Shown here piece after piece: positions 1 through 64,000 of a stretch of 64,000 bases of DNA. The translations under genes were made by a program, and so were the position numbers. Every line of letters begins with the position of its first letter. Position 1 is the first letter of the stretch. This DNA is from Thermofilaceae archaeon (GTDB lineage: Archaea; Thermoproteota; Thermoprotei; Thermofilales; Thermofilaceae). The stretch is from contig JANXEW010000001.1 in NCBI GenBank assembly GCA_025057995.1, positions 248,001 through 312,000 on the forward strand, read 5' to 3'. The notes beneath the pieces were generated by a model. It had not been told where the DNA came from. It searched no databases and was given only the letters and a program-made list of their open reading frames with translations.

Positions 1-2487
1 GAGTTTAGAAGGGAGGCTGGAGTTCTTAGAGTTCTAGCTCAACAAGCCCTCTTCTTCTTTGAGCGGGGCAACTACACTTCAGCGGTTGGAGCCCTTTTAA
101 GCCTCGTTAACGGAGCCAACTCGTTGAAAAGTCGTGTTGAAGGGTTATTCAGTTATTCTCAAATAGCTGCGCTCGGGATAATCCTTCTCACTCTCTCTTT
201 CGCGCATACTTTCTCGATGCTCTTCTTCGAGCGTGGGAAAAGCCTCTACACAATGAGGCTAGCATTGCTCACAGGTTTCCTTCTAGCAGCTACGTTATTG
301 TCCCCTACTATGAGACTAGCTATCGCTGGTCTGCTAGGCGCGCTCGGCATCCCGCTAGCCATTCTAGACATCCCGACGGTCGTTGCGGGCACCCTCGTAA
401 TGGGCTTTCTAGCTTACGGGCTTCTCATGTTGGTTTCGTTAGCAGCTGGTCCCGTCAGAGGCTTCTGGCTTTACCTAGCTATCCGCTACATGAAGTCCAA
501 GCGTTTAAGGACGATACTTGTCTTATCGTCCATGACTCTTGTTATAGCCTCTACTCTCGCTGTCTCAGGAGTTACACTGGGTATAACCTCAACCGCTAAA
601 ACGGGTAGGGGTGCTGGCTTCTATGGTTTAGACATTGAGGTAAACACTATACGGCGACCTATGGGTTTAAACAGCACTGAAGTAGAGTGGCTTAAGGCTA
701 CAATCAACGCAACTGATGTTGGTCTAATGGCAACGGTCCCCCCGACGTACATTGGGGTTCTAGTAAGCGGGCGCGAGTCCCAGACAATGATTTTATCGTA
801 TTTAGTGGCCCTCGACATACCGTTTGCAGTACGTCACTTCAACCTGACCGCAGCTGTTTACGAAGGAAGATTGCCTAGAACTGGAGCTGTAGAAGTTATA
901 CTGCCTAAAGGGTTCGCTGAAACGATAAAGGTCGGCGATAACGTTTGGCTTTTCTTTGCTCAACCTAGCGCGACAGGACCCCCCTCTCCCGCAGGACCCG
1001 TATGGGACACGCCCGTGAAAGTCGTCGGCTTCTTCGACCCTATGGTGTTAAACTCAACCCTAGACCCAGAGCTTAGACCACTCTTCGGCGACCTCTCTCG
1101 AGTGAACTTCATGGTTATAGCTCCTTACGAACCCTTCGCAAGGCGTCTCTCCACTTCTCGTTTATGGCTTCTGACAAAGGACTTGACGACTGTCAGGTTG
1201 ACGGCTGAGTTAACGTTCTCGACGTTGCCGGTCACCGTACATGTTCTCGAGGGATCAAAGGTTACGACCTATGAGAGAACTGCGCAAGTCTCCTTTAGGG
1301 GTGCTGAAGCCATTGTGCTCTTGGTCGTGGCGGCTTTAATGAACGCCAGCGTAATGCTCGGTCACGTGGAAGATAGGCGTAAAGAGGTCTACACGATGGC
1401 GACACTCGGAGCCGATCCGAAAGGGTTGTTCAATTCTATGCTCGTCGAGGCTTCAATCATAGGCATCATAGCCTCGTACTTAGGATGGCTCCTAGCTCCA
1501 TTGATTAACACAGTTCTTGGAGCTCTCGGCTACCTAATCAGCGGACAACCAGTTAGCGCGACACCCTTACCGGTTGAAAGTCTCTTTTATGCGTCTGGCG
1601 TAGGCTTAACCGTTACGCTCGTCTCAGCTTACATACCATCTAGGAGAGCGAGTGGTTTATCTAGGATGGGAAGAGAGGAGAGGAAGGTCATCTCCACTAG
1701 CGAGCTGAAGGTTGTTGGAGGGATCGCCGTCTACGAGTTACCGATAAGAGTGTCCATATTTGAGAGCGAAGGCCTATACAGGTATCTAAAGGAGATACTC
1801 CCCAAGAAGGACATTATAGGTGAAGAGGTGTACTTGGACGGTACTTTCGCCATCTCTTTCGCCATTCTCCCACCACACATGAGGGGAGCCTTTGTTACCT
1901 GCCGTCTAAGGACTGTTAAACGGGGAGACAGCCTAATACTACAACTGGAGGTTCCAGAAGAGTACAAAAGCTATATGTACTTGAGTGACGTAATCTACGC
2001 TCTAGAGACTAAGCTCTTAGACTACTCCAAGTGGAGGGATAGCCAGTTCAGGTATCAGATACTAAGGTATGCTCCAAGGCGCGAGGCTTTAACCCTTGAC
2101 GCGCTACTGGAAAGGTGTAGAGACGTTATAGCTAAGGCGAGAGAGATGGAGTTGAAGTTGAAGCGGCTTGAGGAGATGAAAGCCTCGATATCCACTAGCC
2201 TGTACTCAGAGTACGAGAAAAGGTACAGGAGGCAGTTGGGTTCATTCATTAGGGAGTTGTTGACTCTCTCCCTGAGGCTTGAACCGTTTGTAAACCAGTT
2301 GCGTGAAGAGATACGTAAGCTGGAGGCCGATCTTGAGAAACACAAGGTGGCTTACGAGCTCGGTGAGCTGGGAGAGGTAGAGTACATGAAGGTAGTAGAA
2401 CCTATCGAAAAACAACTTGAGGAACACAGGAGTAGGCTCAAGATGATAGATGAAGTCAACGAGTTTCTAGCTTCGAGAAGAAGATAA
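1..2487 (+). CDS. ABC transporter FtsX-like permease, 5' end missing
   Basis: The frame is open to the left edge of the window, so the TTG at 124 is probably internal and the gene starts upstream. In ORF-track numbering, clusters of hydrophobic segments lie near residues 17-110 and 130-155, followed by a large polar domain, then the FtsX-type core near residues 390-505 (GADPKGLFNSMLVEAS followed by a helix pair). This is the architecture of MacB/LolE-type permeases that work with a separate ATPase, which is not visible here. Residues from about 520 to 787 form an unusual soluble C-terminal extension; its last 130 residues are rich in Glu, Lys, Arg and Leu and look like a coiled coil. The substrate is unknown. 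The gene converges on carA with 19 bp between them. Confidence 0.8.
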   Translation, partial: EFRREAGVLRVLAQQALFFFERGNYTSAVGALLSLVNGANSLKSRVEGLFSYSQIAALGIILLTLSFAHTFSMLFFERGKSLYTMRLALLTGFLLAATLLSPTMRLAIAGLLGALGIPLAILDIPTVVAGTLVMGFLAYGLLMLVSLAAGPVRGFWLYLAIRYMKSKRLRTILVLSSMTLVIASTLAVSGVTLGITSTAKTGRGAGFYGLDIEVNTIRRPMGLNSTEVEWLKATINATDVGLMATVPPTYIGVLVSGRESQTMILSYLVALDIPFAVRHFNLTAAVYEGRLPRTGAVEVILPKGFAETIKVGDNVWLFFAQPSATGPPSPAGPVWDTPVKVVGFFDPMVLNSTLDPELRPLFGDLSRVNFMVIAPYEPFARRLSTSRLWLLTKDLTTVRLTAELTFSTLPVTVHVLEGSKVTTYERTAQVSFRGAEAIVLLVVAALMNASVMLGHVEDRRKEVYTMATLGADPKGLFNSMLVEASIIGIIASYLGWLLAPLINTVLGALGYLISGQPVSATPLPVESLFYASGVGLTVTLVSAYIPSRRASGLSRMGREERKVISTSELKVVGGIAVYELPIRVSIFESEGLYRYLKEILPKKDIIGEEVYLDGTFAISFAILPPHMRGAFVTCRLRTVKRGDSLILQLEVPEEYKSYMYLSDVIYALETKLLDYSKWRDSQFRYQILRYAPRREALTLDALLERCRDVIAKAREMELKLKRLEEMKASISTSLYSEYEKRYRRQLGSFIRELLTLSLRLEPFVNQLREEIRKLEADLEKHKVAYELGELGEVEYMKVVEPIEKQLEEHRSRLKMIDEVNEFLASRRR

Positions 2488-2506
2488 CGGTTTTAACCGC
2501 ACCTAG

Positions 2507-3637
2507 TTAATCTGTACTGTTTTCAATAATTTTAGAAAAATAGTCGAAAACCCATGAGGTGTCGTTAGGTCCCGGCGATGCTTCGGGGTGGAATTGAGTA
2601 CAGAGAACCCCTTTCTCACTATAGACTCCTTCAACTGTTTTATCATCCGCGTTTATGAACCAAACCTTAAGTCGCGTGCTCTTCAGGGATTCTACGTCAA
2701 CAGCGTAACCGTGGTTTTGGGAAGTCATATAACAGTAACCGCTGGTTAAATCGATGACAGGCTTGTTTACCCCTCTATGCCCGTACCGCAGCTTAAAGGT
2801 CTTAGCTCCCATGGCAAGGGATACTATTTGATGCCCCAAGCATACGCCTAACGTGGGCAGCCCGTATTCGACGAGAGCTCTTGCGGTATCCACTGTTTCA
2901 ACGTAGAGCTCCGGGTTACCGGGTCCATTACTGAATACGACGCCCTTAGGATCTAGGTCGATTATCTTATCGGCTGGGGTGTCGTAACGCACTAAGGATA
3001 CGTCATAACCCTTCCTTAGAAGGGCTCTAACGATACTCAATTTTACACCGCAATCGATAACGACGATAAGCCCCTTACCACCTTTGGAGCTTATCGTCCT
3101 TGTTTCTTCTACCGAAACTTTCTCTACGAGTTTTTGACTCCCGTAATCGAAGGATGCTAGTCGCTCAAGTAATTCGTTGATTTCTAAACCATTAGACTCG
3201 TATACTGCCAGGGCTCCCTTCATCACCCCCCTCTCTCTAAGCTTCTGGACAAGCTGCCTTGTATCAATCCCCCATATACCTGGAACCCCCTCTTCCCTAA
3301 GCCAGTCATTGACGTTCTTCGTAGAAGCCCAATGGCTAGGCGTAAAGCATGCTTCGTGAACTACAACTCCCTCAACCTTTATGCTAGTAGATTCAAAATG
3401 CAACGGTAGGTTGAACTCGTCTACCATCGTGTAAGAGGGGACTCCGTAATTACCTATGAGTGGATAAGTGAAAACTAGGATTTGTCCCTTATAGGAGGGA
3501 TCTGTAAGCGACTCGGTGTAACCTACCATCCCTGTAGTGAAAACTACTTCACCTACAGTCACCCCCGATGCGCCAAACCCTCTACCCTTCAACACCGTAC
3601 CATCTTCCAAAACTAATACGGCTTTCAAGCAACTCAC
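2507..3637 (-). CDS. carA: Carbamoyl-phosphate synthase small (glutaminase) subunit
   Basis: Hydrolyses glutamine and passes ammonia to CarB for carbamoyl phosphate synthesis, which feeds pyrimidine and arginine formation. The N-terminal CPSase small-chain domain begins LEDGTVLKGRGFG, and the C-terminal class I glutamine amidotransferase shows the nucleophile motif GVCLGHQ and the HPEASPGPNDT motif. At 376 residues it has the usual length. The GTG start directly abuts the TAG stop of carB (TAG|GTG), so translation is probably coupled. The order carB then carA is the reverse of the usual carA-carB order. Confidence 0.97.
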   Translation of the reverse strand: MSCLKAVLVLEDGTVLKGRGFGASGVTVGEVVFTTGMVGYTESLTDPSYKGQILVFTYPLIGNYGVPSYTMVDEFNLPLHFESTSIKVEGVVVHEACFTPSHWASTKNVNDWLREEGVPGIWGIDTRQLVQKLRERGVMKGALAVYESNGLEINELLERLASFDYGSQKLVEKVSVEETRTISSKGGKGLIVVIDCGVKLSIVRALLRKGYDVSLVRYDTPADKIIDLDPKGVVFSNGPGNPELYVETVDTARALVEYGLPTLGVCLGHQIVSLAMGAKTFKLRYGHRGVNKPVIDLTSGYCYMTSQNHGYAVDVESLKSTRLKVWFINADDKTVEGVYSEKGVLCTQFHPEASPGPNDTSWVFDYFSKIIENSTD

Positions 3638-6600
3638 CTACAGAGGCTCAATGCTCAACTTGGTTTGATCCATAGCCCACTTGAGTGCCTCGAGTAAATG
3701 GATCGCTAAATTATAGTCAAGCACTAATGGGACAAGATAGTCTGCACACGCTCTCCTAACGTGGTAATCGTGGTTGTTTTCACCAAGAGCGACTACCATG
3801 CCGACCCTACCTTCTCGAATAACATTAATTAACTCGTTGAGAAGATGACCATCGCTTCGCTCCTGGTTTATTACTATGGGTTTGAAACCCTGCTTCTCGA
3901 ACTTTTCCTTGAGTTCATCCAGTAGATGGTTTCCCGAGTTCACACTGTTGCAAATAAGTAGGACGTATGATCCTTTCTCGGGGATTCTGTTTGGCTGAGC
4001 TGCAAGCCATGATTTAGCTAGGGCATCGTATAAGGAAATACCTGTAGAGGCTACTTCGCCTGTTGACCTCATCTCAACACCTAACGACGGGTATGCGCCC
4101 CTAAGCCTAGACCATGAAAACTGGGGGCTTTTAACACCCCATCTCCTTGATGGCGGCTCATAGATGCTCTCAGGTACATTCAACCGGTTGCCCAGTATTA
4201 CGTCAGCTACGTGCTCCATCAAGTTAACACCTTTTGTTTTTGAAACAAATGGCATAGACCTAGAAGCTCTGAGATTACATTCTATGACATAAACGTCATA
4301 TCCTAAAACTAGAAATTGTATATTCACGGGACCTCGCACGTTTAAAGCCCTACAGATAGCTAGGGAGTACCTCTTCATTTTCTCTACCGCTTCGTTCGAA
4401 AGAGAGAAGGGAGGTATAACCATCGTCGCGTCACCTGAATGCACTCCAGCCCCCTCTAGATGTTCTATCACAGCCCCCACCAAGACGCGTTCACCGTCGG
4501 AAACGCAATCAACTTCAGCTTCACGAGCTCCTTCTAGAAACTTGCTGACAACTAACTTTCTAACTAAAGGGTTGTGAAACGTTTCCCGCAAATACCTTAG
4601 AAGCTCGTCTTCATCCCTAACAACCTTCATCGCTGTTCCAGAAAGGACAAAAGAGGGTCTGACGATCACTGGATAACCCACGCTACGGCAGAATTCGATG
4701 ACATCCTCCGGATTCTCCAGTTCCGCCCAGGCAGGTTGAGGTATATTCAACTCGTCAAGCAACCTACTGAACCTTCTTCTATCTTCAGCCGTTTCAACAG
4801 CTTTACCACTTGGACCCAATATCCTTACACCCTTCTCCTCGAGTAGCGGAGCTAAGTTGTTCGCTATCTGTCCTCCCACACAAGTTACAACCCCCTCCGG
4901 TTGCTCGAACTCGTAAATGTCAAGAACTCTCTCCAACGTAAGCTCTTCGAAATATAGGCGATCGGCAATATCCCAGTCTGTCGAAACGGTTTCCGGGTTA
5001 TAGTTGAAGACGATAACCTCCTTCGAGCTTTTCTTCTTTAAAGCCCACGCTAATTGGACTACCCCCCAGTCGAACTCTACAGAAACCCCTACGCGGAATA
5101 CCCCTGCACCTAATATAACTACACCGCTCTTAGCCGGCTCGACGTCGTGCGCCTCTCCACCGTACGTGACGTACAAGTACTTCGTCCTAGCTGGCCACTC
5201 AGCGGCTAACGTGTCAACCTGCTTCACTCTAGGGACTATACCGTGTTTCTTTCTAAAAGACCGTACTTTATCCCATTCAACGTTCAAGCAGGCTGCTATC
5301 TGTTTATCAGAGAAACCGAGCCGTTTAGCTTCGCTTAAGAGCGTTACAGTCTCTTCACTATCATCGAGCCGTCCAAGTTTTCGAAGAAGCTCCTCAACAT
5401 CAACGATGTTTTTCATCTTGTGTATGAACCAGGGGTCGATGCCCGTTAAACGGTAGATCTCCTCAACCGGAATCCCTGCTTTCAATGCTTCCGCTATCGT
5501 GAAAACCCTATACGGTTTCAATTCCTGTAGCTCTTTGGTTAAACTTTCTACGGGCCTAGGTTCTCGCTGCCACGGGTTAGCTACCAACCCTTCTGCTCCT
5601 ATATCGAGCATCCTCAAAGCCTTTTGTAAAGCTTCTTCAAAACATCTGCCGACCGCCATGACTTCCCCAATACTCCGCATCTCAGTGCCGATCAACCTCT
5701 CAGCGCCGGGAAACTTCTCGAAATCCCACCTAGGCACTTTCACGACAACATAGTCTAGCGCAGGCTCAAAGTGAGCGGTAGTAACCCCCGTAACCCTGTT
5801 TATCAGCTCAGGTAGCCTATATCCTAAAGCGAGCTTCGCGGCAACATAAGCTAACGGGTAGCCTGTAGCTTTACTAGCTAGAGCACTACTCCTCGACATC
5901 CTCGGGTTCGTCTCTATCACGTAAAACTCCTCTGAACGCGGGTTGAGGGCGAACTGTACGTTACACTCCCCCACTACGCCGACAACTCTTGCAACTCCTA
6001 ACGATGAATCCCTCAGCAGCTGGTACTCTCTGTTTGTCAAAGTCTGCGATGGAGCGACTACGATGGAGTCCCCAGTGTGAATGCCCATAGGATCCATGTT
6101 CTCGAGGCACGCTACGGCTACGGCGTTCCCCACGCAATCCCTCACAACTTCAAATTCTATCTCCTTCCATTTCTCAAGGTACTTTTCTATCAACACTTGA
6201 TTCACGGGCGACTGGGCGAAAGCCTTCGAGACGCGCGTCTCCAACTCCTCCCTGTTTCTAGCTACAAATGAGCCAGCCCCGCCTAAGTTGAAGGCTACTC
6301 TGACCATAACTGGGTAACCGACTTCAGCAGCAGCCTCCACCGCTTCTTCGATAGAATGAGCTGCTTTAGAAGGCGGGACAGGTATACCGTTCTCCTCCAT
6401 CGCCTTTCTGAACAAGTGTCGATCAGAAGCTTTTACGATACTTTCGACAGGAGTTCCAAGCACCTTTATACCGTACCTGTCGAGCACACCCCGTTTCTCA
6501 AGTTCAACCCCACAGTTTAAAGCAGCTTGTCCCCCGAAACCGAGGAGGACGCCATCAGGGTTCTCTCTCTCGATCACTTTCTCGACAAAATCCGCGTGAA

Positions 6601-6805
6601 TGGGTAGGAGGTAGACCCTATCAGCCAGCTCCTTCGAGGTCTGTATAGTGGCGACATTAGGGTTGACGACTATTACCTCTAACCCTTCTTCCTTTAAAGC
6701 CTTTATAGCTTGAGAACCGCTGTAATCGAACTCGGCTGCTTCAGCGATCTTTATAGCTCCCGACCCTAGCAACAGAACCTTGCGTATGTCATCTCGGCGA
6801 GGCAT
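3638..6805 (-). CDS. carB: Carbamoyl-phosphate synthase large subunit
   Basis: A 1055-residue synthetase subunit of full length. Two homologous halves are seen, starting LLLGSGAIKIAEAAEFDYSG and VVILGAGVFRVGVSVEFDWG, each followed by an ATP-grasp domain (for example VIEKYLEKWKEIEFEVVRD and NLRASRSMPFVSKTKG). They are separated by an oligomerisation region, and a C-terminal MGS-like allosteric domain follows from about residue 930. It makes carbamoyl phosphate from bicarbonate, ammonia and two ATP. It is first in the carB-carA pair. The 128 bp before its ATG hold no TATA box at the 25-30 nt spacing seen elsewhere in the window, so its promoter is not assigned. Confidence 0.97.
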   Translation of the reverse strand: MPRRDDIRKVLLLGSGAIKIAEAAEFDYSGSQAIKALKEEGLEVIVVNPNVATIQTSKELADRVYLLPIHADFVEKVIERENPDGVLLGFGGQAALNCGVELEKRGVLDRYGIKVLGTPVESIVKASDRHLFRKAMEENGIPVPPSKAAHSIEEAVEAAAEVGYPVMVRVAFNLGGAGSFVARNREELETRVSKAFAQSPVNQVLIEKYLEKWKEIEFEVVRDCVGNAVAVACLENMDPMGIHTGDSIVVAPSQTLTNREYQLLRDSSLGVARVVGVVGECNVQFALNPRSEEFYVIETNPRMSRSSALASKATGYPLAYVAAKLALGYRLPELINRVTGVTTAHFEPALDYVVVKVPRWDFEKFPGAERLIGTEMRSIGEVMAVGRCFEEALQKALRMLDIGAEGLVANPWQREPRPVESLTKELQELKPYRVFTIAEALKAGIPVEEIYRLTGIDPWFIHKMKNIVDVEELLRKLGRLDDSEETVTLLSEAKRLGFSDKQIAACLNVEWDKVRSFRKKHGIVPRVKQVDTLAAEWPARTKYLYVTYGGEAHDVEPAKSGVVILGAGVFRVGVSVEFDWGVVQLAWALKKKSSKEVIVFNYNPETVSTDWDIADRLYFEELTLERVLDIYEFEQPEGVVTCVGGQIANNLAPLLEEKGVRILGPSGKAVETAEDRRRFSRLLDELNIPQPAWAELENPEDVIEFCRSVGYPVIVRPSFVLSGTAMKVVRDEDELLRYLRETFHNPLVRKLVVSKFLEGAREAEVDCVSDGERVLVGAVIEHLEGAGVHSGDATMVIPPFSLSNEAVEKMKRYSLAICRALNVRGPVNIQFLVLGYDVYVIECNLRASRSMPFVSKTKGVNLMEHVADVILGNRLNVPESIYEPPSRRWGVKSPQFSWSRLRGAYPSLGVEMRSTGEVASTGISLYDALAKSWLAAQPNRIPEKGSYVLLICNSVNSGNHLLDELKEKFEKQGFKPIVINQERSDGHLLNELINVIREGRVGMVVALGENNHDYHVRRACADYLVPLVLDYNLAIHLLEALKWAMDQTKLSIEPL

Positions 6806-6933
6806 GAGGATACACCGCGAGGGTAGAAGAGCTTGTGCCTATACCGACCAGGGCGTAGCCATCCAATCGATCCAAGACCCTAGCCCGCCTACCGCAGAGA
6901 GTAGTAGAAAAAGATTTCGCTTAAATTAAACAG

Positions 6934-7758
6934 TTAAACAATGAAACGTTCAAGGAACTTTCTAGCAAGGATCAAACCCTCTTCGTAACCGAAAAACGGG
7001 TCCTCATGTTCTATGCTGATAGCGTAATCGTATCTGTACTTTCTTAGCACTGAGAAGAAGCCGATCCAATCGAACTCCCCAAAGCCCGGTAGCCTGTGAG
7101 GGCACCAACCACCGACGGTAACTCCAACCTCCCTTAACCTAGACCAGAGGACTTCTGCATCTTTCGCGTGCACGTGAAAGATCCTCCCCCCGAACTCATC
7201 GGCTGCTTTCACGGGATCGATGAGCTGGCAGATCAAATGGCTTGGATCAAACTCTAAACCTAGGTTCGGAGATCCCAGCTCGTCGAAAACAGCCCGCCAG
7301 ATATCAGGTCTAAACATTATGTTGCCGGGACAGTTTTCGATGGCGATCTTTACACCGTAATCTTCAGCCTTCTTCAGAATTGGAGGCCAAACCTTTCTAA
7401 GCTCTTCCAAGTTTCTATCAACGTCGCCCGGGTATTTTCCAAGCCATCCGGTCACGACGGGTTTCTCCAGCTTGTACGTAGCTTCAATAAGCTTCATGAA
7501 ATGTTCTATATGCAACTTCCTAACGGAAGGGTCTGGGTCGATAGGGTTTCCGTAGAAACCGAGGGCACTGATAACTACCCTCTCCTCCTCTTCGAGTGTC
7601 TTTACCGCACTCGGGTTTCTGATCGCGGCATCTACGTCAAAGAAGCTTGACCCTGGCGGTGCTGCAACGCTTATCGACTGGAAACCGTAGTCGCGCGCCC
7701 ATTTCAGGGTTTTCTTTAGGTCTCCAAGCTGTCCTCCCGTGAAAAACCCGAGCAACAT
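6934..7758 (-). CDS. Sugar phosphate isomerase/epimerase (xylose-isomerase-like TIM barrel)
   Basis: A 274-residue AP-endonuclease-2/xylose-isomerase-type TIM barrel. Probable metal ligands lie in IAIENCP (Glu), LEFDPSHL (Asp/His), FHVHAKDAE (His) and SIEHEDP (Glu). The family interconverts aldoses and ketoses or epimerises keto sugars; the substrate cannot be read from sequence. It diverges from an RpiB-like isomerase across an 83 bp gap. That pairing recalls tetritol catabolic loci, where TIM-barrel and RpiB-type isomerases act in sequence, but the link is an inference. Confidence 0.85.
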   Translation of the reverse strand: MLLGFFTGGQLGDLKKTLKWARDYGFQSISVAAPPGSSFFDVDAAIRNPSAVKTLEEEERVVISALGFYGNPIDPDPSVRKLHIEHFMKLIEATYKLEKPVVTGWLGKYPGDVDRNLEELRKVWPPILKKAEDYGVKIAIENCPGNIMFRPDIWRAVFDELGSPNLGLEFDPSHLICQLIDPVKAADEFGGRIFHVHAKDAEVLWSRLREVGVTVGGWCPHRLPGFGEFDWIGFFSVLRKYRYDYAISIEHEDPFFGYEEGLILARKFLERFIV

Positions 7759-7841
7759 TCTTTCTCAAGTTCTCAGGAAGTAACTGGATAATAAGCATGA
7801 TGTGACAATAAGCCTAAAATGAAGGTTTTGAAGATGTACTT

Positions 7842-8288
7842 GTGCTAAAAGTAGCGGTTGGGTCGGATGACACTTACCCGGTAGCGAGTTTTATTTCGAG
7901 ATACCTTAAGTCAAAGGGTTTTAAAGTAATCGAGCTGGGCTCACTAGAAAAGGGTGTCCCCGTCCCGTGGCCTAGTGTCGGGTTTGAGGTGGGCGAGTAC
8001 GTTGCGCGTGGCGACGCGCTCTTCGGCGTAGTTATTTGCTATACTGGCACAGGTGTTTCAATAGCGGCTAACAAAGTTAAAGGAGTACGCGCCGCCCTTT
8101 GCGTCGACGCTCAAACTGCGAGAGGCGCTAGGCTCTGGAACAACGCCAATGTCCTAGCGATAAGCGCGCGCTTAACGAGTGAGGAACTCGCGAAGGAGAT
8201 CATCGACTCTTGGCTTTCCGTCACAGAGCCCGATCCAAGCGAACTGGGAAACATAAAGATGATTGAAGTACGTGAGTCGAAAACCTAG
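7842..8288 (+). CDS. RpiB/LacAB-family sugar-phosphate isomerase, divergent
   Basis: A 148-residue protein with the RpiB fold signature. The active-site loop VVICYTGTGVSIAANK keeps the Cys that acts in proton transfer, and NNANVLAISAR matches the family NDTNVL motif. Several residues conserved in true ribose-5-phosphate isomerase B are changed: the N-terminal G(S/C)DHxG is GSDDTYP, the ring-opening His before NDTN is Trp, and the C-terminal His/Arg phosphate contacts are not evident. A substrate other than ribose 5-phosphate is therefore likely. The GTG start at 7842 is used because the nearby ATG at 7834 is out of frame and quickly stopped. Confidence 0.82.
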   Translation: MLKVAVGSDDTYPVASFISRYLKSKGFKVIELGSLEKGVPVPWPSVGFEVGEYVARGDALFGVVICYTGTGVSIAANKVKGVRAALCVDAQTARGARLWNNANVLAISARLTSEELAKEIIDSWLSVTEPDPSELGNIKMIEVRESKT

Positions 8289-8758
8289 CCGTATTTCGAT
8301 GCGAGAAGTTGACACGAGATGATTAGGGGCGACTGTTGCAGGGTGCGAAGAAGGGTTTGACCCAAAAGGAGGTGGGACTTAAAGCTAACACTTGAACCTG
8401 AGAAGTAGTTGAGCCTAAACATTACATAGACGAAAAGCGTATTTATTCTCTTACGCTTTCTTGTTAAACTGAATGTTTTGTAAAGTATTTTGAGAAGTTT
8501 AAAGGATAAGAGTTAAGTCTTTCCTAATGACTTCTATAGAAGGAAAAATAGGTTAACTAGAGCTTAACAACTTTTTATTATTACTCCTAAAGGAAAAAGG
8601 AGTTGGCTTTACTCTATTGATAAGTTTGTTATTTAAATTCTTTTCAAGATGCTATTATAGGGATTCCTATAAGTTTAAAACAATCTCATGAATACTTTCA
8701 CATCTTATCAAAAGCTTTAAAAGAGATTACGTTCAATAATTTATTGAAAATGGTTTAA
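8289..8758. other. 470-bp AT-rich intergenic island
   Basis: No credible complete gene is seen. From about 8400 the composition becomes much richer in A+T than the flanks. A 45-codon open stretch at 8624-8758 is in the same frame as the next gene and ends with a TAA that abuts its ATG (TAA|ATG), but it has no early start codon. It may be the remnant of a longer N-terminus or chance. A perfect palindrome lies at 8732-8748. Confidence 0.6.
8732..8748. promoter_or_regulatory. Perfect palindrome, probable operator for the 8759 gene
   Basis: TTCAATAA-T-TTATTGAA is a perfect 8+1+8 inverted repeat ending 10 nt before the ATG at 8759. A TATA-like CTTTAAAAG at 8715-8723 would place the transcription start near 8744, inside the palindrome. 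That geometry is typical of an archaeal repressor site. The binding protein is unknown. Confidence 0.5.
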
Positions 8759-9163
8759 ATGGAAGAACCGAGTCAAGTTACAATAATCGGAGATGTAGAA
8801 AGTTATGATGAAACTACAGGCAAACACCGTTGGGTCCGCCTCCTCGGATGGGGACCAGGGTTAGGTTATCCACTTTGGAGCGGGTACTATAAGTTGGTCT
8901 ATGGTATTCCAAGGTTACTCGTCGACCCGGAAAACCCCGAGAAGCCTATTTTCGAAGCTTACGAGATCGAAGGCGAATTCGACGCTGATACCGTTAGTTG
9001 GACGAGGGGTAAAATGAAGGTTAAGTATCTGGAGACAGGGGAGATTTCAGTCGTTGAAGTAGAAAATTGGAGATTTTCACTATACGAAGGCGATAAATTG
9101 TATACTGATGATGGAAGATTACTTTTCCAAGTATTAAAAAAAGAGAAGAAAGTGGAAAAATAA
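8759..9163 (+). CDS. Hypothetical protein, 134 aa, in AT-rich island
   Basis: Not recognised. The protein is soluble, acidic to neutral and rich in Trp, Tyr and Gly, with alternating polar/hydrophobic stretches that suggest an all-beta fold (for example GWGPGLGYPLWSGYYKLVYG). The tail is lysine-rich. Codons use more A/T than neighbouring genes, and the gene sits in an AT-rich island, so horizontal acquisition is plausible. Its ATG lies directly after an in-frame TAA and 10 nt after a perfect palindrome that may be its operator. Confidence 0.65.
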   Translation: MEEPSQVTIIGDVESYDETTGKHRWVRLLGWGPGLGYPLWSGYYKLVYGIPRLLVDPENPEKPIFEAYEIEGEFDADTVSWTRGKMKVKYLETGEISVVEVENWRFSLYEGDKLYTDDGRLLFQVLKKEKKVEK

Positions 9164-9343
9164 ATCAAACAGATGAAGAAAGTAAAGCCCAATAGTTTTA
9201 ATGCTAGAACTATTATTTGATAGTAGCTTTCAATTTACCTTCTTCCGAAGCTTATCAAAAGTAAGTAGAGGAGAGAGCGTGAAAGTAGTTAACTTCACCA
9301 CGAGTTAAATTTGTTAGCTACGCTTAGCGTTCGATAGTAAATG

Positions 9344-9350
9344 TTAAAAA
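9344..9350 (+). promoter_or_regulatory. TATA box of surE
   Basis: TTAAAAA is centred about 26 nt before the GTG at 9373. This spacing implies a leaderless surE mRNA and supports that start codon. Confidence 0.55.
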
Positions 9351-9372
9351 GCCCATCATTACGTCGCCCGCT

Positions 9373-10155
9373 GTGCGTATCGTCGTTACCAATGATGATG
9401 GTCTCAGAAGCCCGGGGTTAAGGTTACTTTATGAAGCTGTAAGAGAACTTGACGAAGCGTTAGTTATCGCGCCTATGGAGCAAGCTTCAGCTAAGGGCGG
9501 TATGCTTACTCTCGATGAACCGATTAGGGTCTATGAGCTAGATCTTACCTACGCTTCCGCCTACGGTATAACGGGTTCTCCGCGTGACGTTGTTCACGTA
9601 GCTAGGGAGGTTTTCGGAGGTCTCGACATGCTTGTTTCAGGAATTAACATAGGCGAGAACACGAGTATTCAGAACATTCTAGTTTCAGGAACTGTGGGTG
9701 CTGCAGCTGAAGCTTCCCTTTTCGATATACCGGCTGTGGCGTTTTCAGCTGACGTTAACAAACCGAGTGCTTTAACGGAAAGGGGTTACGCAGATTTCGC
9801 GGTTTCTGTGGCGAGAGCTGTAGCAAGGTACGTAGCCTCGGAGGGGCTTCCTTCTGGTGTCGACCTCCTCAACGTAAACCTTCCCCGTTCACCGACTAGC
9901 CTGGTGCGGGTGGTCCCCCCAGCTAGGCGTCGCTGGATCGAGAAACTGGATAGGAGAGTTGATCCACGAGGACAGTGTTACTACTGGCTTTACGGCGAGG
10001 CTACCGAGCCCGAGCCGGGGACTGACTCCTATGTGGTTTTCGTAGAGAGAGGCATAGCCATCTCTCCCATCAGCCTTTCTTTAAAAGCGGTTGACATTTC
10101 GCTATTAGACGCTTTAGTTACTGAGGTAAGCTCTGCCCTGAAAGTAAAAAGTTAA
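9373..10155 (+). CDS. surE: 5'/3'-nucleotidase SurE
   Basis: A 260-residue survival protein E phosphatase that dephosphorylates nucleoside monophosphates. The N-terminal metal site VTNDDG is present, as are GSPRDVVHVA and SGINIGENTS, the family's conserved loops, and LLNVNLP in the C-terminal half. GTG start with a TATA box at leaderless spacing. The CDF transporter follows 9 bp downstream, so the two probably share a transcript. With the AMP phosphorylase at 32.4 kb it is one of two nucleotide-degrading enzymes in the window. Confidence 0.95.
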   Translation: MRIVVTNDDGLRSPGLRLLYEAVRELDEALVIAPMEQASAKGGMLTLDEPIRVYELDLTYASAYGITGSPRDVVHVAREVFGGLDMLVSGINIGENTSIQNILVSGTVGAAAEASLFDIPAVAFSADVNKPSALTERGYADFAVSVARAVARYVASEGLPSGVDLLNVNLPRSPTSLVRVVPPARRRWIEKLDRRVDPRGQCYYWLYGEATEPEPGTDSYVVFVERGIAISPISLSLKAVDISLLDALVTEVSSALKVKS

Positions 10156-10164
10156 GCCGTTAGG

Positions 10165-11052
10165 GTGGAGGCGGTTGCTGTGAAAAGGGGGTTTCAACCC
10201 CTAGAGGTTGAACGAATACTGCTTGCTTCAGTAGCGGGGAACTCTCTAGTCTGTTTACTAAAGATTGTTGGCGGACTGCTCTCCGGTAGCATGGCTCTCT
10301 TAGCAGATGGTAGCGATTCCCTGCTTAACGTAGCCAGCGGGCTAATAGCCTTCAAGTTTTACAGGGAGTCTAGGAAACCGCCGGACAAGGAGCACAGGTA
10401 TGGGCATACGATGCTCGAAGTCTACGGTTCTCTCCTTATCCTTTTACTCATGGTTGCGACTTTCTCCTTCGTGGGTTACGCGACTGTCGATAGGTTTCTC
10501 CACCGTGTTGAGGGTAAGGTTTCATCTATCGGAATAGCGTTCGCTGTAGTTTCGTTGACTATAAACTTGTGCGTTAGTACGTTCCTCAAATTGATGGGGG
10601 GTGGAAGCGCTATAGCCTTGACGGAAGCCCGTCACACAAGCCTCGATGTACTTGAGGGGATTGTAACACTCGTCGGTGTTTCTTTGGGAGCTACCTTATC
10701 GGTTTTGTACGACACTGCGGCTACTTTCGTGATACTGGGTATGGTAGCCTACTTTGTTTCAAAGACTCTAGTGGAGCTGGAGAGAGAGATTACGGCTGCG
10801 AGTCCTCCGGAAGAGGCTGTTAGGAAGCTTGAGGAGGTGTTTCAACAGTTGGAGGGTGTGGTAAGCCACCATGACCTGCGAGTGAGGAGAGCTGCTGGAA
10901 AAGTTTTTGCCGATGTGCATCTCGTCGTCAAAAGGGGGTTATCAATCGAGGATGTACACAAGGTGTGCGACGAAGCTGAGAGAAGGGCTAAGCGGGTTGT
11001 AGGAGATGCACTCGATATAATTATCCATGCTGAACCCGAGGGAGAAGGTTAA
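10165..11052 (+). CDS. Cation diffusion facilitator (CDF) metal exporter
   Basis: A 295-residue membrane antiporter of the FieF/ZitB type. Six hydrophobic segments are recognisable over residues 20-210. The transport-site acidic pairs appear in LLADGSDSLLN (helix 2) and EARHTSLDVLEG (helix 5, HxxxD). HRYGHTMLEVYGSL matches the loop after helix 2. The C-terminal 85 residues form the ferredoxin-like cytosolic domain, with VSHHDLRVRRAAGKVFADVH typical of zinc-sensing dimer domains. Likely exports Zn, Fe or Mn. It lies 9 bp after surE, a metal-dependent enzyme. Confidence 0.93.
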   Translation: MEAVAVKRGFQPLEVERILLASVAGNSLVCLLKIVGGLLSGSMALLADGSDSLLNVASGLIAFKFYRESRKPPDKEHRYGHTMLEVYGSLLILLLMVATFSFVGYATVDRFLHRVEGKVSSIGIAFAVVSLTINLCVSTFLKLMGGGSAIALTEARHTSLDVLEGIVTLVGVSLGATLSVLYDTAATFVILGMVAYFVSKTLVELEREITAASPPEEAVRKLEEVFQQLEGVVSHHDLRVRRAAGKVFADVHLVVKRGLSIEDVHKVCDEAERRAKRVVGDALDIIIHAEPEGEG

Positions 11053-11147
11053 CTGAGATACTAGGCTATTATAATTTTGAAAGATATTAATTAAACATGA
11101 ATTAACTGGGGCGATAAACATAAATTGGGGGTTCGTCTGGCGCGTGC

Positions 11148-11420
11148 GTGGAGATACCGGGAGATGTAAGAAAGTTCATCGAAGAAGCTAGAAAGAGGGG
11201 CTACCAAGTTGATAAGATAGCTATCGCAAAGGTTCCCTTTGAGCGCTACTACTACTACGAGAACGAGAAATTTATCGGAGAGGTTGGTGAAGAGGTAGCG
11301 TTGGAAAATAACATACTCATGTGCCATGATGACATCTGTATACTTTTCTACAACGATGAACCAGTCCTCGTTATGGTGAGAGGGGGTAAACCGGAAATAA
11401 AGGAAGCGAGGGACCTTTAA
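11148..11420 (+). CDS. Hypothetical protein, 90 aa
   Basis: Not recognised. A small, highly charged soluble protein with a Tyr run (ERYYYYENEKF), the segment MCHDDICILFYNDEPVLVM and no membrane segment. Start GTG at 11148. An AT-rich stretch (GATAAACATAAAT near 11112-11126) is at promoter distance. It is followed by a 9-bp inverted repeat before the FGGY kinase. Coding appears real because the frame is free of stops and shows balanced amphipathic structure, but its function is open. Confidence 0.6.
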   Translation: MEIPGDVRKFIEEARKRGYQVDKIAIAKVPFERYYYYENEKFIGEVGEEVALENNILMCHDDICILFYNDEPVLVMVRGGKPEIKEARDL

Positions 11421-11425
11421 CACCC

Positions 11426-11454
11426 ACTGAAAACAATAACCGGTGGTTTTCAGT
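11426..11454. repeat. 9-bp inverted repeat between 90-aa gene and FGGY kinase
   Basis: ACTGAAAAC and GTTTTCAGT are perfect complements separated by 11 nt. They begin 5 nt after the stop of the 90-aa gene and lie about 75 nt before the kinase start. It could be an RNA hairpin at the 3' end of the upstream transcript or an operator for the kinase. Confidence 0.5.
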
Positions 11455-11528
11455 CTTCACGACTTTAGTCCGCCAATTCGGATAGCTGGCGTTTCAGTGA
11501 TAAACCCCCTTCTCACAATAAGTAAACC

Positions 11529-12956
11529 GTGGGAGAGGACAGGCTAATAGGAGTTTTTGATATAGGGAAAACAAACAAGAAGTTCACAGTGTACGGAGAG
11601 AGCCTTAAAGAAATCAGTTGCGAAACAGCCAGGTTTGGAGAAGTGATGATAGATAGTTTTCTGTGTGAAGACTCCAATACGCTAGTGAAGTGGTCTAAAT
11701 CCGTGTTATCCAAGTGGCTCGACAAGCTATCTGCTTTAACTGTCACAACACATGGGGCAACCATTGCTTTACTCGGCGGAGATGGAGGGCTCGTCATGCC
11801 GATCATATCTTACAACCATGAGGTTGGCGATGAAGTTAGAAGATCGTTCTATAAGGAGTTCGGTAGTCCGGAAGACCTTTATATTCGAACGGGTACTCCG
11901 CCTTTAGGTCAGCTCTTAAACGCTGGCGTGCAAATATACTGGGTTTCAAAACACTTTCCAGATAAGTACGCGAGAGTTAAGCGCATTCTCTTCCTTCCTC
12001 AATACGTCACAAGATCCCTTACCGGCTTCGAAGCGGTTGAAGTGACGTCCCTCGGCTGCCACACCTACCTCTGGGACTTTACGGTAGGGAACTGGAGCAA
12101 AGTGGCTGAGGAACTCAACGTCCCCTCTCTCTTCCCCGATATCAGGCGCGTGTGGGAGCCGATAGGCGAGTATAGCGGAGCTGTAGTGGCAGCCGGTATC
12201 CACGACTCAAACGCATCGTTACTCCCCTTCTTAATAACTGGTGGAGATGACTTTGTGTTAGCTTCTACTGGGACGTGGTGCGTGCTAATGTACCCTGGAG
12301 CACCTTTCAAACCATCTCGTGAAGACGTTTACCGGGACATCCTCTATTACGCTGACGTTTACGGGAGACCGGTGAAAGCCGCGCGTTTCAAGTGTGGTTT
12401 CGAGTTCGACTACTACTTGAAGCATATAGGGGGTGAAAACTATCTGAACCTGCTCGCCCTAGAACTGGATAGGGAGCTTGCAGTGGACGTGTTGAAGAGC
12501 CGGGAGATGTTCTTCTTGCCGACACTGACGCCGGGCACTGGTCAATTCCCAAAGACAAGGGGGAGGGTTGAAGGAAGCGCGAGCGACCCGCTACGGGCAT
12601 ACTACTACCTTAATCTCTCCCTAGCTGTACAGACTTGGTATGCTCTTAAGCTGATTACGGGTGAACGAAAACTAAAGGTTTTCGTTCAAGGAGGTTTTTC
12701 TAAAAACAAAATTTACTTGACTTACCTTGCGACGCTCGCGCGAGAATGGGAGGTTTTCGAAGCTGAGTACCATGAAGCAACAAGCTTGGGAGCGGCGTTA
12801 ACGGCTTTAAGCGCACTGGAAGGCGTTGAACCACGCAAGCTTAGAGTAGAGATCCCAGTAGCCCGCGCACGCAAGGTCGAACCTCTCCACGTTGAGGAGC
12901 GCTCAGTTGAAAGCTACCGAGAACACTTTATCTCCCTGTGTAGTAGAACTGTGTAG
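11529..12956 (+). CDS. FGGY-family carbohydrate kinase (rhamnulokinase/fuculokinase-like)
   Basis: A 475-residue sugar kinase of the actin-like ATPase fold. The N-terminal phosphate-1 loop reads GVFDIGKTNKKF; the second lobe shows LASTGTWCVLMYPG and FVQGGFSKNKIYLTYLA, the FGGY_C nucleotide-binding segments. The IGKTNKK version of the loop is more like L-rhamnulose/L-fuculose kinases than xylulokinases. It phosphorylates a ketose, substrate undetermined. GTG start; a weak TATA-like GTGATAAACC lies about 26 nt upstream. It converges with the PIG-L gene with 3 bp between them. Confidence 0.85.
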   Translation: MGEDRLIGVFDIGKTNKKFTVYGESLKEISCETARFGEVMIDSFLCEDSNTLVKWSKSVLSKWLDKLSALTVTTHGATIALLGGDGGLVMPIISYNHEVGDEVRRSFYKEFGSPEDLYIRTGTPPLGQLLNAGVQIYWVSKHFPDKYARVKRILFLPQYVTRSLTGFEAVEVTSLGCHTYLWDFTVGNWSKVAEELNVPSLFPDIRRVWEPIGEYSGAVVAAGIHDSNASLLPFLITGGDDFVLASTGTWCVLMYPGAPFKPSREDVYRDILYYADVYGRPVKAARFKCGFEFDYYLKHIGGENYLNLLALELDRELAVDVLKSREMFFLPTLTPGTGQFPKTRGRVEGSASDPLRAYYYLNLSLAVQTWYALKLITGERKLKVFVQGGFSKNKIYLTYLATLAREWEVFEAEYHEATSLGAALTALSALEGVEPRKLRVEIPVARARKVEPLHVEERSVESYREHFISLCSRTV

Positions 12957-12959
12957 CCG

Positions 12960-13769
12960 TTAGAGATCTTCCGCGAAGACGTTTGAATGCATGTTGAAGG
13001 GGTTTAGAACTTTAAAAGCTTCAGCGTACTCAGCCCCGATGCGCTTGCCCATCAGTCGCATGTACGTTTTAAGAGCGTCCTCGAACGCTGGGATGTCCCC
13101 AAACTGAGACTTGTGCGCTTTCACTGCCTTCATCTTAACTTCCACGTAGTCGCTCACGTCAACTAGAGTATTGGGTTTCCTCGTCCAATAGAAGGCAATG
13201 TACCTGACCACGTGTGGTTTAAGGTTGAAAGCTAGAGCGCTCGGAGCTGCGTGCGGAAGTGATGAAAAGAACGCTGCCTCGGCCGCTAAGATGCCGGATG
13301 CCCGATGATCCGGATGGGCTTCGTAGCTAAGCCACGGGTCTGGAGCTAAAACCATGTCAGGCTTATATTTACGTATTAGAAGCACGAGTTCTAACCTCGC
13401 CTCGAGCGTAGGTTGAAGCTCGCCGTCCCTGTAGTTGAGCCAGACGAGTTCTTTCACCCCGAGTACTCGAGCAGCTTCCTCTTGCTCCCTCCTCCTCTCC
13501 AGCGCCAACTTCGCCGGGTACGTTTCAGGATCTCGGGTGCCGAGCCCACCGTCGGTGAGGGTGACGTATACGACTTCCACTCCTCTTTTCGCGAGTTTTG
13601 CCACTAAGCCTCCAGCCGCAATATCCGTGTCATCAGGATGGGGTTGGATACAAACAACACTTCTAACTCTATCAAAGCAGTCTACCAGATCCTCCCTAAC
13701 CAATTCCAAGTATCTGTTTAACGCCTCCCCGTAACTCAATCTTGAAATGATACTTTCCAGGCTTTCCAC
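12960..13769 (-). CDS. PIG-L/LmbE-family Zn-dependent deacetylase
   Basis: A 269-residue N-acetylsugar deacetylase-like enzyme. The zinc motif CIQPHPDDTDIAAGG and the downstream EAHPDHRASG (third ligand) are both present, with GGLGTRDPETYP and RREEQEEAARVLGV in between, as in GlcNAc-PI/MshB/BshB deacetylases. In archaea related proteins remove acetyl groups from N-acetylglucosamine derivatives; the substrate here is not shown. GTG start. Its neighbours are sugar kinases. Confidence 0.9.
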   Translation of the reverse strand: MESLESIISRLSYGEALNRYLELVREDLVDCFDRVRSVVCIQPHPDDTDIAAGGLVAKLAKRGVEVVYVTLTDGGLGTRDPETYPAKLALERRREQEEAARVLGVKELVWLNYRDGELQPTLEARLELVLLIRKYKPDMVLAPDPWLSYEAHPDHRASGILAAEAAFFSSLPHAAPSALAFNLKPHVVRYIAFYWTRKPNTLVDVSDYVEVKMKAVKAHKSQFGDIPAFEDALKTYMRLMGKRIGAEYAEAFKVLNPFNMHSNVFAEDL

Positions 13770-14118
13770 AAGTCTTCAGAGATAACCACATATTTCATGT
13801 TAACCGTCCCCCGCATTTTAAAGCTCAAGGTTTACGCTTAAACCGTTACTAGGCGAGCTTCGCACATGGCTTCAAGACCTTCTAGTGAAAACCGTGCCGC
13901 TCTGAACCTAATTTTACAGAGAGACCTTTGTTCGAAAGCTTCTTTCCGGTTATGTTTAAGGTGTTGGATCAGCTAGAGGTACAACCCTAGTTTACTTCCC
14001 CAATTTTAAAGCGCATATTAAACTAACTAGCACGAGATATGGTCTGTCGCCTCTACGGTTCTTGTCTCGCTCATAGAAAGAGGCAGAGCTTTTAGAGTGT
14101 TGAATAAACTGTCTGCCT
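13770..14118. other. 349-bp divergent intergenic region
   Basis: Separates the divergent PIG-L and APH-type genes and must hold both promoters. A TATA-like CTTTTAGAG near 14088-14096 is about 28 nt before the APH-type GTG. No ORF or RNA gene is recognised. Confidence 0.5.
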
Positions 14119-15039
14119 GTGGACCTAAGAGTATTGGCGAAAAGGCTTGGCGGAGACCTCGTGGGAAGTAAGAAGCTAGGCGGTCTAGCGAACGAGAGCT
14201 ACCGGCTCGATGTGAACGCTCAAGGCGAAGTTAAACGGTTCTCAGTAAAGGTATACAGGGGCAGCGACGCCCGCCTCAAGGCTGAAAAAGAGTTGAAGTT
14301 GTACAAGCTTTTACGGAAGTACGGTTTAAAGGCGCCGAGGGTTTCTCTAGCAGATATTGAAGGTGTTAACTGCGGTAAACCTCTCCTAGCTTGGGAGTGG
14401 ATTGAGGGTTACACAGCGGATGAGCTCCTCGGTAAGAAGAGGATAGGGGAGGTTGTAGCTAGAAGCATGGGGGCTGCTCTAGCATTGTTCCATAGGATCC
14501 CCTTGGGAGAGGTGGACTTACCTCTACTGGAAAGGAGAGAGGGTTTCTGGGCGAGCGAAGTCAATACAGTAAAGTTCCTGGCCCAGCTACTCGACCTCGA
14601 CATTCCTGGTGACGCGTTAGACGACCTAAGCGGTATGAGTGTCGAGCGCTTAACGCTGTTGCACGGAGATTACAACCCAGGCAACGTGTTGATAAGTAGC
14701 GACGGAGTCTACGTGATGGATCTTGAGGGAGTGTCCGTAGGGGACCCGCTCTTCGATGTCGCATATGCCTTAGCCTTCATCTCTCACGGGGGACGTTGGA
14801 GGGAGGCTTTAACCTTCGCGCGGGAGTACTTCAGGCTTAGCAAGGTAAGCTCGCACGGTCTCGCTCTTAAACTAGCTCTCGTTGCGGCACGCATTCGTTT
14901 CTTTCTCGACCTAGCCGAGTCTAGGGGCTTCCTCAAGTGGCGGACAGGCACCTTCTACCCGCTGGTGAGTGCCTTATATTTGAGGTCGTTAAGGAAACAC
15001 TTGGACAGTTTTTCACGTAAGATACTTTCGTTGAGTTAA
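14119..15039 (+). CDS. APH/choline-kinase-like phosphotransferase
   Basis: A 306-residue small-molecule kinase of the aminoglycoside phosphotransferase superfamily. The catalytic loop LLHGDYNPGNVLI (HGDxxxxN) and the metal-binding YVMDLEGVSVGDPLFDVA are intact; LLAWEWIEGYTADELL is the hinge region. A Gly-rich loop is weak (KKLGGLANESYRLDV). Such archaeal proteins may phosphorylate sugars, choline or amino alcohols; no antibiotic role is implied. GTG start with a TATA-like element about 28 nt upstream. dph6 follows after 53 bp with its own promoter. Confidence 0.85.
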   Translation: MDLRVLAKRLGGDLVGSKKLGGLANESYRLDVNAQGEVKRFSVKVYRGSDARLKAEKELKLYKLLRKYGLKAPRVSLADIEGVNCGKPLLAWEWIEGYTADELLGKKRIGEVVARSMGAALALFHRIPLGEVDLPLLERREGFWASEVNTVKFLAQLLDLDIPGDALDDLSGMSVERLTLLHGDYNPGNVLISSDGVYVMDLEGVSVGDPLFDVAYALAFISHGGRWREALTFAREYFRLSKVSSHGLALKLALVAARIRFFLDLAESRGFLKWRTGTFYPLVSALYLRSLRKHLDSFSRKILSLS

Positions 15040-15092
15040 GTGTGTAGTCTAAACAACTTTTTAAACAAGTTTAAGGGTTTCACGCGAGCATC

Positions 15093-15770
15093 TTGAGAGC
15101 CTGTGTCCTGTACTCCGGAGGGAAGGACTCAAATCTCGCTTTACTCGAGGCTATTGGACGATACTCGATAGCTTGCCTTGTAACGTTAAAGCCTGAATCG
15201 GTGGAGAGCAGACTTTTCCACTACCCGAACGTCCACCTCGTGAAAATGCAAGCTGAAGCGCTTGGACTACCTTTAATAGAGGAACAATGCCTTGACGATG
15301 AAACAGGTAGCCTTGAAGCCCTATGGAGGGCACTAGATCTGGCTAAGAGAACCTATGGCGTGGAAACAGTTGTCACGGGCGCGGTCAAGTCCAGGTATCA
15401 GGCTGAAAAGTTTGCACGAGTGTGCAATGAACTCAACCTAGACTGTTTCAACCCTCTGTGGGGATGGGATGAGTTGGAGCTTTTGAAGGAGGTTGTGGAA
15501 CGCGGTATAAAGGCTATCTTTACCCGCGTTGCCGGATACCCGCTTAAGCGGTCACTATTGGGTAAAACCATCGACCGTGAAGTCATTCGGCTTCTATCAG
15601 GTTTGAGGAGCTTCATCAACCCCTCGGGCGAAGGGGGAGAGTACGAGACTCTTGTTCTAGATTCTCCCCTTTTCCGGAAGAGGATAGCACCCCTAAAATG
15701 GAGGATCGAAGGCTCCGATTACGATGCAGTTTTGGTTGTAGAGGAAGCTGAGCTCCTTGAGAAGGAGTGA
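15093..15770 (+). CDS. dph6: Diphthine--ammonia ligase
   Basis: A 225-residue ATP-pyrophosphatase-fold amidotransferase that completes diphthamide on the elongation factor 2 histidine. The PP-loop LYSGGKDSNLALL is at the N-terminus and the Dph6 signature GEGGEYETLVLDSPLF near residues 178-193. TTG start; a TATA-like CTTTTTAAACAAG lies roughly 30 nt upstream. It is tail-to-tail with tfb with no spacing. EF-2 itself and the other Dph proteins are not in the window. Confidence 0.93.
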   Translation: MRACVLYSGGKDSNLALLEAIGRYSIACLVTLKPESVESRLFHYPNVHLVKMQAEALGLPLIEEQCLDDETGSLEALWRALDLAKRTYGVETVVTGAVKSRYQAEKFARVCNELNLDCFNPLWGWDELELLKEVVERGIKAIFTRVAGYPLKRSLLGKTIDREVIRLLSGLRSFINPSGEGGEYETLVLDSPLFRKRIAPLKWRIEGSDYDAVLVVEEAELLEKE

Positions 15771-16745
15771 CTAAGGTTTCTTGACGGGAAGATCTATTTT
15801 AAGTCTCTTAGCGAGCTCCTTATACCTGTTCCTTACAGTCACCTCAGTCACTTGAGCTGCTCTAGCTACTTCTTTCTGTGTTCTAACTTCACCTCTCCTA
15901 AGCGCAGCTATGTAGATCGCGGCGGCAGCTAAACCGGCTGGATCCTTACCGGCTGTGATTCCTATCTGTTGTGCCTGCTTAAGCACATCTATTGCGTCTC
16001 TCACCGATGCTGCACTGAGCTTGAGTACGTTGCCGATCCTTGGAGCAAAGTCCATTGGACTGGGCAGTGGGACTTTAATCGAAGTCTCCCTAAGCATGAG
16101 CCTGTAACACCTCGCTACATCTTTTCTTCCAGCTCTCGTGTACTTCGATATCTCGTCCAAAGTCCTAGGAACCTTCAACTCTCTACACGCAGCGTAGATC
16201 GCGGCGGCTACCACGGACTCTATCGATCGCCCTCGCACTAAGCCTGTTTCAAGGGCCCTCCTGTATATTTCGCGAGCCCTATCCAAGACTCTTCTCGGTA
16301 GACCGAGTTGCGCACCCATTCTATCGAGCTCCTGCTGAGCTTGAATTAGATTCCGCTCTAGACTGGATTGAGCGTGCGCCCTCATGTGCCACCTGCGGAG
16401 TCTAAACATCTCCACCTTCTTTCTCAAGCCAAGTTCTCGGCCAGCTGCATCCCTACTTCTCCAGTCTATATCTGTAGCGAGAGCATCTGGAGTGTACCTA
16501 GTGATGGGAGCACCAACTCGACTCCTCTTCTCCTTCTCCTCGCCGTCGAAAGCTCTCCATTCAGGTCCTTTATCGATCTCACGCTCGCTAATAACGTATC
16601 CGCAGATCGCGCATATGACTTCTCCTCGCACGGGATCATAGATTAACTTATCACTTCCACAATGGGGACATGTCTTAATCTCTTCTACGGGAAGGAACTT
16701 ACCCATTAGCTCCTCATCTATTGTCTTTCCACTCACGGATACCAC
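15771..16745 (-). CDS. tfb: Transcription initiation factor IIB (TFB)
   Basis: A 324-residue general transcription factor that bridges TBP-bound promoter DNA and RNA polymerase. The N-terminal zinc ribbon has [12 protein letters not shown] with its partner CAICGYV, the B-reader follows ([19 protein letters not shown]), and two cyclin-like repeats cover residues 120-210 and 215-310, with a helix-turn-helix in the second that reads the BRE ([20 protein letters not shown]). The start is GTG at 16745; GTG at 16736 is an alternative. Two TATA-like elements lie upstream (near 16757 and 16778), so promoter choice is unclear. Confidence 0.97.
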
Positions 16746-16774
16746 CCGAAACCTTTTTAAGCTCGAAAAATACT

Positions 16775-17041
16775 TTATTTAAACCTTTCGCTCAAATAAG
16801 GGAGTACACCTAAGACTCTGAACACATCGTCAGCCATTGAACGCATCTTAGAGACAGGTGACTGGCACCAGCTCTCCACGTTCATTATAATGCTCTTCCC
16901 CTCCCTTAAGGTAAGGATTCTCGAACAAGAGTCGCTCCAGTTATCTGGCGTAAGCGCAGCTTCCAGGCAGGATGCTTCGTTTTCGTCTGGGAGATTTAAA
17001 CGTAAGAGCAGTTCAACCCTAAGGACTACCACTAGCTTCAA
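16775..17041 (-). CDS. pcc1: KEOPS complex subunit Pcc1
   Basis: An 88-residue protein matching the Pcc1 dimer subunit of KEOPS, which makes the tRNA t6A modification: [13 protein letters not shown] in the first helix, a central beta stretch and [18 protein letters not shown] in the second helix. It overlaps the DHH nuclease gene by 23 bp, so it is probably translated by coupling. The TTG at 17041 and GTG at 17032 are both possible starts. With bud32 (19 kb) and kae1 (22 kb), three KEOPS subunits lie in 6 kb; Cgi121 is not seen. Confidence 0.8.
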
Positions 17042-18425
17042 TCACCTTTTCAACCTCCTTGAGGAAATCTTCCAGTTTATCACTTGGTATCGTCGCACCA
17101 CCCGCGTTTTCGTGTCCTCCCCCCGATCCTCCAACGCTTTGAGCAGCTTTAGCCATGACCTCACCTACTAGGACCCTTGAACCGTTCCGTTTGCGAGCTG
17201 ATAACTTTACACCCTCAGAAGAGTCCACTGCTACTAAAAGTAACTTATCACCTTTAGCGTAAGGTAGTAGGAGCGAAGCAAGAGCACCGCTGACTCTCTC
17301 ATTAAGGAAATCTCTTTTTCTCAAATCCACGAGGGTATACTTCCTCCCTTCCCTGATCACCTTCCCCTCTCTCACACATTGGAACGACTTAGCTAGTATC
17401 GACCTGTACTGTCCGGCTACTTCAGTTATTTTAAGCAAGACTTCGCCTCTAGTGCCAAGACCTAAGGCGATCGCCAGATCATAGCACCCCATCCTCCCAC
17501 TAGCGTTGAGAAGCTGCGCGAACTCTCGTGCGTCGCGCAGGGGACTGTCAAGAGGCTCCCTCAGTAGAATGTAGGTTGCACCGTATATCCTCTCAGCTTC
17601 ATTGACGGAGTAGCCGGCTCCTAGGAGAAGCTTGACTAAAGCTGAAGCTAGTTTCTTCCGTTCATCCCTGTTCAAATCGTTCAACGTTCTCATACGCTCC
17701 CCGAGCGTAGGCTCTATACCTAGGCTCTTGAGAAAAGCGAGGGCGGAACTCTCCTCACCTGTGATAGAAGGGAGGAAAGGGTCTGTCGTGTAGACTAACG
17801 CTTTGAGAAGAGGTCTCGATCCACATCCGAACAAACGGAGGTCTATCTTCTCCTCGATTATGCCAGCTTCTACTCCTTCTCTGACGATCTGCCTATTTAA
17901 TCCAGTGAGCCTGAAGCGTTCGCCCACGTCCTGGCGGTCGCCTAAAGCCCCTACTACCGCGAGCGGGACTAAATCAACCCCCTTACCCCCTTCGAGAGTT
18001 TTACTCAAAAGGTACGCTAAACCTGAGCTGCTTATCTCCTTCGACCCATCAATGTTGAAACGGTGAGGGTTAACCTCGACCACGTTAGCTGTTCTGCTCC
18101 CAGGAAGGTGATGATCTAGGACGATGACGCATGTGTTGATCTTCGATAAAAACTCTAGAGCTCCGCTCCCCATGTCGACGAGAACGAGGATAGTGTAACT
18201 AGGTGCCAGCTTCTTTATGCGAGCAATTGTCCCGCTCGTCAACTGCTCGACCACAGTATAGTGAATGGCATATCCTCTTTTCGCTAAGGTCTTTAACGTT
18301 ATAGATGCTGCAGCGAGGCCGTCGGCGTCATAGTGCGATACTAAAAGAGCCCTTCCACCGCTCCTCTCCTCGACAACTTCAGCTGCTTTAGATAATACGT
18401 CGCTTAGGTCCCTAGCATCGCTCAT
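17019..18425 (-). CDS. DHH-family RecJ-like phosphoesterase/exonuclease
   Basis: A 468-residue archaeal RecJ-like protein. The DHH domain shows SHYDADGLAAASI, LVDMGSGALEFL and the name-giving VLDHHLPG; the C-terminal DHHA1 domain shows SVGGSGGGHENAGGATIP. Relatives are GINS-associated or Hef-associated single-strand exonucleases (GAN/HAN), and which one this is cannot be settled by eye. It follows rps15 by 48 bp and overlaps pcc1, an order often seen in archaea, which supports co-transcription with translation genes. Confidence 0.92.
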   Translation of the reverse strand: MSDARDLSDVLSKAAEVVEERSGGRALLVSHYDADGLAAASITLKTLAKRGYAIHYTVVEQLTSGTIARIKKLAPSYTILVLVDMGSGALEFLSKINTCVIVLDHHLPGSRTANVVEVNPHRFNIDGSKEISSSGLAYLLSKTLEGGKGVDLVPLAVVGALGDRQDVGERFRLTGLNRQIVREGVEAGIIEEKIDLRLFGCGSRPLLKALVYTTDPFLPSITGEESSALAFLKSLGIEPTLGERMRTLNDLNRDERKKLASALVKLLLGAGYSVNEAERIYGATYILLREPLDSPLRDAREFAQLLNASGRMGCYDLAIALGLGTRGEVLLKITEVAGQYRSILAKSFQCVREGKVIREGRKYTLVDLRKRDFLNERVSGALASLLLPYAKGDKLLLVAVDSSEGVKLSARKRNGSRVLVGEVMAKAAQSVGGSGGGHENAGGATIPSDKLEDFLKEVEKVIEASGSP

Positions 18426-18473
18426 GGCTATATTATGTTTAAGAAGGTAAGGGTAAAAGCTCTATCGCCTGTG

Positions 18474-18920
18474 TTAAGCGAATATGCTCACTCGCTCAGG
18501 CTTGTACTCCCAGTGGGGAGGCAATACACCCACCCTCTTGTAGTATTTTGCCAATCTGCGGATCTTAGATTCTACTAGTAGCAGTCCTCGCTTAGAAGTG
18601 TAATCCTTAGGATGTTCTTCCAAGTGCCGTCTAATGATCATAGCTCTTCTGATTAAATTCATTAAGTCTTCTGGCATTTCGGGTTTAAGTCCTCTTTTCG
18701 CGAGAATCCTAACGAGTTTCTTTCCAGTGACAGCCCGCACGCTAGATATCCCGTGTAAGTCCCTCAGCATAATCCCTATCGTAGAAGGGGGGTAACCTTT
18801 CCTGTATAACGATGCGACCATCTCCTCAACCTCCTCAGGCTTCATGTCCACCCATGCAGGCTTAACCATCTTCACTGGTCTAGTGGACTGACTCCGCCCC
18901 TTGCTGTGACGCTTATTCAT
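18474..18920 (-). CDS. rps15: 30S ribosomal protein S15
   Basis: A 148-residue archaeal/eukaryotic-length S15 (S13 in older eukaryotic naming). The N-terminal extension includes RPVKMVKPAWVDMKPEEVEEMV, the core has KGYPPSTIGIMLRDLHGI, and the C-terminus SKIRRLAKYYKRVGVLPPHW is diagnostic of the rRNA-binding helices. First gene of the rps15-DHH-pcc1 operon, ATG start with a TATA-like box about 30 nt upstream. Confidence 0.97.
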   Translation of the reverse strand: MNKRHSKGRSQSTRPVKMVKPAWVDMKPEEVEEMVASLYRKGYPPSTIGIMLRDLHGISSVRAVTGKKLVRILAKRGLKPEMPEDLMNLIRRAMIIRRHLEEHPKDYTSKRGLLLVESKIRRLAKYYKRVGVLPPHWEYKPERVSIFA

Positions 18921-18947
18921 AAAGTCTCAAGGTGCCTATACAGTATC

Positions 18948-18956
18948 CTTTAAAAC
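18948..18956 (-). promoter_or_regulatory. TATA box of rps15 operon
   Basis: On the minus strand GTTTTAAAG is centred about 32 nt before the rps15 ATG, so the leader would be only a few nucleotides. Confidence 0.5.
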
Positions 18957-19039
18957 TTATTGTAGTCTCTTCTACGAATAGATGTCCCTAGCTGTCGCCG
19001 CAACAACGCGCGAAGCAGGAGGGCGAAAAAGGTCTTGAG

Positions 19040-19753
19040 TTAAGCTCTTAAAACCTTCCTCCTCTCAGCCACGTACCTTCCTCTCTTCCTGATTTCAACT
19101 ACTTTATCCTCGACTAGTTTCCTCGCCTCAACCCCTCTCGCCTCTTCGTAACCTTCGAGGAAGGCAAGGTACAGGCGTTGTGCCATGGAAGGGTTTGTGC
19201 TCTCCAACGAGCGTAGCATAAGGTGGACATCGACGCCCTGCTCCTCTAAGTCGTTACTGAAAGCACCTAGGCCGAAGTCTATGACGTATAATCCCCGCTT
19301 TGATACGATGACGTTGGATGTAGTCAAGTCGCCGTGAACGATCCCCCTCTCGTGTAGAAACCCTGCGTACCGACCGAGATCCTCGAACATACTCTCCACT
19401 TCCTTCGACATTTGAATCACATCCCTAAGCTTTGGACCAGGTATGTAATCCATTACGAGCATGCATATCTCTGTATCAACGTAAAGGGGGGTAGGAGAAG
19501 GTACGCCCAACTTCTTCGCTTCAGTAAGTAGCCGTGTCTCTAGCCCTGTCCTCTTAGCTCTGATTAACATATCAAGCCTCGAATCCCTGTATGATTTTGG
19601 TAACCGTATCTTAGCTACCGCATCAAACCCCCTCCAAATGCACCTTAGAACTACAGCTTCGGCGCCTATCCCCAGTAACTCCCTAGACTCCGAGCCTAGT
19701 TCGTGAAGGATCTTGACTGAACTATCGACCGGGCTAAGTTGTTCGCTATTCAC
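19040..19753 (-). CDS. bud32: KEOPS kinase/ATPase Bud32
   Basis: A 237-residue atypical small kinase of KEOPS, free-standing rather than fused to Kae1. It shows the N-lobe LLGIGAEAVVLRC and AVAKIRLPKSYRD, the hinge LVMDYIPGPKLRD, the catalytic loop IVHGDLTTSNVI and VIDFGLGAFSND, then the basic C-terminal tail (VEIRKRGRYVAERRKV) that contacts Kae1 or tRNA. GTG start with a TATA box at leaderless spacing. Divergent from rpo7. Confidence 0.95.
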   Translation of the reverse strand: MNSEQLSPVDSSVKILHELGSESRELLGIGAEAVVLRCIWRGFDAVAKIRLPKSYRDSRLDMLIRAKRTGLETRLLTEAKKLGVPSPTPLYVDTEICMLVMDYIPGPKLRDVIQMSKEVESMFEDLGRYAGFLHERGIVHGDLTTSNVIVSKRGLYVIDFGLGAFSNDLEEQGVDVHLMLRSLESTNPSMAQRLYLAFLEGYEEARGVEARKLVEDKVVEIRKRGRYVAERRKVLRA

Positions 19754-19774
19754 GCCTTAGGTAGATCTTTTTTC

Positions 19775-19825
19775 AATTAAACCTTACGGTACGTAACAAC
19801 AATATTTTTAAGATAATGTAAAAAG
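19775..19825. promoter_or_regulatory. Divergent promoters of bud32 and rpo7
   Basis: The minus-strand TTTAATT at 19775-19781 is about 25 nt before the bud32 GTG. The plus-strand TGTAAAAAG at 19817-19825 is about 29 nt before the rpo7 ATG. Both fit very short or absent leaders. The rpo7 start also has GGTG about 9 nt upstream. Confidence 0.55.
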
Positions 19826-19850
19826 TGCGCGCGAATTTCGGTGGGCTTAC

Positions 19851-20435
19851 ATGTTCAAGTTGATTGAGTGCGAAGGTGTTGTAAGAGTTCCACCCAATTT
19901 GATAGGCAAACCGCTTAAGGAGGTTATCCTAGAGGTTTTGAAGCGGGAGTACGTCGGCCAGGTTATGAGGAACATCGGCGTTGTTGTAAGCGTGCTCGAC
20001 GCTGAGGCTTCAAACTTCGGTTTCATAGTTCCAGGCGACGGAAGCTTGTACCATAAGGCTAAGTACACGATGCTCGTTTACACGCCTATGAACCAGGAAG
20101 TAGTTGAAGGTGAAGTGAACATCGTCGAATCTACAGGCGTGATTGTTCGCCTAGGACCTGTTGAAGGCTACATGCATAAGAGCCAGATAATGGATGAGGT
20201 AATATCCTACAGTAAAGAACAGAACGTCGTCATAAGTGAAAAAAGCGGGAAAGTTCTAAGAAAGGGTGACAGCATCAGAGCTAGAGTGATAGCCGTGAGC
20301 TACGGCGGTAGAAGGCAGGCGCTCAGGGTTCAGTTGACTATGAGGCAACCCTACCTCGGCAAACTAGACTGGATAAAGGAGGAGGCTAAAGCTGGAGCTA
20401 AAACAGCCTCCAAGGCTGAGCCCGGGAGGAAGTAG
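19851..20435 (+). CDS. rpoE1: RNA polymerase subunit Rpo7 (RpoE1, Rpb7-like)
   Basis: A 194-residue stalk subunit of archaeal RNA polymerase that pairs with Rpo4 and binds the nascent RNA. The N-terminal half is the Rpb7 tip domain (FKLIECEGVVRVPP, DGSLYHKAKYTMLVYTP); the C-terminal half is an S1/OB fold (VVEGEVNIVESTGVIVRLGPVEGYMHKSQI). A basic tail (AGAKTASKAEPGRK) ends the protein. Followed by spt4 after a 129-bp gap with its own TATA box. Confidence 0.96.
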   Translation: MFKLIECEGVVRVPPNLIGKPLKEVILEVLKREYVGQVMRNIGVVVSVLDAEASNFGFIVPGDGSLYHKAKYTMLVYTPMNQEVVEGEVNIVESTGVIVRLGPVEGYMHKSQIMDEVISYSKEQNVVISEKSGKVLRKGDSIRARVIAVSYGGRRQALRVQLTMRQPYLGKLDWIKEEAKAGAKTASKAEPGRK

Positions 20436-20533
20436 AGATCGAGGATCTAACCGTTATTAACTGGAAAAGGATGAGTCCAAGTAGATGTCCCGGTACGATG
20501 GTAATCGTTTCAACAGCTCGCAGGCCGCACTAA

Positions 20534-20542
20534 CTATTTAAG
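20534..20542 (+). promoter_or_regulatory. TATA box of spt4
   Basis: CTATTTAAG is centred about 27 nt before the GTG at 20565, which implies a leaderless transcript and supports that start. Confidence 0.6.
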
Positions 20543-20564
20543 GAGAGTTAAGCTAAGCTCAAGC

Positions 20565-20786
20565 GTGGCGCTCCATCGACGTTCAAGGAAAATCTATTTC
20601 AAAGCATGCATGAAGTGTAAAATGCTCGTTCCTTTAAACTTGGATATTTGCCCTAACTGCAATAACAGGGACTTCAGCGAAGAGTGGGAAGGCATGGTCG
20701 TAATCTTCGATGTCGAGAAATCGTTGATTGCCAAACGTTTAAACATCTCGAAGCCGGGGCGTTACGCGGTGAAACTAAGGGCTTGA
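20565..20786 (+). CDS. spt4: Transcription elongation factor Spt4 (RpoE2)
   Basis: A 73-residue zinc protein that binds Spt5 and aids RNA polymerase processivity. Four cysteines form the zinc site (CMKCKM and CPNCNN), followed by the acidic DFSEEWEGMVVIFDVEKSLIAKRL dimer surface and the family ending SKPGRYAVKL. The stop overlaps the start of the next gene as TTGA. The rpo7-spt4 order is conserved in archaea. Confidence 0.95.
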   Translation: MALHRRSRKIYFKACMKCKMLVPLNLDICPNCNNRDFSEEWEGMVVIFDVEKSLIAKRLNISKPGRYAVKLRA

Positions 20787-21331
20787 ACGCTTACAGGCTC
20801 AAGGAAAGTTACCGTGAGACTCTTAGAGTCCCCCTAGGGTTAGCTCTCTATTATCCTCCTTCAAAGTCAGCACATTTGCTCTTAGAGCTAGTTGAACTGG
20901 TGAAACCTCCGCTAGTTGTCTCGGTCGGCGACTTTGTAACTGAGAACCTTTTGAACGCTGGCTTACGACCGAATGTAGCAGTCATCGACTACAGAACAAT
21001 GCGTTCAGACATAGACCCTTCTCGCTCGAAAAAACTTCTCAACAGTTATAAGATTGTAGAGTGTGTTAACCCACCCGGATTCCTAACCTTTAACGCTATC
21101 CAAGCTGTTGAGGAAGCTGTGAAAAATGCGCAAGCCGGAGATCTTGTACTAGTGTCCGTTCAAGGTGAAGAAGACCTACTTTCTCTCCCGGCTATAGCAT
21201 CGGCCCCTCCTCGCTCCATCGTCGTCTACGGGCTTTGGCTTGGTGCTTGTGTAGCAGTCATTTGTCACCCTTCGGTCAGTAGGAGTGTTAAACGTTTGAT
21301 AAGCACGGCTTTCGATAATTCAAAAGCGTGA
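20783..21331 (+). CDS. GTP-dependent dephospho-CoA kinase (DUF359)
   Basis: A 182-residue archaeal enzyme for the last step of coenzyme A synthesis, unrelated to bacterial CoaE. Signatures are VSVGDFVTENLL, NVAVIDYRTMR, VNPPGFLT and LVSVQGEEDLLSLPAIASAP. The ORF track extends 33 codons further upstream inside spt4, which is spurious; the TTG at 20783 overlaps the spt4 TGA (TTGA) and the protein then begins near LNAYRLKESYRETLRVPLG. That fits the family length and the coupling pattern seen elsewhere in the window. Confidence 0.93.
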   Translation: MNAYRLKESYRETLRVPLGLALYYPPSKSAHLLLELVELVKPPLVVSVGDFVTENLLNAGLRPNVAVIDYRTMRSDIDPSRSKKLLNSYKIVECVNPPGFLTFNAIQAVEEAVKNAQAGDLVLVSVQGEEDLLSLPAIASAPPRSIVVYGLWLGACVAVICHPSVSRSVKRLISTAFDNSKA

Positions 21332-21333
21332 AC

Positions 21334-21342
21334 GTTAAAAAG
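21334..21342 (+). promoter_or_regulatory. TATA box of rps24e
   Basis: GTTAAAAAG is centred about 25 nt before GTG 21363 but only 19 nt before GTG 21357, favouring the later start for S24e. Confidence 0.5.
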
Positions 21343-21362
21343 CTTGGCTGAACGAGGTGCGC

Positions 21363-21677
21363 GTGGCCGGTCAACTAAACGTGGAAATCCTAGAGTCGAG
21401 AACTAATAAGTTGATCAAGCGTAGAGAGTTGATCGTGAGGATAACTCACTTCCCCCAAGGGACTCCTTCACGTAAGGCTTTACGGGAATACATAGCGAAT
21501 ACACTAAAAGTAGACCCGGACCTAGTGTACGTTAGGAAGATGTTGACGAAGTATGGTACGTGCGAGAGCCTAGCTAGGGTGCACGTCTACGATAGTCTTG
21601 AAAGAGCACTCCAGATTGAGCCTGGTCACGTGGTAAGGAGGAACAGGGGTGTCGAAAAGGGTGAGAAGAGTGGCTGA
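21363..21677 (+). CDS. rps24e: 30S ribosomal protein S24e
   Basis: A 104-residue archaeal/eukaryotic-specific small-subunit protein. The family core is visible: [20 protein letters not shown], then [22 protein letters not shown] and [22 protein letters not shown]. The start is GTG 21363 ([10 protein letters not shown]) by TATA spacing; the ORF track uses GTG 21357, two codons earlier. The 3' end overlaps rps27ae by 29 bp. Confidence 0.95.
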
Positions 21678-21843
21678 AGTCCATAAACTGTACGAATTCA
21701 ATTACGAAAAGGGATCGATAAAGTTAGTTAACAGAAAGTGTCCTCGTTGTGGTTCTGTAATGGCCCACCACCTTAAACCAGCTGAACGTTGGCACTGTGG
21801 AAAATGTAACTATACAGAGTTCGTCCGACAACGAAAACAGTGA
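21649..21843 (+). CDS. rps27ae: 30S ribosomal protein S27ae
   Basis: A 64-residue zinc ribosomal protein, without the ubiquitin fusion found in eukaryotes. It shows [22 protein letters not shown] and two CxxC pairs ([11 protein letters not shown] and [10 protein letters not shown]). Start GTG at 21649 inside the end of rps24e; GTG 21661 is an alternative. Part of the rps24e-rps27ae-kae1 group. Confidence 0.95.
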
Positions 21844-21930
21844 GCCATGGATAGGCGCAAACTAGCTGAAAGCGTGAGGACGTAAACTTCAGTTTCATGG
21901 AAACACGTTGAGCTTGCCAGTAACCGAGAC

Positions 21931-21938
21931 CTTAAATA
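21931..21938 (+). promoter_or_regulatory. TATA box of kae1
   Basis: CTTAAATA is centred about 26 nt before GTG 21961. It supports a separate leaderless kae1 transcript and the chosen start. Confidence 0.55.
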
Positions 21939-21960
21939 GCTTGGGAATACGGTTCAGCAG

Positions 21961-22995
21961 GTGACCTTGGATTTAAACCTATCCGGCGGGGAAGCCACGA
22001 GACCCTACGACCCAGTGGTCTTAGGGATTGAGAGCACTGCGCACACGTTCGGGGTGGGAATAGCTACCACAAGCCAGGTGCTCGCTTGCGTCGATTCCAC
22101 GTACCAGCCGAAGACAGGTGGGATACATCCTAGAGAAGCTGCTGAACATCACAGTAGAGTAGCTGGCAGAGTCTTGACCGAGGCCCTAGAGAGAGCAGGT
22201 TTGGGTTTAAAAGATGTTGAAGCTATTGCCGTAGCCCTCGGACCGGGTATGGGTCCTTGCTTGAGAGTAGGTGCAACGTTAGCCCGCTACTTGGCGGTTA
22301 AGTACTCGAAACCTCTCGTACCGGTTAATCACGCTGTAGCCCACGTTGAAATTGCCCGCTTTTCTACAGGCTTTAAAGACCCCCTAGTAATCTACATTGC
22401 TGGAGGCAACACGATAATAACAACCTTCGTGGAAGGAAGGTACAGGATATTTGGTGAAACGCTCGATATACCGCTCGGCAACTGTCTAGATTCATTTGCT
22501 CGCGAAGTCGGTTTAGGCTTCCCGGGAACACCTAAGGTGGAGGAGCTTGCTCAAAGGGGTGAAAAACTGCTCGAGTTACCCTACGTGGTAAAGGGTCAGG
22601 ATCTACAGTTTTCAGGGCTTCTCACGAAAGCCTTGAGGCTGGTGAAGGAAGGGGAAAGGCTAGAGGATGTTTGCTACAGTCTCGTCGAGACAGCATACTC
22701 GATGCTCGTCGAAGTAGCTGAGCGCGCCTTGTCGCTCACTGGCAAACGTGAAGTAACCTTGACCGGCGGAGTAGCCAGAAGTAGGATCCTCTCAGAGAAA
22801 CTAGATAAGATGGCTAAGCTACATTCCTCTGTTTTTAAGCCCGTAGATCCACGGTACGCGGGAGATAATGGAGCGATGATAGCATATACGGGCGCTCTAG
22901 CTTATTCGTCAGGCGTTACCTTAAGCGTTGAGGAGAGTAGAGTTAAGCCGTTGTGGAGGCTAGATCAGGTAGACGTCCCCTGGCGCTCAGGGTGA
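21961..22995 (+). CDS. kae1: tRNA t6A threonylcarbamoyltransferase Kae1
   Basis: A 344-residue ASKHA-fold catalytic subunit of KEOPS, which transfers threonylcarbamoyl to A37 of ANN-decoding tRNAs. It shows VLGIESTAHTFGVG (N-lobe), the metal site VNHAVAHVEIAR (HxxxH), YIAGGNTII, the LDSFAREVGLGFPG loop and TLTGGVARSRIL. There is no C-terminal Bud32 fusion; bud32 is 2.2 kb upstream on the other strand. The 3' end overlaps the convergent aminotransferase gene by 31 bp. Confidence 0.97.
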   Translation: MTLDLNLSGGEATRPYDPVVLGIESTAHTFGVGIATTSQVLACVDSTYQPKTGGIHPREAAEHHSRVAGRVLTEALERAGLGLKDVEAIAVALGPGMGPCLRVGATLARYLAVKYSKPLVPVNHAVAHVEIARFSTGFKDPLVIYIAGGNTIITTFVEGRYRIFGETLDIPLGNCLDSFAREVGLGFPGTPKVEELAQRGEKLLELPYVVKGQDLQFSGLLTKALRLVKEGERLEDVCYSLVETAYSMLVEVAERALSLTGKREVTLTGGVARSRILSEKLDKMAKLHSSVFKPVDPRYAGDNGAMIAYTGALAYSSGVTLSVEESRVKPLWRLDQVDVPWRSG

Positions 22996-24197
22996 AGATC
23001 GCGAGCGTAGCGTTTAACTTTGGAGATAGCTTCAACTATGTCATCCATGTCCTCTCTACCCGCAAGGAAAACTTGTTGTGGAATTGTCACTACCTTCTCG
23101 ACGGCGTTTTCAGCGGCAGGATACCTGTTTTTCCTAACTACTTTACCTAGATGCCAGGGTCTCAAAGTCTCATATAATGGAGGATGGTCGATGCGGGATG
23201 CTGGTATACCTTCAGCTCTCAAAGCCTCAACGAGACAGTCTATGGGCAACCCATCGAAGAAACTCGCATCGTACTTGAAAGCGTAAGGCCAGGGTTGGAA
23301 CTTACTTAAACGAGAGTCACGCTTTAAGGGCTCCACCCCCTCAATCTCGCTTAAACGGTTAGAAAGATACTCGCAGTTAGCCTGCCTCCTTTCCAACTGT
23401 TCATCCAACCTCTTAAGCTGAACTAAAAGTAAAGCCGCTTGAAACTGTGTCATCCTATAGTTAAACCAGTTCAACCAGTAACGGCCCCCTTCAAGATATG
23501 TAGCGTTCCTAACTCTACCGCAGTCCTTGATCGCGTAACATTTCTCCGCTATCTCCTCGCTGTTCGTCGTGATCATCCCGCCCTCTCCCGCTGTCATGAA
23601 CTTCCCTTGCTGGAAGCTGAAGCAACCCATCTCACCTATCGACCCTGCCCACTTGCCACCCCACTGAAAGCCGTGGGCGCGAGCGCAGTCCTCAACCAGG
23701 AATATTCCCTTCTCATCAGCCAGCTTCCTCAACTCGTCCATATCAGGGGAATTGCCGTAGTTGTAGACCGGTATGATCGCTTTCGTCTTCTCCGTAATCG
23801 CCTTCTCGACCTCCGTTACGTCCATGCAAAGCGTTTCAGTGTCGACGTCTACGATGACGACAGTGGCTCCCGTCATGAGAGCGGCGGAGCCTGTCGCCCA
23901 GTATGTGAGAGCTGGAACTACGACTTCGTCACCAGGGCCTACGTCGGCGGCTAGCAAAGCTACGTGGAGAGCGGCAGTCCCCGTAGAAACAGCTACACCG
24001 TACTTACAGCCGTGCCTCCTTGCGAACGAAGTTTCAAACATCGTCTCCCAAGGACCGCTTTCGCCAACTCCTCCGCCCCAATACCCGCTCTTCAGAACCT
24101 CCTCTAAAGCCTTCAGCTCTTCTACGCCCCAGATAGGCCAAGATGGCCAAGGCTTCTTTCGGACGGGTTCACCCCCCTTTAAAGCAAGTGTAGTCAC
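22965..24197 (-). CDS. DegT/DnrJ/EryC1/StrS-family PLP aminotransferase
   Basis: A 410-residue sugar aminotransferase. The PLP lysine is in CFSFQQGKFMTAGEGG, the ring-stacking and Asp region in VEDCARAHGFQWGGK, and the N-terminus ALKGGEPVRKKPWPSWP is typical of the group that aminates keto-inositols and keto-sugars. It uses glutamate or glutamine as donor to aminate a keto-sugar or keto-cyclitol. GTG start with a TATA box 28 nt upstream. The divergent Zn-dehydrogenase next door could supply a keto substrate. Confidence 0.9.
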   Translation of the reverse strand: MTTLALKGGEPVRKKPWPSWPIWGVEELKALEEVLKSGYWGGGVGESGPWETMFETSFARRHGCKYGVAVSTGTAALHVALLAADVGPGDEVVVPALTYWATGSAALMTGATVVIVDVDTETLCMDVTEVEKAITEKTKAIIPVYNYGNSPDMDELRKLADEKGIFLVEDCARAHGFQWGGKWAGSIGEMGCFSFQQGKFMTAGEGGMITTNSEEIAEKCYAIKDCGRVRNATYLEGGRYWLNWFNYRMTQFQAALLLVQLKRLDEQLERRQANCEYLSNRLSEIEGVEPLKRDSRLSKFQPWPYAFKYDASFFDGLPIDCLVEALRAEGIPASRIDHPPLYETLRPWHLGKVVRKNRYPAAENAVEKVVTIPQQVFLAGREDMDDIVEAISKVKRYARDLHPERQGTST

Positions 24198-24220
24198 GGG
24201 GGAGAGAGGTGTGGAGTAAG

Positions 24221-24228
24221 ATAAATAG
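24221..24228 (-). promoter_or_regulatory. TATA box of DegT-family gene
   Basis: On the minus strand CTATTTAT is centred about 28 nt before the GTG at 24197, the leaderless spacing found across the window. Confidence 0.55.
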
Positions 24229-24280
24229 GTGCGGTTAACTGAGCGAAAGTCACTTTAAGCTGCCTTACGCAAATATCCTT

Positions 24281-25318
24281 ATGAAAGCTGCGATCCTCTA
24301 CGGGAAGAAGGATGTAAGAATCGAGGATGTCCCTAAACCCTCACCCGCTTACGGCGAAGCACTTGTGAAGGTGAAGGTCTGTGGGATCTGCCGTTCAGAC
24401 TACCACTACTGGAAGCACGGGAGGATAGGTGACTTCGTAGTTGAAAAACCTCTCATACTGGGGCACGAGGCTAGCGGCGTCGTTGAAGACGTTGGCGAGG
24501 GGGTCAGCCATTTGAAGCCTGGGGATAGAGTAGTTATCGAGCCGGGAGTCCCATGCGGTCGATGCAGGTACTGTAGGATCGGACGCTACAACCTTTGCCC
24601 TTATGTAAGGTTCATGGGAACTCCACCGATCAACGGAGCTTTCGTCGAATACGTCACCTGGCCCGCTGACTTCCTTTACAAAATGCCTGAGAACATGACG
24701 TTTGAAGAAGGTGCGTTGATCGAACCACTTTCAGTGTCAGTGCACGCTGTGAGGCGAGCTGAAGTCACCCCGGGCTCAAGTGTAGTGATCTTCGGTGCTG
24801 GAGCGATAGGTATGGTGACGCTGGAGGCAGTCAAGGCTGCTGGCGCATCTAGCATCCTCGTGGTTGACGTCGACGAGTGGAAGCTGGATGTAGCGTTGAG
24901 ACGGGGGGCGGACGCTGTGATAAATGCTCAGCGAGAGGATCCCGTAAGCGTCGTTAAACGGTTGACTGGAGGCGAAGGGGTAGATTACGTGTTTGAAGCT
25001 TCAGGGGCCGAGAAGGCCTCCTATCAGGCGGTGAGAGTTGCGAAGAGGGGCGGAGTAGTGACGCTTATCGGGCTTTATGCAAGCGACGAATTCCAGTACC
25101 CGGTTCTCGAGGCGGTCATCAAGGAGGTTGACATAAGGGGAGTGCACAGGTACGCTAACGCCTTCCAGCCTGCCATCGAACTGGTCGCCAAGAGGAAGGT
25201 TAAGGTGTATGACCTGGTAACGCAAAAGCTTCCGCTTGAAAAGCTCGAGGAAGGCTTTAGGATCATGGACGTAGGGAAAGAGAAGTACGTGAAAATACAG
25301 GTAGACGTTACCAGCTAG
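24281..25318 (+). CDS. Zn-dependent medium-chain alcohol/polyol dehydrogenase
   Basis: A 345-residue MDR-family enzyme of the sorbitol/threonine dehydrogenase type. Catalytic zinc ligands lie in KVCGICRSDYHYW (Cys) and LGHEASGVVEDVG (His-Glu); four cysteines in CGRCRYCRIGRYNLC bind the structural zinc. The Rossmann motif is VVIFGAGAIGMVTLEA, with an acidic residue after beta2 (VVDVDEWK) that favours NAD. It oxidises a polyol or sugar alcohol to a ketone. ATG start. The 3' end overlaps the MFS gene by 4 bp. Confidence 0.93.
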   Translation: MKAAILYGKKDVRIEDVPKPSPAYGEALVKVKVCGICRSDYHYWKHGRIGDFVVEKPLILGHEASGVVEDVGEGVSHLKPGDRVVIEPGVPCGRCRYCRIGRYNLCPYVRFMGTPPINGAFVEYVTWPADFLYKMPENMTFEEGALIEPLSVSVHAVRRAEVTPGSSVVIFGAGAIGMVTLEAVKAAGASSILVVDVDEWKLDVALRRGADAVINAQREDPVSVVKRLTGGEGVDYVFEASGAEKASYQAVRVAKRGGVVTLIGLYASDEFQYPVLEAVIKEVDIRGVHRYANAFQPAIELVAKRKVKVYDLVTQKLPLEKLEEGFRIMDVGKEKYVKIQVDVTS

Positions 25319-26559
25319 ACCTTACCTCTGTTTTTCAACTTAAGACCCAGATCAGTTGATTTCTTGAAAAAGATTGGTGTGAAGAGCTGTAGGATCGCGG
25401 ACAGCAGAATACCGGCTCTTAGAGAACCCGTGAAGGAAACTATAAACCCGTTCACTACGGAAGAGGCGATGCCTGAGAGTGGCGCAGCGGACACGAAGAC
25501 ACGGCTAACTCTCCCGTAGTGGTTCGACGGCGTGATATCGTTCACTATAGACCAGAAGGATGTCGAAGAGACTCTCCAGCCGAGCAGAGAGAGTGAAATG
25601 AGTAGCGCGGCTAGCTCGGAGGTTGAAGTGAGGAGGGAAAGAAAGAGCAGGAGAGTCGAAGGCCATAAGCCAGCGTACAGTACTGCGGTTCTCCACTTCA
25701 AGCCACCCAACTTATCCGTGTAGACGCCGACTAGGACTTCTAGGAAGGCTGAGAAGAGAGCTATGATCGTCATGTACACGGTCACTTGCCCGTAACTAAG
25801 CTTAAGTTCCGCGACGAGGAAAGTGGAAAGCCAGCTCATCAACAAGCCCCAAGTGTAGAGGGCGGCGAAGTGTCCAGCGAAGAGAAAAGCAGCTATCCTG
25901 TTAACCAGTCGCTCATCGTTGGAGCTACCGTTGTCGAGCAGAATGTTGCGGTCAAACTCCACGCTCGTCCGTCTGTTAGAGGCCATTAGACGGCGAGCTA
26001 GTAGAGGTGCTGGCAGGTAAGCGATGCCGAGAATCCCGCTAGCTAGCATCGCGGCTCTCCAATTGTTTCCCGTTAACCACATGATTAGGTAGGAGGCTGA
26101 GAGCCCTAGCATAGAGCCGGTGTTGAATGTGGCTACGGCGAAACCGGTCCTACTCCTCCCCACGAAGGTTGCAACTATTCTACTACACAAAGGCCAGGGA
26201 TAGGGAGCAGCTAGAAGTGAAGCCACGATTCGTACCACGTTAAAGGTGATCAAGTCTCGAGCTGCTGCGTTCAGTAAAGTGGAAACCGAGGAAACCAGTA
26301 GGACGGTGAACGTAGCTACAAACGGGTCTAACCTATCCACGAATCCGCCGAGGACGAAAGGTGAAACAGCCAAGAGTAGAGTCCATAAGGCCATCAATAG
26401 ACCCATGAAGCCATAGTCCACGTTGAACTCTGCAACGATCTGGGGAAGAGCTGTGCCGATCAAGACACCTTGCACTATCGTTACAGTCGTAACGCCTAAG
26501 CAGAGTAGCGGAATAATCTTCTCAACGTCCATAACGAAGCCCTTGGTCTCACGCTTCAT
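25315..26559 (-). CDS. Major facilitator superfamily transporter
   Basis: A 414-residue membrane protein with about 12 hydrophobic helices. The loop between helices 2 and 3 carries GGFVDRLDPFVA, the MFS motif A region, and the corresponding loop in the second half reads GVYTDKLGGLKWR. Substrate unknown; the surrounding genes suggest a sugar or organic acid. ATG start with a strong TATA-like TTTTTAAAAAC about 29 nt upstream, divergent from the DUF89 gene. Confidence 0.88.
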   Translation of the reverse strand: MKRETKGFVMDVEKIIPLLCLGVTTVTIVQGVLIGTALPQIVAEFNVDYGFMGLLMALWTLLLAVSPFVLGGFVDRLDPFVATFTVLLVSSVSTLLNAAARDLITFNVVRIVASLLAAPYPWPLCSRIVATFVGRSRTGFAVATFNTGSMLGLSASYLIMWLTGNNWRAAMLASGILGIAYLPAPLLARRLMASNRRTSVEFDRNILLDNGSSNDERLVNRIAAFLFAGHFAALYTWGLLMSWLSTFLVAELKLSYGQVTVYMTIIALFSAFLEVLVGVYTDKLGGLKWRTAVLYAGLWPSTLLLFLSLLTSTSELAALLISLSLLGWRVSSTSFWSIVNDITPSNHYGRVSRVFVSAAPLSGIASSVVNGFIVSFTGSLRAGILLSAILQLFTPIFFKKSTDLGLKLKNRGKV

Positions 26560-26582
26560 TTTTTAAACATGTCGAGCTAGGA

Positions 26583-26594
26583 GTTTTTAAAAAG
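26583..26594 (-). promoter_or_regulatory. TATA box of MFS gene
   Basis: CTTTTTAAAAAC on the minus strand, centred about 29 nt before the MFS ATG at 26559. Confidence 0.55.
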
Positions 26595-26647
26595 TGTAAA
26601 GGGTTCAACTGAGTTAAGCTTTTCTAATACGCTGTTCACGTGGCCCC

Positions 26648-27523
26648 GTGAACCCTTTCCTCGATCGCGAGTGTTTTCTATGCATCACGAGGCTCGCCTT
26701 AAACTTGTCCACCCTTACTTCCAGTAGCGAGAAGGAGATAGTTGATGGAGCCCTCGAACTATCAGAAGACTTTGCGAAGGTCGTGAAGGGGAGGTTGAGC
26801 GACTACGTGGAGCTTTCATCGAGTATAGCTGAAGCAGTGGCAAGGCGTCTAGGAGATCCTTATGCTCTAATCAAAAAAGTTAGCATGGAAACTGCGACGC
26901 GCCTCCTGCCTTTAGCCGAGCGTTACGTGAGTGGAGGAGAAGACACACTGAGGCGTGCTGCGAGCGTCGCCGTGACGGCTAACGCCCTCGATTTCGCTAC
27001 AGGCGTGTACAACGTATCGCTAGAGGTCTTCGCAGTAGAGTTTGAGAGGAAGCTTAGCGAGCCTTTCACAATTGACCACCTAGACCAGCTCGAAAGGGAT
27101 CTTGAGAAGGCTGGAACCGTACTCTACGTTCTAGACAATGCGGGAGAATGTGTCCTCGACCTACCGCTCGTCAAGCTGCTCTCCGGTAGGGCTGAGACCA
27201 TCGTAGCCGCGAGAGGCGCCCCTGTCTTCAACGATGCTACGATTATGGAAGCTGAAGCAGCTGGCTTAGGAAAGTATGCAGAGTTGACCACTACCGGGTG
27301 CCGCGTGCCAGGCGTAAGCACCTTAAGGTGCAGCGCCGAGTTCCTCCAACTGCTAGCCGATGCTGATGTAGTCATCCTAAAGGGTCAAGGAAACTTCCAA
27401 TCTTTCTACGAAGTCGCGAAAGTCAGGGGTGAAAGGGCGTACTATCTCCTCGTACCCAAGTGTGCCCCCGTAGCGCGACACCTGGGCGTCCCAGTGGGTA
27501 GTAAAGTGGCGCTCGCACGCTAA
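26648..27523 (+). CDS. DUF89 metal-dependent damage-control phosphatase
   Basis: A 291-residue member of the DUF89/ARMT1 family. The N-terminal CFLC pair, the metal site YVLDNAGECVLDLPLV and PVFNDATIMEAEAAG, and VVILKGQGNFQSFYEV are the family landmarks. Family members hydrolyse phosphorylated metabolites such as 4'-phosphopantetheine or sugar phosphates formed in side reactions. The substrate here is not known, but the sugar-kinase-rich neighbourhood fits a metabolite-repair role. GTG start. Confidence 0.88.
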   Translation: MNPFLDRECFLCITRLALNLSTLTSSSEKEIVDGALELSEDFAKVVKGRLSDYVELSSSIAEAVARRLGDPYALIKKVSMETATRLLPLAERYVSGGEDTLRRAASVAVTANALDFATGVYNVSLEVFAVEFERKLSEPFTIDHLDQLERDLEKAGTVLYVLDNAGECVLDLPLVKLLSGRAETIVAARGAPVFNDATIMEAEAAGLGKYAELTTTGCRVPGVSTLRCSAEFLQLLADADVVILKGQGNFQSFYEVAKVRGERAYYLLVPKCAPVARHLGVPVGSKVALAR

Positions 27524-27830
27524 ACCTTTTCGAAAAATCCCCCGTTGGGCAACTTAAGAAGCGGTGCGATTAACCCCCGTCGCCCCACAACGCTAGTGAG
27601 TACGCCCTCGGACACTAGTTCACTAAACCCAACGTCCATGATATTCGCGAACCGACCTTTGACGCTTAAAGGCTGGCCGTAGGCGATGATGGGAAAGAAA
27701 CGTGGCGGGGAATCTACGCACGTGCGACTGCCGTGCTCTAATCTCTTGAGCCATTTCTGCACAGCGACGTAAGGGACATGCTTCCTAAACTTTCAACCAG
27801 ACGCTCTACCTTATCCTTACTAATAGAGTA
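27520..27830 (-). pseudogene. Possible relic of a DDE transposase
   Basis: The 80-codon ORF 27520-27762 is extended upstream by a second reading frame. Together they give VERLVESLG (one frame) and HVPYVAVQKWLKRLEHG (the ORF frame), then SVKGRFANIMDVGFSELVSEG. The helix-turn-helix-like VQKWLKRLE, followed by a beta-rich KGRFANIMDVG stretch, recalls the start of archaeal DDE transposases, where an IAVDET motif would precede. Here the expected Asp-Glu is absent (IIAYGQPLSV). The gene is truncated and frame-broken. The assignment is by eye and tentative. Confidence 0.35.
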
Positions 27831-27936
27831 GCATGGAGAAGTATTATAAACTAGTAAGGGGTCTACAGAGACTCTTAAACGTCTAAGCGGGGTTTTCACG
27901 TTAGTTAATAGTAGGCCTGGGAAAAGCTGAAATGCT

Positions 27937-29454
27937 TCAAGCGTTTAGTTTTCTGAAGAGTCCCTTGAGGCGCTGGTAAGCTTCGAGGTACAGTTCAAAC
28001 TTTCTTCGAAACGCTTCAACGGCGTGGGACTCCGGTTTGAAGACAGCCTCGGGCTTTGCAAGCTTCTTCGATACGGTGAAGTCGCCTAGGCCGAGCGCCA
28101 CGAGCCCTACTGTTGTCGCACCCATGAGAGTTGCCTCTTTAGCTGAAGCTACCCTCACTACCTCTACTTCAAGCGCGTTCGAAAGAGCTGAGCAGAGGAT
28201 ATCGTAGAGTGCTCCACCTCCGACAATCCTGATGCTGGAAATCTCCTTGCCGAGCAGCTGCTTAAAGTACTCGTACTCCCATCTCATGTTAAGCGCTATG
28301 CCTTCAACGACAGCTGCGAGTATATCAGAGTCGCTGACGTCAAGCGAAAGGTTGAGAAGAGCTCCTCTCAGCCTTGGGTCCTCGACAGGTGAACGTTCAC
28401 CGTAGAGCCATGGAAGGAAGAGCAGTCTACTTTCACCGATCTTGTAGCCTTCTAAGACACCTTTGACTGCCTCGGGGCCTTCTAGCTTGAGGATTCTGAA
28501 CATGTAATCGAGCGCCGCCCCACCCATCTGCTGCTCGGCTATTAGCAGGTATCTACCCGGGATTGCGCTGAGTATGCAGCCCATATAGTGGGATACGTCA
28601 AGCCTTCTTGTGGGTACATGAGCTGCAAACCAGTTGCCAGTCCCCACGTACGCGTGGACTTCGAAATCATCCACAGCTCCTGAACCTACTGCTGTTGCAG
28701 CCACGTCGCCGCAACCTGCGATAACCTTCGCGCCTTCCTTCAAACTTAACTCCCTACGCGCCCGGTCACTCAACTCTCCAATCACATCTGTCGGCTTTAC
28801 GATCTCTGGAAGTTTACTCGAGTCCAACTTGAAAAGCTCCACGAGGCCCTCACTCCACCTCACGTCGAGAGGGTCGCGAGTATCTGCGAGCCAGGTGATA
28901 CTAGCTTCATCGTACGTGATTACAGCCCGCCCCGTTAGCCTATTCAGCAAGAACCCCTTAACGTCGAGGAACTTCCAAGTCCCCCTGTAGACGTCCAGCT
29001 GTTCAGCAGTAAACCAGGCGAACTTAGACAGGGGGTCCTTGCCGAGCTTACCCGGCGCACCCCCGCTCACCCTTAGAAGCCTAGTTAGCGTGGGCAAGTT
29101 GTAACCGGATACTTTCGGAGCTCCATCGAAAAGCCTCTTCGGGTGACCGGCGGCTCTAGTATCTAACCAAGTTAGTATGCTAGTGAGAGGGGTACCGCTC
29201 GCGTCTACAGGCACTACGCCCGCCATCTGTGTATCTAAAACAATCGCATCAATCGCCTCAAAGCTTGCCGCTGCTTCGCTCACTGTATCAACAAACGTCT
29301 TCCAGAGGTGTTCGGGGTCAAGCTCTGCACGACCCGGCTGAGGAGTTGATATCTTCAATGGTTTAGAAGTTGTAGCCTCGAAGTCGAAAGATTTGACGTT
29401 GAAAACAGCAGCTTTAATAGTTGAGGTTCCAACGTCTACAGCTAGAATCCGCAT
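27937..29454 (-). CDS. FGGY-family carbohydrate kinase (xylulokinase-like)
   Basis: A 505-residue sugar kinase. It shows the phosphate-1 loop LAVDVGTSTIKAAVF, LDTQMAGVVPVDASG with ILTWLDTRA as in xylulokinase/gluconokinase, the second-lobe VIAGCGDVAATAVGSGA and the adenosine motif IRIVGGGALYDILCSAL. It phosphorylates a pentulose or related sugar. It starts 6 bp after the stop of the saccharopine-dehydrogenase-like gene, so the two form an operon. Confidence 0.9.
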   Translation of the reverse strand: MRILAVDVGTSTIKAAVFNVKSFDFEATTSKPLKISTPQPGRAELDPEHLWKTFVDTVSEAAASFEAIDAIVLDTQMAGVVPVDASGTPLTSILTWLDTRAAGHPKRLFDGAPKVSGYNLPTLTRLLRVSGGAPGKLGKDPLSKFAWFTAEQLDVYRGTWKFLDVKGFLLNRLTGRAVITYDEASITWLADTRDPLDVRWSEGLVELFKLDSSKLPEIVKPTDVIGELSDRARRELSLKEGAKVIAGCGDVAATAVGSGAVDDFEVHAYVGTGNWFAAHVPTRRLDVSHYMGCILSAIPGRYLLIAEQQMGGAALDYMFRILKLEGPEAVKGVLEGYKIGESRLLFLPWLYGERSPVEDPRLRGALLNLSLDVSDSDILAAVVEGIALNMRWEYEYFKQLLGKEISSIRIVGGGALYDILCSALSNALEVEVVRVASAKEATLMGATTVGLVALGLGDFTVSKKLAKPEAVFKPESHAVEAFRRKFELYLEAYQRLKGLFRKLNA

Positions 29455-29460
29455 AAACTG

Positions 29461-30687
29461 CTACCTAGAGAAGAGCGTCTCGATGTTGTACTCTCTTCTC
29501 ACGCCGTTGCACTCTTCGATTACGTTAACGGGGATCCCCTTGCCTAGTTTGGTAGCGACAAACTCCTTCGCTAGCTTAAACAACTCTACAGGATCTATGA
29601 CTGCTTCGGGCGGGTGGACTCCTGGGGACTGAATCATACCTTTAACCATCATGATTCCTCCAAGACCTAACGGTATGCCGGTAGCATCACCCATACCCAG
29701 ACCGTGAGCCGTCGTGTAGAAGGTGAGCTTACAACGCCTGCCGCTATGCCTACCTTCAATTACTATGACCAGGGATCCTACGGGCTCTATAGGTCCGTAT
29801 TTCTCCAAAAGCTCTCCTCTCTTCTTGAGCACGTAGGCTACTGCAAAGTCCCTAGCCCTCAGTCTGACGCCGCTGACTTCAACTTCCTCGTCTGAAAAGA
29901 GTCCGATCCTGACGAGAGCTCTTATAAGAGCCGGAAACTGAGGTGGAAGAACCACGCCGAGGTTTGTTACCCTCTTCGCGATCCTGAAGTACTTAGGGAG
30001 AGTATATGTTTCAGGGTGAGGGTAGAGGTAGACGGGGAACTTGCCGAGATTCGGGAAATCGAACTCTTGCTCGAACTGTCTAGCGAAGTCCGACTCAAGG
30101 CTCGTATAAACGATGTCTCCGTTGATGTAGACAGGGATGTCTATCATCATCGAATGGGCTCTATGCATGATGACAGCAGGCCCCTCATAGCGTTCACCTC
30201 CGTGGACGTGGGCTATGTCGACGCTCTCCACCTCTTCAAACAAGCGTTGGGCGGCGAACTTGACGATTATATTGCTTAAACCTGGCGAGCTTCCCATACC
30301 TATGAGCGCCTTAACCCCTCTCGCGACGGCCTCCTCGTGCCTCTCCAGCATTTTGACAGTCGCGTCGAAGTCGTCGCATACGTCGACGTAGTCTACACCA
30401 ACCTCTAAGGCCGCGTCCAGGATCTTAGGTCCGTATACGAAGAAAGGGCCGACGGCGTTAAGCACAACGTCCGTTTTCTCGATAGCACGGGTTAGAGAGG
30501 ATTTATCGTCGGCGTCGACTGGTATGACTTCAACATTGTAAGCCCGCGAAATCTCAACTAGTTTCCGCAACTCTTCAACCCTCTTATCTCCTAGAAAGAG
30601 TTTGTCGAAGATATTGATGTGCGAGAGGAACTGCCAACAAGTTCGACCTACGGCTCCCGCTGCCCCTAGGACTAGGGCGGACACCAT
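29461..30687 (-). CDS. Saccharopine dehydrogenase-like NAD(P) oxidoreductase
   Basis: A 408-residue Rossmann-fold protein. The dinucleotide motif ALVLGAAGAVGRTC is at the N-terminus, followed by IPVDADDKSSL and VLNAVGPFFVYGPKILDAAL, GVDYVDVCDD and LIGMGSSPGLSNI, all typical of the saccharopine dehydrogenase/enoyl reductase superfamily. True lysine metabolism is unlikely given the sugar-kinase partner. The ATG at 30687 is chosen over the track start because the TATA box TTTAAATA lies about 30 nt upstream. Confidence 0.87.
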   Translation of the reverse strand: MVSALVLGAAGAVGRTCWQFLSHINIFDKLFLGDKRVEELRKLVEISRAYNVEVIPVDADDKSSLTRAIEKTDVVLNAVGPFFVYGPKILDAALEVGVDYVDVCDDFDATVKMLERHEEAVARGVKALIGMGSSPGLSNIIVKFAAQRLFEEVESVDIAHVHGGERYEGPAVIMHRAHSMMIDIPVYINGDIVYTSLESDFARQFEQEFDFPNLGKFPVYLYPHPETYTLPKYFRIAKRVTNLGVVLPPQFPALIRALVRIGLFSDEEVEVSGVRLRARDFAVAYVLKKRGELLEKYGPIEPVGSLVIVIEGRHSGRRCKLTFYTTAHGLGMGDATGIPLGLGGIMMVKGMIQSPGVHPPEAVIDPVELFKLAKEFVATKLGKGIPVNVIEECNGVRREYNIETLFSR

Positions 30688-30713
30688 GCTTATCAAAGAT
30701 TGAACAAAAAATC

Positions 30714-30721
30714 TATTTAAA
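30714..30721 (-). promoter_or_regulatory. TATA box of saccharopine-DH-like/FGGY operon
   Basis: TTTAAATA on the minus strand, about 30 nt before ATG 30687 in an AT-rich promoter region. Confidence 0.6.
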
Positions 30722-30754
30722 TCCTTTACTATTAATAAATATTAAATAACGTAA

Positions 30755-31270
30755 TTAGTTAAGCTTGATCTTGTTGCCCCACGTACCTTCGAACGCTATG
30801 TCCTCAAGAGCCTTGCGAGGTCTAGCAGGAGGAGTCTCCGCTGGAACGCCTACTGGAGTTAACGCAACCACCCTGTACTGCTGGGGTACGCCGAGGATCC
30901 TCTTGACTTCTTCTTCATTAAAAGCTCCAATCCAGCATGTCCCGTACCCGAGCTCTGTCGCAGCTAGGATAAGGTGTTCCATCGCGATCATTACGTCCTT
31001 CTCGTGCCAGCGCGGCGATGCCGTGGGGTCGGAGACTGCTACAATCAGGGCGCCTGCGTCGGCTATGAACATCTGCCTAGCGGCGGCCTCCGCTAGACGC
31101 TTCTTCAACTCAGGATCTCTTACGACGATAAAGTACCAGGGTTGCCTGTTGCCGGCCGAAGGCGCGAGCCTAGCCGCCTCCAGTATCGTCTTCAAATCCT
31201 CGTCCTTTAAAGGTACAGGCTTATAGGCTCGTACGCTACGTCTCTTTCTTATCGTCTCGATGACTGTCAT
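30755..31270 (-). CDS. Nitroreductase-family flavoprotein
   Basis: A 171-residue FMN enzyme. FMN-contact motifs are RKRRSVRAYKPVPL at the start, APSAGNRQPWYFIVV and GYGTCWIGAFNEEEV, then VVALTPVGVPAETPPARPRK. Members reduce nitro groups, quinones or enones with NAD(P)H; the physiological substrate is unknown. Divergent from the Gfo/Idh gene at 31370. Confidence 0.93.
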   Translation of the reverse strand: MTVIETIRKRRSVRAYKPVPLKDEDLKTILEAARLAPSAGNRQPWYFIVVRDPELKKRLAEAAARQMFIADAGALIVAVSDPTASPRWHEKDVMIAMEHLILAATELGYGTCWIGAFNEEEVKRILGVPQQYRVVALTPVGVPAETPPARPRKALEDIAFEGTWGNKIKLN

Positions 31271-31369
31271 CCAGTTCGCATCGAGCGGTTGCCATTATGC
31301 TTTACGCTCTACTGGCGAACAGGCTGTTGCTGGCAAGGCATTTTTACCGCCGAACTGGCACTACACTCG

Positions 31370-32374
31370 ATGAAGGTAACCTTAATCGGATGCGGGGGAA
31401 TGGGGGATTCACACTTGAGGGACCTTATCCAGTTGAGAGCCCAGGGCTTTGACGTGGAAGTCCATAGCTTGGTGGACGTGGACCTCTCCAAAGCGGAGCG
31501 GTTGCGCAGCAAGTACGGGTTAAAAGAAACTGCAACGGCTACAGATTACAGGCAGGTTCTAGGGAAGGTGGACGCCGCGATCATAGCAACGCCTCACGTT
31601 GAGCACTTCAACCAGATTATGGATTTTATCGCTTCTGGCGCGCACGTACTCGTTGAGAAACCAATGGTCTGCAACTTGAGACAGGCTCTCGAAGTGTATG
31701 AGGCTTGGAGGAAATCTGGTCTAGTCGTCGAGGTCGCATTCCAGCGCCATTTTGAGAAGCCTTGGGTGGCAGCTAGGAACCTCGTATCGAGGGGCATAAT
31801 AGGCGGGGTCGAAATGGTCTCCATGATACTTGGGCAATCCTATACGGGCGTTAAAGGTACTTGGAGAGCTGTACGCAAGATAAGTTGCGGGGGCGAACTG
31901 ATAGACAGCGGTAGTCACTTCATAGATGCGGCTCTCTGGATCACTGGGCTTAGGGCAGAGGAAGCGTTTGCGTACATGGATTACAGGGGGTTTGAGATCG
32001 ACATAAACGCTGCGCTTACGGCCAAGCTTGAAGGGGGAACGCTGCTTCTCTTTACTGTTGCGGGGGATGACCCTGGCTGGCTAGAGGTTGAGATCTTTTG
32101 GGGTGAACAAGGGCGTTTGATCGTACAGCCACCCGTCGTGCTCTTGCAGAAGAGAGGTGGAGAGGGTGAAGCCGTAAACATAGAAACTTACCCTGCTTCA
32201 CGCCCCGTTTTCAACTTCGTGAAATCCATCGAAGGGCTTGAAGAAAACGGTTGTCCACCGATATTCGGTCTACGGGTCCAAGAGCTTGCGGACGCTGCAT
32301 ACCGATCGACGGAGCTTGGAAGGCCGGTCAAGGTGTTAGAGCTCTACGAGGAGCTGGGTGCCAACAGACCCTAG
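31370..32374 (+). CDS. Gfo/Idh/MocA-family sugar/cyclitol oxidoreductase
   Basis: A 334-residue NAD(P)-dependent dehydrogenase. The Rossmann motif MKVTLIGCGGMGDSH begins at ATG 31370; the 27 extra residues in the track are upstream read-through containing an apparent TATA stretch (GCATTTTTAC). VLVEKPMVCNL holds the EKP catalytic lysine, and GGELIDSGSHFIDAALW is the substrate-binding motif. Typical substrates are sugars, inositols or their acids. The 3' end overlaps AMP phosphorylase by 4 bp, convergent. Confidence 0.92.
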   Translation: MKVTLIGCGGMGDSHLRDLIQLRAQGFDVEVHSLVDVDLSKAERLRSKYGLKETATATDYRQVLGKVDAAIIATPHVEHFNQIMDFIASGAHVLVEKPMVCNLRQALEVYEAWRKSGLVVEVAFQRHFEKPWVAARNLVSRGIIGGVEMVSMILGQSYTGVKGTWRAVRKISCGGELIDSGSHFIDAALWITGLRAEEAFAYMDYRGFEIDINAALTAKLEGGTLLLFTVAGDDPGWLEVEIFWGEQGRLIVQPPVVLLQKRGGEGEAVNIETYPASRPVFNFVKSIEGLEENGCPPIFGLRVQELADAAYRSTELGRPVKVLELYEELGANRP

Positions 32375-33915
32375 CGTCCAAGCGTTAACGGCTCGAGCGG
32401 CAGTTTAGGCTCCAACAGCTTTTTCAGTAACATATCGGTGCCTGGCTTCCCCAACTGAACTATAGGGTTGCTTTCAATGTACTTTTCAGCTAAGTGGAGT
32501 TTCGGAGAGTGTTCGCTGTACACCGTGATGAGGGGGTCGCCAACCCTCACGTGATCGCCGAGTTTCACGTGAAGCTCGACTCCAGAACCTTTATCCTTCG
32601 GAGCTCCAGCTAGCCTAGCTACCGTCGCAACACTGGTGTTATTGATCCACGTCACTATCCCGCCTCTCTCAGCCTTTAACGTGAAAGTTTTACCTCCTAC
32701 GGGGATGTCTTCCGGTTTGACTCCTGGGTCTCCGCCTTGAGCCTCTATTATCTCCAACATCTTCGCGTACGCTTTTCCACTCGTTAAAGCCTCCATAGCA
32801 GCTAGTCTTCCCTCTCTTACGCCGATAAGCTCTAAAAGTAGACCAACTAGACCCACAGCCTTATCAACGAGGTCTACCGGTCTAAAGCTAGTCAACGCTT
32901 GAAGAGCTTCCCTAGCTTCAAGCGCTGGTCCAGCTGTTCTACCTACCGGCTGGTCGCCGAACGTCGCCCCACATACAACGTAGAGCCCTAGCCTCCTACC
33001 CACTTCTATCAACGTTCTAGCCAAGTGTTCAGCCTCTCTCAGCGTCTTTACTTTAGTCCCCCTCCCTACCGGTATATCGACAACGACATGCGTGGCTCCG
33101 ACAGCCACTTTCTTCGCCATAATCGATGCTACGAGGAAGGGGTCGATTAAAAGCGGGTACTCCACCCTGATTATCTTGTCGTCGGCAGGGGCTAGACGCA
33201 GTGCTCCGCCCCACGCTATGCAGCCGCCAACCTTGAGGACAACACGCTTAATTTCTTCGATGGACAAGTTGACTGGCATGAGGACTTCAGCCCTGTCTGC
33301 AGTTCCAGCTGGGCTGGTGATCGCGCGGGAGCTAGTCTTAGGTATATGGTAGCCGAGTGAAGCTAGTATGGGGACTGCTATCAAAGTCGTCTTATCTCCA
33401 GGAACTCCACCGATGCTGTGTTTATCTAGGATTGGTTTTACGCCAAGCTCCAATCTTTCCCCGGTTTCAACCATAGCTTCAGCAAAGTAGAAGGCTTCCT
33501 CTACGCTAAGCCCCCGCTCCTCCGCTGCGACAACAAGGGCCGTTAACTCAACTTCGCTCAACCGGTCTTCAACTATGTCCTTCACTATCGTGTGAATTTC
33601 ATCCCGGGTCAACTGAACCCTGTTTATAAAGTCCCTGATGTAGAAGGTAGAACGGGGTTGAGAAGCTAGGTCAACCTCAACCTCATCCCCTTCTCTCAAC
33701 TTCAGCAACTCGGCAACTTCATCGTTAACTAACACTACGTCTGATGGCAAGTGACGCGCCACGTTAACGACAGCCACTGCTTCACCTACTCCATGTTTCA
33801 GTACTAAACGGTCGTGGGCGTGAGCGCCTAACGCTGACGCTACGCTGTCGTCTACCACGACTAAAGGTGTTCCGCTAGAAAAGCCGAGTAGCCTAACCTT
33901 TAGACGTAGACTCAC
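32371..33915 (-). CDS. deoA: AMP phosphorylase (archaeal DeoA-type nucleoside phosphorylase)
   Basis: A 514-residue enzyme with an archaeal N-terminal extension of about 85 residues before the thymidine-phosphorylase core. It shows LDKHSIGGVPGDKTTLIAVP (phosphate-binding), SSRAITSPAGTADRAEVL and the ending GDHVRVGDPLITVYSEHSPKLHLAEKY. In archaea this form splits NMPs to ribose 1,5-bisphosphate and base. The ribose-1,5-bisphosphate isomerase and RuBisCO of the pentose bisphosphate pathway are not in the window. GTG start. It follows the YjbQ/zinc-ribbon operon by 38 bp and may belong to it. Confidence 0.93.
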   Translation of the reverse strand: MSLRLKVRLLGFSSGTPLVVVDDSVASALGAHAHDRLVLKHGVGEAVAVVNVARHLPSDVVLVNDEVAELLKLREGDEVEVDLASQPRSTFYIRDFINRVQLTRDEIHTIVKDIVEDRLSEVELTALVVAAEERGLSVEEAFYFAEAMVETGERLELGVKPILDKHSIGGVPGDKTTLIAVPILASLGYHIPKTSSRAITSPAGTADRAEVLMPVNLSIEEIKRVVLKVGGCIAWGGALRLAPADDKIIRVEYPLLIDPFLVASIMAKKVAVGATHVVVDIPVGRGTKVKTLREAEHLARTLIEVGRRLGLYVVCGATFGDQPVGRTAGPALEAREALQALTSFRPVDLVDKAVGLVGLLLELIGVREGRLAAMEALTSGKAYAKMLEIIEAQGGDPGVKPEDIPVGGKTFTLKAERGGIVTWINNTSVATVARLAGAPKDKGSGVELHVKLGDHVRVGDPLITVYSEHSPKLHLAEKYIESNPIVQLGKPGTDMLLKKLLEPKLPLEPLTLGR

Positions 33916-33953
33916 AGTTTACCGTTTGTCCCTAGCTCTTAACAGTTGCGTCG

Positions 33954-34325
33954 CTACCGCTGCTCCTTGATGGAGTATATTGCTGAAACTATTAGCGGAG
34001 TTCCGCACTTCGGGCAGCTGCCTTTAGTTTTTAGAACATAGTCGCCAGCTTCATGGTTTCTTTCCTCGCTAAAACCACAGTTCTCGCAAGAGACTACTTC
34101 CATGAATCTCATACGCGTGATCTTCATCTTCCTCAGCCTATCTATACCGGTTAGCAGAAAGTACGCTGCGAAAAGGGTGAGTAAGGCTAGGTTCGCGTAG
34201 CTGCTTTCATTCGTCATGAAGTACATTAAAGCTAAGTGTAAGGCTATTACGATGACGACAATAAGCAGAACGACGTAGACGGGCAGCCATCGGGCCTTAA
34301 GTTCAGCAAGCTTTTCAAAACTCAT
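33954..34325 (-). CDS. Membrane protein with C-terminal zinc ribbon
   Basis: A 123-residue protein of unknown function. Two hydrophobic helices (WLPVYVVLLIVVIVIALHLA and NLALLTLFAAYFLLTGI) are followed by a four-cysteine ribbon, CENCGF and CPKCG, 23 residues apart. The ATG at 34325 overlaps the stop of the upstream YjbQ gene (ATGA) and is preferred to the track start two codons earlier. Third gene of the YjbQ-YjbQ-membrane group. The topology puts the ribbon on one face of the membrane, probably cytosolic. Confidence 0.8.
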   Translation of the reverse strand: MSFEKLAELKARWLPVYVVLLIVVIVIALHLALMYFMTNESSYANLALLTLFAAYFLLTGIDRLRKMKITRMRFMEVVSCENCGFSEERNHEAGDYVLKTKGSCPKCGTPLIVSAIYSIKEQR

Positions 34326-34759
34326 AGGCAACCACCGGCGCTATCCGCTAAACCGTGTTCGTCTGGAACGAGCAAAGCAGCTGTGACGCTTCTATGTCTT
34401 CTCACAGCCGGTTGGTTCTCGAGAAAGTATATGCCGCAATCCGTCAAGGGTAGAACACCTTTAACGACAGGCAGAGTTAAAGTCGTGCCTATAAGCGTCG
34501 AACGCAAGTGCGCGTAAGCGTTACCTGGGTGCTTCCAACCGAGAGTAGCTACCAGATCCCAGAGGTCGTTCTCGAAAGCTTCTACCACCTTCTGCTGTCT
34601 AGGTAGGATGACTAGCGCACCAGTCGAGCCGACCGCCTGGAGGGTTAATACTCCCTCCCACACGCCCTTAACCATTGATGATACTTTCTCCGTAATATCG
34701 AAGAGTTTGTTAGGTCCATGGGTTGAAAACTCGATCCTGAAAGTTTTAACAACTTTCAC
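34322..34759 (-). CDS. YjbQ/UPF0047-family protein, copy A (divergent)
   Basis: A 145-residue member of the UPF0047 trimeric family, proposed to bind metal or act on thiamine phosphates. GNAYAHLRSTLIGTTLTLPVV preserves the HLxxxLxG motif, but the usual HTT/E positions read VGSTGALVILPR (His and Glu lost), and the LGxWQxI strand reads LPLTDCGIYFLEN. The GTG start at 34759 overlaps the stop of copy B (GTGA); the 20 extra residues in the track are spurious. The C-terminus is longer than usual. Confidence 0.8.
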   Translation of the reverse strand: MKVVKTFRIEFSTHGPNKLFDITEKVSSMVKGVWEGVLTLQAVGSTGALVILPRQQKVVEAFENDLWDLVATLGWKHPGNAYAHLRSTLIGTTLTLPVVKGVLPLTDCGIYFLENQPAVRRHRSVTAALLVPDEHGLADSAGGCL

Positions 34760-35112
34760 GCGATCACCTCTAACAGTACTTTCCTCTCTCCGCTTGACTC
34801 GTTGAGATCGAGGAGGCATATCTGCTGGAATGCGCCTAGCAGCAAACCTTCTTCAAAAGGTATAGCTAGACTAGGTTGGAAGATTGATGCGATAACGTAA
34901 GGGTTTTTAGCCTTTAAACCGTCTATCAAGGTCATTAGATCGTCTATGAGGTCACCGTCGTACTCTATTGTTATAAGGCGGCACAACGGGTTCACGCTGT
35001 AGAGCAGGGCGATACCCTTCTTCAAGCCTGTAGACTTAACTGCTTTCTCGATGTCAAGCGTTATGTCGTAAACCCCTCTACCACCACTGTTAACCTTGAT
35101 TTCTGTTATCAC
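34756..35112 (-). CDS. YjbQ/UPF0047-family protein, copy B (divergent)
   Basis: A 118-residue second copy, first in the operon. The N-terminus ITEIKVNSGGRGVYDIT and the C-terminal GLLLGAFQQICLLDLNESSGERKVLL match the family; the Glu of the first motif is kept (LITIEYDGD), but the first-motif His is Asn (SVNPLCRL) and the AHL His is replaced (PYVIASIFQPS). GTG 35112 is chosen over the track start because a TATA-like GTTTATATC lies about 27 nt upstream. Motif losses are complementary to copy A. Confidence 0.8.
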   Translation of the reverse strand: MITEIKVNSGGRGVYDITLDIEKAVKSTGLKKGIALLYSVNPLCRLITIEYDGDLIDDLMTLIDGLKAKNPYVIASIFQPSLAIPFEEGLLLGAFQQICLLDLNESSGERKVLLEVIA

Positions 35113-35250
35113 GCAAGCAGCTTCACGCAGTCGGGATATAAACAATACTGCAATCCTCTCCTACAGCTATAGAACCTCTTTACGAAACCGTTCACCTTTA
35201 AGAAATTTTACGCAGAAGAAACTATTCCAAGACTTTGTTTCCGCGAAGGT

Positions 35251-35691
35251 TTAAACTAGTTTCTTCAACCTCCTAATACCCTGCTTGTCCGGAGCCCTAG
35301 TTAACGCTAGACTCTCCACTTCAAGCATTACGACTTCAGCTAAGTAAAGAACTCTGGATTTCTCTTCCAAATGTCCCCCGTAGACACTTTTCACGTCTGA
35401 TACGACAGCGTGGAGGTGAGGTTCCCCTCTTGCGACGACACCGTTCAGAGAAAGAAGCTCGAGAGGGGCATTTTCCCACACCAGCCTCTCCTCCTGCGGC
35501 GGGTAGCCGGTAGTAGTCACAGAATGCAGGTAGCAGCGGTCAAGCGTTCCGACGCCCGAAATTACGACAGCTGTTTCCAAACCCTCCTTCTCCGTAACGT
35601 CGACGATGCTCTCGAGAAGCATGTCACCGGGATCCAGCCGAAGAACTAAGACTCTACCAGTTGAACCGGTGAAGTACTCCAATTGGCCCAC
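35251..35691 (-). CDS. DUF296/PPC-domain protein
   Basis: A 146-residue PPC (plants and prokaryotes conserved) domain protein. The metal-binding motif GEPHLHAVVSDVKSVYGGHL is intact, as is VVISGVGTLDRCYLH. Archaeal and bacterial members are trimers of unclear function, some regulatory. The GTG start abuts the TAG stop of the RraA-like gene (TAG|GTG), so the two form an operon and may act in one pathway. Confidence 0.88.
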   Translation of the reverse strand: MGQLEYFTGSTGRVLVLRLDPGDMLLESIVDVTEKEGLETAVVISGVGTLDRCYLHSVTTTGYPPQEERLVWENAPLELLSLNGVVARGEPHLHAVVSDVKSVYGGHLEEKSRVLYLAEVVMLEVESLALTRAPDKQGIRRLKKLV

Positions 35692-36372
35692 CTATAGTCT
35701 TATACCGAGTTTCTCCAAGAGAGGCTTCTGCACGCTTCTATCAAGCTCAAGCTGCTTCAAAGCTCTCTCGAGCACGCCTTCAGCCACTTCCATCGGAACG
35801 ACGACAACCCCGTCGTAATCGCCTACTACGATATCCAGCGGACGCACAGTCACCCCTCCAACGGTCACAGGAACGTTGACGTCTCGTGAATTAAACTCCA
35901 GTCGCCCGACGACTTCAGTCCTACCATGGTACCTGCAGAAGGTTGGAAAACCTATCTTCTCAATCTCGCCTGCATCTCTAGCTCCACCGTCGATTACAGC
36001 TCCCTCAACGCCCTTAACCTTAGCGGAAAGGGCTACAGTCGAACCCCAGAAGCCTACATCTGGGCTGTGTAGAGCCTCGACAACTATCACAGTGCCTGGA
36101 CCCGCATGCTTCATAAAAAGTTCGTAGTTCGCTCTATCCCTGTACCATCCGTCAGCGTACTTGTCATACTCTTCAGGACTCATCGAAGGCATCTCCTCTT
36201 GCGCGCGCCTAGTCCTAACGGTGACCGCGTAGCCAGCTAATTTCGCATTAGGGTATAAGGGTCTAATATCCCTGGAAACGAGAACGTTACCATGGAACCC
36301 GTAGCGGTCAAGAGCGTCAATCACGTCAGCAACTCTAACCAGCTTAAACTTCTCCACTAGCCTAAGGTCCAC
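35692..36372 (-). CDS. RraA/HMG-aldolase family protein
   Basis: A 226-residue protein with the RraA fold. EGAVIDGGARDAGEI (usually GxVxDGxxRD) carries the metal and pyruvate-enolate residues, VVGDYDGVVVVPMEVAE is the second hallmark, and FKLVRVADVIDALDRYG the N-terminal one. The conserved RD residues point to 4-hydroxy-4-methyl-2-oxoglutarate aldolase/oxaloacetate decarboxylase activity rather than RNase E control, since archaea lack RNase E regulation of that kind. GTG 36372 is favoured over TTG 36378 by the TATA-like CTATTTTTAAC about 26 nt upstream. Confidence 0.88.
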   Translation of the reverse strand: MDLRLVEKFKLVRVADVIDALDRYGFHGNVLVSRDIRPLYPNAKLAGYAVTVRTRRAQEEMPSMSPEEYDKYADGWYRDRANYELFMKHAGPGTVIVVEALHSPDVGFWGSTVALSAKVKGVEGAVIDGGARDAGEIEKIGFPTFCRYHGRTEVVGRLEFNSRDVNVPVTVGGVTVRPLDIVVGDYDGVVVVPMEVAEGVLERALKQLELDRSVQKPLLEKLGIRL

Positions 36373-36630
36373 GCACAAAGATACAACTTAGAGTTAAAAA
36401 TAGGTTGCCAGACGAATGCTACAAGCCTTGAAATGAGCCTCACTCCTCTTCTCCACACGCGACCAAAGGCCGTAAGATTTTTCACTCCAAGCTGGGCGCT
36501 TGCACCCTGGACTACCGGCGAACGTAAACTCTCCCGCAGTTGAGCGAGAGACTGTGTAGAAGACCTAGGCTCCACATTCACATAGTAAACAGAAGAGCTC
36601 CATTTTCATTCGCACGACTAAGTTTTCCGT

Positions 36631-37698
36631 TTACTCCGTTACCCCCTTTACCGTAGTTTCTAAGATACTTTTATAGAAGCAAGAAGGCTGAAGTTCAGTG
36701 AACCCGCCTACCTCGAGAGCTAAGTGTAACCTGATGTCGAGGCAGAAGTGACATCGCGAGATGTAACCTTCCTCCCTTTCTTTGTAACCGTATCCACCGA
36801 CAGCCAGTTTGTAGAGGTCGCCTAAACTGTTCCGGAGGGCGGCTAAAACGGGCTTATCGTCCAAGTTCACCCCTTGCAACAGTTCTTTCAGCTTCCTCGC
36901 ATCGCCTAAGGATAAGCCAGCGCAGTAGCCTGGGATGTAATTGTAGTAGCAGTCAACGTGTACGTGCCAGGGTCGCGTCAACTCCTCAGCACATGATGTC
37001 TTGAAGAACTCCTTAGCTGGTTTAGTTTTGTACAGTTTCCTGAGCGTGTACACTAGTCTACCCATGGGAAGCAGTAGACTCGGGTCGAAACCCCTTAGGA
37101 AAAGGTAAGGGTCAACTCTAGCAGCCTTCTCCAAGTACTCCTCGAAGCGTAAAGTACCTCTTACGCTTAATTTGCGGAGTAGCGTTAGGTAGAGAGTGTG
37201 GTAGACGAGCACGTTCTGGGGGTTGAAGACTTCTACAGCCGCCGTAATCCCGTTTTCAACCCTCTCCAAGGGTATGTTCTCAATCAAGAAAGGGTTTACG
37301 CTAAGGAGGACGCCTTCGAGACCAGTCTCCCGTAGTTCATTAAACTTTTCGATTGCAATTTCCTCGCTCAAACACCAGAAACAGTTAGTCTCGACGAAGA
37401 CCGAAGGGTAGCCTAACCCCTCTGCTAAACGTACAGCCCTTTTGAGGAGAGGATAGTTCAGAAAGGGCTCTCCGCCAGTGAAATGTAATCCCTCGTTTAC
37501 GCCTACTCGACCTCTAGGAGAGCTTGGCACTATGGACGGCGCAAGCTCCTTGAGAACTTTAAGCAAGCCCGCTTCATCGATCCAGTCGTTAGGCATACGA
37601 GGTGAGCAGGCGTACATGCAATGTTTACACTCGCACGTACACCTGTAGGTTAAGAGTATGCCAGCGGACGCTGGAGGCTTCGGCCTTAAAGTATCCAT
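36631..37698 (-). CDS. Radical SAM protein with extra C-terminal cysteines
   Basis: A 355-residue radical SAM enzyme. The cluster motif CTCECKHC (CxxxCxxC) is at residues about 20-27, and the SAM-binding HFTGGEPFLN at 75-84. Further cysteines occur as SCAEELT, DCYYNYIPGYC, SRCHFC and PSCFY, which suggest an auxiliary Fe-S cluster of SPASM/Twitch type. The product is unknown; no small peptide substrate was found beside it. It follows the DMT transporter by 36 bp in the same direction, so the product may be exported by it. Confidence 0.88.
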   Translation of the reverse strand: MDTLRPKPPASAGILLTYRCTCECKHCMYACSPRMPNDWIDEAGLLKVLKELAPSIVPSSPRGRVGVNEGLHFTGGEPFLNYPLLKRAVRLAEGLGYPSVFVETNCFWCLSEEIAIEKFNELRETGLEGVLLSVNPFLIENIPLERVENGITAAVEVFNPQNVLVYHTLYLTLLRKLSVRGTLRFEEYLEKAARVDPYLFLRGFDPSLLLPMGRLVYTLRKLYKTKPAKEFFKTSCAEELTRPWHVHVDCYYNYIPGYCAGLSLGDARKLKELLQGVNLDDKPVLAALRNSLGDLYKLAVGGYGYKEREEGYISRCHFCLDIRLHLALEVGGFTELQPSCFYKSILETTVKGVTE

Positions 37699-37734
37699 CG
37701 GGTGCTTGAGGTTGAAACGCTAATAAACGCGTCT

Positions 37735-38595
37735 TCAGCTAGACCTTCTACCCTTCAGCGTACTAATGCTCATAGCTGACAAGATGGCCGCCGCTCCTAA
37801 CGCCTGAAGCTGGCTCATCGTCTCTCCTAAAGCTATGAACGAGAACACTGCCGCAAAGACCGGCTCCAACAGGTAGATGAAGGCGGCTTCAACGCTACTT
37901 ATCCACCTTTGACCGTATAGTTGAAGCGCGTTCGCGCCTATCGTGCAAGCCGTCGATAAGTAGACGAGAGAAGGTAGCGCCGTCTCCAACGCCTGGTAGT
38001 CAGGGAAGCCGACGAGGGGTATAAAGGCTGTCGCACCTACCGTAGTGAAAAGGCTCTCGAAGAATAGGAGGGACAAGAGGTCACCTTTAGCGAAACGGTC
38101 GACTACCATTATCTGTAGAGCCCAGCACACGGAGCCTGCTAAGACTATGACGTCCCCCAGCATTATCCTAAGCTCGCTACCGGTGAAGGACATCAAGTAG
38201 AGACCGATAAGCGCTAAGACGATGGCTGAAGCAAGCTGGGTCGACGCCTTCTCCCTCCCCAAGAAGGTTTCGAAAACGTAGACGAAGACTACGCTAAGAC
38301 CCGTCACGAAAGCAGCGTTGGACGCGCTCGTGTACTCCATGCCCCAGCCCTGCAGCGAAATGCCAGCCAAGTAGAGAAGGCCTAAGGCAAGGCCAGAGGC
38401 TACGTAAGATTTCAACTGCCGGAGCCTTGTTACGGCGACAGGTGCCAGTAGGAACGTCGAGATCGCAAACCGAAAGACTACATAGTGAAGGAAACCTATC
38501 TCTCTGACGACCACCTTTATAGCTGGGAAAGATGTTCCCCATACGGCTGTTAAAGCTACAAGCGCTGAAAAGCCGACGGCGCGCCTCGAGGTCAC
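37735..38595 (-). CDS. DMT-superfamily (EamA) transporter
   Basis: A 286-residue membrane protein with ten helices in two EamA repeats. It shows VALTAVWGTSFPAIKVVV in helix 1, ISLQGWGMEYTSASNAAFVTGL at the end of repeat 1 and WISSVEAAFIYLLEPVFAAVFS in repeat 2, the standard EamA marks. Probably exports an amino acid or small metabolite. The GTG start at 38595 has a TATA-like CTTTTAATAACG about 25 nt upstream. First gene of a pair with a radical SAM enzyme. Confidence 0.92.
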   Translation of the reverse strand: MTSRRAVGFSALVALTAVWGTSFPAIKVVVREIGFLHYVVFRFAISTFLLAPVAVTRLRQLKSYVASGLALGLLYLAGISLQGWGMEYTSASNAAFVTGLSVVFVYVFETFLGREKASTQLASAIVLALIGLYLMSFTGSELRIMLGDVIVLAGSVCWALQIMVVDRFAKGDLLSLLFFESLFTTVGATAFIPLVGFPDYQALETALPSLVYLSTACTIGANALQLYGQRWISSVEAAFIYLLEPVFAAVFSFIALGETMSQLQALGAAAILSAMSISTLKGRRSS

Positions 38596-38898
38596 CAGCC
38601 CCCGACATCGCTACGTTATTAAAAGCTCGTATCTAAAGTGGATGTCAGAGCCTAGGGGGAATTTGCATACGGGTTACGTGATACTATCCGATTACCACGC
38701 TAGCGGGAGTTTTTACGCGTCAAGCGCCCCCCGTGTCACGCGACCGTCTCGTTTACTAGAGTCCACTCGCCTGAGGCCCTTCAACCGGTCAATATGAGGC
38801 AACGTTTCGAAATATAGAAGTCCCAGAAAAACGGCGTATAAAGTCTATCCAGATGGTCTTCACAGTTTTTTATAGTTCCTCGTTCTCCTCCGGCATCG
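38596..38898. other. 303-bp divergent intergenic region
   Basis: Contains the DMT promoter (minus TATA 38614-38625) and the PHP promoter (plus TATA 38866-38874). No ORF or clear RNA structure was seen between them. Confidence 0.5.
38866..38874 (+). promoter_or_regulatory. TATA box of PHP gene
   Basis: TTTTTTATAG-type element centred about 29 nt before ATG 38899, consistent with a leaderless mRNA. Confidence 0.6.
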
Positions 38899-40275
38899 AT
38901 GCCTGAGTACGCTGTTAAGTTTAACGGTACACTTGGAGTAGAACTAGCCGGGGGCTTCGTCTACCTTCCTTTCAAAGTCCCCGAGTGGGCGAAAACTGTA
39001 GAGGTTCAGTACAGCTACCGTGGACTAGGGAAAGGTGAATGTATCCTGGACATCGGTATATTCGAACCGTGCTCCCTCGATCTTATCGACGCGATGGATG
39101 GTTTCAGGGGGTGGAGCGGGTCAAACAAGAAAAGCTTCTACGTATCTGAGGGTTCGGCAACACCCGGCTATCTACCCGGACCTTTGAAAACCGGCGTTTG
39201 GCACGTTGTACTCGGCTTGTATAAGGTCCCTCCAGAGGGGTGTTGGTACGAAGTTGAAGTCAAAGTAAGCGGCGAAGCACGTTACGTTCGTGAGCGGCGT
39301 TCAGCTGAGGTTACGTTTCCTCAAAAGCGGGGATGGGTGAAAGGCGACTTCCACGTCCATAGCATCCACAGCGATGGCAATTCCAACGTTGAGGAGATAG
39401 CTTTGGAGGCCAGCAGGGTAGGCTTAGATTTCGTCGCAGTGACAGACCATAACACTCATTCGCACATCATGGAACTCAACGGCCTCAACTGGATGTACGG
39501 GGAACTAGTGGTTGGAGGCGTAGAGGTTACTACCTACAAGGGGCATTTCAACGCATATAACGTCTCATCAACGCCTGAGTTCAGAATCCGAAGCGAGGGA
39601 GATTTACTTCGCGTCGTCGATAATTTGAGGAGGAAGGGGGCCCTTATTTCAGTCAACCACCCTAAGCCCTTGGGACCCGACTGGGAATGGGGGTCGATGA
39701 GCTTCGCCCACTTTATCGAAGTCTACCATTCACTGTGGGGTTTCAACAACTATATCTCGCTTAGAAAGTGGGACGAGGAGCTGTGTAAAGGGTACAAGCT
39801 AGGGCTTCTAGGCGGAAGCGACGCCCACAGCCTTAAGGCGGAGGGTTTGGTTGGTTTGGCTTCGCCTACGACTTGGGTCCTAGTGGACGAGTTGAGCGAG
39901 AGGGGACTACTCAAAGCTCTAATGGCTAGAAGGACTTTCGTCTCAAAGAGCCCCCAAGGACCCCGCTTAGAGCTCTACCTCCTGCGCGGTGAAGATAGTT
40001 GGAGTATAGGCGAGGAGGCTCCACCTGCGACTATGATGGTCGAAGCCTTCATTGAAGGAGGAAGAGGTACGACGGCTAGGCTAGTTTCCGATAGATGTGT
40101 AGAGCACGTGTGGAAGATCGAAAGAGATCCTTTCAGCGTTAAGCTTGAGATGGATTTACGCGACGTAAAGTTCCTCAGACTTGAAACTCTCGAAACGGCG
40201 GAAGATCCATGGGATCGGTATCACAGGGAGAACGATATATCTGCGATAAGCTCTCCCATCTACATCGGAGAGTAG
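38899..40275 (+). CDS. CehA/McbA-type PHP-domain metallohydrolase
   Basis: A 458-residue phosphoesterase-fold hydrolase. Residues 1-145 form a beta-rich domain with many aromatics. The PHP core starts at about 150, with metal ligands in GDFHVHSIHSDG (HxH), VAVTDHNTHSH, SVNHPKP and GGSDAHS. Members cleave phosphodiesters or carbamate/ester bonds; the natural substrate here is unknown. ATG start with a good TATA box. The gene stands alone, with a 530 bp gap downstream. Confidence 0.9.
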   Translation: MPEYAVKFNGTLGVELAGGFVYLPFKVPEWAKTVEVQYSYRGLGKGECILDIGIFEPCSLDLIDAMDGFRGWSGSNKKSFYVSEGSATPGYLPGPLKTGVWHVVLGLYKVPPEGCWYEVEVKVSGEARYVRERRSAEVTFPQKRGWVKGDFHVHSIHSDGNSNVEEIALEASRVGLDFVAVTDHNTHSHIMELNGLNWMYGELVVGGVEVTTYKGHFNAYNVSSTPEFRIRSEGDLLRVVDNLRRKGALISVNHPKPLGPDWEWGSMSFAHFIEVYHSLWGFNNYISLRKWDEELCKGYKLGLLGGSDAHSLKAEGLVGLASPTTWVLVDELSERGLLKALMARRTFVSKSPQGPRLELYLLRGEDSWSIGEEAPPATMMVEAFIEGGRGTTARLVSDRCVEHVWKIERDPFSVKLEMDLRDVKFLRLETLETAEDPWDRYHRENDISAISSPIYIGE

Positions 40276-40804
40276 CTTAGGGGATTCCCAACGCTTTCAC
40301 CGTTAAACCTCGCCTTTGTCGCAAGAAGGCGTTTCAGACGCCGATAAAGCCTAGGGAGAGCTTCAGCTCAAAAAAGTTCGAAGAAACTCCGGTTTGTCTT
40401 TGATATCCACGTCGGGACCTTAGACACATGTAGAAACCAAAGCTTCATTAGCGGAGTTGTCTGCCAGTGCCATGGTAAAAAGAACACAGGTTGAAGGCGT
40501 CGAAACCCACCTTTTTATACGCTCTGAGTGAATACCTTCTTTTTGTGTTTAACTTATCGATGAAAAGCTAGTTGAGGGCGGAAATCTCGTTCAAGTAGCA
40601 GAAAGGATATTCTCTACTTACCTCCTTTAAGGAAACCTTACACCCTTACTCACATGAGGAAGAGAAGCGTCTAATATATTGGGGTATTTTTCCCGGGGCG
40701 TTGCTACATAGACTCGAAAGAAAACCGCTTGAGCTTTAACTACTTTTACGGGGCAAAATCGTTCAACGCGTTTTCAACTTCGCACGCGATAGCCTGGTTT
40801 AGAG
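40276..40804. other. 529-bp gap with orphan promoter and hairpins
   Basis: No credible protein gene longer than 25 codons. GGCGT-ttcag-ACGCC at 40328-40342 could be a hairpin at the 3' end of the PHP transcript. A strong TATA-like CTTTTTATAC at 40511-40520 has no ORF at the proper distance; a hairpin follows at 40593-40619. Confidence 0.55.
40511..40640 (+). ncRNA. Candidate small RNA (TATA plus 10-bp hairpin)
   Basis: CTTTTTATAC at 40511-40520, preceded by a purine-rich CGAAA that could act as BRE, predicts a start near 40541. From there only an 8-codon ORF is possible. The predicted transcript contains AAGTAG-c-AGAA-AGGATA-TTCT-CTACTT (40593-40619), a 10-bp stem with one bulged C and a 6-nt loop. 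No box C/D or H/ACA signature was confirmed. It may be an unannotated small RNA or a dead promoter. Confidence 0.3.
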
Positions 40805-40808
40805 TCAA
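40746..40808 (-). CDS. Possible 20-codon ORF coupled to the 109-aa gene
   Basis: TTG at 40808 overlaps the TGA of the upstream gene as TTGA, the same junction used by spt4/DUF359 and by the SUOX-fold/membrane gene pair. The peptide would read TLNQAIACEVENALNDFAP after the start. It could be a micro-ORF, or the true C-terminus of the 109-aa protein reached by a frameshift. Too short to confirm. Confidence 0.25.
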   Translation of the reverse strand: MTLNQAIACEVENALNDFAP

Positions 40809-41134
40809 GGCTCCTTTATAGCAGCCTCCGCGTTTAACCAGAGGCTTTGAGCTTCAGCCAGCGCTTCGCTTTCATCTTTACCGCTCTCGATCAGTTGGTC
40901 TTCAGCGTATCCCGGCTTCCTCTCAGCTGGCTTCACTCTGACTAACTCGATTACACGCCTTGTAGGATGGATTGCCACCGATACGTAAGCTCTTACGATA
41001 GCTGCGACCGTCGCCTCCTGGAGAACTATTGTCTGGTCCTTCATCTCCAAGATGAGACGGAGGTGCTTGTGACCTACCGGGATGAAAGCGATCACGCGTT
41101 CTACGTCCTCATTCCTATAAACCCTAGTGCGCAC
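40805..41134 (-). CDS. Hypothetical protein, 109 aa
   Basis: Function not known. A soluble protein with a regular beta/alpha pattern: DVERVIAFIPVGHKHLRLILEM, then QTIVLQEATVAAIVRAYVSVAIHPTR, a charged RKPGYAEDQLIE segment and an acidic/alanine helix at the end. The residue pattern is that of a constrained protein, and I believe similar short proteins occur in other thermophilic Thermoproteota, though this is from memory. It sits alone between two long gene-poor stretches. Confidence 0.75.
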   Translation of the reverse strand: MRTRVYRNEDVERVIAFIPVGHKHLRLILEMKDQTIVLQEATVAAIVRAYVSVAIHPTRRVIELVRVKPAERKPGYAEDQLIESGKDESEALAEAQSLWLNAEAAIKEP

Positions 41135-42231
41135 GGGAAAGCTATAGATCCCCCGTTAAGTGTTTACTCTCTTATAAACGACCAATGTACTTACTGCGCT
41201 TTCTGAAACGCACAGTGGGAACGGCTTAGAATGTAGGATGCTCTCAAAGGGGTCTCTACCCTCGATTGGTTAAAGAGCTTCAACCCTACAGACAGTGCGG
41301 GATGCAGGCTTGATCCAACTCCTTCTAAGACCGCCGAATTTAGGGTGATGGCTTCGTGATTAACGTTCGTATGTCTCCGGAAGGTTGAAATGCGGTAGCC
41401 CTACTTAAACTAGCAGGCTGACTTGCAACGAAAAGCTGTCTACGATTGAGAGAACTCTCCTAAGACACTTCTCTACCTAGAGAGGCTCGACAATCGTTGC
41501 TGGAAAAAAGTAGGTTTCCTTTAAGGCTTAGACGTGAAGAAGTTTCGATAAGCTTTGGTAAGATCTCCGAAAATTTGAATAGCTTCCTGAAAAACGTTCA
41601 GTAAATAAAAAATGGAGCATAAACATCATCTTCCCCCTCTCCAGTACCTGTACGCTAATGTCAGTTTCGTCATCGTGTTTATCTTAGAACAGAAAGATTA
41701 TTCGAGTATTAAAGTTTAATAGCTAGATTCCTAACTTTAGTAATGTAGACCTTTCCAGGTACAAAGCGGGTTGATGCCACCTGTCTAGCAGTCGTAATGT
41801 CTCCTAATAAAATGTATGAGCGTCAGAGCTACATACAGGGCAAGAATAACCTCAGCCAGCGTAGAGTCGCCCTCAACGATATACTTTCACTTTTAATAAC
41901 TCACGCTAGAACTTTTACAAATTTAACTTTAAGAGTTTCTTCCTTCATTAGGTAAAAATCTTTTCTGATTATTGTAAGCTAACTTAACCCTTCATTTACG
42001 TCCAATATTCTCGGCATTTAGTACAGTAGCTCACACGCTTATAGAACGCCCTATATCCAACTCAACCTTTGATCGTACCCTTGTTTAGATGGTAGAGGCG
42101 TTTGAGAGTCGGGTAGAAGGCTTTCCCTCTTAACGGTAAAGCCTCCATCTTTTGCCTTTACTAACCATTTCCCAGTACTTTTCCGGAAATCTTTCAACAC
42201 TCTTTTCTCGTTAACTGCTTGATCAGCTCGG
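41135..42231. other. 1.1-kb gene-poor stretch
   Basis: No convincing gene. A 35-codon ATG ORF at 41612-41719 (plus strand) and protein-like fragments on the minus strand around 41795-41895 (for example STLAEVILALYVALTLIHFI) may be scraps of decayed genes. A possible three-way-junction RNA lies at 41425-41500. The 80-aa minus ORF 42051-42293 mostly overlaps the end of the next gene and this gap and is not accepted. Confidence 0.5.
41425..41500 (+). ncRNA. Candidate structured RNA (closing stem plus two hairpins)
   Basis: ACGATTG (41442-41448) pairs with CAATCGT (41491-41497); inside are GAGA-gaac-TCTC (41448-41459, sharing one base with the outer stem) and TCTCT-acct-AGAGA (41470-41483). An alternative outer pairing GCAACGA/TCGTTGC (41425-41431 with 41494-41500) competes. 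A TATA-like TACTTAAAC at 41402-41410 would start a plus-strand transcript near 41432, and pyrimidine runs follow at 41514-41522. Strand and existence are unproven. Confidence 0.3.
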
Positions 42232-42738
42232 CTACCTACTCCTTTTTTGACTCTCCCCTTCAGCGTCAACAGTGTCGGTAGTTTTCTTGTCATCTTCTGC
42301 TAACTTTCTCAACTCTTCTGGACTTAGGAATGCGAGCTTAATGGGAGGAAACTCGCTTCTCCGGTGCAACAACCTAAAATGGGTTAGAATAACTAGCGCG
42401 GCTCTTTCAATAGAGTCTTCTACCCCCTCATACATAGGCCTTCCTTCAGGAAACTCGCAGCTTGAAAACCTGTCTAAAAAACTCGATGTCCAGACCATCT
42501 CTTTGGAATCCCATCTGAGGAGCATCATATCGTCATCGTAGTGTTGAGATGGGTGAAATATAGCGTAAGTAATGTCCCCTTTCTCATAGTAACCAATCCG
42601 ATAGCAATCCTCAAACATGTCCGGGAACTTATCCACATTGTAGATACTGTAATGGTATTTTTCAGTTATGTTTTTAACAATACGTTTTCTCTCCTCGGGA
42701 GTACAAGTCTTCAAAAAGTTAATTAACTTATTATCCAT
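42232..42738 (-). CDS. Hypothetical protein, 168 aa, AT-rich surroundings
   Basis: Not recognised. A soluble acidic protein, with NKLINFLKTCTPEERKRIV as a helical start, a beta-rich middle (YRIGYYEKGDITYAIFHP), IERAALVILTHFRLLHRR as a long helix and a highly charged tail. The ATG at 42738 is chosen because a TATA-like TTTATATG lies about 32 nt upstream; the track start is 10 codons earlier. Upstream sequence is very AT-rich, so it may be an acquired gene. Confidence 0.65.
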   Translation of the reverse strand: MDNKLINFLKTCTPEERKRIVKNITEKYHYSIYNVDKFPDMFEDCYRIGYYEKGDITYAIFHPSQHYDDDMMLLRWDSKEMVWTSSFLDRFSSCEFPEGRPMYEGVEDSIERAALVILTHFRLLHRRSEFPPIKLAFLSPEELRKLAEDDKKTTDTVDAEGESQKRSR

Positions 42739-43322
42739 ACTTCCCCCAATACTTCTTGCAAATATCATATAAATCTTACCTTAAGGAGGTCTGATGTATT
42801 TCTTACAAATTTAGATAATATATTTAATAATAAAAATAAAGTTGATTTTAGCTTAAGGTTCTCTATAAAGCCGTTAAGTTAAAGCCTGTCAGCCAAGCTT
42901 AAAAGTAATCTTAATCATCTTTATCGGAAGTTAGTACATGAATGTTTATTTAAAAAATTATTCTGACGAAGCATAAATCCTTGCTTGCATTAAAGTAACA
43001 AACTCTCTAACGTACACGCAACTGTGCTCTAGGGAAGAGACTGTTTGCGTGACCCTACGCTAGGGAAAATATGTGTCGATTCTTAAAGGAGCCATGAAGA
43101 TTTTTTGTTTGATGAAGTTGCAGTCCGCAGCCATCAGGTTTTTATCACACTTTTACTAAGCGTTGAGAAAAACCTTGGTGTCTCCACCTAAAGTAGAGTG
43201 ATGTAGGAGTTGTAGCGATGCTGATATGCTGGTTTCGAACTGAGTTTTAGGAATCGTGCTGTGGGAGCGGGTGCCTTTAATGCACGGAAGGAAAGATTAA
43301 ACGGGCGAGGTAGACTGGGGGC
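42739..43322. other. 584-bp AT-rich gap
   Basis: Very AT-rich from 42780 to 42980, with no ORF above 40 codons in either strand. It contains the promoter of the 168-aa gene on the left and that of the SUOX-fold gene on the right (plus TATA-like GATTAAACG at 43295-43303). Nothing else recognised. Confidence 0.5.
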
Positions 43323-44132
43323 ATGATGAAGCTAACGATGAAACGTGTCGTACCCCTCATTTTGGTCGCCGCCCTAGTTGTCGTCGCAGCTCTAGCGTAT
43401 TTCCAGTTGCGGAGAGGAGAAGTTGAATGGACTGTTGAAGTGGTAGTCGGAGAATCTAGGAGGGTTTTCTCTCTCAAGGAGCTTAGGGAGTCGTCGATTG
43501 AAGTAGAGGTGAGCGATATAGGGAAGCTTCGTTGTGCTCCTTTATCTAAACTAGTCGCAGGGTGTGGTATAGACTTCAACAAGACTCTCTTACACCGGTG
43601 GACGGCAGTCGGCGCTGACGGTTACTCGAGGAGTGTTGATGAAGCTTACTTGTACATGCCGGGAGCTTACCTATGCTTAGCTAGTGAAGCCAACCCAGAC
43701 TGGGGTCCTGTAAGACTTGTGGTTGAAGGTTTAAGTAGCAAGTACTGGGTGAAGCAATTGGTTCGCGTGACCTTCGAGACGGGACCTTGGGTCCTCAACT
43801 TTAAGGTAGACGGGGAAACAAGAAAAGTCTTCAACCTTGCAGAGCTTGAAAGCTTGGCGGTTAACGTCGAGGGTCTCGGCAGAAGTGTCCCTCTCTCAAG
43901 CCTTCTTAGTGCGACCGGGTTGAGCAAAGAAGATGTCGAAGTGTTAGAGTTTATTGGAGTCGATGGGTATAGAAGCGTGTTCCACGGTAGTAACGTGACT
44001 AGAGCCTTCGTGCTCTTAATCGATCCTCAGGATTGGAGTAGACACGGCCCACTTCGTAGCGCTGTTTTAGGCGCTCCCAAGGGTACATGGGTCCGACACT
44101 TGGTTGCAGTGGAGGTGGTGACGAGAAGTTGA
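43323..44132 (+). CDS. Membrane-anchored tandem SUOX-fold (molybdopterin-domain-like) protein
   Basis: A 269-residue extracytoplasmic protein. Residues 8-28 are one hydrophobic helix (VVPLILVAALVVVAALAYF), an uncleaved anchor or signal peptide. Two repeats follow, each resembling a minimal sulfite-oxidase-fold domain: VEVVVGESRRVFSLKEL ... VGADGYSRSVDEA ... WGPVRLVV, then KVDGETRKVFNLAEL ... IGVDGYRSVF ... HGPLRSAVLG. Full Mo-cofactor binding is unlikely at this size. It opens a four-gene group with a membrane protein, a ferredoxin and AOR. ATG start with a TATA box at 25 nt. Confidence 0.75.
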   Translation: MMKLTMKRVVPLILVAALVVVAALAYFQLRRGEVEWTVEVVVGESRRVFSLKELRESSIEVEVSDIGKLRCAPLSKLVAGCGIDFNKTLLHRWTAVGADGYSRSVDEAYLYMPGAYLCLASEANPDWGPVRLVVEGLSSKYWVKQLVRVTFETGPWVLNFKVDGETRKVFNLAELESLAVNVEGLGRSVPLSSLLSATGLSKEDVEVLEFIGVDGYRSVFHGSNVTRAFVLLIDPQDWSRHGPLRSAVLGAPKGTWVRHLVAVEVVTRS

Positions 44133-44686
44133 AGAAAACGGTGATGGAGGTCGCGGTGCTCTCAATCCTAGCTGCGATACCTACAGCTCTAGGTTATGTC
44201 CTCGGCCCCTTGAGTAGAGCTTTTAGCGCTGTCTCCGGAGCTTTAGGGGTTCCAATCGCCCCCAGGTTGGGTTTTATTCCATTGGTCACATCTACGGTCT
44301 TAGCTCGAGCTTATTTAGGGAGGGGGGCGGCGGTCAAAGAGGGTGCGCTGCTAGCTTTGCTTGGAATGCTTTTTCACCCCCGCGACTTGAGTTTAAGGCT
44401 TCCTCGAAACTTCATGTTAGGCGTTGGCGTCGAGCTCGCCATGCTGGGCGCTGGCAGCATAGACAAAGCTTACTGTGTAGTCGCTGGAGTAGCCGGCGGT
44501 CTTCTAAGCTATACGCCATACCTGCTTTTCACTCCCTGGGGCGCTCCTAGCGCGGCTCTCTACCTAACTATCCTCCTTTCTTCAGCGAACTGGCTTTTAT
44601 CTTGCGCTATAGGGGGCTACATTGCGGCTGTCGTGTTAGAGAGAGTCAGCAAGCTGCATTTAAACGCCCGCCTCCCCATCCGCTAA
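44129..44686 (+). CDS. Polytopic membrane protein resembling an ECF S component
   Basis: A 185-residue protein with five to six hydrophobic helices, the size and helix number of ECF transporter substrate-binding (S) components (VMEVAVLSILAAIPTALGYV, LGFIPLVTSTVLARAYLG, EGALLALLGMLFHP). No energising ECF ATPases are nearby. TTG 44129 overlaps the upstream stop (TTGA); ATG 44144 is an alternative. The track start lies inside the previous gene. Its tight coupling to the SUOX-fold protein suggests the pair forms one membrane unit, perhaps for a cofactor precursor or metal; this is inference. Confidence 0.65.
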   Translation: MKKTVMEVAVLSILAAIPTALGYVLGPLSRAFSAVSGALGVPIAPRLGFIPLVTSTVLARAYLGRGAAVKEGALLALLGMLFHPRDLSLRLPRNFMLGVGVELAMLGAGSIDKAYCVVAGVAGGLLSYTPYLLFTPWGAPSAALYLTILLSSANWLLSCAIGGYIAAVVLERVSKLHLNARLPIR

Positions 44687-44730
44687 GATCCTGAGAAAAA
44701 CGATTTTTCTCTTCAAGTAAATAGAACGGG

Positions 44731-44738
44731 TTTAAATA
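44731..44738 (+). promoter_or_regulatory. TATA box of ferredoxin-AOR operon
   Basis: TTTAAATA is centred about 25 nt before GTG 44760 but only 10 nt before the TTG used in the ORF track, so it selects GTG 44760. Confidence 0.6.
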
Positions 44739-44759
44739 ATAATATTGAATGTTTATACT

Positions 44760-45173
44760 GTGGCTAAGCCCCGGAGGCTCTCAGTCGTGGACGTTGATCT
44801 CTGTGTCGGTTGCATGATGTGCGTTTTCGCATGTTCGCGTCGCTTCGGGGATGGAGGTGTCGCCAGGTCTGCGATCAAAGTAGCAAGCATAGGTGGAATA
44901 GAAAGAGGGTTTACGGTGATCGTGTGTAGAGCGTGTCCCGATCCCCCTTGTGCGTCTGTGTGCCCTACAGATGCGTTAAATCGTAGGGACGGAGGCGGTG
45001 TAGTCTTGAACCATAGGAAGTGCATAGGTTGCGGTAACTGCGTGAAAGCCTGTCCCTACGGCGCGGTGATGTGGGATGAGGAAGCTAACAAGCCTATAGT
45101 CTGTATGTACTGCGGCTACTGTGCGCAGTATTGTCCCTACGGCGTTATAGAGATTGAAGAGGTGAAGAACTAA
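44760..45173 (+). CDS. Polyferredoxin (HycB/DmsB-like 4Fe-4S protein), AOR partner
   Basis: A 137-residue electron carrier with four Cys groups for up to four 4Fe-4S clusters: CVGCMMCVFAC, CRACPDPPCASVC, CIGCGNCVKAC and CMYCGYCAQYC. It ends one base into the AOR start (TAATG), and the clustered order is typical of AOR electron-transfer subunits. GTG 44760 is chosen by promoter spacing; TTG 44745 would add five residues. Confidence 0.92.
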   Translation: MAKPRRLSVVDVDLCVGCMMCVFACSRRFGDGGVARSAIKVASIGGIERGFTVIVCRACPDPPCASVCPTDALNRRDGGGVVLNHRKCIGCGNCVKACPYGAVMWDEEANKPIVCMYCGYCAQYCPYGVIEIEEVKN

Positions 45174-46954
45174 TGCCCGTGAAGGATCCGTTAAGCCGGG
45201 TACTCTACATCGACTTAACGTTGAAGAGGTTCTGGGTAGAGGATCGGAGAGACCTCTTCGACAAGTACCTCGGCGGCACTGGAGTTGCTGTAAGCCTCCT
45301 TAGAGAGGAGCTTCCTAGAGGTGCAGACCCTCTTTCTCCAGACAACGTGGTGGTCTTCTCGGTCGGGCCTTTCAATGGAGTCTACCCGATGGCTAGTAAA
45401 ACCGTAGCTGTTTTCAAAAGCCCGTTGAACAGTAACTTGGGCGAAAGCCACGCTGGCGGTAGAAGCTCGGTAGCTATCAGGCTCGCGGGTTACGGGGCTA
45501 TCGTCATAAAAGGAGCTAGCGACGCTCCAGTTTGGGTTTCGATACAAGATAATAGGGTGCAGTTTAGGGATGCGAGAGCTCTGTGGGGGGTAAGAAGCAC
45601 TCATACGGTCGGTAGAGTGCTTAGGGAGGTGGAGGGGGGTCACGGTTTCAGGTCGATCATGAGGATAGGACGTGCAGGAGAGAAGATGGTTAGATATGCT
45701 TGCGTAGTCGTCGACACGTTTAGACACTTCGGTAGACTCGGCTTGGGTGCGGTCTTCGGCAGTAAGAAACTCAAAGCCCTCGTCGTGATCGGGAAGCACA
45801 GTATCCCGGTTGTTGATAAACCAGCCTACAGGAGGGTCTACGATAAGATATTCAAGAGCATAATGGAGACCCCTGCGACAAGAAAATACCATGAGCTCGG
45901 CACGTCGGAGAACGTTCTACCCCTTAACGCTCTAGGCGCGCTTCCAACTATGAACCTCAAGCAAGCTAGGTTCAACTGCGCGGAGGAGATCTCTGGCGAA
46001 CACTTGGCTGCAAAATTCCTGGGTAGACGCGTCTCATGCGCTCACTGTCCCGTCGCATGTATACACCTGGCGGCCCTTCGAGAGCCTTATGATAGGGAGC
46101 CTTACTTCTACAAGACAACGTTTGTACCGTACGATTATGAACCCATATACTCTCTTGGAAGCATGTTGGGCGTATGCTCGACGACTGGGTTGCTCAAGCT
46201 TCTAGATAAGGTCGAGGCACTCGGCTTGGACGCCATGAGTACAGGTGTTGCTCTAGCGTGGACTACTGAAGCCTTTGAGAGAGGTTTAATAACGGAGAAC
46301 GATACGATGGGCGTAAAGCCAACTTGGGGCGACTACGAGAACTACTTGAAGATCATCGAGCTACTAGTTGATCAACCGAACGAGTTTTACGCGACTCTAG
46401 CTCGAGGCACGGAGTACGCCGCCAAAGTATATGGTGGAGAAGACTTCGCTTTAACTTACGGTGGCAATGAGATGCCAGGTTACCACACGGGGCCTGCAGC
46501 CCACCTCGGGTTTGCAACAGGCGCTAGGCACAGCCACTTAGATAGCGCGGGATACTCGTACGACCAGAAGACGGTTGGGAAAACTATCAAGGTCGAAGAC
46601 ATGGTCGACTACCTTATAAACGAGGAGCGTTGGAGACAAGTCCTCACAAGCCTCGTCATATGCTTGTTCGCGCGCGGCATCTACACGCCCCAGGTGGTTG
46701 TCGAAGGTTTCAGACCGCTCGGCGTCGAGCTCAGCGAAAGCGATCTGTTGCGTATTGGTAGAGAGATCCACTTGCTCAAGTTGAAATTCAAGCTAGATGA
46801 AGGATTCAACTTCTCCCAGCTTAGGTTTCCAAAGAGGATCTTCGAGACGTCTACGCCGCACGGTAGGCTGGACCCCTCTTTCATGGACACGGCGCTAAAA
46901 CTGTACCAATCGAAGATTGAGGAGGATTTACAGAAGTTTTCTTCTGCAGGTTAA
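45173..46954 (+). CDS. Aldehyde ferredoxin oxidoreductase family tungstoenzyme
   Basis: A 593-residue AOR-family enzyme that oxidises aldehydes to acids with ferredoxin, using a bis-pterin tungsten cofactor. The N-terminal domain has VLYIDLTLKRFWVED, YLGGTGVAVSLL, SKTVAVFKSPLN and SHAGGRSSVAIRLAGYGAIV. The 4Fe-4S ligands are SCAHCPVAC with a distal Cys in LVICLFARGIY. It is coupled to the polyferredoxin. The subfamily (AOR, FOR, GAPOR, WOR or benzoyl-CoA-type) cannot be chosen by eye. Confidence 0.92.
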   Translation: MPVKDPLSRVLYIDLTLKRFWVEDRRDLFDKYLGGTGVAVSLLREELPRGADPLSPDNVVVFSVGPFNGVYPMASKTVAVFKSPLNSNLGESHAGGRSSVAIRLAGYGAIVIKGASDAPVWVSIQDNRVQFRDARALWGVRSTHTVGRVLREVEGGHGFRSIMRIGRAGEKMVRYACVVVDTFRHFGRLGLGAVFGSKKLKALVVIGKHSIPVVDKPAYRRVYDKIFKSIMETPATRKYHELGTSENVLPLNALGALPTMNLKQARFNCAEEISGEHLAAKFLGRRVSCAHCPVACIHLAALREPYDREPYFYKTTFVPYDYEPIYSLGSMLGVCSTTGLLKLLDKVEALGLDAMSTGVALAWTTEAFERGLITENDTMGVKPTWGDYENYLKIIELLVDQPNEFYATLARGTEYAAKVYGGEDFALTYGGNEMPGYHTGPAAHLGFATGARHSHLDSAGYSYDQKTVGKTIKVEDMVDYLINEERWRQVLTSLVICLFARGIYTPQVVVEGFRPLGVELSESDLLRIGREIHLLKLKFKLDEGFNFSQLRFPKRIFETSTPHGRLDPSFMDTALKLYQSKIEEDLQKFSSAG

Positions 46955-47143
46955 AGCTAAAGGGAGCGCCTAACCTTGGTCTTTTAATCGAGAGTCCACT
47001 GAATCAACCGGAGAAGCATTAGACGAGGACTTAAGCATCAGTATATCTACGTCTCCGAGGAGGTTAAATCCCGCGTGCCTGCTTAAAACAGTTGTAATCG
47101 CGTAGAAGAGCTGTGATAGGGGTAACTAATATTTGATACGTAA

Positions 47144-48859
47144 CTACCCTTTCGCTAAGTTGGATACGGTCAAGTACTTAGCTGCCACAGGGCCCACAAT
47201 TGATTCAATCATCTCCGGGCTCTTTATCGGCCTCTTAGTCAACAGTTCGTTGACTGCACTCCTCTTGATGCCCGGTACGAGAGAGAGGGTTTCCTTCGAA
47301 GCACTGTTAACATCTAAAGGATAGGGTATCCCCTTTACTGAACGGTACCCGTGGTTTACAACAACTACGTCAAGTTTAGTTTTTAAAGGTAAGCTCTCTG
47401 AAACATAAACGAGTATAGGGTAAGAGCCAACTTGCCTGGCGAGACTATACTTGCCTTCGTGAGCTTCCACATAAAGCTCCCTCAGTGAATTACCTCTTGG
47501 AACTATGTGTCGCAGCATCGGCCTGTCGAATTCCTCTCTCACCTTCCGCTTAAACACTCTGAACAGTCTCTTGTGCTTTCTCATCACCCGGTTCCCGAAC
47601 CACCACATAGGTGTACCGGGGAGAGCTAAAACCTGCCTAATGTTTACTCGCCGAACCATCAACCCTTCCCTCATAACTTGGTTCAGGAAATCTAAGTTGC
47701 GCTGGTATGTTTCCTTTGTCTCCCCCCTCAGTCCAAAGACGAAGTTGATCCCAGGTAGTAGCTCGGGCATACCGTTCCATCCTCTTCTTCCACCCACCTC
47801 GTTGATGATACGCACAGCCTCCAGAGCCTCTTCAGGACTTGCTTTCAAGTTGTTGACCTTAACTACCCTCGGGTCTGCGCTCTCCACACCTAGAGCGGCT
47901 ACGTCGCCGGGAGTGTGATATTCGACAATTACCTTTAAGGCCTCCTTTCCTTCCTCCTTGTGGTGTGCTAGCGTACCCGGGTTCACGTTATCGATGTGAA
48001 GCATCTTAAGCTCCGGAGCAGCTGACCTCACGCCTCTGAAAAGATCCCGTAACTTTTCGGGTCGGGGGCTTGGGAACTCTATCTCGTTTACCCCCTCGGC
48101 CATAAAGCTAAGTATGTCCGGCTGTCTACCAAGCCTAAAGTGCCTAACACCGTAAGCATAGAGTGCCTCCACCTCCCTAGCGACTGCTTCAGGACTCCTG
48201 AACTCAACGGCGCCGTACTTTGGTTCAACGCAGAAGCTACAGCCGCCCGTAATCCAGCGGGGGCATCCTCTGAAAGTCTCGATCTCCGCTATCAGATTCC
48301 AGCCGAGGTTTGGATGTTGCTCGACTATCCGAGCCCCTTTCACAGCGAAAAGGTCGACGAGTCGGTAGCCTTCGCGTTTTTCCCTCGGGTCGACCATCTC
48401 GACCCTCAAACCCTCCTTAATTAAGTTGTACACGACGATCTCCACATCGCCGCTTGCGACGACATCGAAGTAAGCCTTGAAGCGCTCGGGCGGTACAGCT
48501 ACCCTCCCTCCCGAAACCCCGTAGCCGAAGCGCGCTACAGGTCCTCCCAACACTTTAACGGGCCCCTCTATTGTAGAGGACCAGCGGATCAATTCCTCCA
48601 GCCTTAACGGCTCTCCACCCAAGTACTTTCCAGGCACCACTACACCCGTGAGGAAGAGTACGAGGTCACACTTTGACGCAAACTCCATCACGTAATCCAA
48701 GTGTAATCTCGTGAAGTCAACGGTCACGTACTTCACTTCAGCTCCCGGGGCGCTAGCCCAAATAGCTCCAGCTACGTACCTCGGGTACACATCAATGTAG
48801 GGCGGCACGCCGAGACCAGCTGGCTCGTCCGTGTAGCCGTCTATTATCAGAGCCCGCAT
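47144..48859 (-). CDS. Radical SAM protein with B12-like N-terminus and C-terminal HhH (COG1031 type)
   Basis: A 571-residue archaeal radical SAM protein. The first 170 residues resemble a nucleotide- or B12-binding alpha/beta domain (MRALIIDGYTDEPAGLG). The cluster motif is GCPRWITGGCSFC, with C-x7-C-x2-C spacing instead of CxxxCxxC, as I recall for the COG1031 family. The C-terminus carries a helix-hairpin-helix, DVNSASKETLSLVPGIKRSAV. Function is not established; the HhH suggests nucleic acid contact. It stands alone, with gaps on both sides. Confidence 0.87.
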   Translation of the reverse strand: MRALIIDGYTDEPAGLGVPPYIDVYPRYVAGAIWASAPGAEVKYVTVDFTRLHLDYVMEFASKCDLVLFLTGVVVPGKYLGGEPLRLEELIRWSSTIEGPVKVLGGPVARFGYGVSGGRVAVPPERFKAYFDVVASGDVEIVVYNLIKEGLRVEMVDPREKREGYRLVDLFAVKGARIVEQHPNLGWNLIAEIETFRGCPRWITGGCSFCVEPKYGAVEFRSPEAVAREVEALYAYGVRHFRLGRQPDILSFMAEGVNEIEFPSPRPEKLRDLFRGVRSAAPELKMLHIDNVNPGTLAHHKEEGKEALKVIVEYHTPGDVAALGVESADPRVVKVNNLKASPEEALEAVRIINEVGGRRGWNGMPELLPGINFVFGLRGETKETYQRNLDFLNQVMREGLMVRRVNIRQVLALPGTPMWWFGNRVMRKHKRLFRVFKRKVREEFDRPMLRHIVPRGNSLRELYVEAHEGKYSLARQVGSYPILVYVSESLPLKTKLDVVVVNHGYRSVKGIPYPLDVNSASKETLSLVPGIKRSAVNELLTKRPIKSPEMIESIVGPVAAKYLTVSNLAKG

Positions 48860-48999
48860 ATCCGTTGAATGGACTTCAGGCTAACCTTTTTTCTTTTTGC
48901 TAGTTGTACGTTATGTGACGCTCTAAACTGGGGAAACCCGTTCAGTTAAAGCTTGAAGTAGGAGGAGACAAAATGTGTTTATGTGTTTCAATAAATTAA

Positions 49000-49753
49000 C
49001 TAGACGCATCTGAGCTATTGAGATGCACTCCTAGCGAACAGCCGTGCCCTAAGCATCTTCTTCAGTCCCCCACGTGTAAATCGTCCCTGAGCTTAAATTC
49101 CGAATCTACTAACTACCCGATGAGGTCATCTTATTTCTCGACACGTCTAATTGGGTTCCAATGTAGTTCCTCAAGGGGCGGGTACTTTAAGACTCTTTAG
49201 CATATCAGTACCTATCTTTTCACCCTAATTTCAATCAGGCCGGTGGAACCCCTAACATCAGAGTACCCTAAAAGCAACAGCCAGCAAGAGACGGGCACAG
49301 CCCTAGAACGGTATGCGTAGTTTTAGCCTATACGGTTATTTCCTCTACTTCTTTCGGCAATAGCTCCTTCGCCTCAACTATCCATGAAGTTACAGTAATA
49401 CCTCCTCGGCCTTAGACTGCGGTAGGAGCCCTCGAATATATCTTCAGATATGCTAAGGTACGAGGTGAAAGCGGAGTTCCTCCCGTGCTGTAAAAAAGAG
49501 CCTTACCTTCCGTCGACCTCAACTCTAACCCCTCTAAAGTGTTTGACAAGCACGTTTGAGACTTGATTTCTCAGTTGGGCGTCTCAAAAGCTCACACGAC
49601 AGTTTTCGCCAGCCCCGTAGAGAGGTGTTCAAAGGTCGCCAGCCAAGATGCCCCCTAATACCCTATTTACAGCATGAGCTCTCCGAAGTGTTTCTAGGTT
49701 GGTGTAGGAACATAACGTGGAGTCTATGCCAGTAGACTCGGCTCCTCGTAGCT
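49000..49753 (-). pseudogene. Decayed gene downstream of thiL
   Basis: One minus-strand frame, starting right after the thiL stop, reads as protein over more than 200 codons but is broken by in-frame stops (TGA at 49629-49631 and 49584-49586, TAA at 49503-49505, TAG at 49212-49214, TAA at 49131-49133) and one local frame change near 49330-49412. Segments such as NLETLRRAHAVNRVLGGIL, QLRNQVSNVLVKHFRGVRVE, SWIVEAKELLPKEVEEITV and GYSDVRGSTGLIEIRVKR look like a real protein. The family is not recognised. Short plus-strand ORFs here are shadows. Confidence 0.45.
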
Positions 49754-50731
49754 TCAAATTCTCTCATCCTGTACCTTCTTCCAACCTCCGAAACTCCAAC
49801 CCTCTCTCTTCACTTCACCATAGTCTTTCAGGTACACGCCGGAGCCTTCTACGACCCTGCCGATACTCCAGACTCTCACCCTATGCTTCCCAGCTTCCGT
49901 CAATACGAGACTTGTTTTCTCCTCTGGCACTGTGAAGATGAACGAGTACTCCTCCCCACCCCTGTAGAGCGCCAGTTCTAACGGGTCTTCGCCCCAAGCC
50001 TCAGCGCACTTGACGAGCAGCGGGCTGAGAGGAAGATTTTCAAGTTCAAGCCTTACGCCGCTTGCTTCAGCGAGGTAATGCAGAGTTAAAGCCACCCCGT
50101 CGCTGTCGTCGATAGAAGCGGTTACAAAGTCGACCACGCTAAGCCAGAAGTCCCGAGGTACAATCTTGGGTCTATACGTAATCTCCACTGCCTCCTCCAA
50201 GCCTTCGCAGAGTTCAGCCCCCTTGAGCAATACGGAGTAAGCGGCTGGAGTCAAGATCTCGTGCCCAGCCATCATTAAAACGTCACCCGGTTTCGCCCCA
50301 CTCCTCGCTACGAGCTTCTCAGCAACTCCTAGTGCTGCAACCGCAAGGTAGAGGTGGTCGGAGTAGCCGGTATCACCTCCCCAAACTCGAACCCCAAGAG
50401 CTTCGCAAGCTTCCTCAACCCCTTTAAACAACGTATCCGCAACTTCGACGGTCTCCTCAGGCAAACCTAAGCCTAGTAGGACGCCTACGGGTTTAGCGCC
50501 TTTCACCAAAACATCGCTGACCGCAGCTGTTACAGCCCTCCAGCCGGCATCCTGAAGCGTCATACCCGGAAGCCAGTCGGTGACCTCGTCGAACACGTCT
50601 ATCTTGAAGACTATATTGCCGCTAAGTTGAGCTGCTTGAGCGTCGTCAAGACCCAGCAGCTCACGTGGGTCGCGTTTAAACACTCTCCAAGCTCTCTCTA
50701 TCAACTCCCTCTCGTCCACGCTACTCGTCAC
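49754..50731 (-). CDS. thiL: Thiamine-monophosphate kinase-like protein (ThiL/PurM fold)
   Basis: A 325-residue AIR-synthase-fold kinase. FKIDVFDEVTDWLPGMT and DAGWRAVTAAVSDVLVKGAKPVGVLLGLGLP are N-terminal ThiL features; GGDTGYSDHLYLAVAALG and SIDDSDGVALTLHYLAEASGV carry the ATP/Mg residues, and LYRGGEEYSFIFTVP ends the core. The family makes thiamine diphosphate, but the usual G(D/E)DAA-type first Asp motif is altered (KIDVFDEV), so another substrate is possible. GTG start; TATA-like ATATTTTTTAC about 20 nt upstream. Confidence 0.82.
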   Translation of the reverse strand: MTSSVDERELIERAWRVFKRDPRELLGLDDAQAAQLSGNIVFKIDVFDEVTDWLPGMTLQDAGWRAVTAAVSDVLVKGAKPVGVLLGLGLPEETVEVADTLFKGVEEACEALGVRVWGGDTGYSDHLYLAVAALGVAEKLVARSGAKPGDVLMMAGHEILTPAAYSVLLKGAELCEGLEEAVEITYRPKIVPRDFWLSVVDFVTASIDDSDGVALTLHYLAEASGVRLELENLPLSPLLVKCAEAWGEDPLELALYRGGEEYSFIFTVPEEKTSLVLTEAGKHRVRVWSIGRVVEGSGVYLKDYGEVKREGWSFGGWKKVQDERI

Positions 50732-50854
50732 GTGGAGAGAGTAAAAAATATTCGCTGGAGCGCGATATCTGTTACGCTCTACAGGCTTAGAGGATCCTGT
50801 TACGTTGGGTACCTAGCGGCCGACCCCTTTCTAGATTTACGTATACCTTCTTGA

Positions 50855-51139
50855 TCAACGTAGTACTTTTTTAATTTCCTCCAACCCTATGAAAACAGAG
50901 TTCCCGTCTACTAGTATCGGGGCTTTAGCGGTGCCGTACTCGAAAAGCAGCCAACCGCGTAAACCGTTTACGCTGATATCGACTCGCCTATACCGTATCC
51001 CTCGTTTAGCTAACTCGGCTTCGGCAGCTTTCGACTCCTCTCCATCATCTACGAAGAGGGTAGCTTCCTCCAACTTTTCACCCGATTCGAAGCTATTCTG
51101 TAAGGATTGTTCTCGGTAACGCACACAACCCCCGCTCAT
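50855..51139 (-). CDS. Glutaredoxin-like small protein lacking the CxxC
   Basis: A 94-residue thioredoxin-fold protein: ATLFVDDGEESKAAEAELAKRGI replaces the CPYC strand-helix, followed by IRYRRVDIS, then the cis-proline region KAPILVDGNSVFIGLEEIKKVL. The redox cysteines are absent (VDDGEES where CPxC would be), so it is not a normal disulfide reductase. A single Cys is near the N-terminus. Divergent from the NDT-like fusion gene. Confidence 0.65.
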   Translation of the reverse strand: MSGGCVRYREQSLQNSFESGEKLEEATLFVDDGEESKAAEAELAKRGIRYRRVDISVNGLRGWLLFEYGTAKAPILVDGNSVFIGLEEIKKVLR

Positions 51140-51203
51140 ACCTGTGAAAGCAGCCTGTAATACCCTCCGCTGATAGTGGAGTGAAAGTATCTAACCCGTA
51201 ACG

Positions 51204-51214
51204 GTTATTTAAGG
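51204..51214 (+). promoter_or_regulatory. TATA box of P-loop/NDT fusion gene
   Basis: GTTATTTAAGG, centred about 26 nt before GTG 51234. Confidence 0.55.
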
Positions 51215-51233
51215 CGGAGCTAGAGCCTACGGC

Positions 51234-52340
51234 GTGATAATCTTTGCGACAGGGATTAGCGGTAGCGGGAGACTCAACTACCTTGAGGAGGCTGCCGCAG
51301 ACAGCGGAGGCAAGCTAAAGGTCGTGGACATAGGTAAGAGGATGTTCGAGAAGAGCGCCGAGTTAGGAATTCGCATCCCGGACGGGAAGATCCTGGACAT
51401 GGACCCTCTAGCTCTCGACTACCTTAGAGCTGTGACCTTTGAAGAACTGTTGAAAGAGGCTGAACTCTACCGGGGTCCGGGAAGCGAAGTTGATCTAGTG
51501 ATCAGCACACACGTCTGCTTCCGGTGGAAAAAACACTTAACGCCAGCGTTCAACCTCTACTACCTCAACAGCATAGACCCAGACATCTACGTTACTATTG
51601 TGGACAACGCGCAAGCGGTTAGAGCGAGGCTCGAGGAGACCCAGTGGAAGGGTAGGTTGAAGTTGAAGGACATAGTCGTTTGGAGGGACGAGGAGATGTT
51701 CATCACTGAGATACTTGCAGCCTACCGTCGGAAACCGTTTTACATTCTAGCTAGAAGAGAGCCTCCGAGGTTGCTCCTCGACATATTGTATAAAGTGGAG
51801 AAGCAAAGGTTGAGAGGTGGAAAACCAGCGTTTAAAGTGTACTTAAGCTACCCCATAACCCATGTGCTAAGCAACCCTGAACATTTCAAGATGAAGGATG
51901 CAGTGAAGGAGGCTTTACGAGAAGTTGGAGCGATAGTCTTCGACCCTATAGCTATAGACGAAGTACAGATTACTGGTTTAGCTGAGGACGCTGAACGCAA
52001 CAAGCGCGAATGCGTAGACTTAGAGGTCGAAGGGAAGAACTTAAGGCTAGACACTAGGGAGATACTTGAAGCTAGAAGCGACATCATCGATCAGACGGTG
52101 GCTAGAGACTACAAGCTGATCGACCAGTCGGACGCCATAATTGTCTTCTACCCGACTACCTCGGTTTCGCCGGGCGTCCTAAACGAAATCAGGTACGGCT
52201 TTACTCATAATAAGGACGTCTACGCGATTTTCCCGATTGAAACCAGAAGCCCCTTCTTCGAGTACTACACCACGATGGTCTTCAAAAGTCATACAGAACT
52301 AATAGAGTACCTTAAATCGAGCGGTCACCTTACCTCTTAA
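51234..52340 (+). CDS. P-loop domain fused to nucleoside 2-deoxyribosyltransferase-like domain
   Basis: A 368-residue two-domain protein. Residues 1-190 look like an adenylate-kinase-type P-loop fold, but the Walker A reads GISGSGRLNYL, with Arg for the lysine and Leu for Ser/Thr. Residues 200-360 match the NDT/2'-deoxynucleoside N-hydrolase fold: KVYLSYPITHVL, GAIVFDPIAIDEV, RDYKLIDQSDAIIVFYP and SPGVLNEIRYGFTHNK. That second domain could bind or cleave nucleosides or ADP-ribose-like ligands. GTG start. Flanked by two small thioredoxin-fold proteins on the other strand. Confidence 0.7.
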   Translation: MIIFATGISGSGRLNYLEEAAADSGGKLKVVDIGKRMFEKSAELGIRIPDGKILDMDPLALDYLRAVTFEELLKEAELYRGPGSEVDLVISTHVCFRWKKHLTPAFNLYYLNSIDPDIYVTIVDNAQAVRARLEETQWKGRLKLKDIVVWRDEEMFITEILAAYRRKPFYILARREPPRLLLDILYKVEKQRLRGGKPAFKVYLSYPITHVLSNPEHFKMKDAVKEALREVGAIVFDPIAIDEVQITGLAEDAERNKRECVDLEVEGKNLRLDTREILEARSDIIDQTVARDYKLIDQSDAIIVFYPTTSVSPGVLNEIRYGFTHNKDVYAIFPIETRSPFFEYYTTMVFKSHTELIEYLKSSGHLTS

Positions 52341-52569
52341 CGCTAGACCGTATGATCTCAATCAAGTAACCCTCCTCCCCGGGTAAACCTTCGAAAACCG
52401 GCTTAGAGTCTACAAAAAGGATCGGGTAACTAGAATCCGTCTCCCTAAACGCGACCTCCACCTGCTCGTTTAACTCTCCTTCTAGAAACTCCTTTAACTC
52501 TTCCAACCACTTCAACAAAGTCCACGCGTGGTAATCATCCCTTCTTCCAGCTACCTCAACTCTGACCAT
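52330..52569 (-). CDS. Small thioredoxin-fold-like hypothetical protein
   Basis: A 79-residue protein converging on the NDT-like gene with an 11-bp overlap. EFLEGELNEQVEVAFRETD, then YPILFVDSKPVFEGLPGEEGYL, recalls the second half of a thioredoxin/glutaredoxin fold around the cis-proline, without redox cysteines. Resemblance to the 94-aa protein on the other side of the NDT-like gene is suggestive but weak. ATG start. Confidence 0.6.
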   Translation of the reverse strand: MVRVEVAGRRDDYHAWTLLKWLEELKEFLEGELNEQVEVAFRETDSSYPILFVDSKPVFEGLPGEEGYLIEIIRSSVKR

Positions 52570-53013
52570 GTTAAAGCACCTAGCCCATTATCACTCTCCA
52601 TATCATTGTGGAAAAGGGCGCTCTTTAAAGTCGAACTCCGGTTGTGCAGCAACTTCCACAGAGGGGTTAAGGGTAGTCGCACGGTATGCAAGGCGTGAAA
52701 ATTCTTCTCCCCGGGGCATTTAGCACATGTTTTACCAGCGAAGTTCCTTTCCTCGACGATTAGGACATCTATACAGACTAGCTGTGAGACAAGCAAGGCA
52801 ACTGAAATCCCAGCGCTACCACTGGACACTTCCCCAATCAAACCCTCACGCCTCCTAATTCAAACTCTTCTAACGCTTCGCCCGTAACGAGAAGTCGAGC
52901 ATAAAAGCCGTGAGACTTTACGGGAAAGCCGCGTTCTGAATAGACTACTCCAGTTCGCTCGTTTAAAGTTGTAGAGTTATTTCCGCTGTAGGTGAAAAGG
53001 ATCCTTAGGTTAG
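52570..53013. other. 444-bp gap before tRNA
   Basis: No gene accepted. The 96-codon minus ORF 52551-52841 has a CxxC (KTCAKCPGEKNF) but poor overall protein character and would overlap the 79-aa gene; the minus ORF 52838-53068 runs through the tRNA. A pyrimidine-rich stretch downstream of the tRNA (CCTTTTC on its strand) may end its transcript. Confidence 0.45.
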
Positions 53014-53103
53014 AGCCCCGGCCGGGAATTGAACCCGGGTCCACCGCCTCTATCGGGTTTGCTGCCATACCACGGCAGCGCTCTTACACTAAGCTACCGG
53101 GGC
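53014..53103 (-). tRNA. tRNA-Thr (GGT), with 18-nt intron or insertion
   Basis: On the minus strand: acceptor GCCCCGG/CCGGGGC with T73, D-arm GCTT-AGTGTAA-GAGC, anticodon stem CTGCC, T-arm CCGGG-TTCAATT-CCCGG, variable TGGAC; CCA is not encoded. The 90-nt gene is 18 nt longer than a class I tRNA. Two 3' partners for CTGCC exist 18 nt apart (GGCAG and GGCGG). The extra 18 nt is thus either a canonical intron after position 37 or an insertion in the variable region. Both readings give loop GTGGTA and anticodon GGT, and T73 fits archaeal tRNA-Thr. G32 and a D-loop lacking the GG pair are unusual. Confidence 0.75.
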
Positions 53104-53299
53104 TGTGGAATACTTTCTTACTAGAGAAAAAAAGTTTTACTCTTGTCTCTTTTACTGTAGTCGAAGCGAGTTAACAGGAGAGGGAGAGTAAGTGCAGCGA
53201 ATAGAACTCTGGCACCTGAATCCACTCTCGTAACCGGTCGAGGATTCCACTCTTCATGTTAGAGAGCAGAGATAATTGACACCATGGTTTAGTTAAAGC

Positions 53300-55906
53300 G
53301 TGCACGAGTCCCCTTTAAGCCAGCAAGGCTCTGTTACTGGCTCGAATAGAGGGCAAAGGGGTTTGACGTTTACTGGCAGCAAGGCTTCAGCTGTGTCTTT
53401 TCCCCTTGGTGGAATAGGTACAGGCAGCATAGGTTTAGCGGCTAACGGACGTCTCATCGACTGGGAGATCTTCAACAAGCCTAACAAAGGTGGATTAAAT
53501 GGTTTCACAAGCTTCGTCGTTAAAGCTGAAGCTAATGGAGCCATCATCGACGCTAGGGTTCTCGAAGGTGACCCCCCGCCGCCCTACACGGGTAGCGGTC
53601 GAGGCTTCGGCTTCGGGCTCGAGAGGGAGAGCATGGCCGGGTTACCTCACTTCAGAGATACAGTGTTTGAGGCAACTTTTCCGATTGCTACGATAACGTT
53701 CATGGATGACAGCTTTCCGGGAAAGGTACGGTTGACAGCTTTCAACCCCCTCATACCGCTTGAAGACAAGGATTCAAGTCTACCAGCGGCTTTCTTCGAG
53801 ATAGAGATCGAGAACACGAGCGAGCAAAGGGTAGAGTATACAGTCTGTTTGAACGCTCAAAATCCCTCGCCCCCCGGTAGATGCGTAAACCGGTACGTTG
53901 AAAGCGGCCGCGTCAAGCTCCTAGTACTTTCTCCCCACGGACTAGACGAAAGAGATGTCGCTTACGGGCAACTCGCTGTAGCGACAGACGCTGAGAATGT
54001 AAGCTGTCAAGAGTACTGGTACAGGGGCTCATGGTTTGATAACCTTCAAGTCTTTTGGAGGGACTTCACGACGCCTGGAAAGCTCAAGGAGAGGCGGTAC
54101 CCCGAGCCACAGCTCGGCGTAAGAGATCACGGATCGTTAGCAGCACACGTTCAACTCAATCCGGGCGAGAGGGGCAAGGTTAGATTCCTCATAGCATGGT
54201 ACTATCCAAACTGTCGCAACTACTGGAACCCGGAGTCAGATAAACCTCGCACTTGGAGGAACTATTACGCCACCCTGTTCTCCTCCGTCGAAGAAGTCTT
54301 ACTATACTGTTTCGAAAAGTGGGATTGGTTGTACTCAAAAACAAGGGAGTTCACAGACCTCCTCTTCGCCTCAACTCTCCCCAGCTACGTGGTCGACGCC
54401 GTCTCCTCCAACCTAGCCGTGCTTAAGTCGCCGACGGTCCTAAGACTTGAGGGAGGTGAACTCTACGGTTTCGAAGGCTGCTCGCAAGACTCAGGCTGTT
54501 GTGAAGGATGCTGCGCGCACGTCTGGAGATACTCCATAGCCCCCCTCTACCTTTTCCCGAACCTAGATAAGTCGATGTGGGAGCTCCACCTCAACTACAG
54601 CGTAGACGCCGACGGGAGGATGAGCTTCCGCCTCATGCTCCCACTAGGGAGAAAGTGGCTCTTCCCCCACGCGGCAGTGGACGGCCAGTGCGGTTGCTTG
54701 CTGAGGATTTACGCCCTATGGAGGTCTACTGGCGACGACGAGTGGCTTAGGGACGTTTGGCCGGTAGTCAAAAAGATGGTTGAGTACGCTTGGGCGGAGG
54801 CTAACGTGGACGCTTGGGACAGGGATAGAGACGGGGTTCTCGAGGGCAGGCAACATAACACATTCGACCTCGAGCTCTTCGGACCTAACGCGTGGCTCAC
54901 TGGATGGTACCTTTGTGCGTTGAAAGCAGCATCCGAGATCGCGAAGCACGTCGGCGACCAGACCTTTGGAATCTACGAAGAGTTGTTTAAGAAGGGTAAG
55001 AAGTGGGTTGAAGAGAACCTTTTCAACGGGGAGTTTTTCGTACAATCTATCGACCTCAAGAATAGACGGCTGTTAGAGAGTTTTTCGCAAGATGATCCGG
55101 GAGTCGTGGAAGCCTACTGGGATGAAGAGCTCGGGGAGCTTAAATACCAGCTGGGTGGCGGGTGCTTCATAGCTCAAGTAGAAGCCCAGTTCTTTGCAAA
55201 CCTCTTTAAACTGGGAGAACTTCTGGACGAAAGCAAGGTGATAAGTACTCTATCGTCAATCTACAGGTACAACTTCGTTGAGACTCGGAGATACTTTAAC
55301 CCTTGCAGGATATACGCAGTGGACGGCGAGAAAGGCGTAGTAAATTGTACTTGGCCTAAGGGCAGGAGACCGGCCATCCCAATACCGTACGCCGAAGAGG
55401 TTTGGACCGGCCTCGAGTACATCGTCGCAGCCCACATGGTTACGGAGGGGATGGTTGAACAGGGTCTTGAAATCGTAAAAGCCGTTAGGGACAGGTACGA
55501 CGGAGTGAAAAGGAACCCTTGGAGTGAAATAGAGTGCGGCAGTAACTATGCGAGGTCTCTCTCATCTTATTCTCTACTAATAGCTTTAAGCGGGTTCGAC
55601 TGGGATGGGAGGAACGGGTCGCTTACCTTCAATCCTAAGATAAGTGGTAACGGAGAGTTTTCAACCTTCTGGTGTTGTAACACCGCATGGGGTTTCTTCC
55701 GTTCGACGAGTGATTTCTCCGAGTTGAGCGTCCGCCACGGTAGACTAAATTTGAAAACTTTGCACTTCAACATCCCGTCCTCAAGAACAATTAAAAGCGT
55801 CCAAGTAAATGGTAAACGAGTCGAGTACACGATTGAAGGTTTCTCAGTCAAGTTCCCTGAGGAACTGTCGTTGAGAGAAGGTGACGTGCTTCGCTTGGAA
55901 CACTAG
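53300..55906 (+). CDS. GH116 beta-glucosidase (GBA2/DUF608-like)
   Basis: An 868-residue glycoside hydrolase. The N-terminal beta-sandwich domain carries PLGGIGTGSIGLAANGRLIDW; the (alpha/alpha)6 barrel starts near residue 370. The nucleophile region is YGFEGCSQDSGCCEGC followed by AHVWRYS, and the acid/base Asp lies in HNTFDLELFGPNAWLTGWYL, as in the archaeal GH116 enzymes. Likely cleaves beta-glucosides or beta-xylosides inside the cell, as no signal peptide is seen. GTG start; TATA-like GATAATTGA near 53269-53277. Confidence 0.93.
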   Translation: MHESPLSQQGSVTGSNRGQRGLTFTGSKASAVSFPLGGIGTGSIGLAANGRLIDWEIFNKPNKGGLNGFTSFVVKAEANGAIIDARVLEGDPPPPYTGSGRGFGFGLERESMAGLPHFRDTVFEATFPIATITFMDDSFPGKVRLTAFNPLIPLEDKDSSLPAAFFEIEIENTSEQRVEYTVCLNAQNPSPPGRCVNRYVESGRVKLLVLSPHGLDERDVAYGQLAVATDAENVSCQEYWYRGSWFDNLQVFWRDFTTPGKLKERRYPEPQLGVRDHGSLAAHVQLNPGERGKVRFLIAWYYPNCRNYWNPESDKPRTWRNYYATLFSSVEEVLLYCFEKWDWLYSKTREFTDLLFASTLPSYVVDAVSSNLAVLKSPTVLRLEGGELYGFEGCSQDSGCCEGCCAHVWRYSIAPLYLFPNLDKSMWELHLNYSVDADGRMSFRLMLPLGRKWLFPHAAVDGQCGCLLRIYALWRSTGDDEWLRDVWPVVKKMVEYAWAEANVDAWDRDRDGVLEGRQHNTFDLELFGPNAWLTGWYLCALKAASEIAKHVGDQTFGIYEELFKKGKKWVEENLFNGEFFVQSIDLKNRRLLESFSQDDPGVVEAYWDEELGELKYQLGGGCFIAQVEAQFFANLFKLGELLDESKVISTLSSIYRYNFVETRRYFNPCRIYAVDGEKGVVNCTWPKGRRPAIPIPYAEEVWTGLEYIVAAHMVTEGMVEQGLEIVKAVRDRYDGVKRNPWSEIECGSNYARSLSSYSLLIALSGFDWDGRNGSLTFNPKISGNGEFSTFWCCNTAWGFFRSTSDFSELSVRHGRLNLKTLHFNIPSSRTIKSVQVNGKRVEYTIEGFSVKFPEELSLREGDVLRLEH

Positions 55907-55969
55907 AGATGCAAAAAGTTAACTAGAAGATACTAGATGTTAATCACGAGAAAAATTTATGAGACTTAA

Positions 55970-56719
55970 GTGAAAATCTTCCCGATGATAATCTTCGAAA
56001 GAGGTGAGCATAAGGCTGTCGTTTTCAGAGGCTACACTCCTCCCGGCCACGTTCAAGCAAACCAGTTCCTCATAGTCGACTCGGGTCAAGGGCTTCTCGC
56101 TGACCCGGGTGGGAGAGTCGTCTTCAACAAGCTGATAGCGGAGATGTCGAAGTTTGTTCCACCGCCCCGCGTCAAATACCTTTTCTTCTCCCACCAGGAT
56201 CCCGACATACTGGGCGCTGCAGCTGTCTGGTATACGGGGTTGGAGAACGCGAAGATACTGTTACCTGACGTCTGGCTCCGCTTCCTACCCCACTCTTTCC
56301 ACCATAGCATAGACTTGGAGGGTAGGGTCCTAGGGATCCCGGAAGAGGGGCTAAACGTTAAGCTTGGAGAGTGCGAGCTTCAACTGATACCGGCACACTT
56401 CCTCCACTCTCCGGGAAACTTCCAGATATACGACCCGTGCCTTAAGCTCCTTTACAGCGGCGACCTCTTCGCATCACTCTTTCCCAGCAACGTGGACTAT
56501 GATGTCGCTGAGAGCTTCGAGTCCCACGTCCGGTACATGGAGTTCTTCCATAGAAGATACATACCCTCCCAGCGAGCCGTGCAAAGGTGGTTACAGAAGG
56601 TCAAAGACCTTGAAATCGAGGCCGTTGTACCACAACACGGTGCTATAATAAAAGGTGAAGAGAACGTTAAAAAGAGTATTAACTGGGTTAGCGGGATTAA
56701 AGGCTACTTAGATGATTAA
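55970..56719 (+). CDS. Stand-alone flavodiiron-type metallo-beta-lactamase (ODP) protein
   Basis: A 249-residue MBL-fold protein like the diiron half of FprA flavoproteins, with no flavodoxin domain. QANQFLIVDSGQGLLADPGG opens the fold; probable ligands are FFSHQDPDILGA (HxxxD), PAHFLHSPGN (His), YSGDLFAS (Asp) and VVPQHGAII (His). It may reduce O2 or NO with a partner, or sense oxygen. A start at ATG 55985 fits an AT-rich TATA-like run near 55955 better than GTG 55970. It converges with tldE across 30 bp. Confidence 0.82.
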   Translation: MKIFPMIIFERGEHKAVVFRGYTPPGHVQANQFLIVDSGQGLLADPGGRVVFNKLIAEMSKFVPPPRVKYLFFSHQDPDILGAAAVWYTGLENAKILLPDVWLRFLPHSFHHSIDLEGRVLGIPEEGLNVKLGECELQLIPAHFLHSPGNFQIYDPCLKLLYSGDLFASLFPSNVDYDVAESFESHVRYMEFFHRRYIPSQRAVQRWLQKVKDLEIEAVVPQHGAIIKGEENVKKSINWVSGIKGYLDD

Positions 56720-56749
56720 GCAAAAATAAAATTTAAAATTGTTTGATTT

Positions 56750-58087
56750 CTAAACAAATGGTCTAGAAATCCCTATATTTCTAGCCAATATGTAAGGTGC
56801 TCTAACTGCAGGGTTTACCTCCCACCAACTGATATCGTACACTTCCTTACCGAGTAATTCGATGTTAGAAAGTAGCTTAGGTAGACGGTCAGCTATCCTG
56901 ACCCGTGTTACCGGGTACTTGACTTCCCCGTTTTCAACGTAGAACGCAGCGTCTCTCGCAATCGTAGAGAAGATGCCTTCCACGTAGTTCTGTAGCCGAG
57001 TATACCAGTTGTTCGTGATCACCACGCCCCTCTTCATCTCTTCGATCAACTCGTCAAAGGAAGCATCCCCAGCGTTGACGCTGAGAGTCCAGGCGTGTGG
57101 GAACATGACGCCAGCGTTTCCAGTACTCTGCGCGCCGAACTTAGCCGCTGTCTTAGAATTGTGTAAGAGGGTCTTCAACACACCGTTCTCTATGATAGCC
57201 TTATTCCGCGTCTCCTGAGCCTCGTCATCGAAAGAAGTGGAGCCGAGGAGATCAGGGTTTCTAGGGCTGTCGAACAAACTGAAGTTCTCGCTAGCCACCT
57301 TCGACCCGGGCTCAACTCTAGCGAAAATCGAATTACCCATCAGGACGGCTAGCGCACTAGACATCATGCCCACAAGGTTCACGAGGTTGCCTACAACCAT
57401 AGGGGATAGTAGTACGTCGTAAGCCCCCGGCTCAATCTGCTTCGGTTCTCCCTCTGCTCTCTCAGCGAGCTCGAGAGCGGTTCTAGCCATCTGCTTCGCT
57501 TTATCGAAGGCCAGTCTCCTGCTGCCGTACGACCATTGTCCTGACGACTCGCCCACGAACACCCGAAGGTAGGCTTCAACGCCTGTATAAGCCTCCTCCA
57601 GCTTCGCTCCCCTAGAGTTAGCCAACCCCTTCTCCGTGTACGTTAACGTTAGTGCGCCCGCTACGCGGTCGGCTTTCGACGTCTCCGAGAGGAGAGACTC
57701 GGCTAGAGGTCCCGGGTCCTCCATGGTTTTGAGGACGTTACTGTCCACGAGCCCTTCAAGCTTCTCGATCTCCGCCGGCTCAGGTAAGGGGGCGTACAAC
57801 ATACTCGGCTTCAGTTGTGCCGACGCAGAGATCGCTCTATCGACCAGCCTGTCGACTTGTTCAAAGGTCGTCGGGTGAACTTCGCTCAAAAGGATCTTCC
57901 CTTCCTTCGTCATGTACAACCCGACGGTGAACATGTCCCACCTCTGGACAACGCTAACCTCGCTGTTTGCGAACTTTACCATCACGCTCTTAGTCCTGTA
58001 GACTTGAGCGCTGGCTTCCTCGAAACCACGCTTTAAGATAGCTTGAACCAGCTTCTCAGCAACACCCGAGATTTCGGAACAGGTCAT
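56750..58087 (-). CDS. tldE: TldE/PmbA-like metalloprotease partner subunit
   Basis: A 445-residue TldD/PmbA-family protein without the HExxxH site, so the non-catalytic TldE partner. AKRGFEE-type N-terminus (QAILKRGFEEASAQVYRT), IEPGAYDVLLSPMVVGNLV and FDDEAQETRNKAIIENGVLKTLLHN are family landmarks. TldD/TldE heterodimers degrade unfolded or leader peptides. The ATG shares its A with the TldD stop (TGATG). Confidence 0.92.
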   Translation of the reverse strand: MTCSEISGVAEKLVQAILKRGFEEASAQVYRTKSVMVKFANSEVSVVQRWDMFTVGLYMTKEGKILLSEVHPTTFEQVDRLVDRAISASAQLKPSMLYAPLPEPAEIEKLEGLVDSNVLKTMEDPGPLAESLLSETSKADRVAGALTLTYTEKGLANSRGAKLEEAYTGVEAYLRVFVGESSGQWSYGSRRLAFDKAKQMARTALELAERAEGEPKQIEPGAYDVLLSPMVVGNLVNLVGMMSSALAVLMGNSIFARVEPGSKVASENFSLFDSPRNPDLLGSTSFDDEAQETRNKAIIENGVLKTLLHNSKTAAKFGAQSTGNAGVMFPHAWTLSVNAGDASFDELIEEMKRGVVITNNWYTRLQNYVEGIFSTIARDAAFYVENGEVKYPVTRVRIADRLPKLLSNIELLGKEVYDISWWEVNPAVRAPYILARNIGISRPFV

Positions 58088-59535
58088 CAGCCCACCACCC
58101 CCAACGGGATGTTCCTCAACTTAACGTCTGGTCCCCCAAACCAGACGGGTACACCTTGGCTAGGCTCTCCTTTACCACAAGTACCAGGCTCAAAGCGTAA
58201 CTCCTTCCCAGCAGCTTCTATGCTAGAGTAGAAGCTCTTAGTCGTAACCTCGAGAACAGGGTTGCGGACAGGCTTAGTTAACTCACCCTTCTCGATCAAG
58301 TAGCACTCTAGACCAACGTAACGCTGACCCCACCTTATGTCATCTATGTTCCACTCCATGTAGCTCTTCATATAAACGCCGAGCTTAACGCCTTCTAACA
58401 ACTCTTCGAAAGAATGGTCGCCGGGGGCAAGGTAAGTGTTAGCCATCCTGATTATAGGTTCGCTGTTGTGGTCCATAGCCCTAGCTGCGGCGTTACTGGT
58501 TGTACCCCAAAGGCTAGCGGTCCAACGGTTGTGGAGATGCTCGTTGATCAACCCTTCCTTGTAAAGGTACCGTGCTCTAGCCGGCACCCCTTCGTCGTCG
58601 TACAGGTAGAAACCGTAGCTACCTGGAAGCGTAGGGTCGTCGATTACCGTCGCGTACTTGCCTCCTATACGCTCGCCGATCATCCCGGGTTTTACGAAGC
58701 TCATCCCAGCTTGCGCAGCCTCCCTCCCCCAGATCCTATCAGCTTCACTAGGGTGCCCGCAGCTTTCGTGGACGATGAGTCCGACGATCTCGCTTCCCAC
58801 GATGACGTCTAAGGGACCTTTCGGCGGCTCAATCCCGTTGACGAGTACGTTTTCAAGTTTAGTCGCTTCTTCAGCTGCAGCTTCCGGCACCTTCCACTTA
58901 TCCAGTTGCTCGAGCCCGCCGCTACCGCCGAACGATTGCGAACGTTGGATGGTCCCCTTCTGCGGGTGGAGGAGTACGAAGTTGTAGCCTACGCTTAGCC
59001 TCGGCACCCTGCTGACTATGAATGCTCCATCAGAGTTTATGATCGTCTTCTCCTCAACGTCCTCCGAATATCTGGCTGTAAGCGTCATCATCTTAGTCTC
59101 TTTGACGGAGTCCTTAGCCTTGTCCCAAACTTCAGCCATGTAAGAGATCTTTTCCCCTAGATCCATCCTGTCGAAAGGTTTGACGCATAAGGCCTCGTAC
59201 TTAGCCTTCCCCAGCCTAGCTTCGGAGAACTGTATAGGCTTCTTCATGAACTTCGAATGTACGTTAGCTAGCTTTACAGCCTGCTCTACAGCTTCCCTCA
59301 AGCTATCCCAGTTCAAAGAGCTTGTAGCGGAGAACCCTAAAGCTCCCTTGACGATGACTCTTACACCTATACCTTCCTCAATCGACTCCCCATATCCCAC
59401 GAGTTCGCCGTTACGAGCGAAGAAGGAGGAACTCGTATGCCGGTGGTAGCGGGCTTCAGCGTAAACAGCACCTAGATGAAGAGCGAAGTTTACACCTTTT
59501 TGCAACAAGTCTTCGTGCACTAGACCTCTATCCAT
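58087..59535 (-). CDS. tldD: TldD-family metalloprotease
   Basis: A 482-residue catalytic subunit. The zinc site LIVHESCGHPSEADRI (HExxxH) is followed by a CGKGEPSQGVPVWFGG-type C-terminus with the third-ligand Cys. DVIVGSEIVGLI and LPGSYGFYLYDDEGVPARAR are typical. ATG 59535 is chosen over the track start at 59598, which lies inside the upstream gene and leaves a non-family N-terminus. Operon with tldE and the beta-propeller gene. Confidence 0.95.
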   Translation of the reverse strand: MDRGLVHEDLLQKGVNFALHLGAVYAEARYHRHTSSSFFARNGELVGYGESIEEGIGVRVIVKGALGFSATSSLNWDSLREAVEQAVKLANVHSKFMKKPIQFSEARLGKAKYEALCVKPFDRMDLGEKISYMAEVWDKAKDSVKETKMMTLTARYSEDVEEKTIINSDGAFIVSRVPRLSVGYNFVLLHPQKGTIQRSQSFGGSGGLEQLDKWKVPEAAAEEATKLENVLVNGIEPPKGPLDVIVGSEIVGLIVHESCGHPSEADRIWGREAAQAGMSFVKPGMIGERIGGKYATVIDDPTLPGSYGFYLYDDEGVPARARYLYKEGLINEHLHNRWTASLWGTTSNAAARAMDHNSEPIIRMANTYLAPGDHSFEELLEGVKLGVYMKSYMEWNIDDIRWGQRYVGLECYLIEKGELTKPVRNPVLEVTTKSFYSSIEAAGKELRFEPGTCGKGEPSQGVPVWFGGPDVKLRNIPLGVVG

Positions 59536-59555
59536 CGGAGAATAAAAGTGTAGCG

Positions 59556-60566
59556 TTACAAGTCGCCTAAAATGTCGAGAGGAAGCTTTAGGACGCAACA
59601 GTATGAGGTATTGTAGCTCTGCTTGAGGGGTAACGCAGGAGAGTTACAAGCTATGTACAAGTTCTCACCGTAGATTTCTACGTCGTTGATGTTCAAGGGG
59701 GTCGTGATGATCCTACGCCACTTCCCTTCAACGTGCGCGACAAGCTCCCCGTGGGTCTCAACCACACCCGTACCTGTACCGCTGGCTAGAAAGAGGATGT
59801 CGCCTATCTTCTTCGGTCTTACAGCTATGTTGCTCGCCGCCTCAAACCTCTCCTCGAAGCTGTAAACTTTCCAGAGTTCAAAATTCCTGAAAAAGTAGAC
59901 TCGCCCCTCAAAGTCGGCGACTACAAGGTACCCTTTCAACGAACTTCGCGTACCGGGGGTGTGCGACCTGAAGGCTCCCAGGCTGCTGTAAGCGCGCTCC
60001 TCTACTGATGAGCCTCTCAGAGAGTATACCCGGCTAGGTGGTCTTATGGGTTCACCCTCAAACAAGTAGATTACGCCCCCCTGCTCGCCGATAAGGTAAA
60101 CTCCCTTCCCAGTCTTAAACTGGAAGGATTTGCTCCACTTCTCCCCATCGGTTGTAGACCAAAGCTCGTTGCAACGTCCCGCGTAAAGTGTTCCCCCGAC
60201 GGCGGTTAAAGCTTCAAACAACCCGCCTCCGCCACCTGCGCCGTCAGGGACCTTAAGGACCTCCCTTACGCTGTCTCCATTGTACTCGAGGATTAGACCG
60301 CTTCCGTACGTGCCAGCTCCAACGTAGAGCTTGCCCCGGAAGATCTCGTAACTCCAAGCTGAGAACCCCACCTCCTTCGGCTCGTATATACGCTTCCACT
60401 CTGAACCGTCGTAAGCGTAGAGCCCGCCGGGCCACAACCCTAGTATAAGTTCATCACAGTAGGAGACTAGGATAGAGGCTTCCAGACAACCCCACTGGGA
60501 GAAAACCTTCTCTACAGCCATAAGCTCGTAAGGTTTCCCCGATATTATCTTTAGCGACTGCATCAA
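59556..60566 (-). CDS. Beta-propeller-like hypothetical protein
   Basis: A 336-residue repeat protein of unknown function. Repeated units of about 45-55 residues have the pattern of short beta strands with Trp/Tyr: GLWPGGLYAYDGSEWKRIYE, GRCNELWSTTDGEKWSKSF, HGELVAHVEGKWRRII, a kelch/WD-like propeller. No signal peptide or catalytic motif is seen. It lies 20 bp upstream of tldD, same strand, so it is the first gene of that operon and might be an adaptor for the protease. Divergent from the mutarotase-like gene. Confidence 0.7.
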   Translation of the reverse strand: MMQSLKIISGKPYELMAVEKVFSQWGCLEASILVSYCDELILGLWPGGLYAYDGSEWKRIYEPKEVGFSAWSYEIFRGKLYVGAGTYGSGLILEYNGDSVREVLKVPDGAGGGGGLFEALTAVGGTLYAGRCNELWSTTDGEKWSKSFQFKTGKGVYLIGEQGGVIYLFEGEPIRPPSRVYSLRGSSVEERAYSSLGAFRSHTPGTRSSLKGYLVVADFEGRVYFFRNFELWKVYSFEERFEAASNIAVRPKKIGDILFLASGTGTGVVETHGELVAHVEGKWRRIITTPLNINDVEIYGENLYIACNSPALPLKQSYNTSYCCVLKLPLDILGDL

Positions 60567-60598
60567 GCATTTTTACCTACCTCCAGTCGAAACAAGCG

Positions 60599-61603
60599 AT
60601 GGGAACTGGAAACGTGCAGAAAGTCCTCTCCCGTTACACGGCTACCGTCTCCTTGAGGAGAGGGGGGACAGAAGCTTTGATAGTGGAAAGGGGCGCTAGG
60701 CTTTTGAGTTTGAACATCAACGGAGTCAATCCCTTATGGGTAAACCCATCCCTGGAGAAAGTGCTTTCGACAAGCGGCTGGAACACGGGAGGCCTCAGGT
60801 TGTGGTTTTCTCCGGAGAGGAACTTCTTCTACGAGAAGCCTGAGGTTTTCGAAGGCTGGTTCTGTCCTTCAAGCTTGGATCCAGGTCGCTTTAAGCTAAC
60901 TTACGTCGACTCCTCTAAAGCGGTTTTAGACGGTTCCATGGAGGCGGTCGACTTAAACACCGGTTGGCGGCTGTACTCGCACGTGAGAAGGGAGTTTCAC
61001 TTGACCTCAGAGGATAAGTTGATTGTTAGAGACATAGTTTACGCCGACTACCCTGGTGTCTTCAACCTTTGGGCGTTGGCTCAAGTTGAACCGGGTGCCA
61101 GAGGCACGGTCATAGTGCCGGTTGAAAGAGGCGCTGAACCTGTCCACTACTTTGGGCCTATCCCCAGGGACAGGCTGTACGTGTCGGAGGATCACTTGTC
61201 CTTCAAGATCGACGGAGCCCGCGTCTGTAAACTCGGCGTAAAACCTGAGGATGTACCTTGCGAAGGGCACTCAACTATAGCATATGTAGCTGAAATCGAT
61301 GAAAGATGGGTGCTACTGCTTTTGAGAACGTGTGACGCGCCCAGGGATCAGGAAGAGTGTTTGGATGTAGCTAAAGCTGACCCTAGAGGTCCGAGAGGCT
61401 GTATCCAGTCATATAACTCCGGTCCAGAGGCTGGACCTGAAAGGTTTGGGGAAATTGAGCTTCACTTTAAGCCGGCGGTCGAGGTAGGAGGTCGGAAAGT
61501 GGCGTGGGCCGAGTATGAAATCATCTCCACCTCTGGTACTCGAGATGATGTCCTTGAGAGACTTAAGATGGAGACCGGCTTGAAAGCTCCAAAGCTTTTC
61601 TAA
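60599..61603 (+). CDS. Galactose-mutarotase-like fold protein
   Basis: A 334-residue all-beta protein with the look of the aldose-epimerase superfamily (DUF4380-like): ALIVERGARLLSLNINGVNPLWVNP at the start, WNTGGLRLWFSPERNFFY, HVRREFHLTSEDKLIVRDI and VFNLWALAQVEPGARGTVIV. No confident catalytic His/Glu pair could be read, so it may bind carbohydrate or epimerise an unknown sugar. The Gfo/Idh gene follows after 54 bp. Confidence 0.7.
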   Translation: MGTGNVQKVLSRYTATVSLRRGGTEALIVERGARLLSLNINGVNPLWVNPSLEKVLSTSGWNTGGLRLWFSPERNFFYEKPEVFEGWFCPSSLDPGRFKLTYVDSSKAVLDGSMEAVDLNTGWRLYSHVRREFHLTSEDKLIVRDIVYADYPGVFNLWALAQVEPGARGTVIVPVERGAEPVHYFGPIPRDRLYVSEDHLSFKIDGARVCKLGVKPEDVPCEGHSTIAYVAEIDERWVLLLLRTCDAPRDQEECLDVAKADPRGPRGCIQSYNSGPEAGPERFGEIELHFKPAVEVGGRKVAWAEYEIISTSGTRDDVLERLKMETGLKAPKLF

Positions 61604-61657
61604 CTTCAGCTGTTAACTTACGTTAAACTTTTTTACCATACTCCTCTTAGAGTTTTC

Positions 61658-62647
61658 GTGAAGGTTAAAGTAGGTTTCATCGGGTGCGGAGGGATAGCCC
61701 AGTATCACGCGGAGAGGCTTGTCAAGATGAGCGACGTAGAGCTCGTCGCCTTCAGCGACGTAGCTGTTGAAAGAGCACGGAGTCTAGCATCCAAGTACGG
61801 TGGAAGAGCGTACAGCGATTACAAGGATATGCTTGAGAAGGAGAAGCTGGACGCCTGTTTCATCTGTATCCCGCCCTACGCTCATACAGACCAGGAGCTA
61901 CTCTGCGCCGAGCATGGGGTTCACGTGTTCGTTGAGAAGCCCGTGGCTTTAACCATGGATAAGGCTGTAGAAGTACTAAAGGCTGTCGAGAAAGCCGGTA
62001 TCATAACTCAAGTAGGCTACGTTCGAAGATTCCTCGACTCCTACGACAGTTCGAGAAGCCTTCTCCTCGCTGAAGGGGGGAGAGTAGGGCTCTTCGAAGC
62101 CTGGTGGATCGGAGGAGTCGCCGGAGGTCCTGACCACTGGTGGAGGAGGAGGGAACTCAGCGGGGGTCAGCTTGTAGAACAGTCTACACACCTCGTAGAT
62201 CAAGCGCGATGGATGGTCAACAGCGAGGTTGAAGAAGTCTTCGCCTACTTTGAAACAGAGCTTCTCAACGATTTACCCAGCTTTAACATCGAGTCAGCCT
62301 CTACCGTAGTCATGCGTTTCAAGACGGGGGCAATAGGCTGTATCACGAGCACGTGCGCAGCCCAGCCTGCTGGAATGGACGTGAACTTCCGTTTGATAGC
62401 TAAGAACATGGAGCTAGTGGGAGCGGGGTGGAACGTGATAGTTGTGAAAGGGGAAGAGAAGAAAGTCTTCGAAGCTAGAGTAGACCCGTTCGAGGTTGAA
62501 GATAAGCACTTCATCGACTGCGTTAAATCCGGGTGTGAGACAAAGGTGCCATACCTCGAGGGAGTAAAAGCCTTAGAGATAACGCTAGCCGCGGTAAAAG
62601 CAGCCACGGAAGGTAGATCGGTCCGTCTACCTTTGACAAACTACTAG
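61658..62647 (+). CDS. Gfo/Idh/MocA-family oxidoreductase
   Basis: A 329-residue NAD(P)-dependent sugar dehydrogenase. KVGFIGCGGIAQYHAERL is the Rossmann motif, VHVFVEKPVALTMDKAV has the EKP lysine, and GGQLVEQSTHLVDQARWM the catalytic His motif. Second family member in the window; it groups with the mutarotase-like gene, so both may act on one sugar. GTG start. Confidence 0.93.
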   Translation: MKVKVGFIGCGGIAQYHAERLVKMSDVELVAFSDVAVERARSLASKYGGRAYSDYKDMLEKEKLDACFICIPPYAHTDQELLCAEHGVHVFVEKPVALTMDKAVEVLKAVEKAGIITQVGYVRRFLDSYDSSRSLLLAEGGRVGLFEAWWIGGVAGGPDHWWRRRELSGGQLVEQSTHLVDQARWMVNSEVEEVFAYFETELLNDLPSFNIESASTVVMRFKTGAIGCITSTCAAQPAGMDVNFRLIAKNMELVGAGWNVIVVKGEEKKVFEARVDPFEVEDKHFIDCVKSGCETKVPYLEGVKALEITLAAVKAATEGRSVRLPLTNY

Positions 62648-62797
62648 GATAATAAGTAAGTAAAATCTCACGGGACGAGCAGTCCAAGTCTTTCAGTTCC
62701 TGTACTTCAGTACCCCCTCCCCTAGGTCAATTGGATTAAGGCTTTGAAAACTCTCAACTTCAAGTCTCGAGAGAGAAACTAAAGAAGACGGGAAGCG

Positions 62798-62810
62798 CTA
62801 TAAATTTTAT
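62798..62810 (+). promoter_or_regulatory. TATA box of EVE-domain gene
   Basis: CTATAAATTTTAT centred about 28 nt before ATG 62832, one of the best TATA matches in the window. Confidence 0.6.
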
Positions 62811-62831
62811 CTAGCACTTCCAATAACTTGT

Positions 62832-63194
62832 ATGGCAATATGGACGTTAAGCGGAACTTTTGAAAACTGGGAGGTCGCGCTTAAGAAAAGGGTTTGGGGA
62901 GTAAGCGAAAAAGCGAAAGGCTTGTGGGGGAAGGTCCAGCCCGGAGATAAAGTAGTATTCTATGCTACGGGGAAGGGTATAATAGGGTACGGCATTGTAG
63001 AAGAGAAGTTCGTGAACCAGGAGCTAATATGGCCGAGAGAAAAGCAGGAGGGTAAACCCTTATGGCCCTACCGTTTCAAGATTCGCGTCGAGGAGGTTTT
63101 CGATAACCCTAAACCCAAGCCCAAAGGTATGTTCGTTGCCTTCGCCATCAACAAGCTAGGAGAGGAAATTTACCGAGTACTACTCAAGAGTTGA
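62832..63194 (+). CDS. EVE-domain (PUA-like) protein
   Basis: A 120-residue EVE/YTH-PUA fold protein. AIWTLSGTFENWEVAL, GLWGKVQPGDKVVFYATGKGIIGYGIVEEKF and LWPYRFKIRVEEVF match the family, which binds modified nucleotides in DNA or RNA through an aromatic cage. Stand-alone EVE proteins occur in archaea; no restriction or other defence gene lies nearby, so an RNA-related role is equally possible. Confidence 0.88.
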   Translation: MAIWTLSGTFENWEVALKKRVWGVSEKAKGLWGKVQPGDKVVFYATGKGIIGYGIVEEKFVNQELIWPREKQEGKPLWPYRFKIRVEEVFDNPKPKPKGMFVAFAINKLGEEIYRVLLKS

Positions 63195-63331
63195 TCTCCC
63201 TTACGTCAAGTGCTCGAATACGTGGTATGATCCCATATGGCACCTATGTTAGATCGACTTCAACGTTATGAGAAGGCGTCCTTCACGTGTTTAACAGACG
63301 TGTCATTATATAGTCTAGAGTTAAGCAAGAT

Positions 63332-63350
63332 GAGTGGAGTATTGCCACTC
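63332..63350 (+). repeat. Hairpin GAGTGG/CCACTC behind an orphan TATA
   Basis: GAGTGG-agtattg-CCACTC is a 6-bp stem. CATTATATAG near 63303-63312 is a TATA-like element that would start a plus-strand transcript at about 63335, at the hairpin. No ORF follows at proper spacing. Confidence 0.3.
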
Positions 63351-63430
63351 TACCCCCTACTTTCTCGTAGATCTAGATCGAACATAAACCTCGATAATTT
63401 ACGCGGTAGAGTTAATAGAAATTTTAATAG

Positions 63431-63931
63431 TTAGGAAGCGATTTTAATCTTATACCTTTCTACGCTTACTCCAAGCCTGCTTAACAGAGCATGTTGCTCC
63501 CGCACCTGCTTTTCCGAGACCTTGGGGTCGAAGCCGCTTTGAATGTTCATGAACTCGTAGTCTAGCGCGTGTTTGGTGAGGAGCTCTTCGATGTCGGGTG
63601 GAAGCGGTGCGCGAGCTGTGTATACGGTGACTAAAGCTGTATTCCCTTCCGAGTAGACTGTTACCAGCTTGGGGGAGGGGACCCCGAGCTTAGCCATTGA
63701 GAATAGGACTCTGAGGTCTGGTAGGGAGGGGGATGTGCGTGGGACAGGGTGGGTGTGGATGACCGCTACAGCTCTACCGTGGTTCGTGACTAGGGGTATG
63801 GCTACCCCGTACCGGGAGCCTTTCAAGCGGAGCGCGTGCCCATCCTCGTATAAGACGACGGCGTTCTCTACAGTATCCGCTTCCGAGGCGAGAGTTCTAG
63901 CCGTTTCGAGTATTACGTTTTCCACAGTCAT
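63431..63931 (-). CDS. JAMM/MPN-domain metalloprotease
   Basis: A 166-residue stand-alone JAB1/MPN protein. The zinc motif AVIHTHPVPRTSPSLPDLRVLF (HxHP with a downstream SxxD) is intact, and a Glu upstream (VVLYEDGHAL) may be the catalytic base. Archaeal members cleave isopeptide-linked SAMP/ubiquitin-like modifiers or desulfurate substrates. No ubiquitin-like gene is adjacent. ATG start with an AT-rich TATA-like ACTTTATT about 22 nt upstream. Confidence 0.87.
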   Translation of the reverse strand: MTVENVILETARTLASEADTVENAVVLYEDGHALRLKGSRYGVAIPLVTNHGRAVAVIHTHPVPRTSPSLPDLRVLFSMAKLGVPSPKLVTVYSEGNTALVTVYTARAPLPPDIEELLTKHALDYEFMNIQSGFDPKVSEKQVREQHALLSRLGVSVERYKIKIAS

Positions 63932-64000
63932 AACATTAAACTACGTTCTAATAAAGTTTTTGGAGCGTTATCTCCCGGTTGTTCCGGTCTCATCTTAGCA

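Follow-up and report, generated by a model that had tools for sequence, protein, structure and literature searches.

Proteins of the UPF0047/YjbQ family (PF01894) occur very widely and have been well sampled by structure determination; their function is unexplained. Relatives in the PDB contain three or six chains (1xbf, 2cu5, and 1vph), and 2CU5 belongs to a data set of trimers (PMC7582526). Overexpression of yjbQ compensates for the loss of thiE, according to a report cited in a later paper (Morett 2008, cited in PMC11551756), and the TIGR00149 family is named secondary thiamine-phosphate synthase YjbQ. The canonical proteins carry in one chain His53, Asn61-Glu62, Asp70, His87, His97, and GTWQ (numbering of the canonical copy of the host genome, as aligned here), and three of these positions (53, 87, and 97) make up the family histidines. 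Outside the family, the crenarchaeal tRNA-splicing endonuclease is a heteromer that arose from a duplicated homomeric enzyme. The likeness to the locus described here lies in the phylum, in the duplication of a homo-oligomer, and in copies that take complementary parts in one complex; yet the folds are unrelated, and in the endonuclease catalysis stays with one subunit and the assembly features with its partner, whereas here the motif residues themselves are divided. A literature search retrieved no paper on split or paired UPF0047 proteins, and a broader search for comparable heteromers was also empty.

Two Divergent UPF0047 Genes in Tandem

The window, that is, the whole 64,000-nucleotide stretch analysed, comes from a genome of 1.8 Mb (91% complete), the near relatives of which are Thermofilales/Thermofilaceae metagenome-assembled genomes. 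On its minus strand, four genes follow each other in the order of transcription B, A, zinc-ribbon membrane gene, and AMP phosphorylase. Gene B (34756..35112, minus strand) encodes a UPF0047 half-site paralogue of 118 amino acids from a GTG at 35112; the frame is open up to a TTG at 35145, and GTG 35112 is the start conserved among the 17 orthologues compared. Gene A (34322..34759, minus strand), the second half-site paralogue, encodes 145 amino acids and begins with a GTG that forms a 4-nt overlap with the TGA stop of B. The zinc-ribbon membrane gene (33954..34325, minus strand) has two hydrophobic stretches, recognized by eye, and a CxxC...CxxC pattern; no Pfam family scored over its cut-off for this protein. 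Its start (34323-34325) overlaps the stop of A (34322-34324) in an ATGA, and the AMP phosphorylase gene (32371-33915, minus strand) is a match to TIGR03327. Both gene overlaps, GTGA and ATGA (34322-34325), had been recorded in the preliminary description of the locus and are confirmed, as is the family assignment: against PF01894, A scores 50.1 and B 40.3 bits, above the gathering cut-off of 27. Similar scores (43.6 for A and 43.5 for B) are given by the proteins of the second of the two tiers into which the pairs collected here are sorted. In contrast, the TIGR00149 cut-off of 67.75 bits is reached neither by A (39.1) and B (26.4) nor by their second-tier counterparts (35.3 and 42.7, respectively). 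The host genome also contains a canonical UPF0047 gene (124 bits), on contig C44, the pair being on contig C11. Upstream of the pair, PCC/DUF296-domain, RraA-like aldolase, and radical SAM genes stand in tandem (window 35251-37698); this block recurs in a few genomes of the same genus only, in two of them about 2 kb from the pair.

The Conserved Unit Comprises B and A

Profiles of A and of B were each searched over the same 398 Thermoproteota genomes. Strong matches to the two profiles fell in the same 29 genomes and neither gene ever occurred alone, although genome counts of this kind are not phylogenetically independent. Sixteen of these genomes belong to the class of the window (five families) and thirteen to another class (four families); a further search of the latter yielded 30 A genes. 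In all of the 37 neighbourhoods compared, B immediately precedes A on the same strand, both frames are open, and a possible start of A lies near the end of B, within a range from 38 nt upstream of it to 34 nt downstream. Among the relatives of the window, the 4-nt overlap is common. When open reading frames of the 37 neighbourhoods were clustered, A and B were recovered at every locus and any other family in at most seven; no conserved neighbour gene beyond A and B was found across the 37 loci. The pairwise distances among A proteins and those among B proteins are also correlated (r 0.89, against a maximum of 0.43 in shuffled comparisons). With identical 29-genome distributions, fixed order at 37/37 loci, and correlated distances, an obligate partnership of A and B is well supported and, judged by genome comparison, nearly certain. 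Conversely, it is quite improbable that A and B were separately neofunctionalised within one operon, with neither a complex nor a site in common. Each of the two has lineage-specific invariants, and each chain, above all B, is predicted to fold well by itself, as separate functions would allow; yet one is never found without the other in 398 genomes, order and overlap are kept while all other neighbours change, and the two motif sets together account for most of the site of a single-chain relative (see below).

A few associations of limited range were also observed. Only a few loci share a primase-like gene or ABC-type genes; in several second-tier genomes (five noted), a gene resembling that of an archaeal DNA primase subunit is located a few kb or less from the pair. 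No phage homologues of A were found.

The zinc-ribbon membrane protein had been proposed to tether A and B to the membrane, as the third member of a unit to be sought in relatives. The ATGA overlap in the window speaks for such a complex, and so does the same adjacency in the genus of the window and two close genera, where the AMP phosphorylase gene is also present; these are the only lineages in which the zinc-ribbon gene adjoins the pair (6/37 neighbourhoods). However, 40 of 61 relatives have a single copy of the gene, irrespective of the pair (it is present in pair-less genomes, five of them noted as examples); it is missing from most pair neighbourhoods, and in the other pair genomes in which it was located it lies elsewhere, on a contig other than that of the pair in six genomes and others. 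Being widespread, present without the pair, and adjoining it only in close relatives, the zinc-ribbon gene reflects local gene order and is not part of the unit. A three-gene membrane complex is thus very improbable, and a membrane tether as a general feature is contradicted by this distribution. The conserved unit consists of two genes, B and A, and not three. The small zinc-ribbon protein itself (33954-34325 in the window; L174-L203 among the collected sequences) is encoded by a single-copy gene in nearly all Thermofilales examined and in part of the wider class.

Motif Residues Are Divided between A and B

Thirty A/B pairs (17 of the first tier and 13 of the second) were aligned with 31 canonical proteins of relatives. 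Neither A nor B carries the full canonical set. Protein A keeps two family histidines (87 and 97) and B none. In A, Thr55, His87, Asn93, Ala94, and His97 are retained in 30/30 sequences and Pro80 in 28/30; Gly replaces His53 throughout (30/30), Asn61, Asp70, and Gly119-Thr-Trp-Gln are missing, and Glu62 is present in only two of the 30. In the window (minus strand), the canonical HAT/HTT at 53-55 corresponds to a GSTG loop (34619..34630; Gly 30/30, Thr 30/30), and His87, Asn93, and His97 fall within W-K-H-P-G-N-A-Y-A-H-L-R-S (34499..34537), where His77 of A (in W-K-H) is canonical His87 and His84 (in NAYAHL) is canonical His97. In the strand that follows the lost GTWQ, A carries F-L-E-N-Q (34412..34426, minus strand); ENQ is invariant in 17/17 first-tier A proteins and ETR occupies the same place in the second tier. 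Protein B retains a different set: Glu62, Asp/Glu64, Asp70, Gly119, and an aromatic residue at 121 are each found in 30/30, and His53, Thr55, and Asn61 are absent. The B protein of the window keeps TIEY and LGAFQQI; its Glu50-Tyr51-Asp52...Leu55...Asp58 (34939..34965, minus strand) aligns with canonical Glu62, 63, Glu64, Leu67, and Asp70, the Glu, Tyr, Asp/Glu, Leu, and Asp of this block being each present in 30/30 B and not conserved in A, and GAFQQ (34822..34836, minus strand) matches canonical G119-T-W121-Q122 (Gly 30/30, Phe/Trp 30/30), which A lacks. At position 122, B has Gln in 17/30 and Lys in 13/30; the former is seen in all 17 first-tier and the latter in all 13 second-tier proteins (e.g. 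L084), possibly a clade-specific change within the proposed shared site.

These sets largely agree with the preliminary description, in which A had lost the first His, the Glu, and the LGxWQxI strand, and B had kept the Glu and LGAFQQI without any family His; the single His then attributed to A has to be corrected to two of three. The missing residues are not merely shifted, as the segment, or loop, that carries His87 and Asn93 is deleted in B. Moreover, the kept segments interleave along the canonical sequence (62-70 and 119-122 in B, 80-97 in A), and the division is thus not a front/back truncation. The exclusivity of the kept residues is nonetheless no greater than expected from random allocation (two canonical positions kept by both, six by A only, six by B only, and 13 by neither; Fisher p 0.56), so that complementarity alone is not the argument.

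Both genes are under purifying selection, with dN/dS of about 0.1-0.4 between close relatives, a comparison in which dS is high. In principle, A and B could be copies in decay of a canonical UPF0047 gene that is intact elsewhere in the genome, and both lack some family residues; still, with motifs invariant across nine families, such dN/dS values, and both frames open at 37/37 loci, this explanation retains next to no probability and is refuted by the conservation of A and B.

A Single-Chain Relative Carries Most of Both Sets

Among the bacterial matches of the A search we met an unsplit protein from Gastranaerophilales (L063), the first member of a single-chain UPF0047 subfamily, here termed D-type, with the pattern GST...TIEYEPGL...HDGNGHSHVRAS...GTWQQ. 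D-type proteins occur in other Thermoproteota classes and in Gastranaerophilales bacteria, where D-type-like proteins were found in most of the 117 genomes sampled (sequences L205-L228 are from Gastranaerophilales; L229-L248 are archaeal, except L243 and L246). One chain carries Gly53-Ser-Thr55, (I/L)61-Glu62-(Y/F)63-Glu64, Leu67, and Asp70, and further along His87, Asn93, His97, Arg99, and Gly119-x-Trp121-Gln122-Gln123. Hence, most of what A/B distribute over two genes lies in one gene and one chain. Like the pair, D-type proteins lack His53 (Gly53 in 93% of them) and Asn61; these two residues were therefore probably not lost in the A/B pair. D-type proteins share Gly53, Gly92, and mostly Arg99 with A, and Tyr63 with B, as well as Gln123 with first-tier B; the diagnostic residues G22, G53, Y63, G92, R99, L118, and Q123 are divided between A and B. 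The correspondence is not complete: at positions 94 and 100 D-type proteins have Gly94/Ala100 where A has the canonical Ala94 and Ser100, and they contain a Trp insertion absent from A and B. Unlike A and B, D-type proteins pass TIGR00149 (108.9 and 79.6 bits; canonical, 143.6). In databases, they are filed under the YjbQ name, although they have neither the first His nor the NE asparagine.

D-type proteins (at least 174 bits) are encoded in 66 of the 398 genomes, none of which is among the 29 with the pair, an exclusion that is descriptive and gives no independent statistical test, given that D-type and pair live in different classes. Likewise, no D-type protein was found in seventeen further pair genomes or in the window's own genome. 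This mutual exclusion suggests that D-type and pair have a common role, and that the canonical copy, also retained in pair genomes, has a different one.

Phylogeny

In the tree of the paired proteins, A forms one clade and B another, each including both tiers (support 100/98 each); in a second tree with all types, the two clades recur at 100/99 and 96/91, and canonical proteins are separated, with support 97/98, from the group of A, B, and D-type. The split thus appears to have happened once. Approximately unbiased tests did not reject the grouping of A+B or of B+C (p-AU 0.23 and 0.40, respectively), and the tree does not fix the order in which A, B, and D-type branched. The gene pair is ancient.

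Predicted Structures

AlphaFold2 monomer models were built from two 17-row alignments (A, pLDDT 86.3 and pTM 0.81; B, pLDDT 95.8 and pTM 0.87). In Foldseek searches of the PDB, all 17 matches at E<=1e-3 were UPF0047 structures, for the A model and for the B model. A and B thus have in common with UPF0047/YjbQ the predicted fold, and differ from it in an incomplete residue set and in their tandem arrangement. The B model is uniformly confident; in A, residues 71-80, which hold His77, are the least confident before the C-terminal tail (pLDDT 63), a weakness in the model that is compatible with a loop needing a partner.

The poor order of this His loop when A is modelled alone would also suit a heteromer without composite site, in which one subunit, A, is catalytic and B a pseudo-enzyme acting as stabiliser or regulator (or the reverse). 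Enzyme/pseudo-enzyme pairs are common, and A has both remaining family His together with new invariants (TxGP, ENQ/ETR, and Arg). We nevertheless consider this arrangement unlikely, since B keeps the other family motif residues in 30/30 sequences over deep divergence, with Tyr63 as in D-type, and a subunit acting only as scaffold would not require these residues.

Proposed Evolutionary Model

We propose that a D-type-like single-chain protein was duplicated and split, and that A and B are the resulting half-site subunits of a heteromeric enzyme, a reading that we hold to be probable. A pair that is always together, in the same order, across a large archaeal group probably builds one shared site. 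The obligate heteromer with a shared site suggested at the outset is hence upheld as far as the partnership is concerned, through distribution and order, and the shared site gains indirect support from the D-type sequences and from their mutual exclusion with the pair in the genomes sampled. Such an active site would probably lie where the two proteins meet; we infer that they form a heteromer, that each half lines a common interface from its own side, and that the complex is catalytic. The ancestor would presumably have been a homomer, each chain of which had a His/Asn half (His87, Asn93, His97, and the GST loop) as well as a Glu/aromatic/Gln half (Glu62, Asp70, and Gly119-Trp121-Gln122), the two meeting across the subunit interface. 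Following tandem duplication, one copy (A) may have kept the His/Asn half only and the other (B) the Glu/aromatic/Gln half only, so that a complete site would now be assembled by the A:B interface alone. If so, A and B must be made together, which fits their overlapping genes. That an interface-spanning site of a homo-oligomer underwent a single split close to the root of two related Thermoproteota classes, and was then inherited only as a pair, seems moderately probable, and we would lean to a comparable degree toward duplication and complementary loss inside a single active site as part of the same history. Several observations count against the half-site model: at Ala94 and Ser100, A agrees with canonical and not with D-type proteins; Gln122 of B is Lys in 13 sequences; chance allocation would produce an equal exclusivity of retained residues; the tree leaves the placement of A and B relative to each other unfixed; and the genome counts are not independent, D-type and pair being found in different classes.

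The A/B pair is older and wider than the window alone could show. In a family so widespread and so well sampled structurally, this natural split reveals two groups of residues that each behave as a unit, and leads to a prediction of which residues face each other across the interface. If true, it would be a clean case in which complementary loss made a heteromer obligate.
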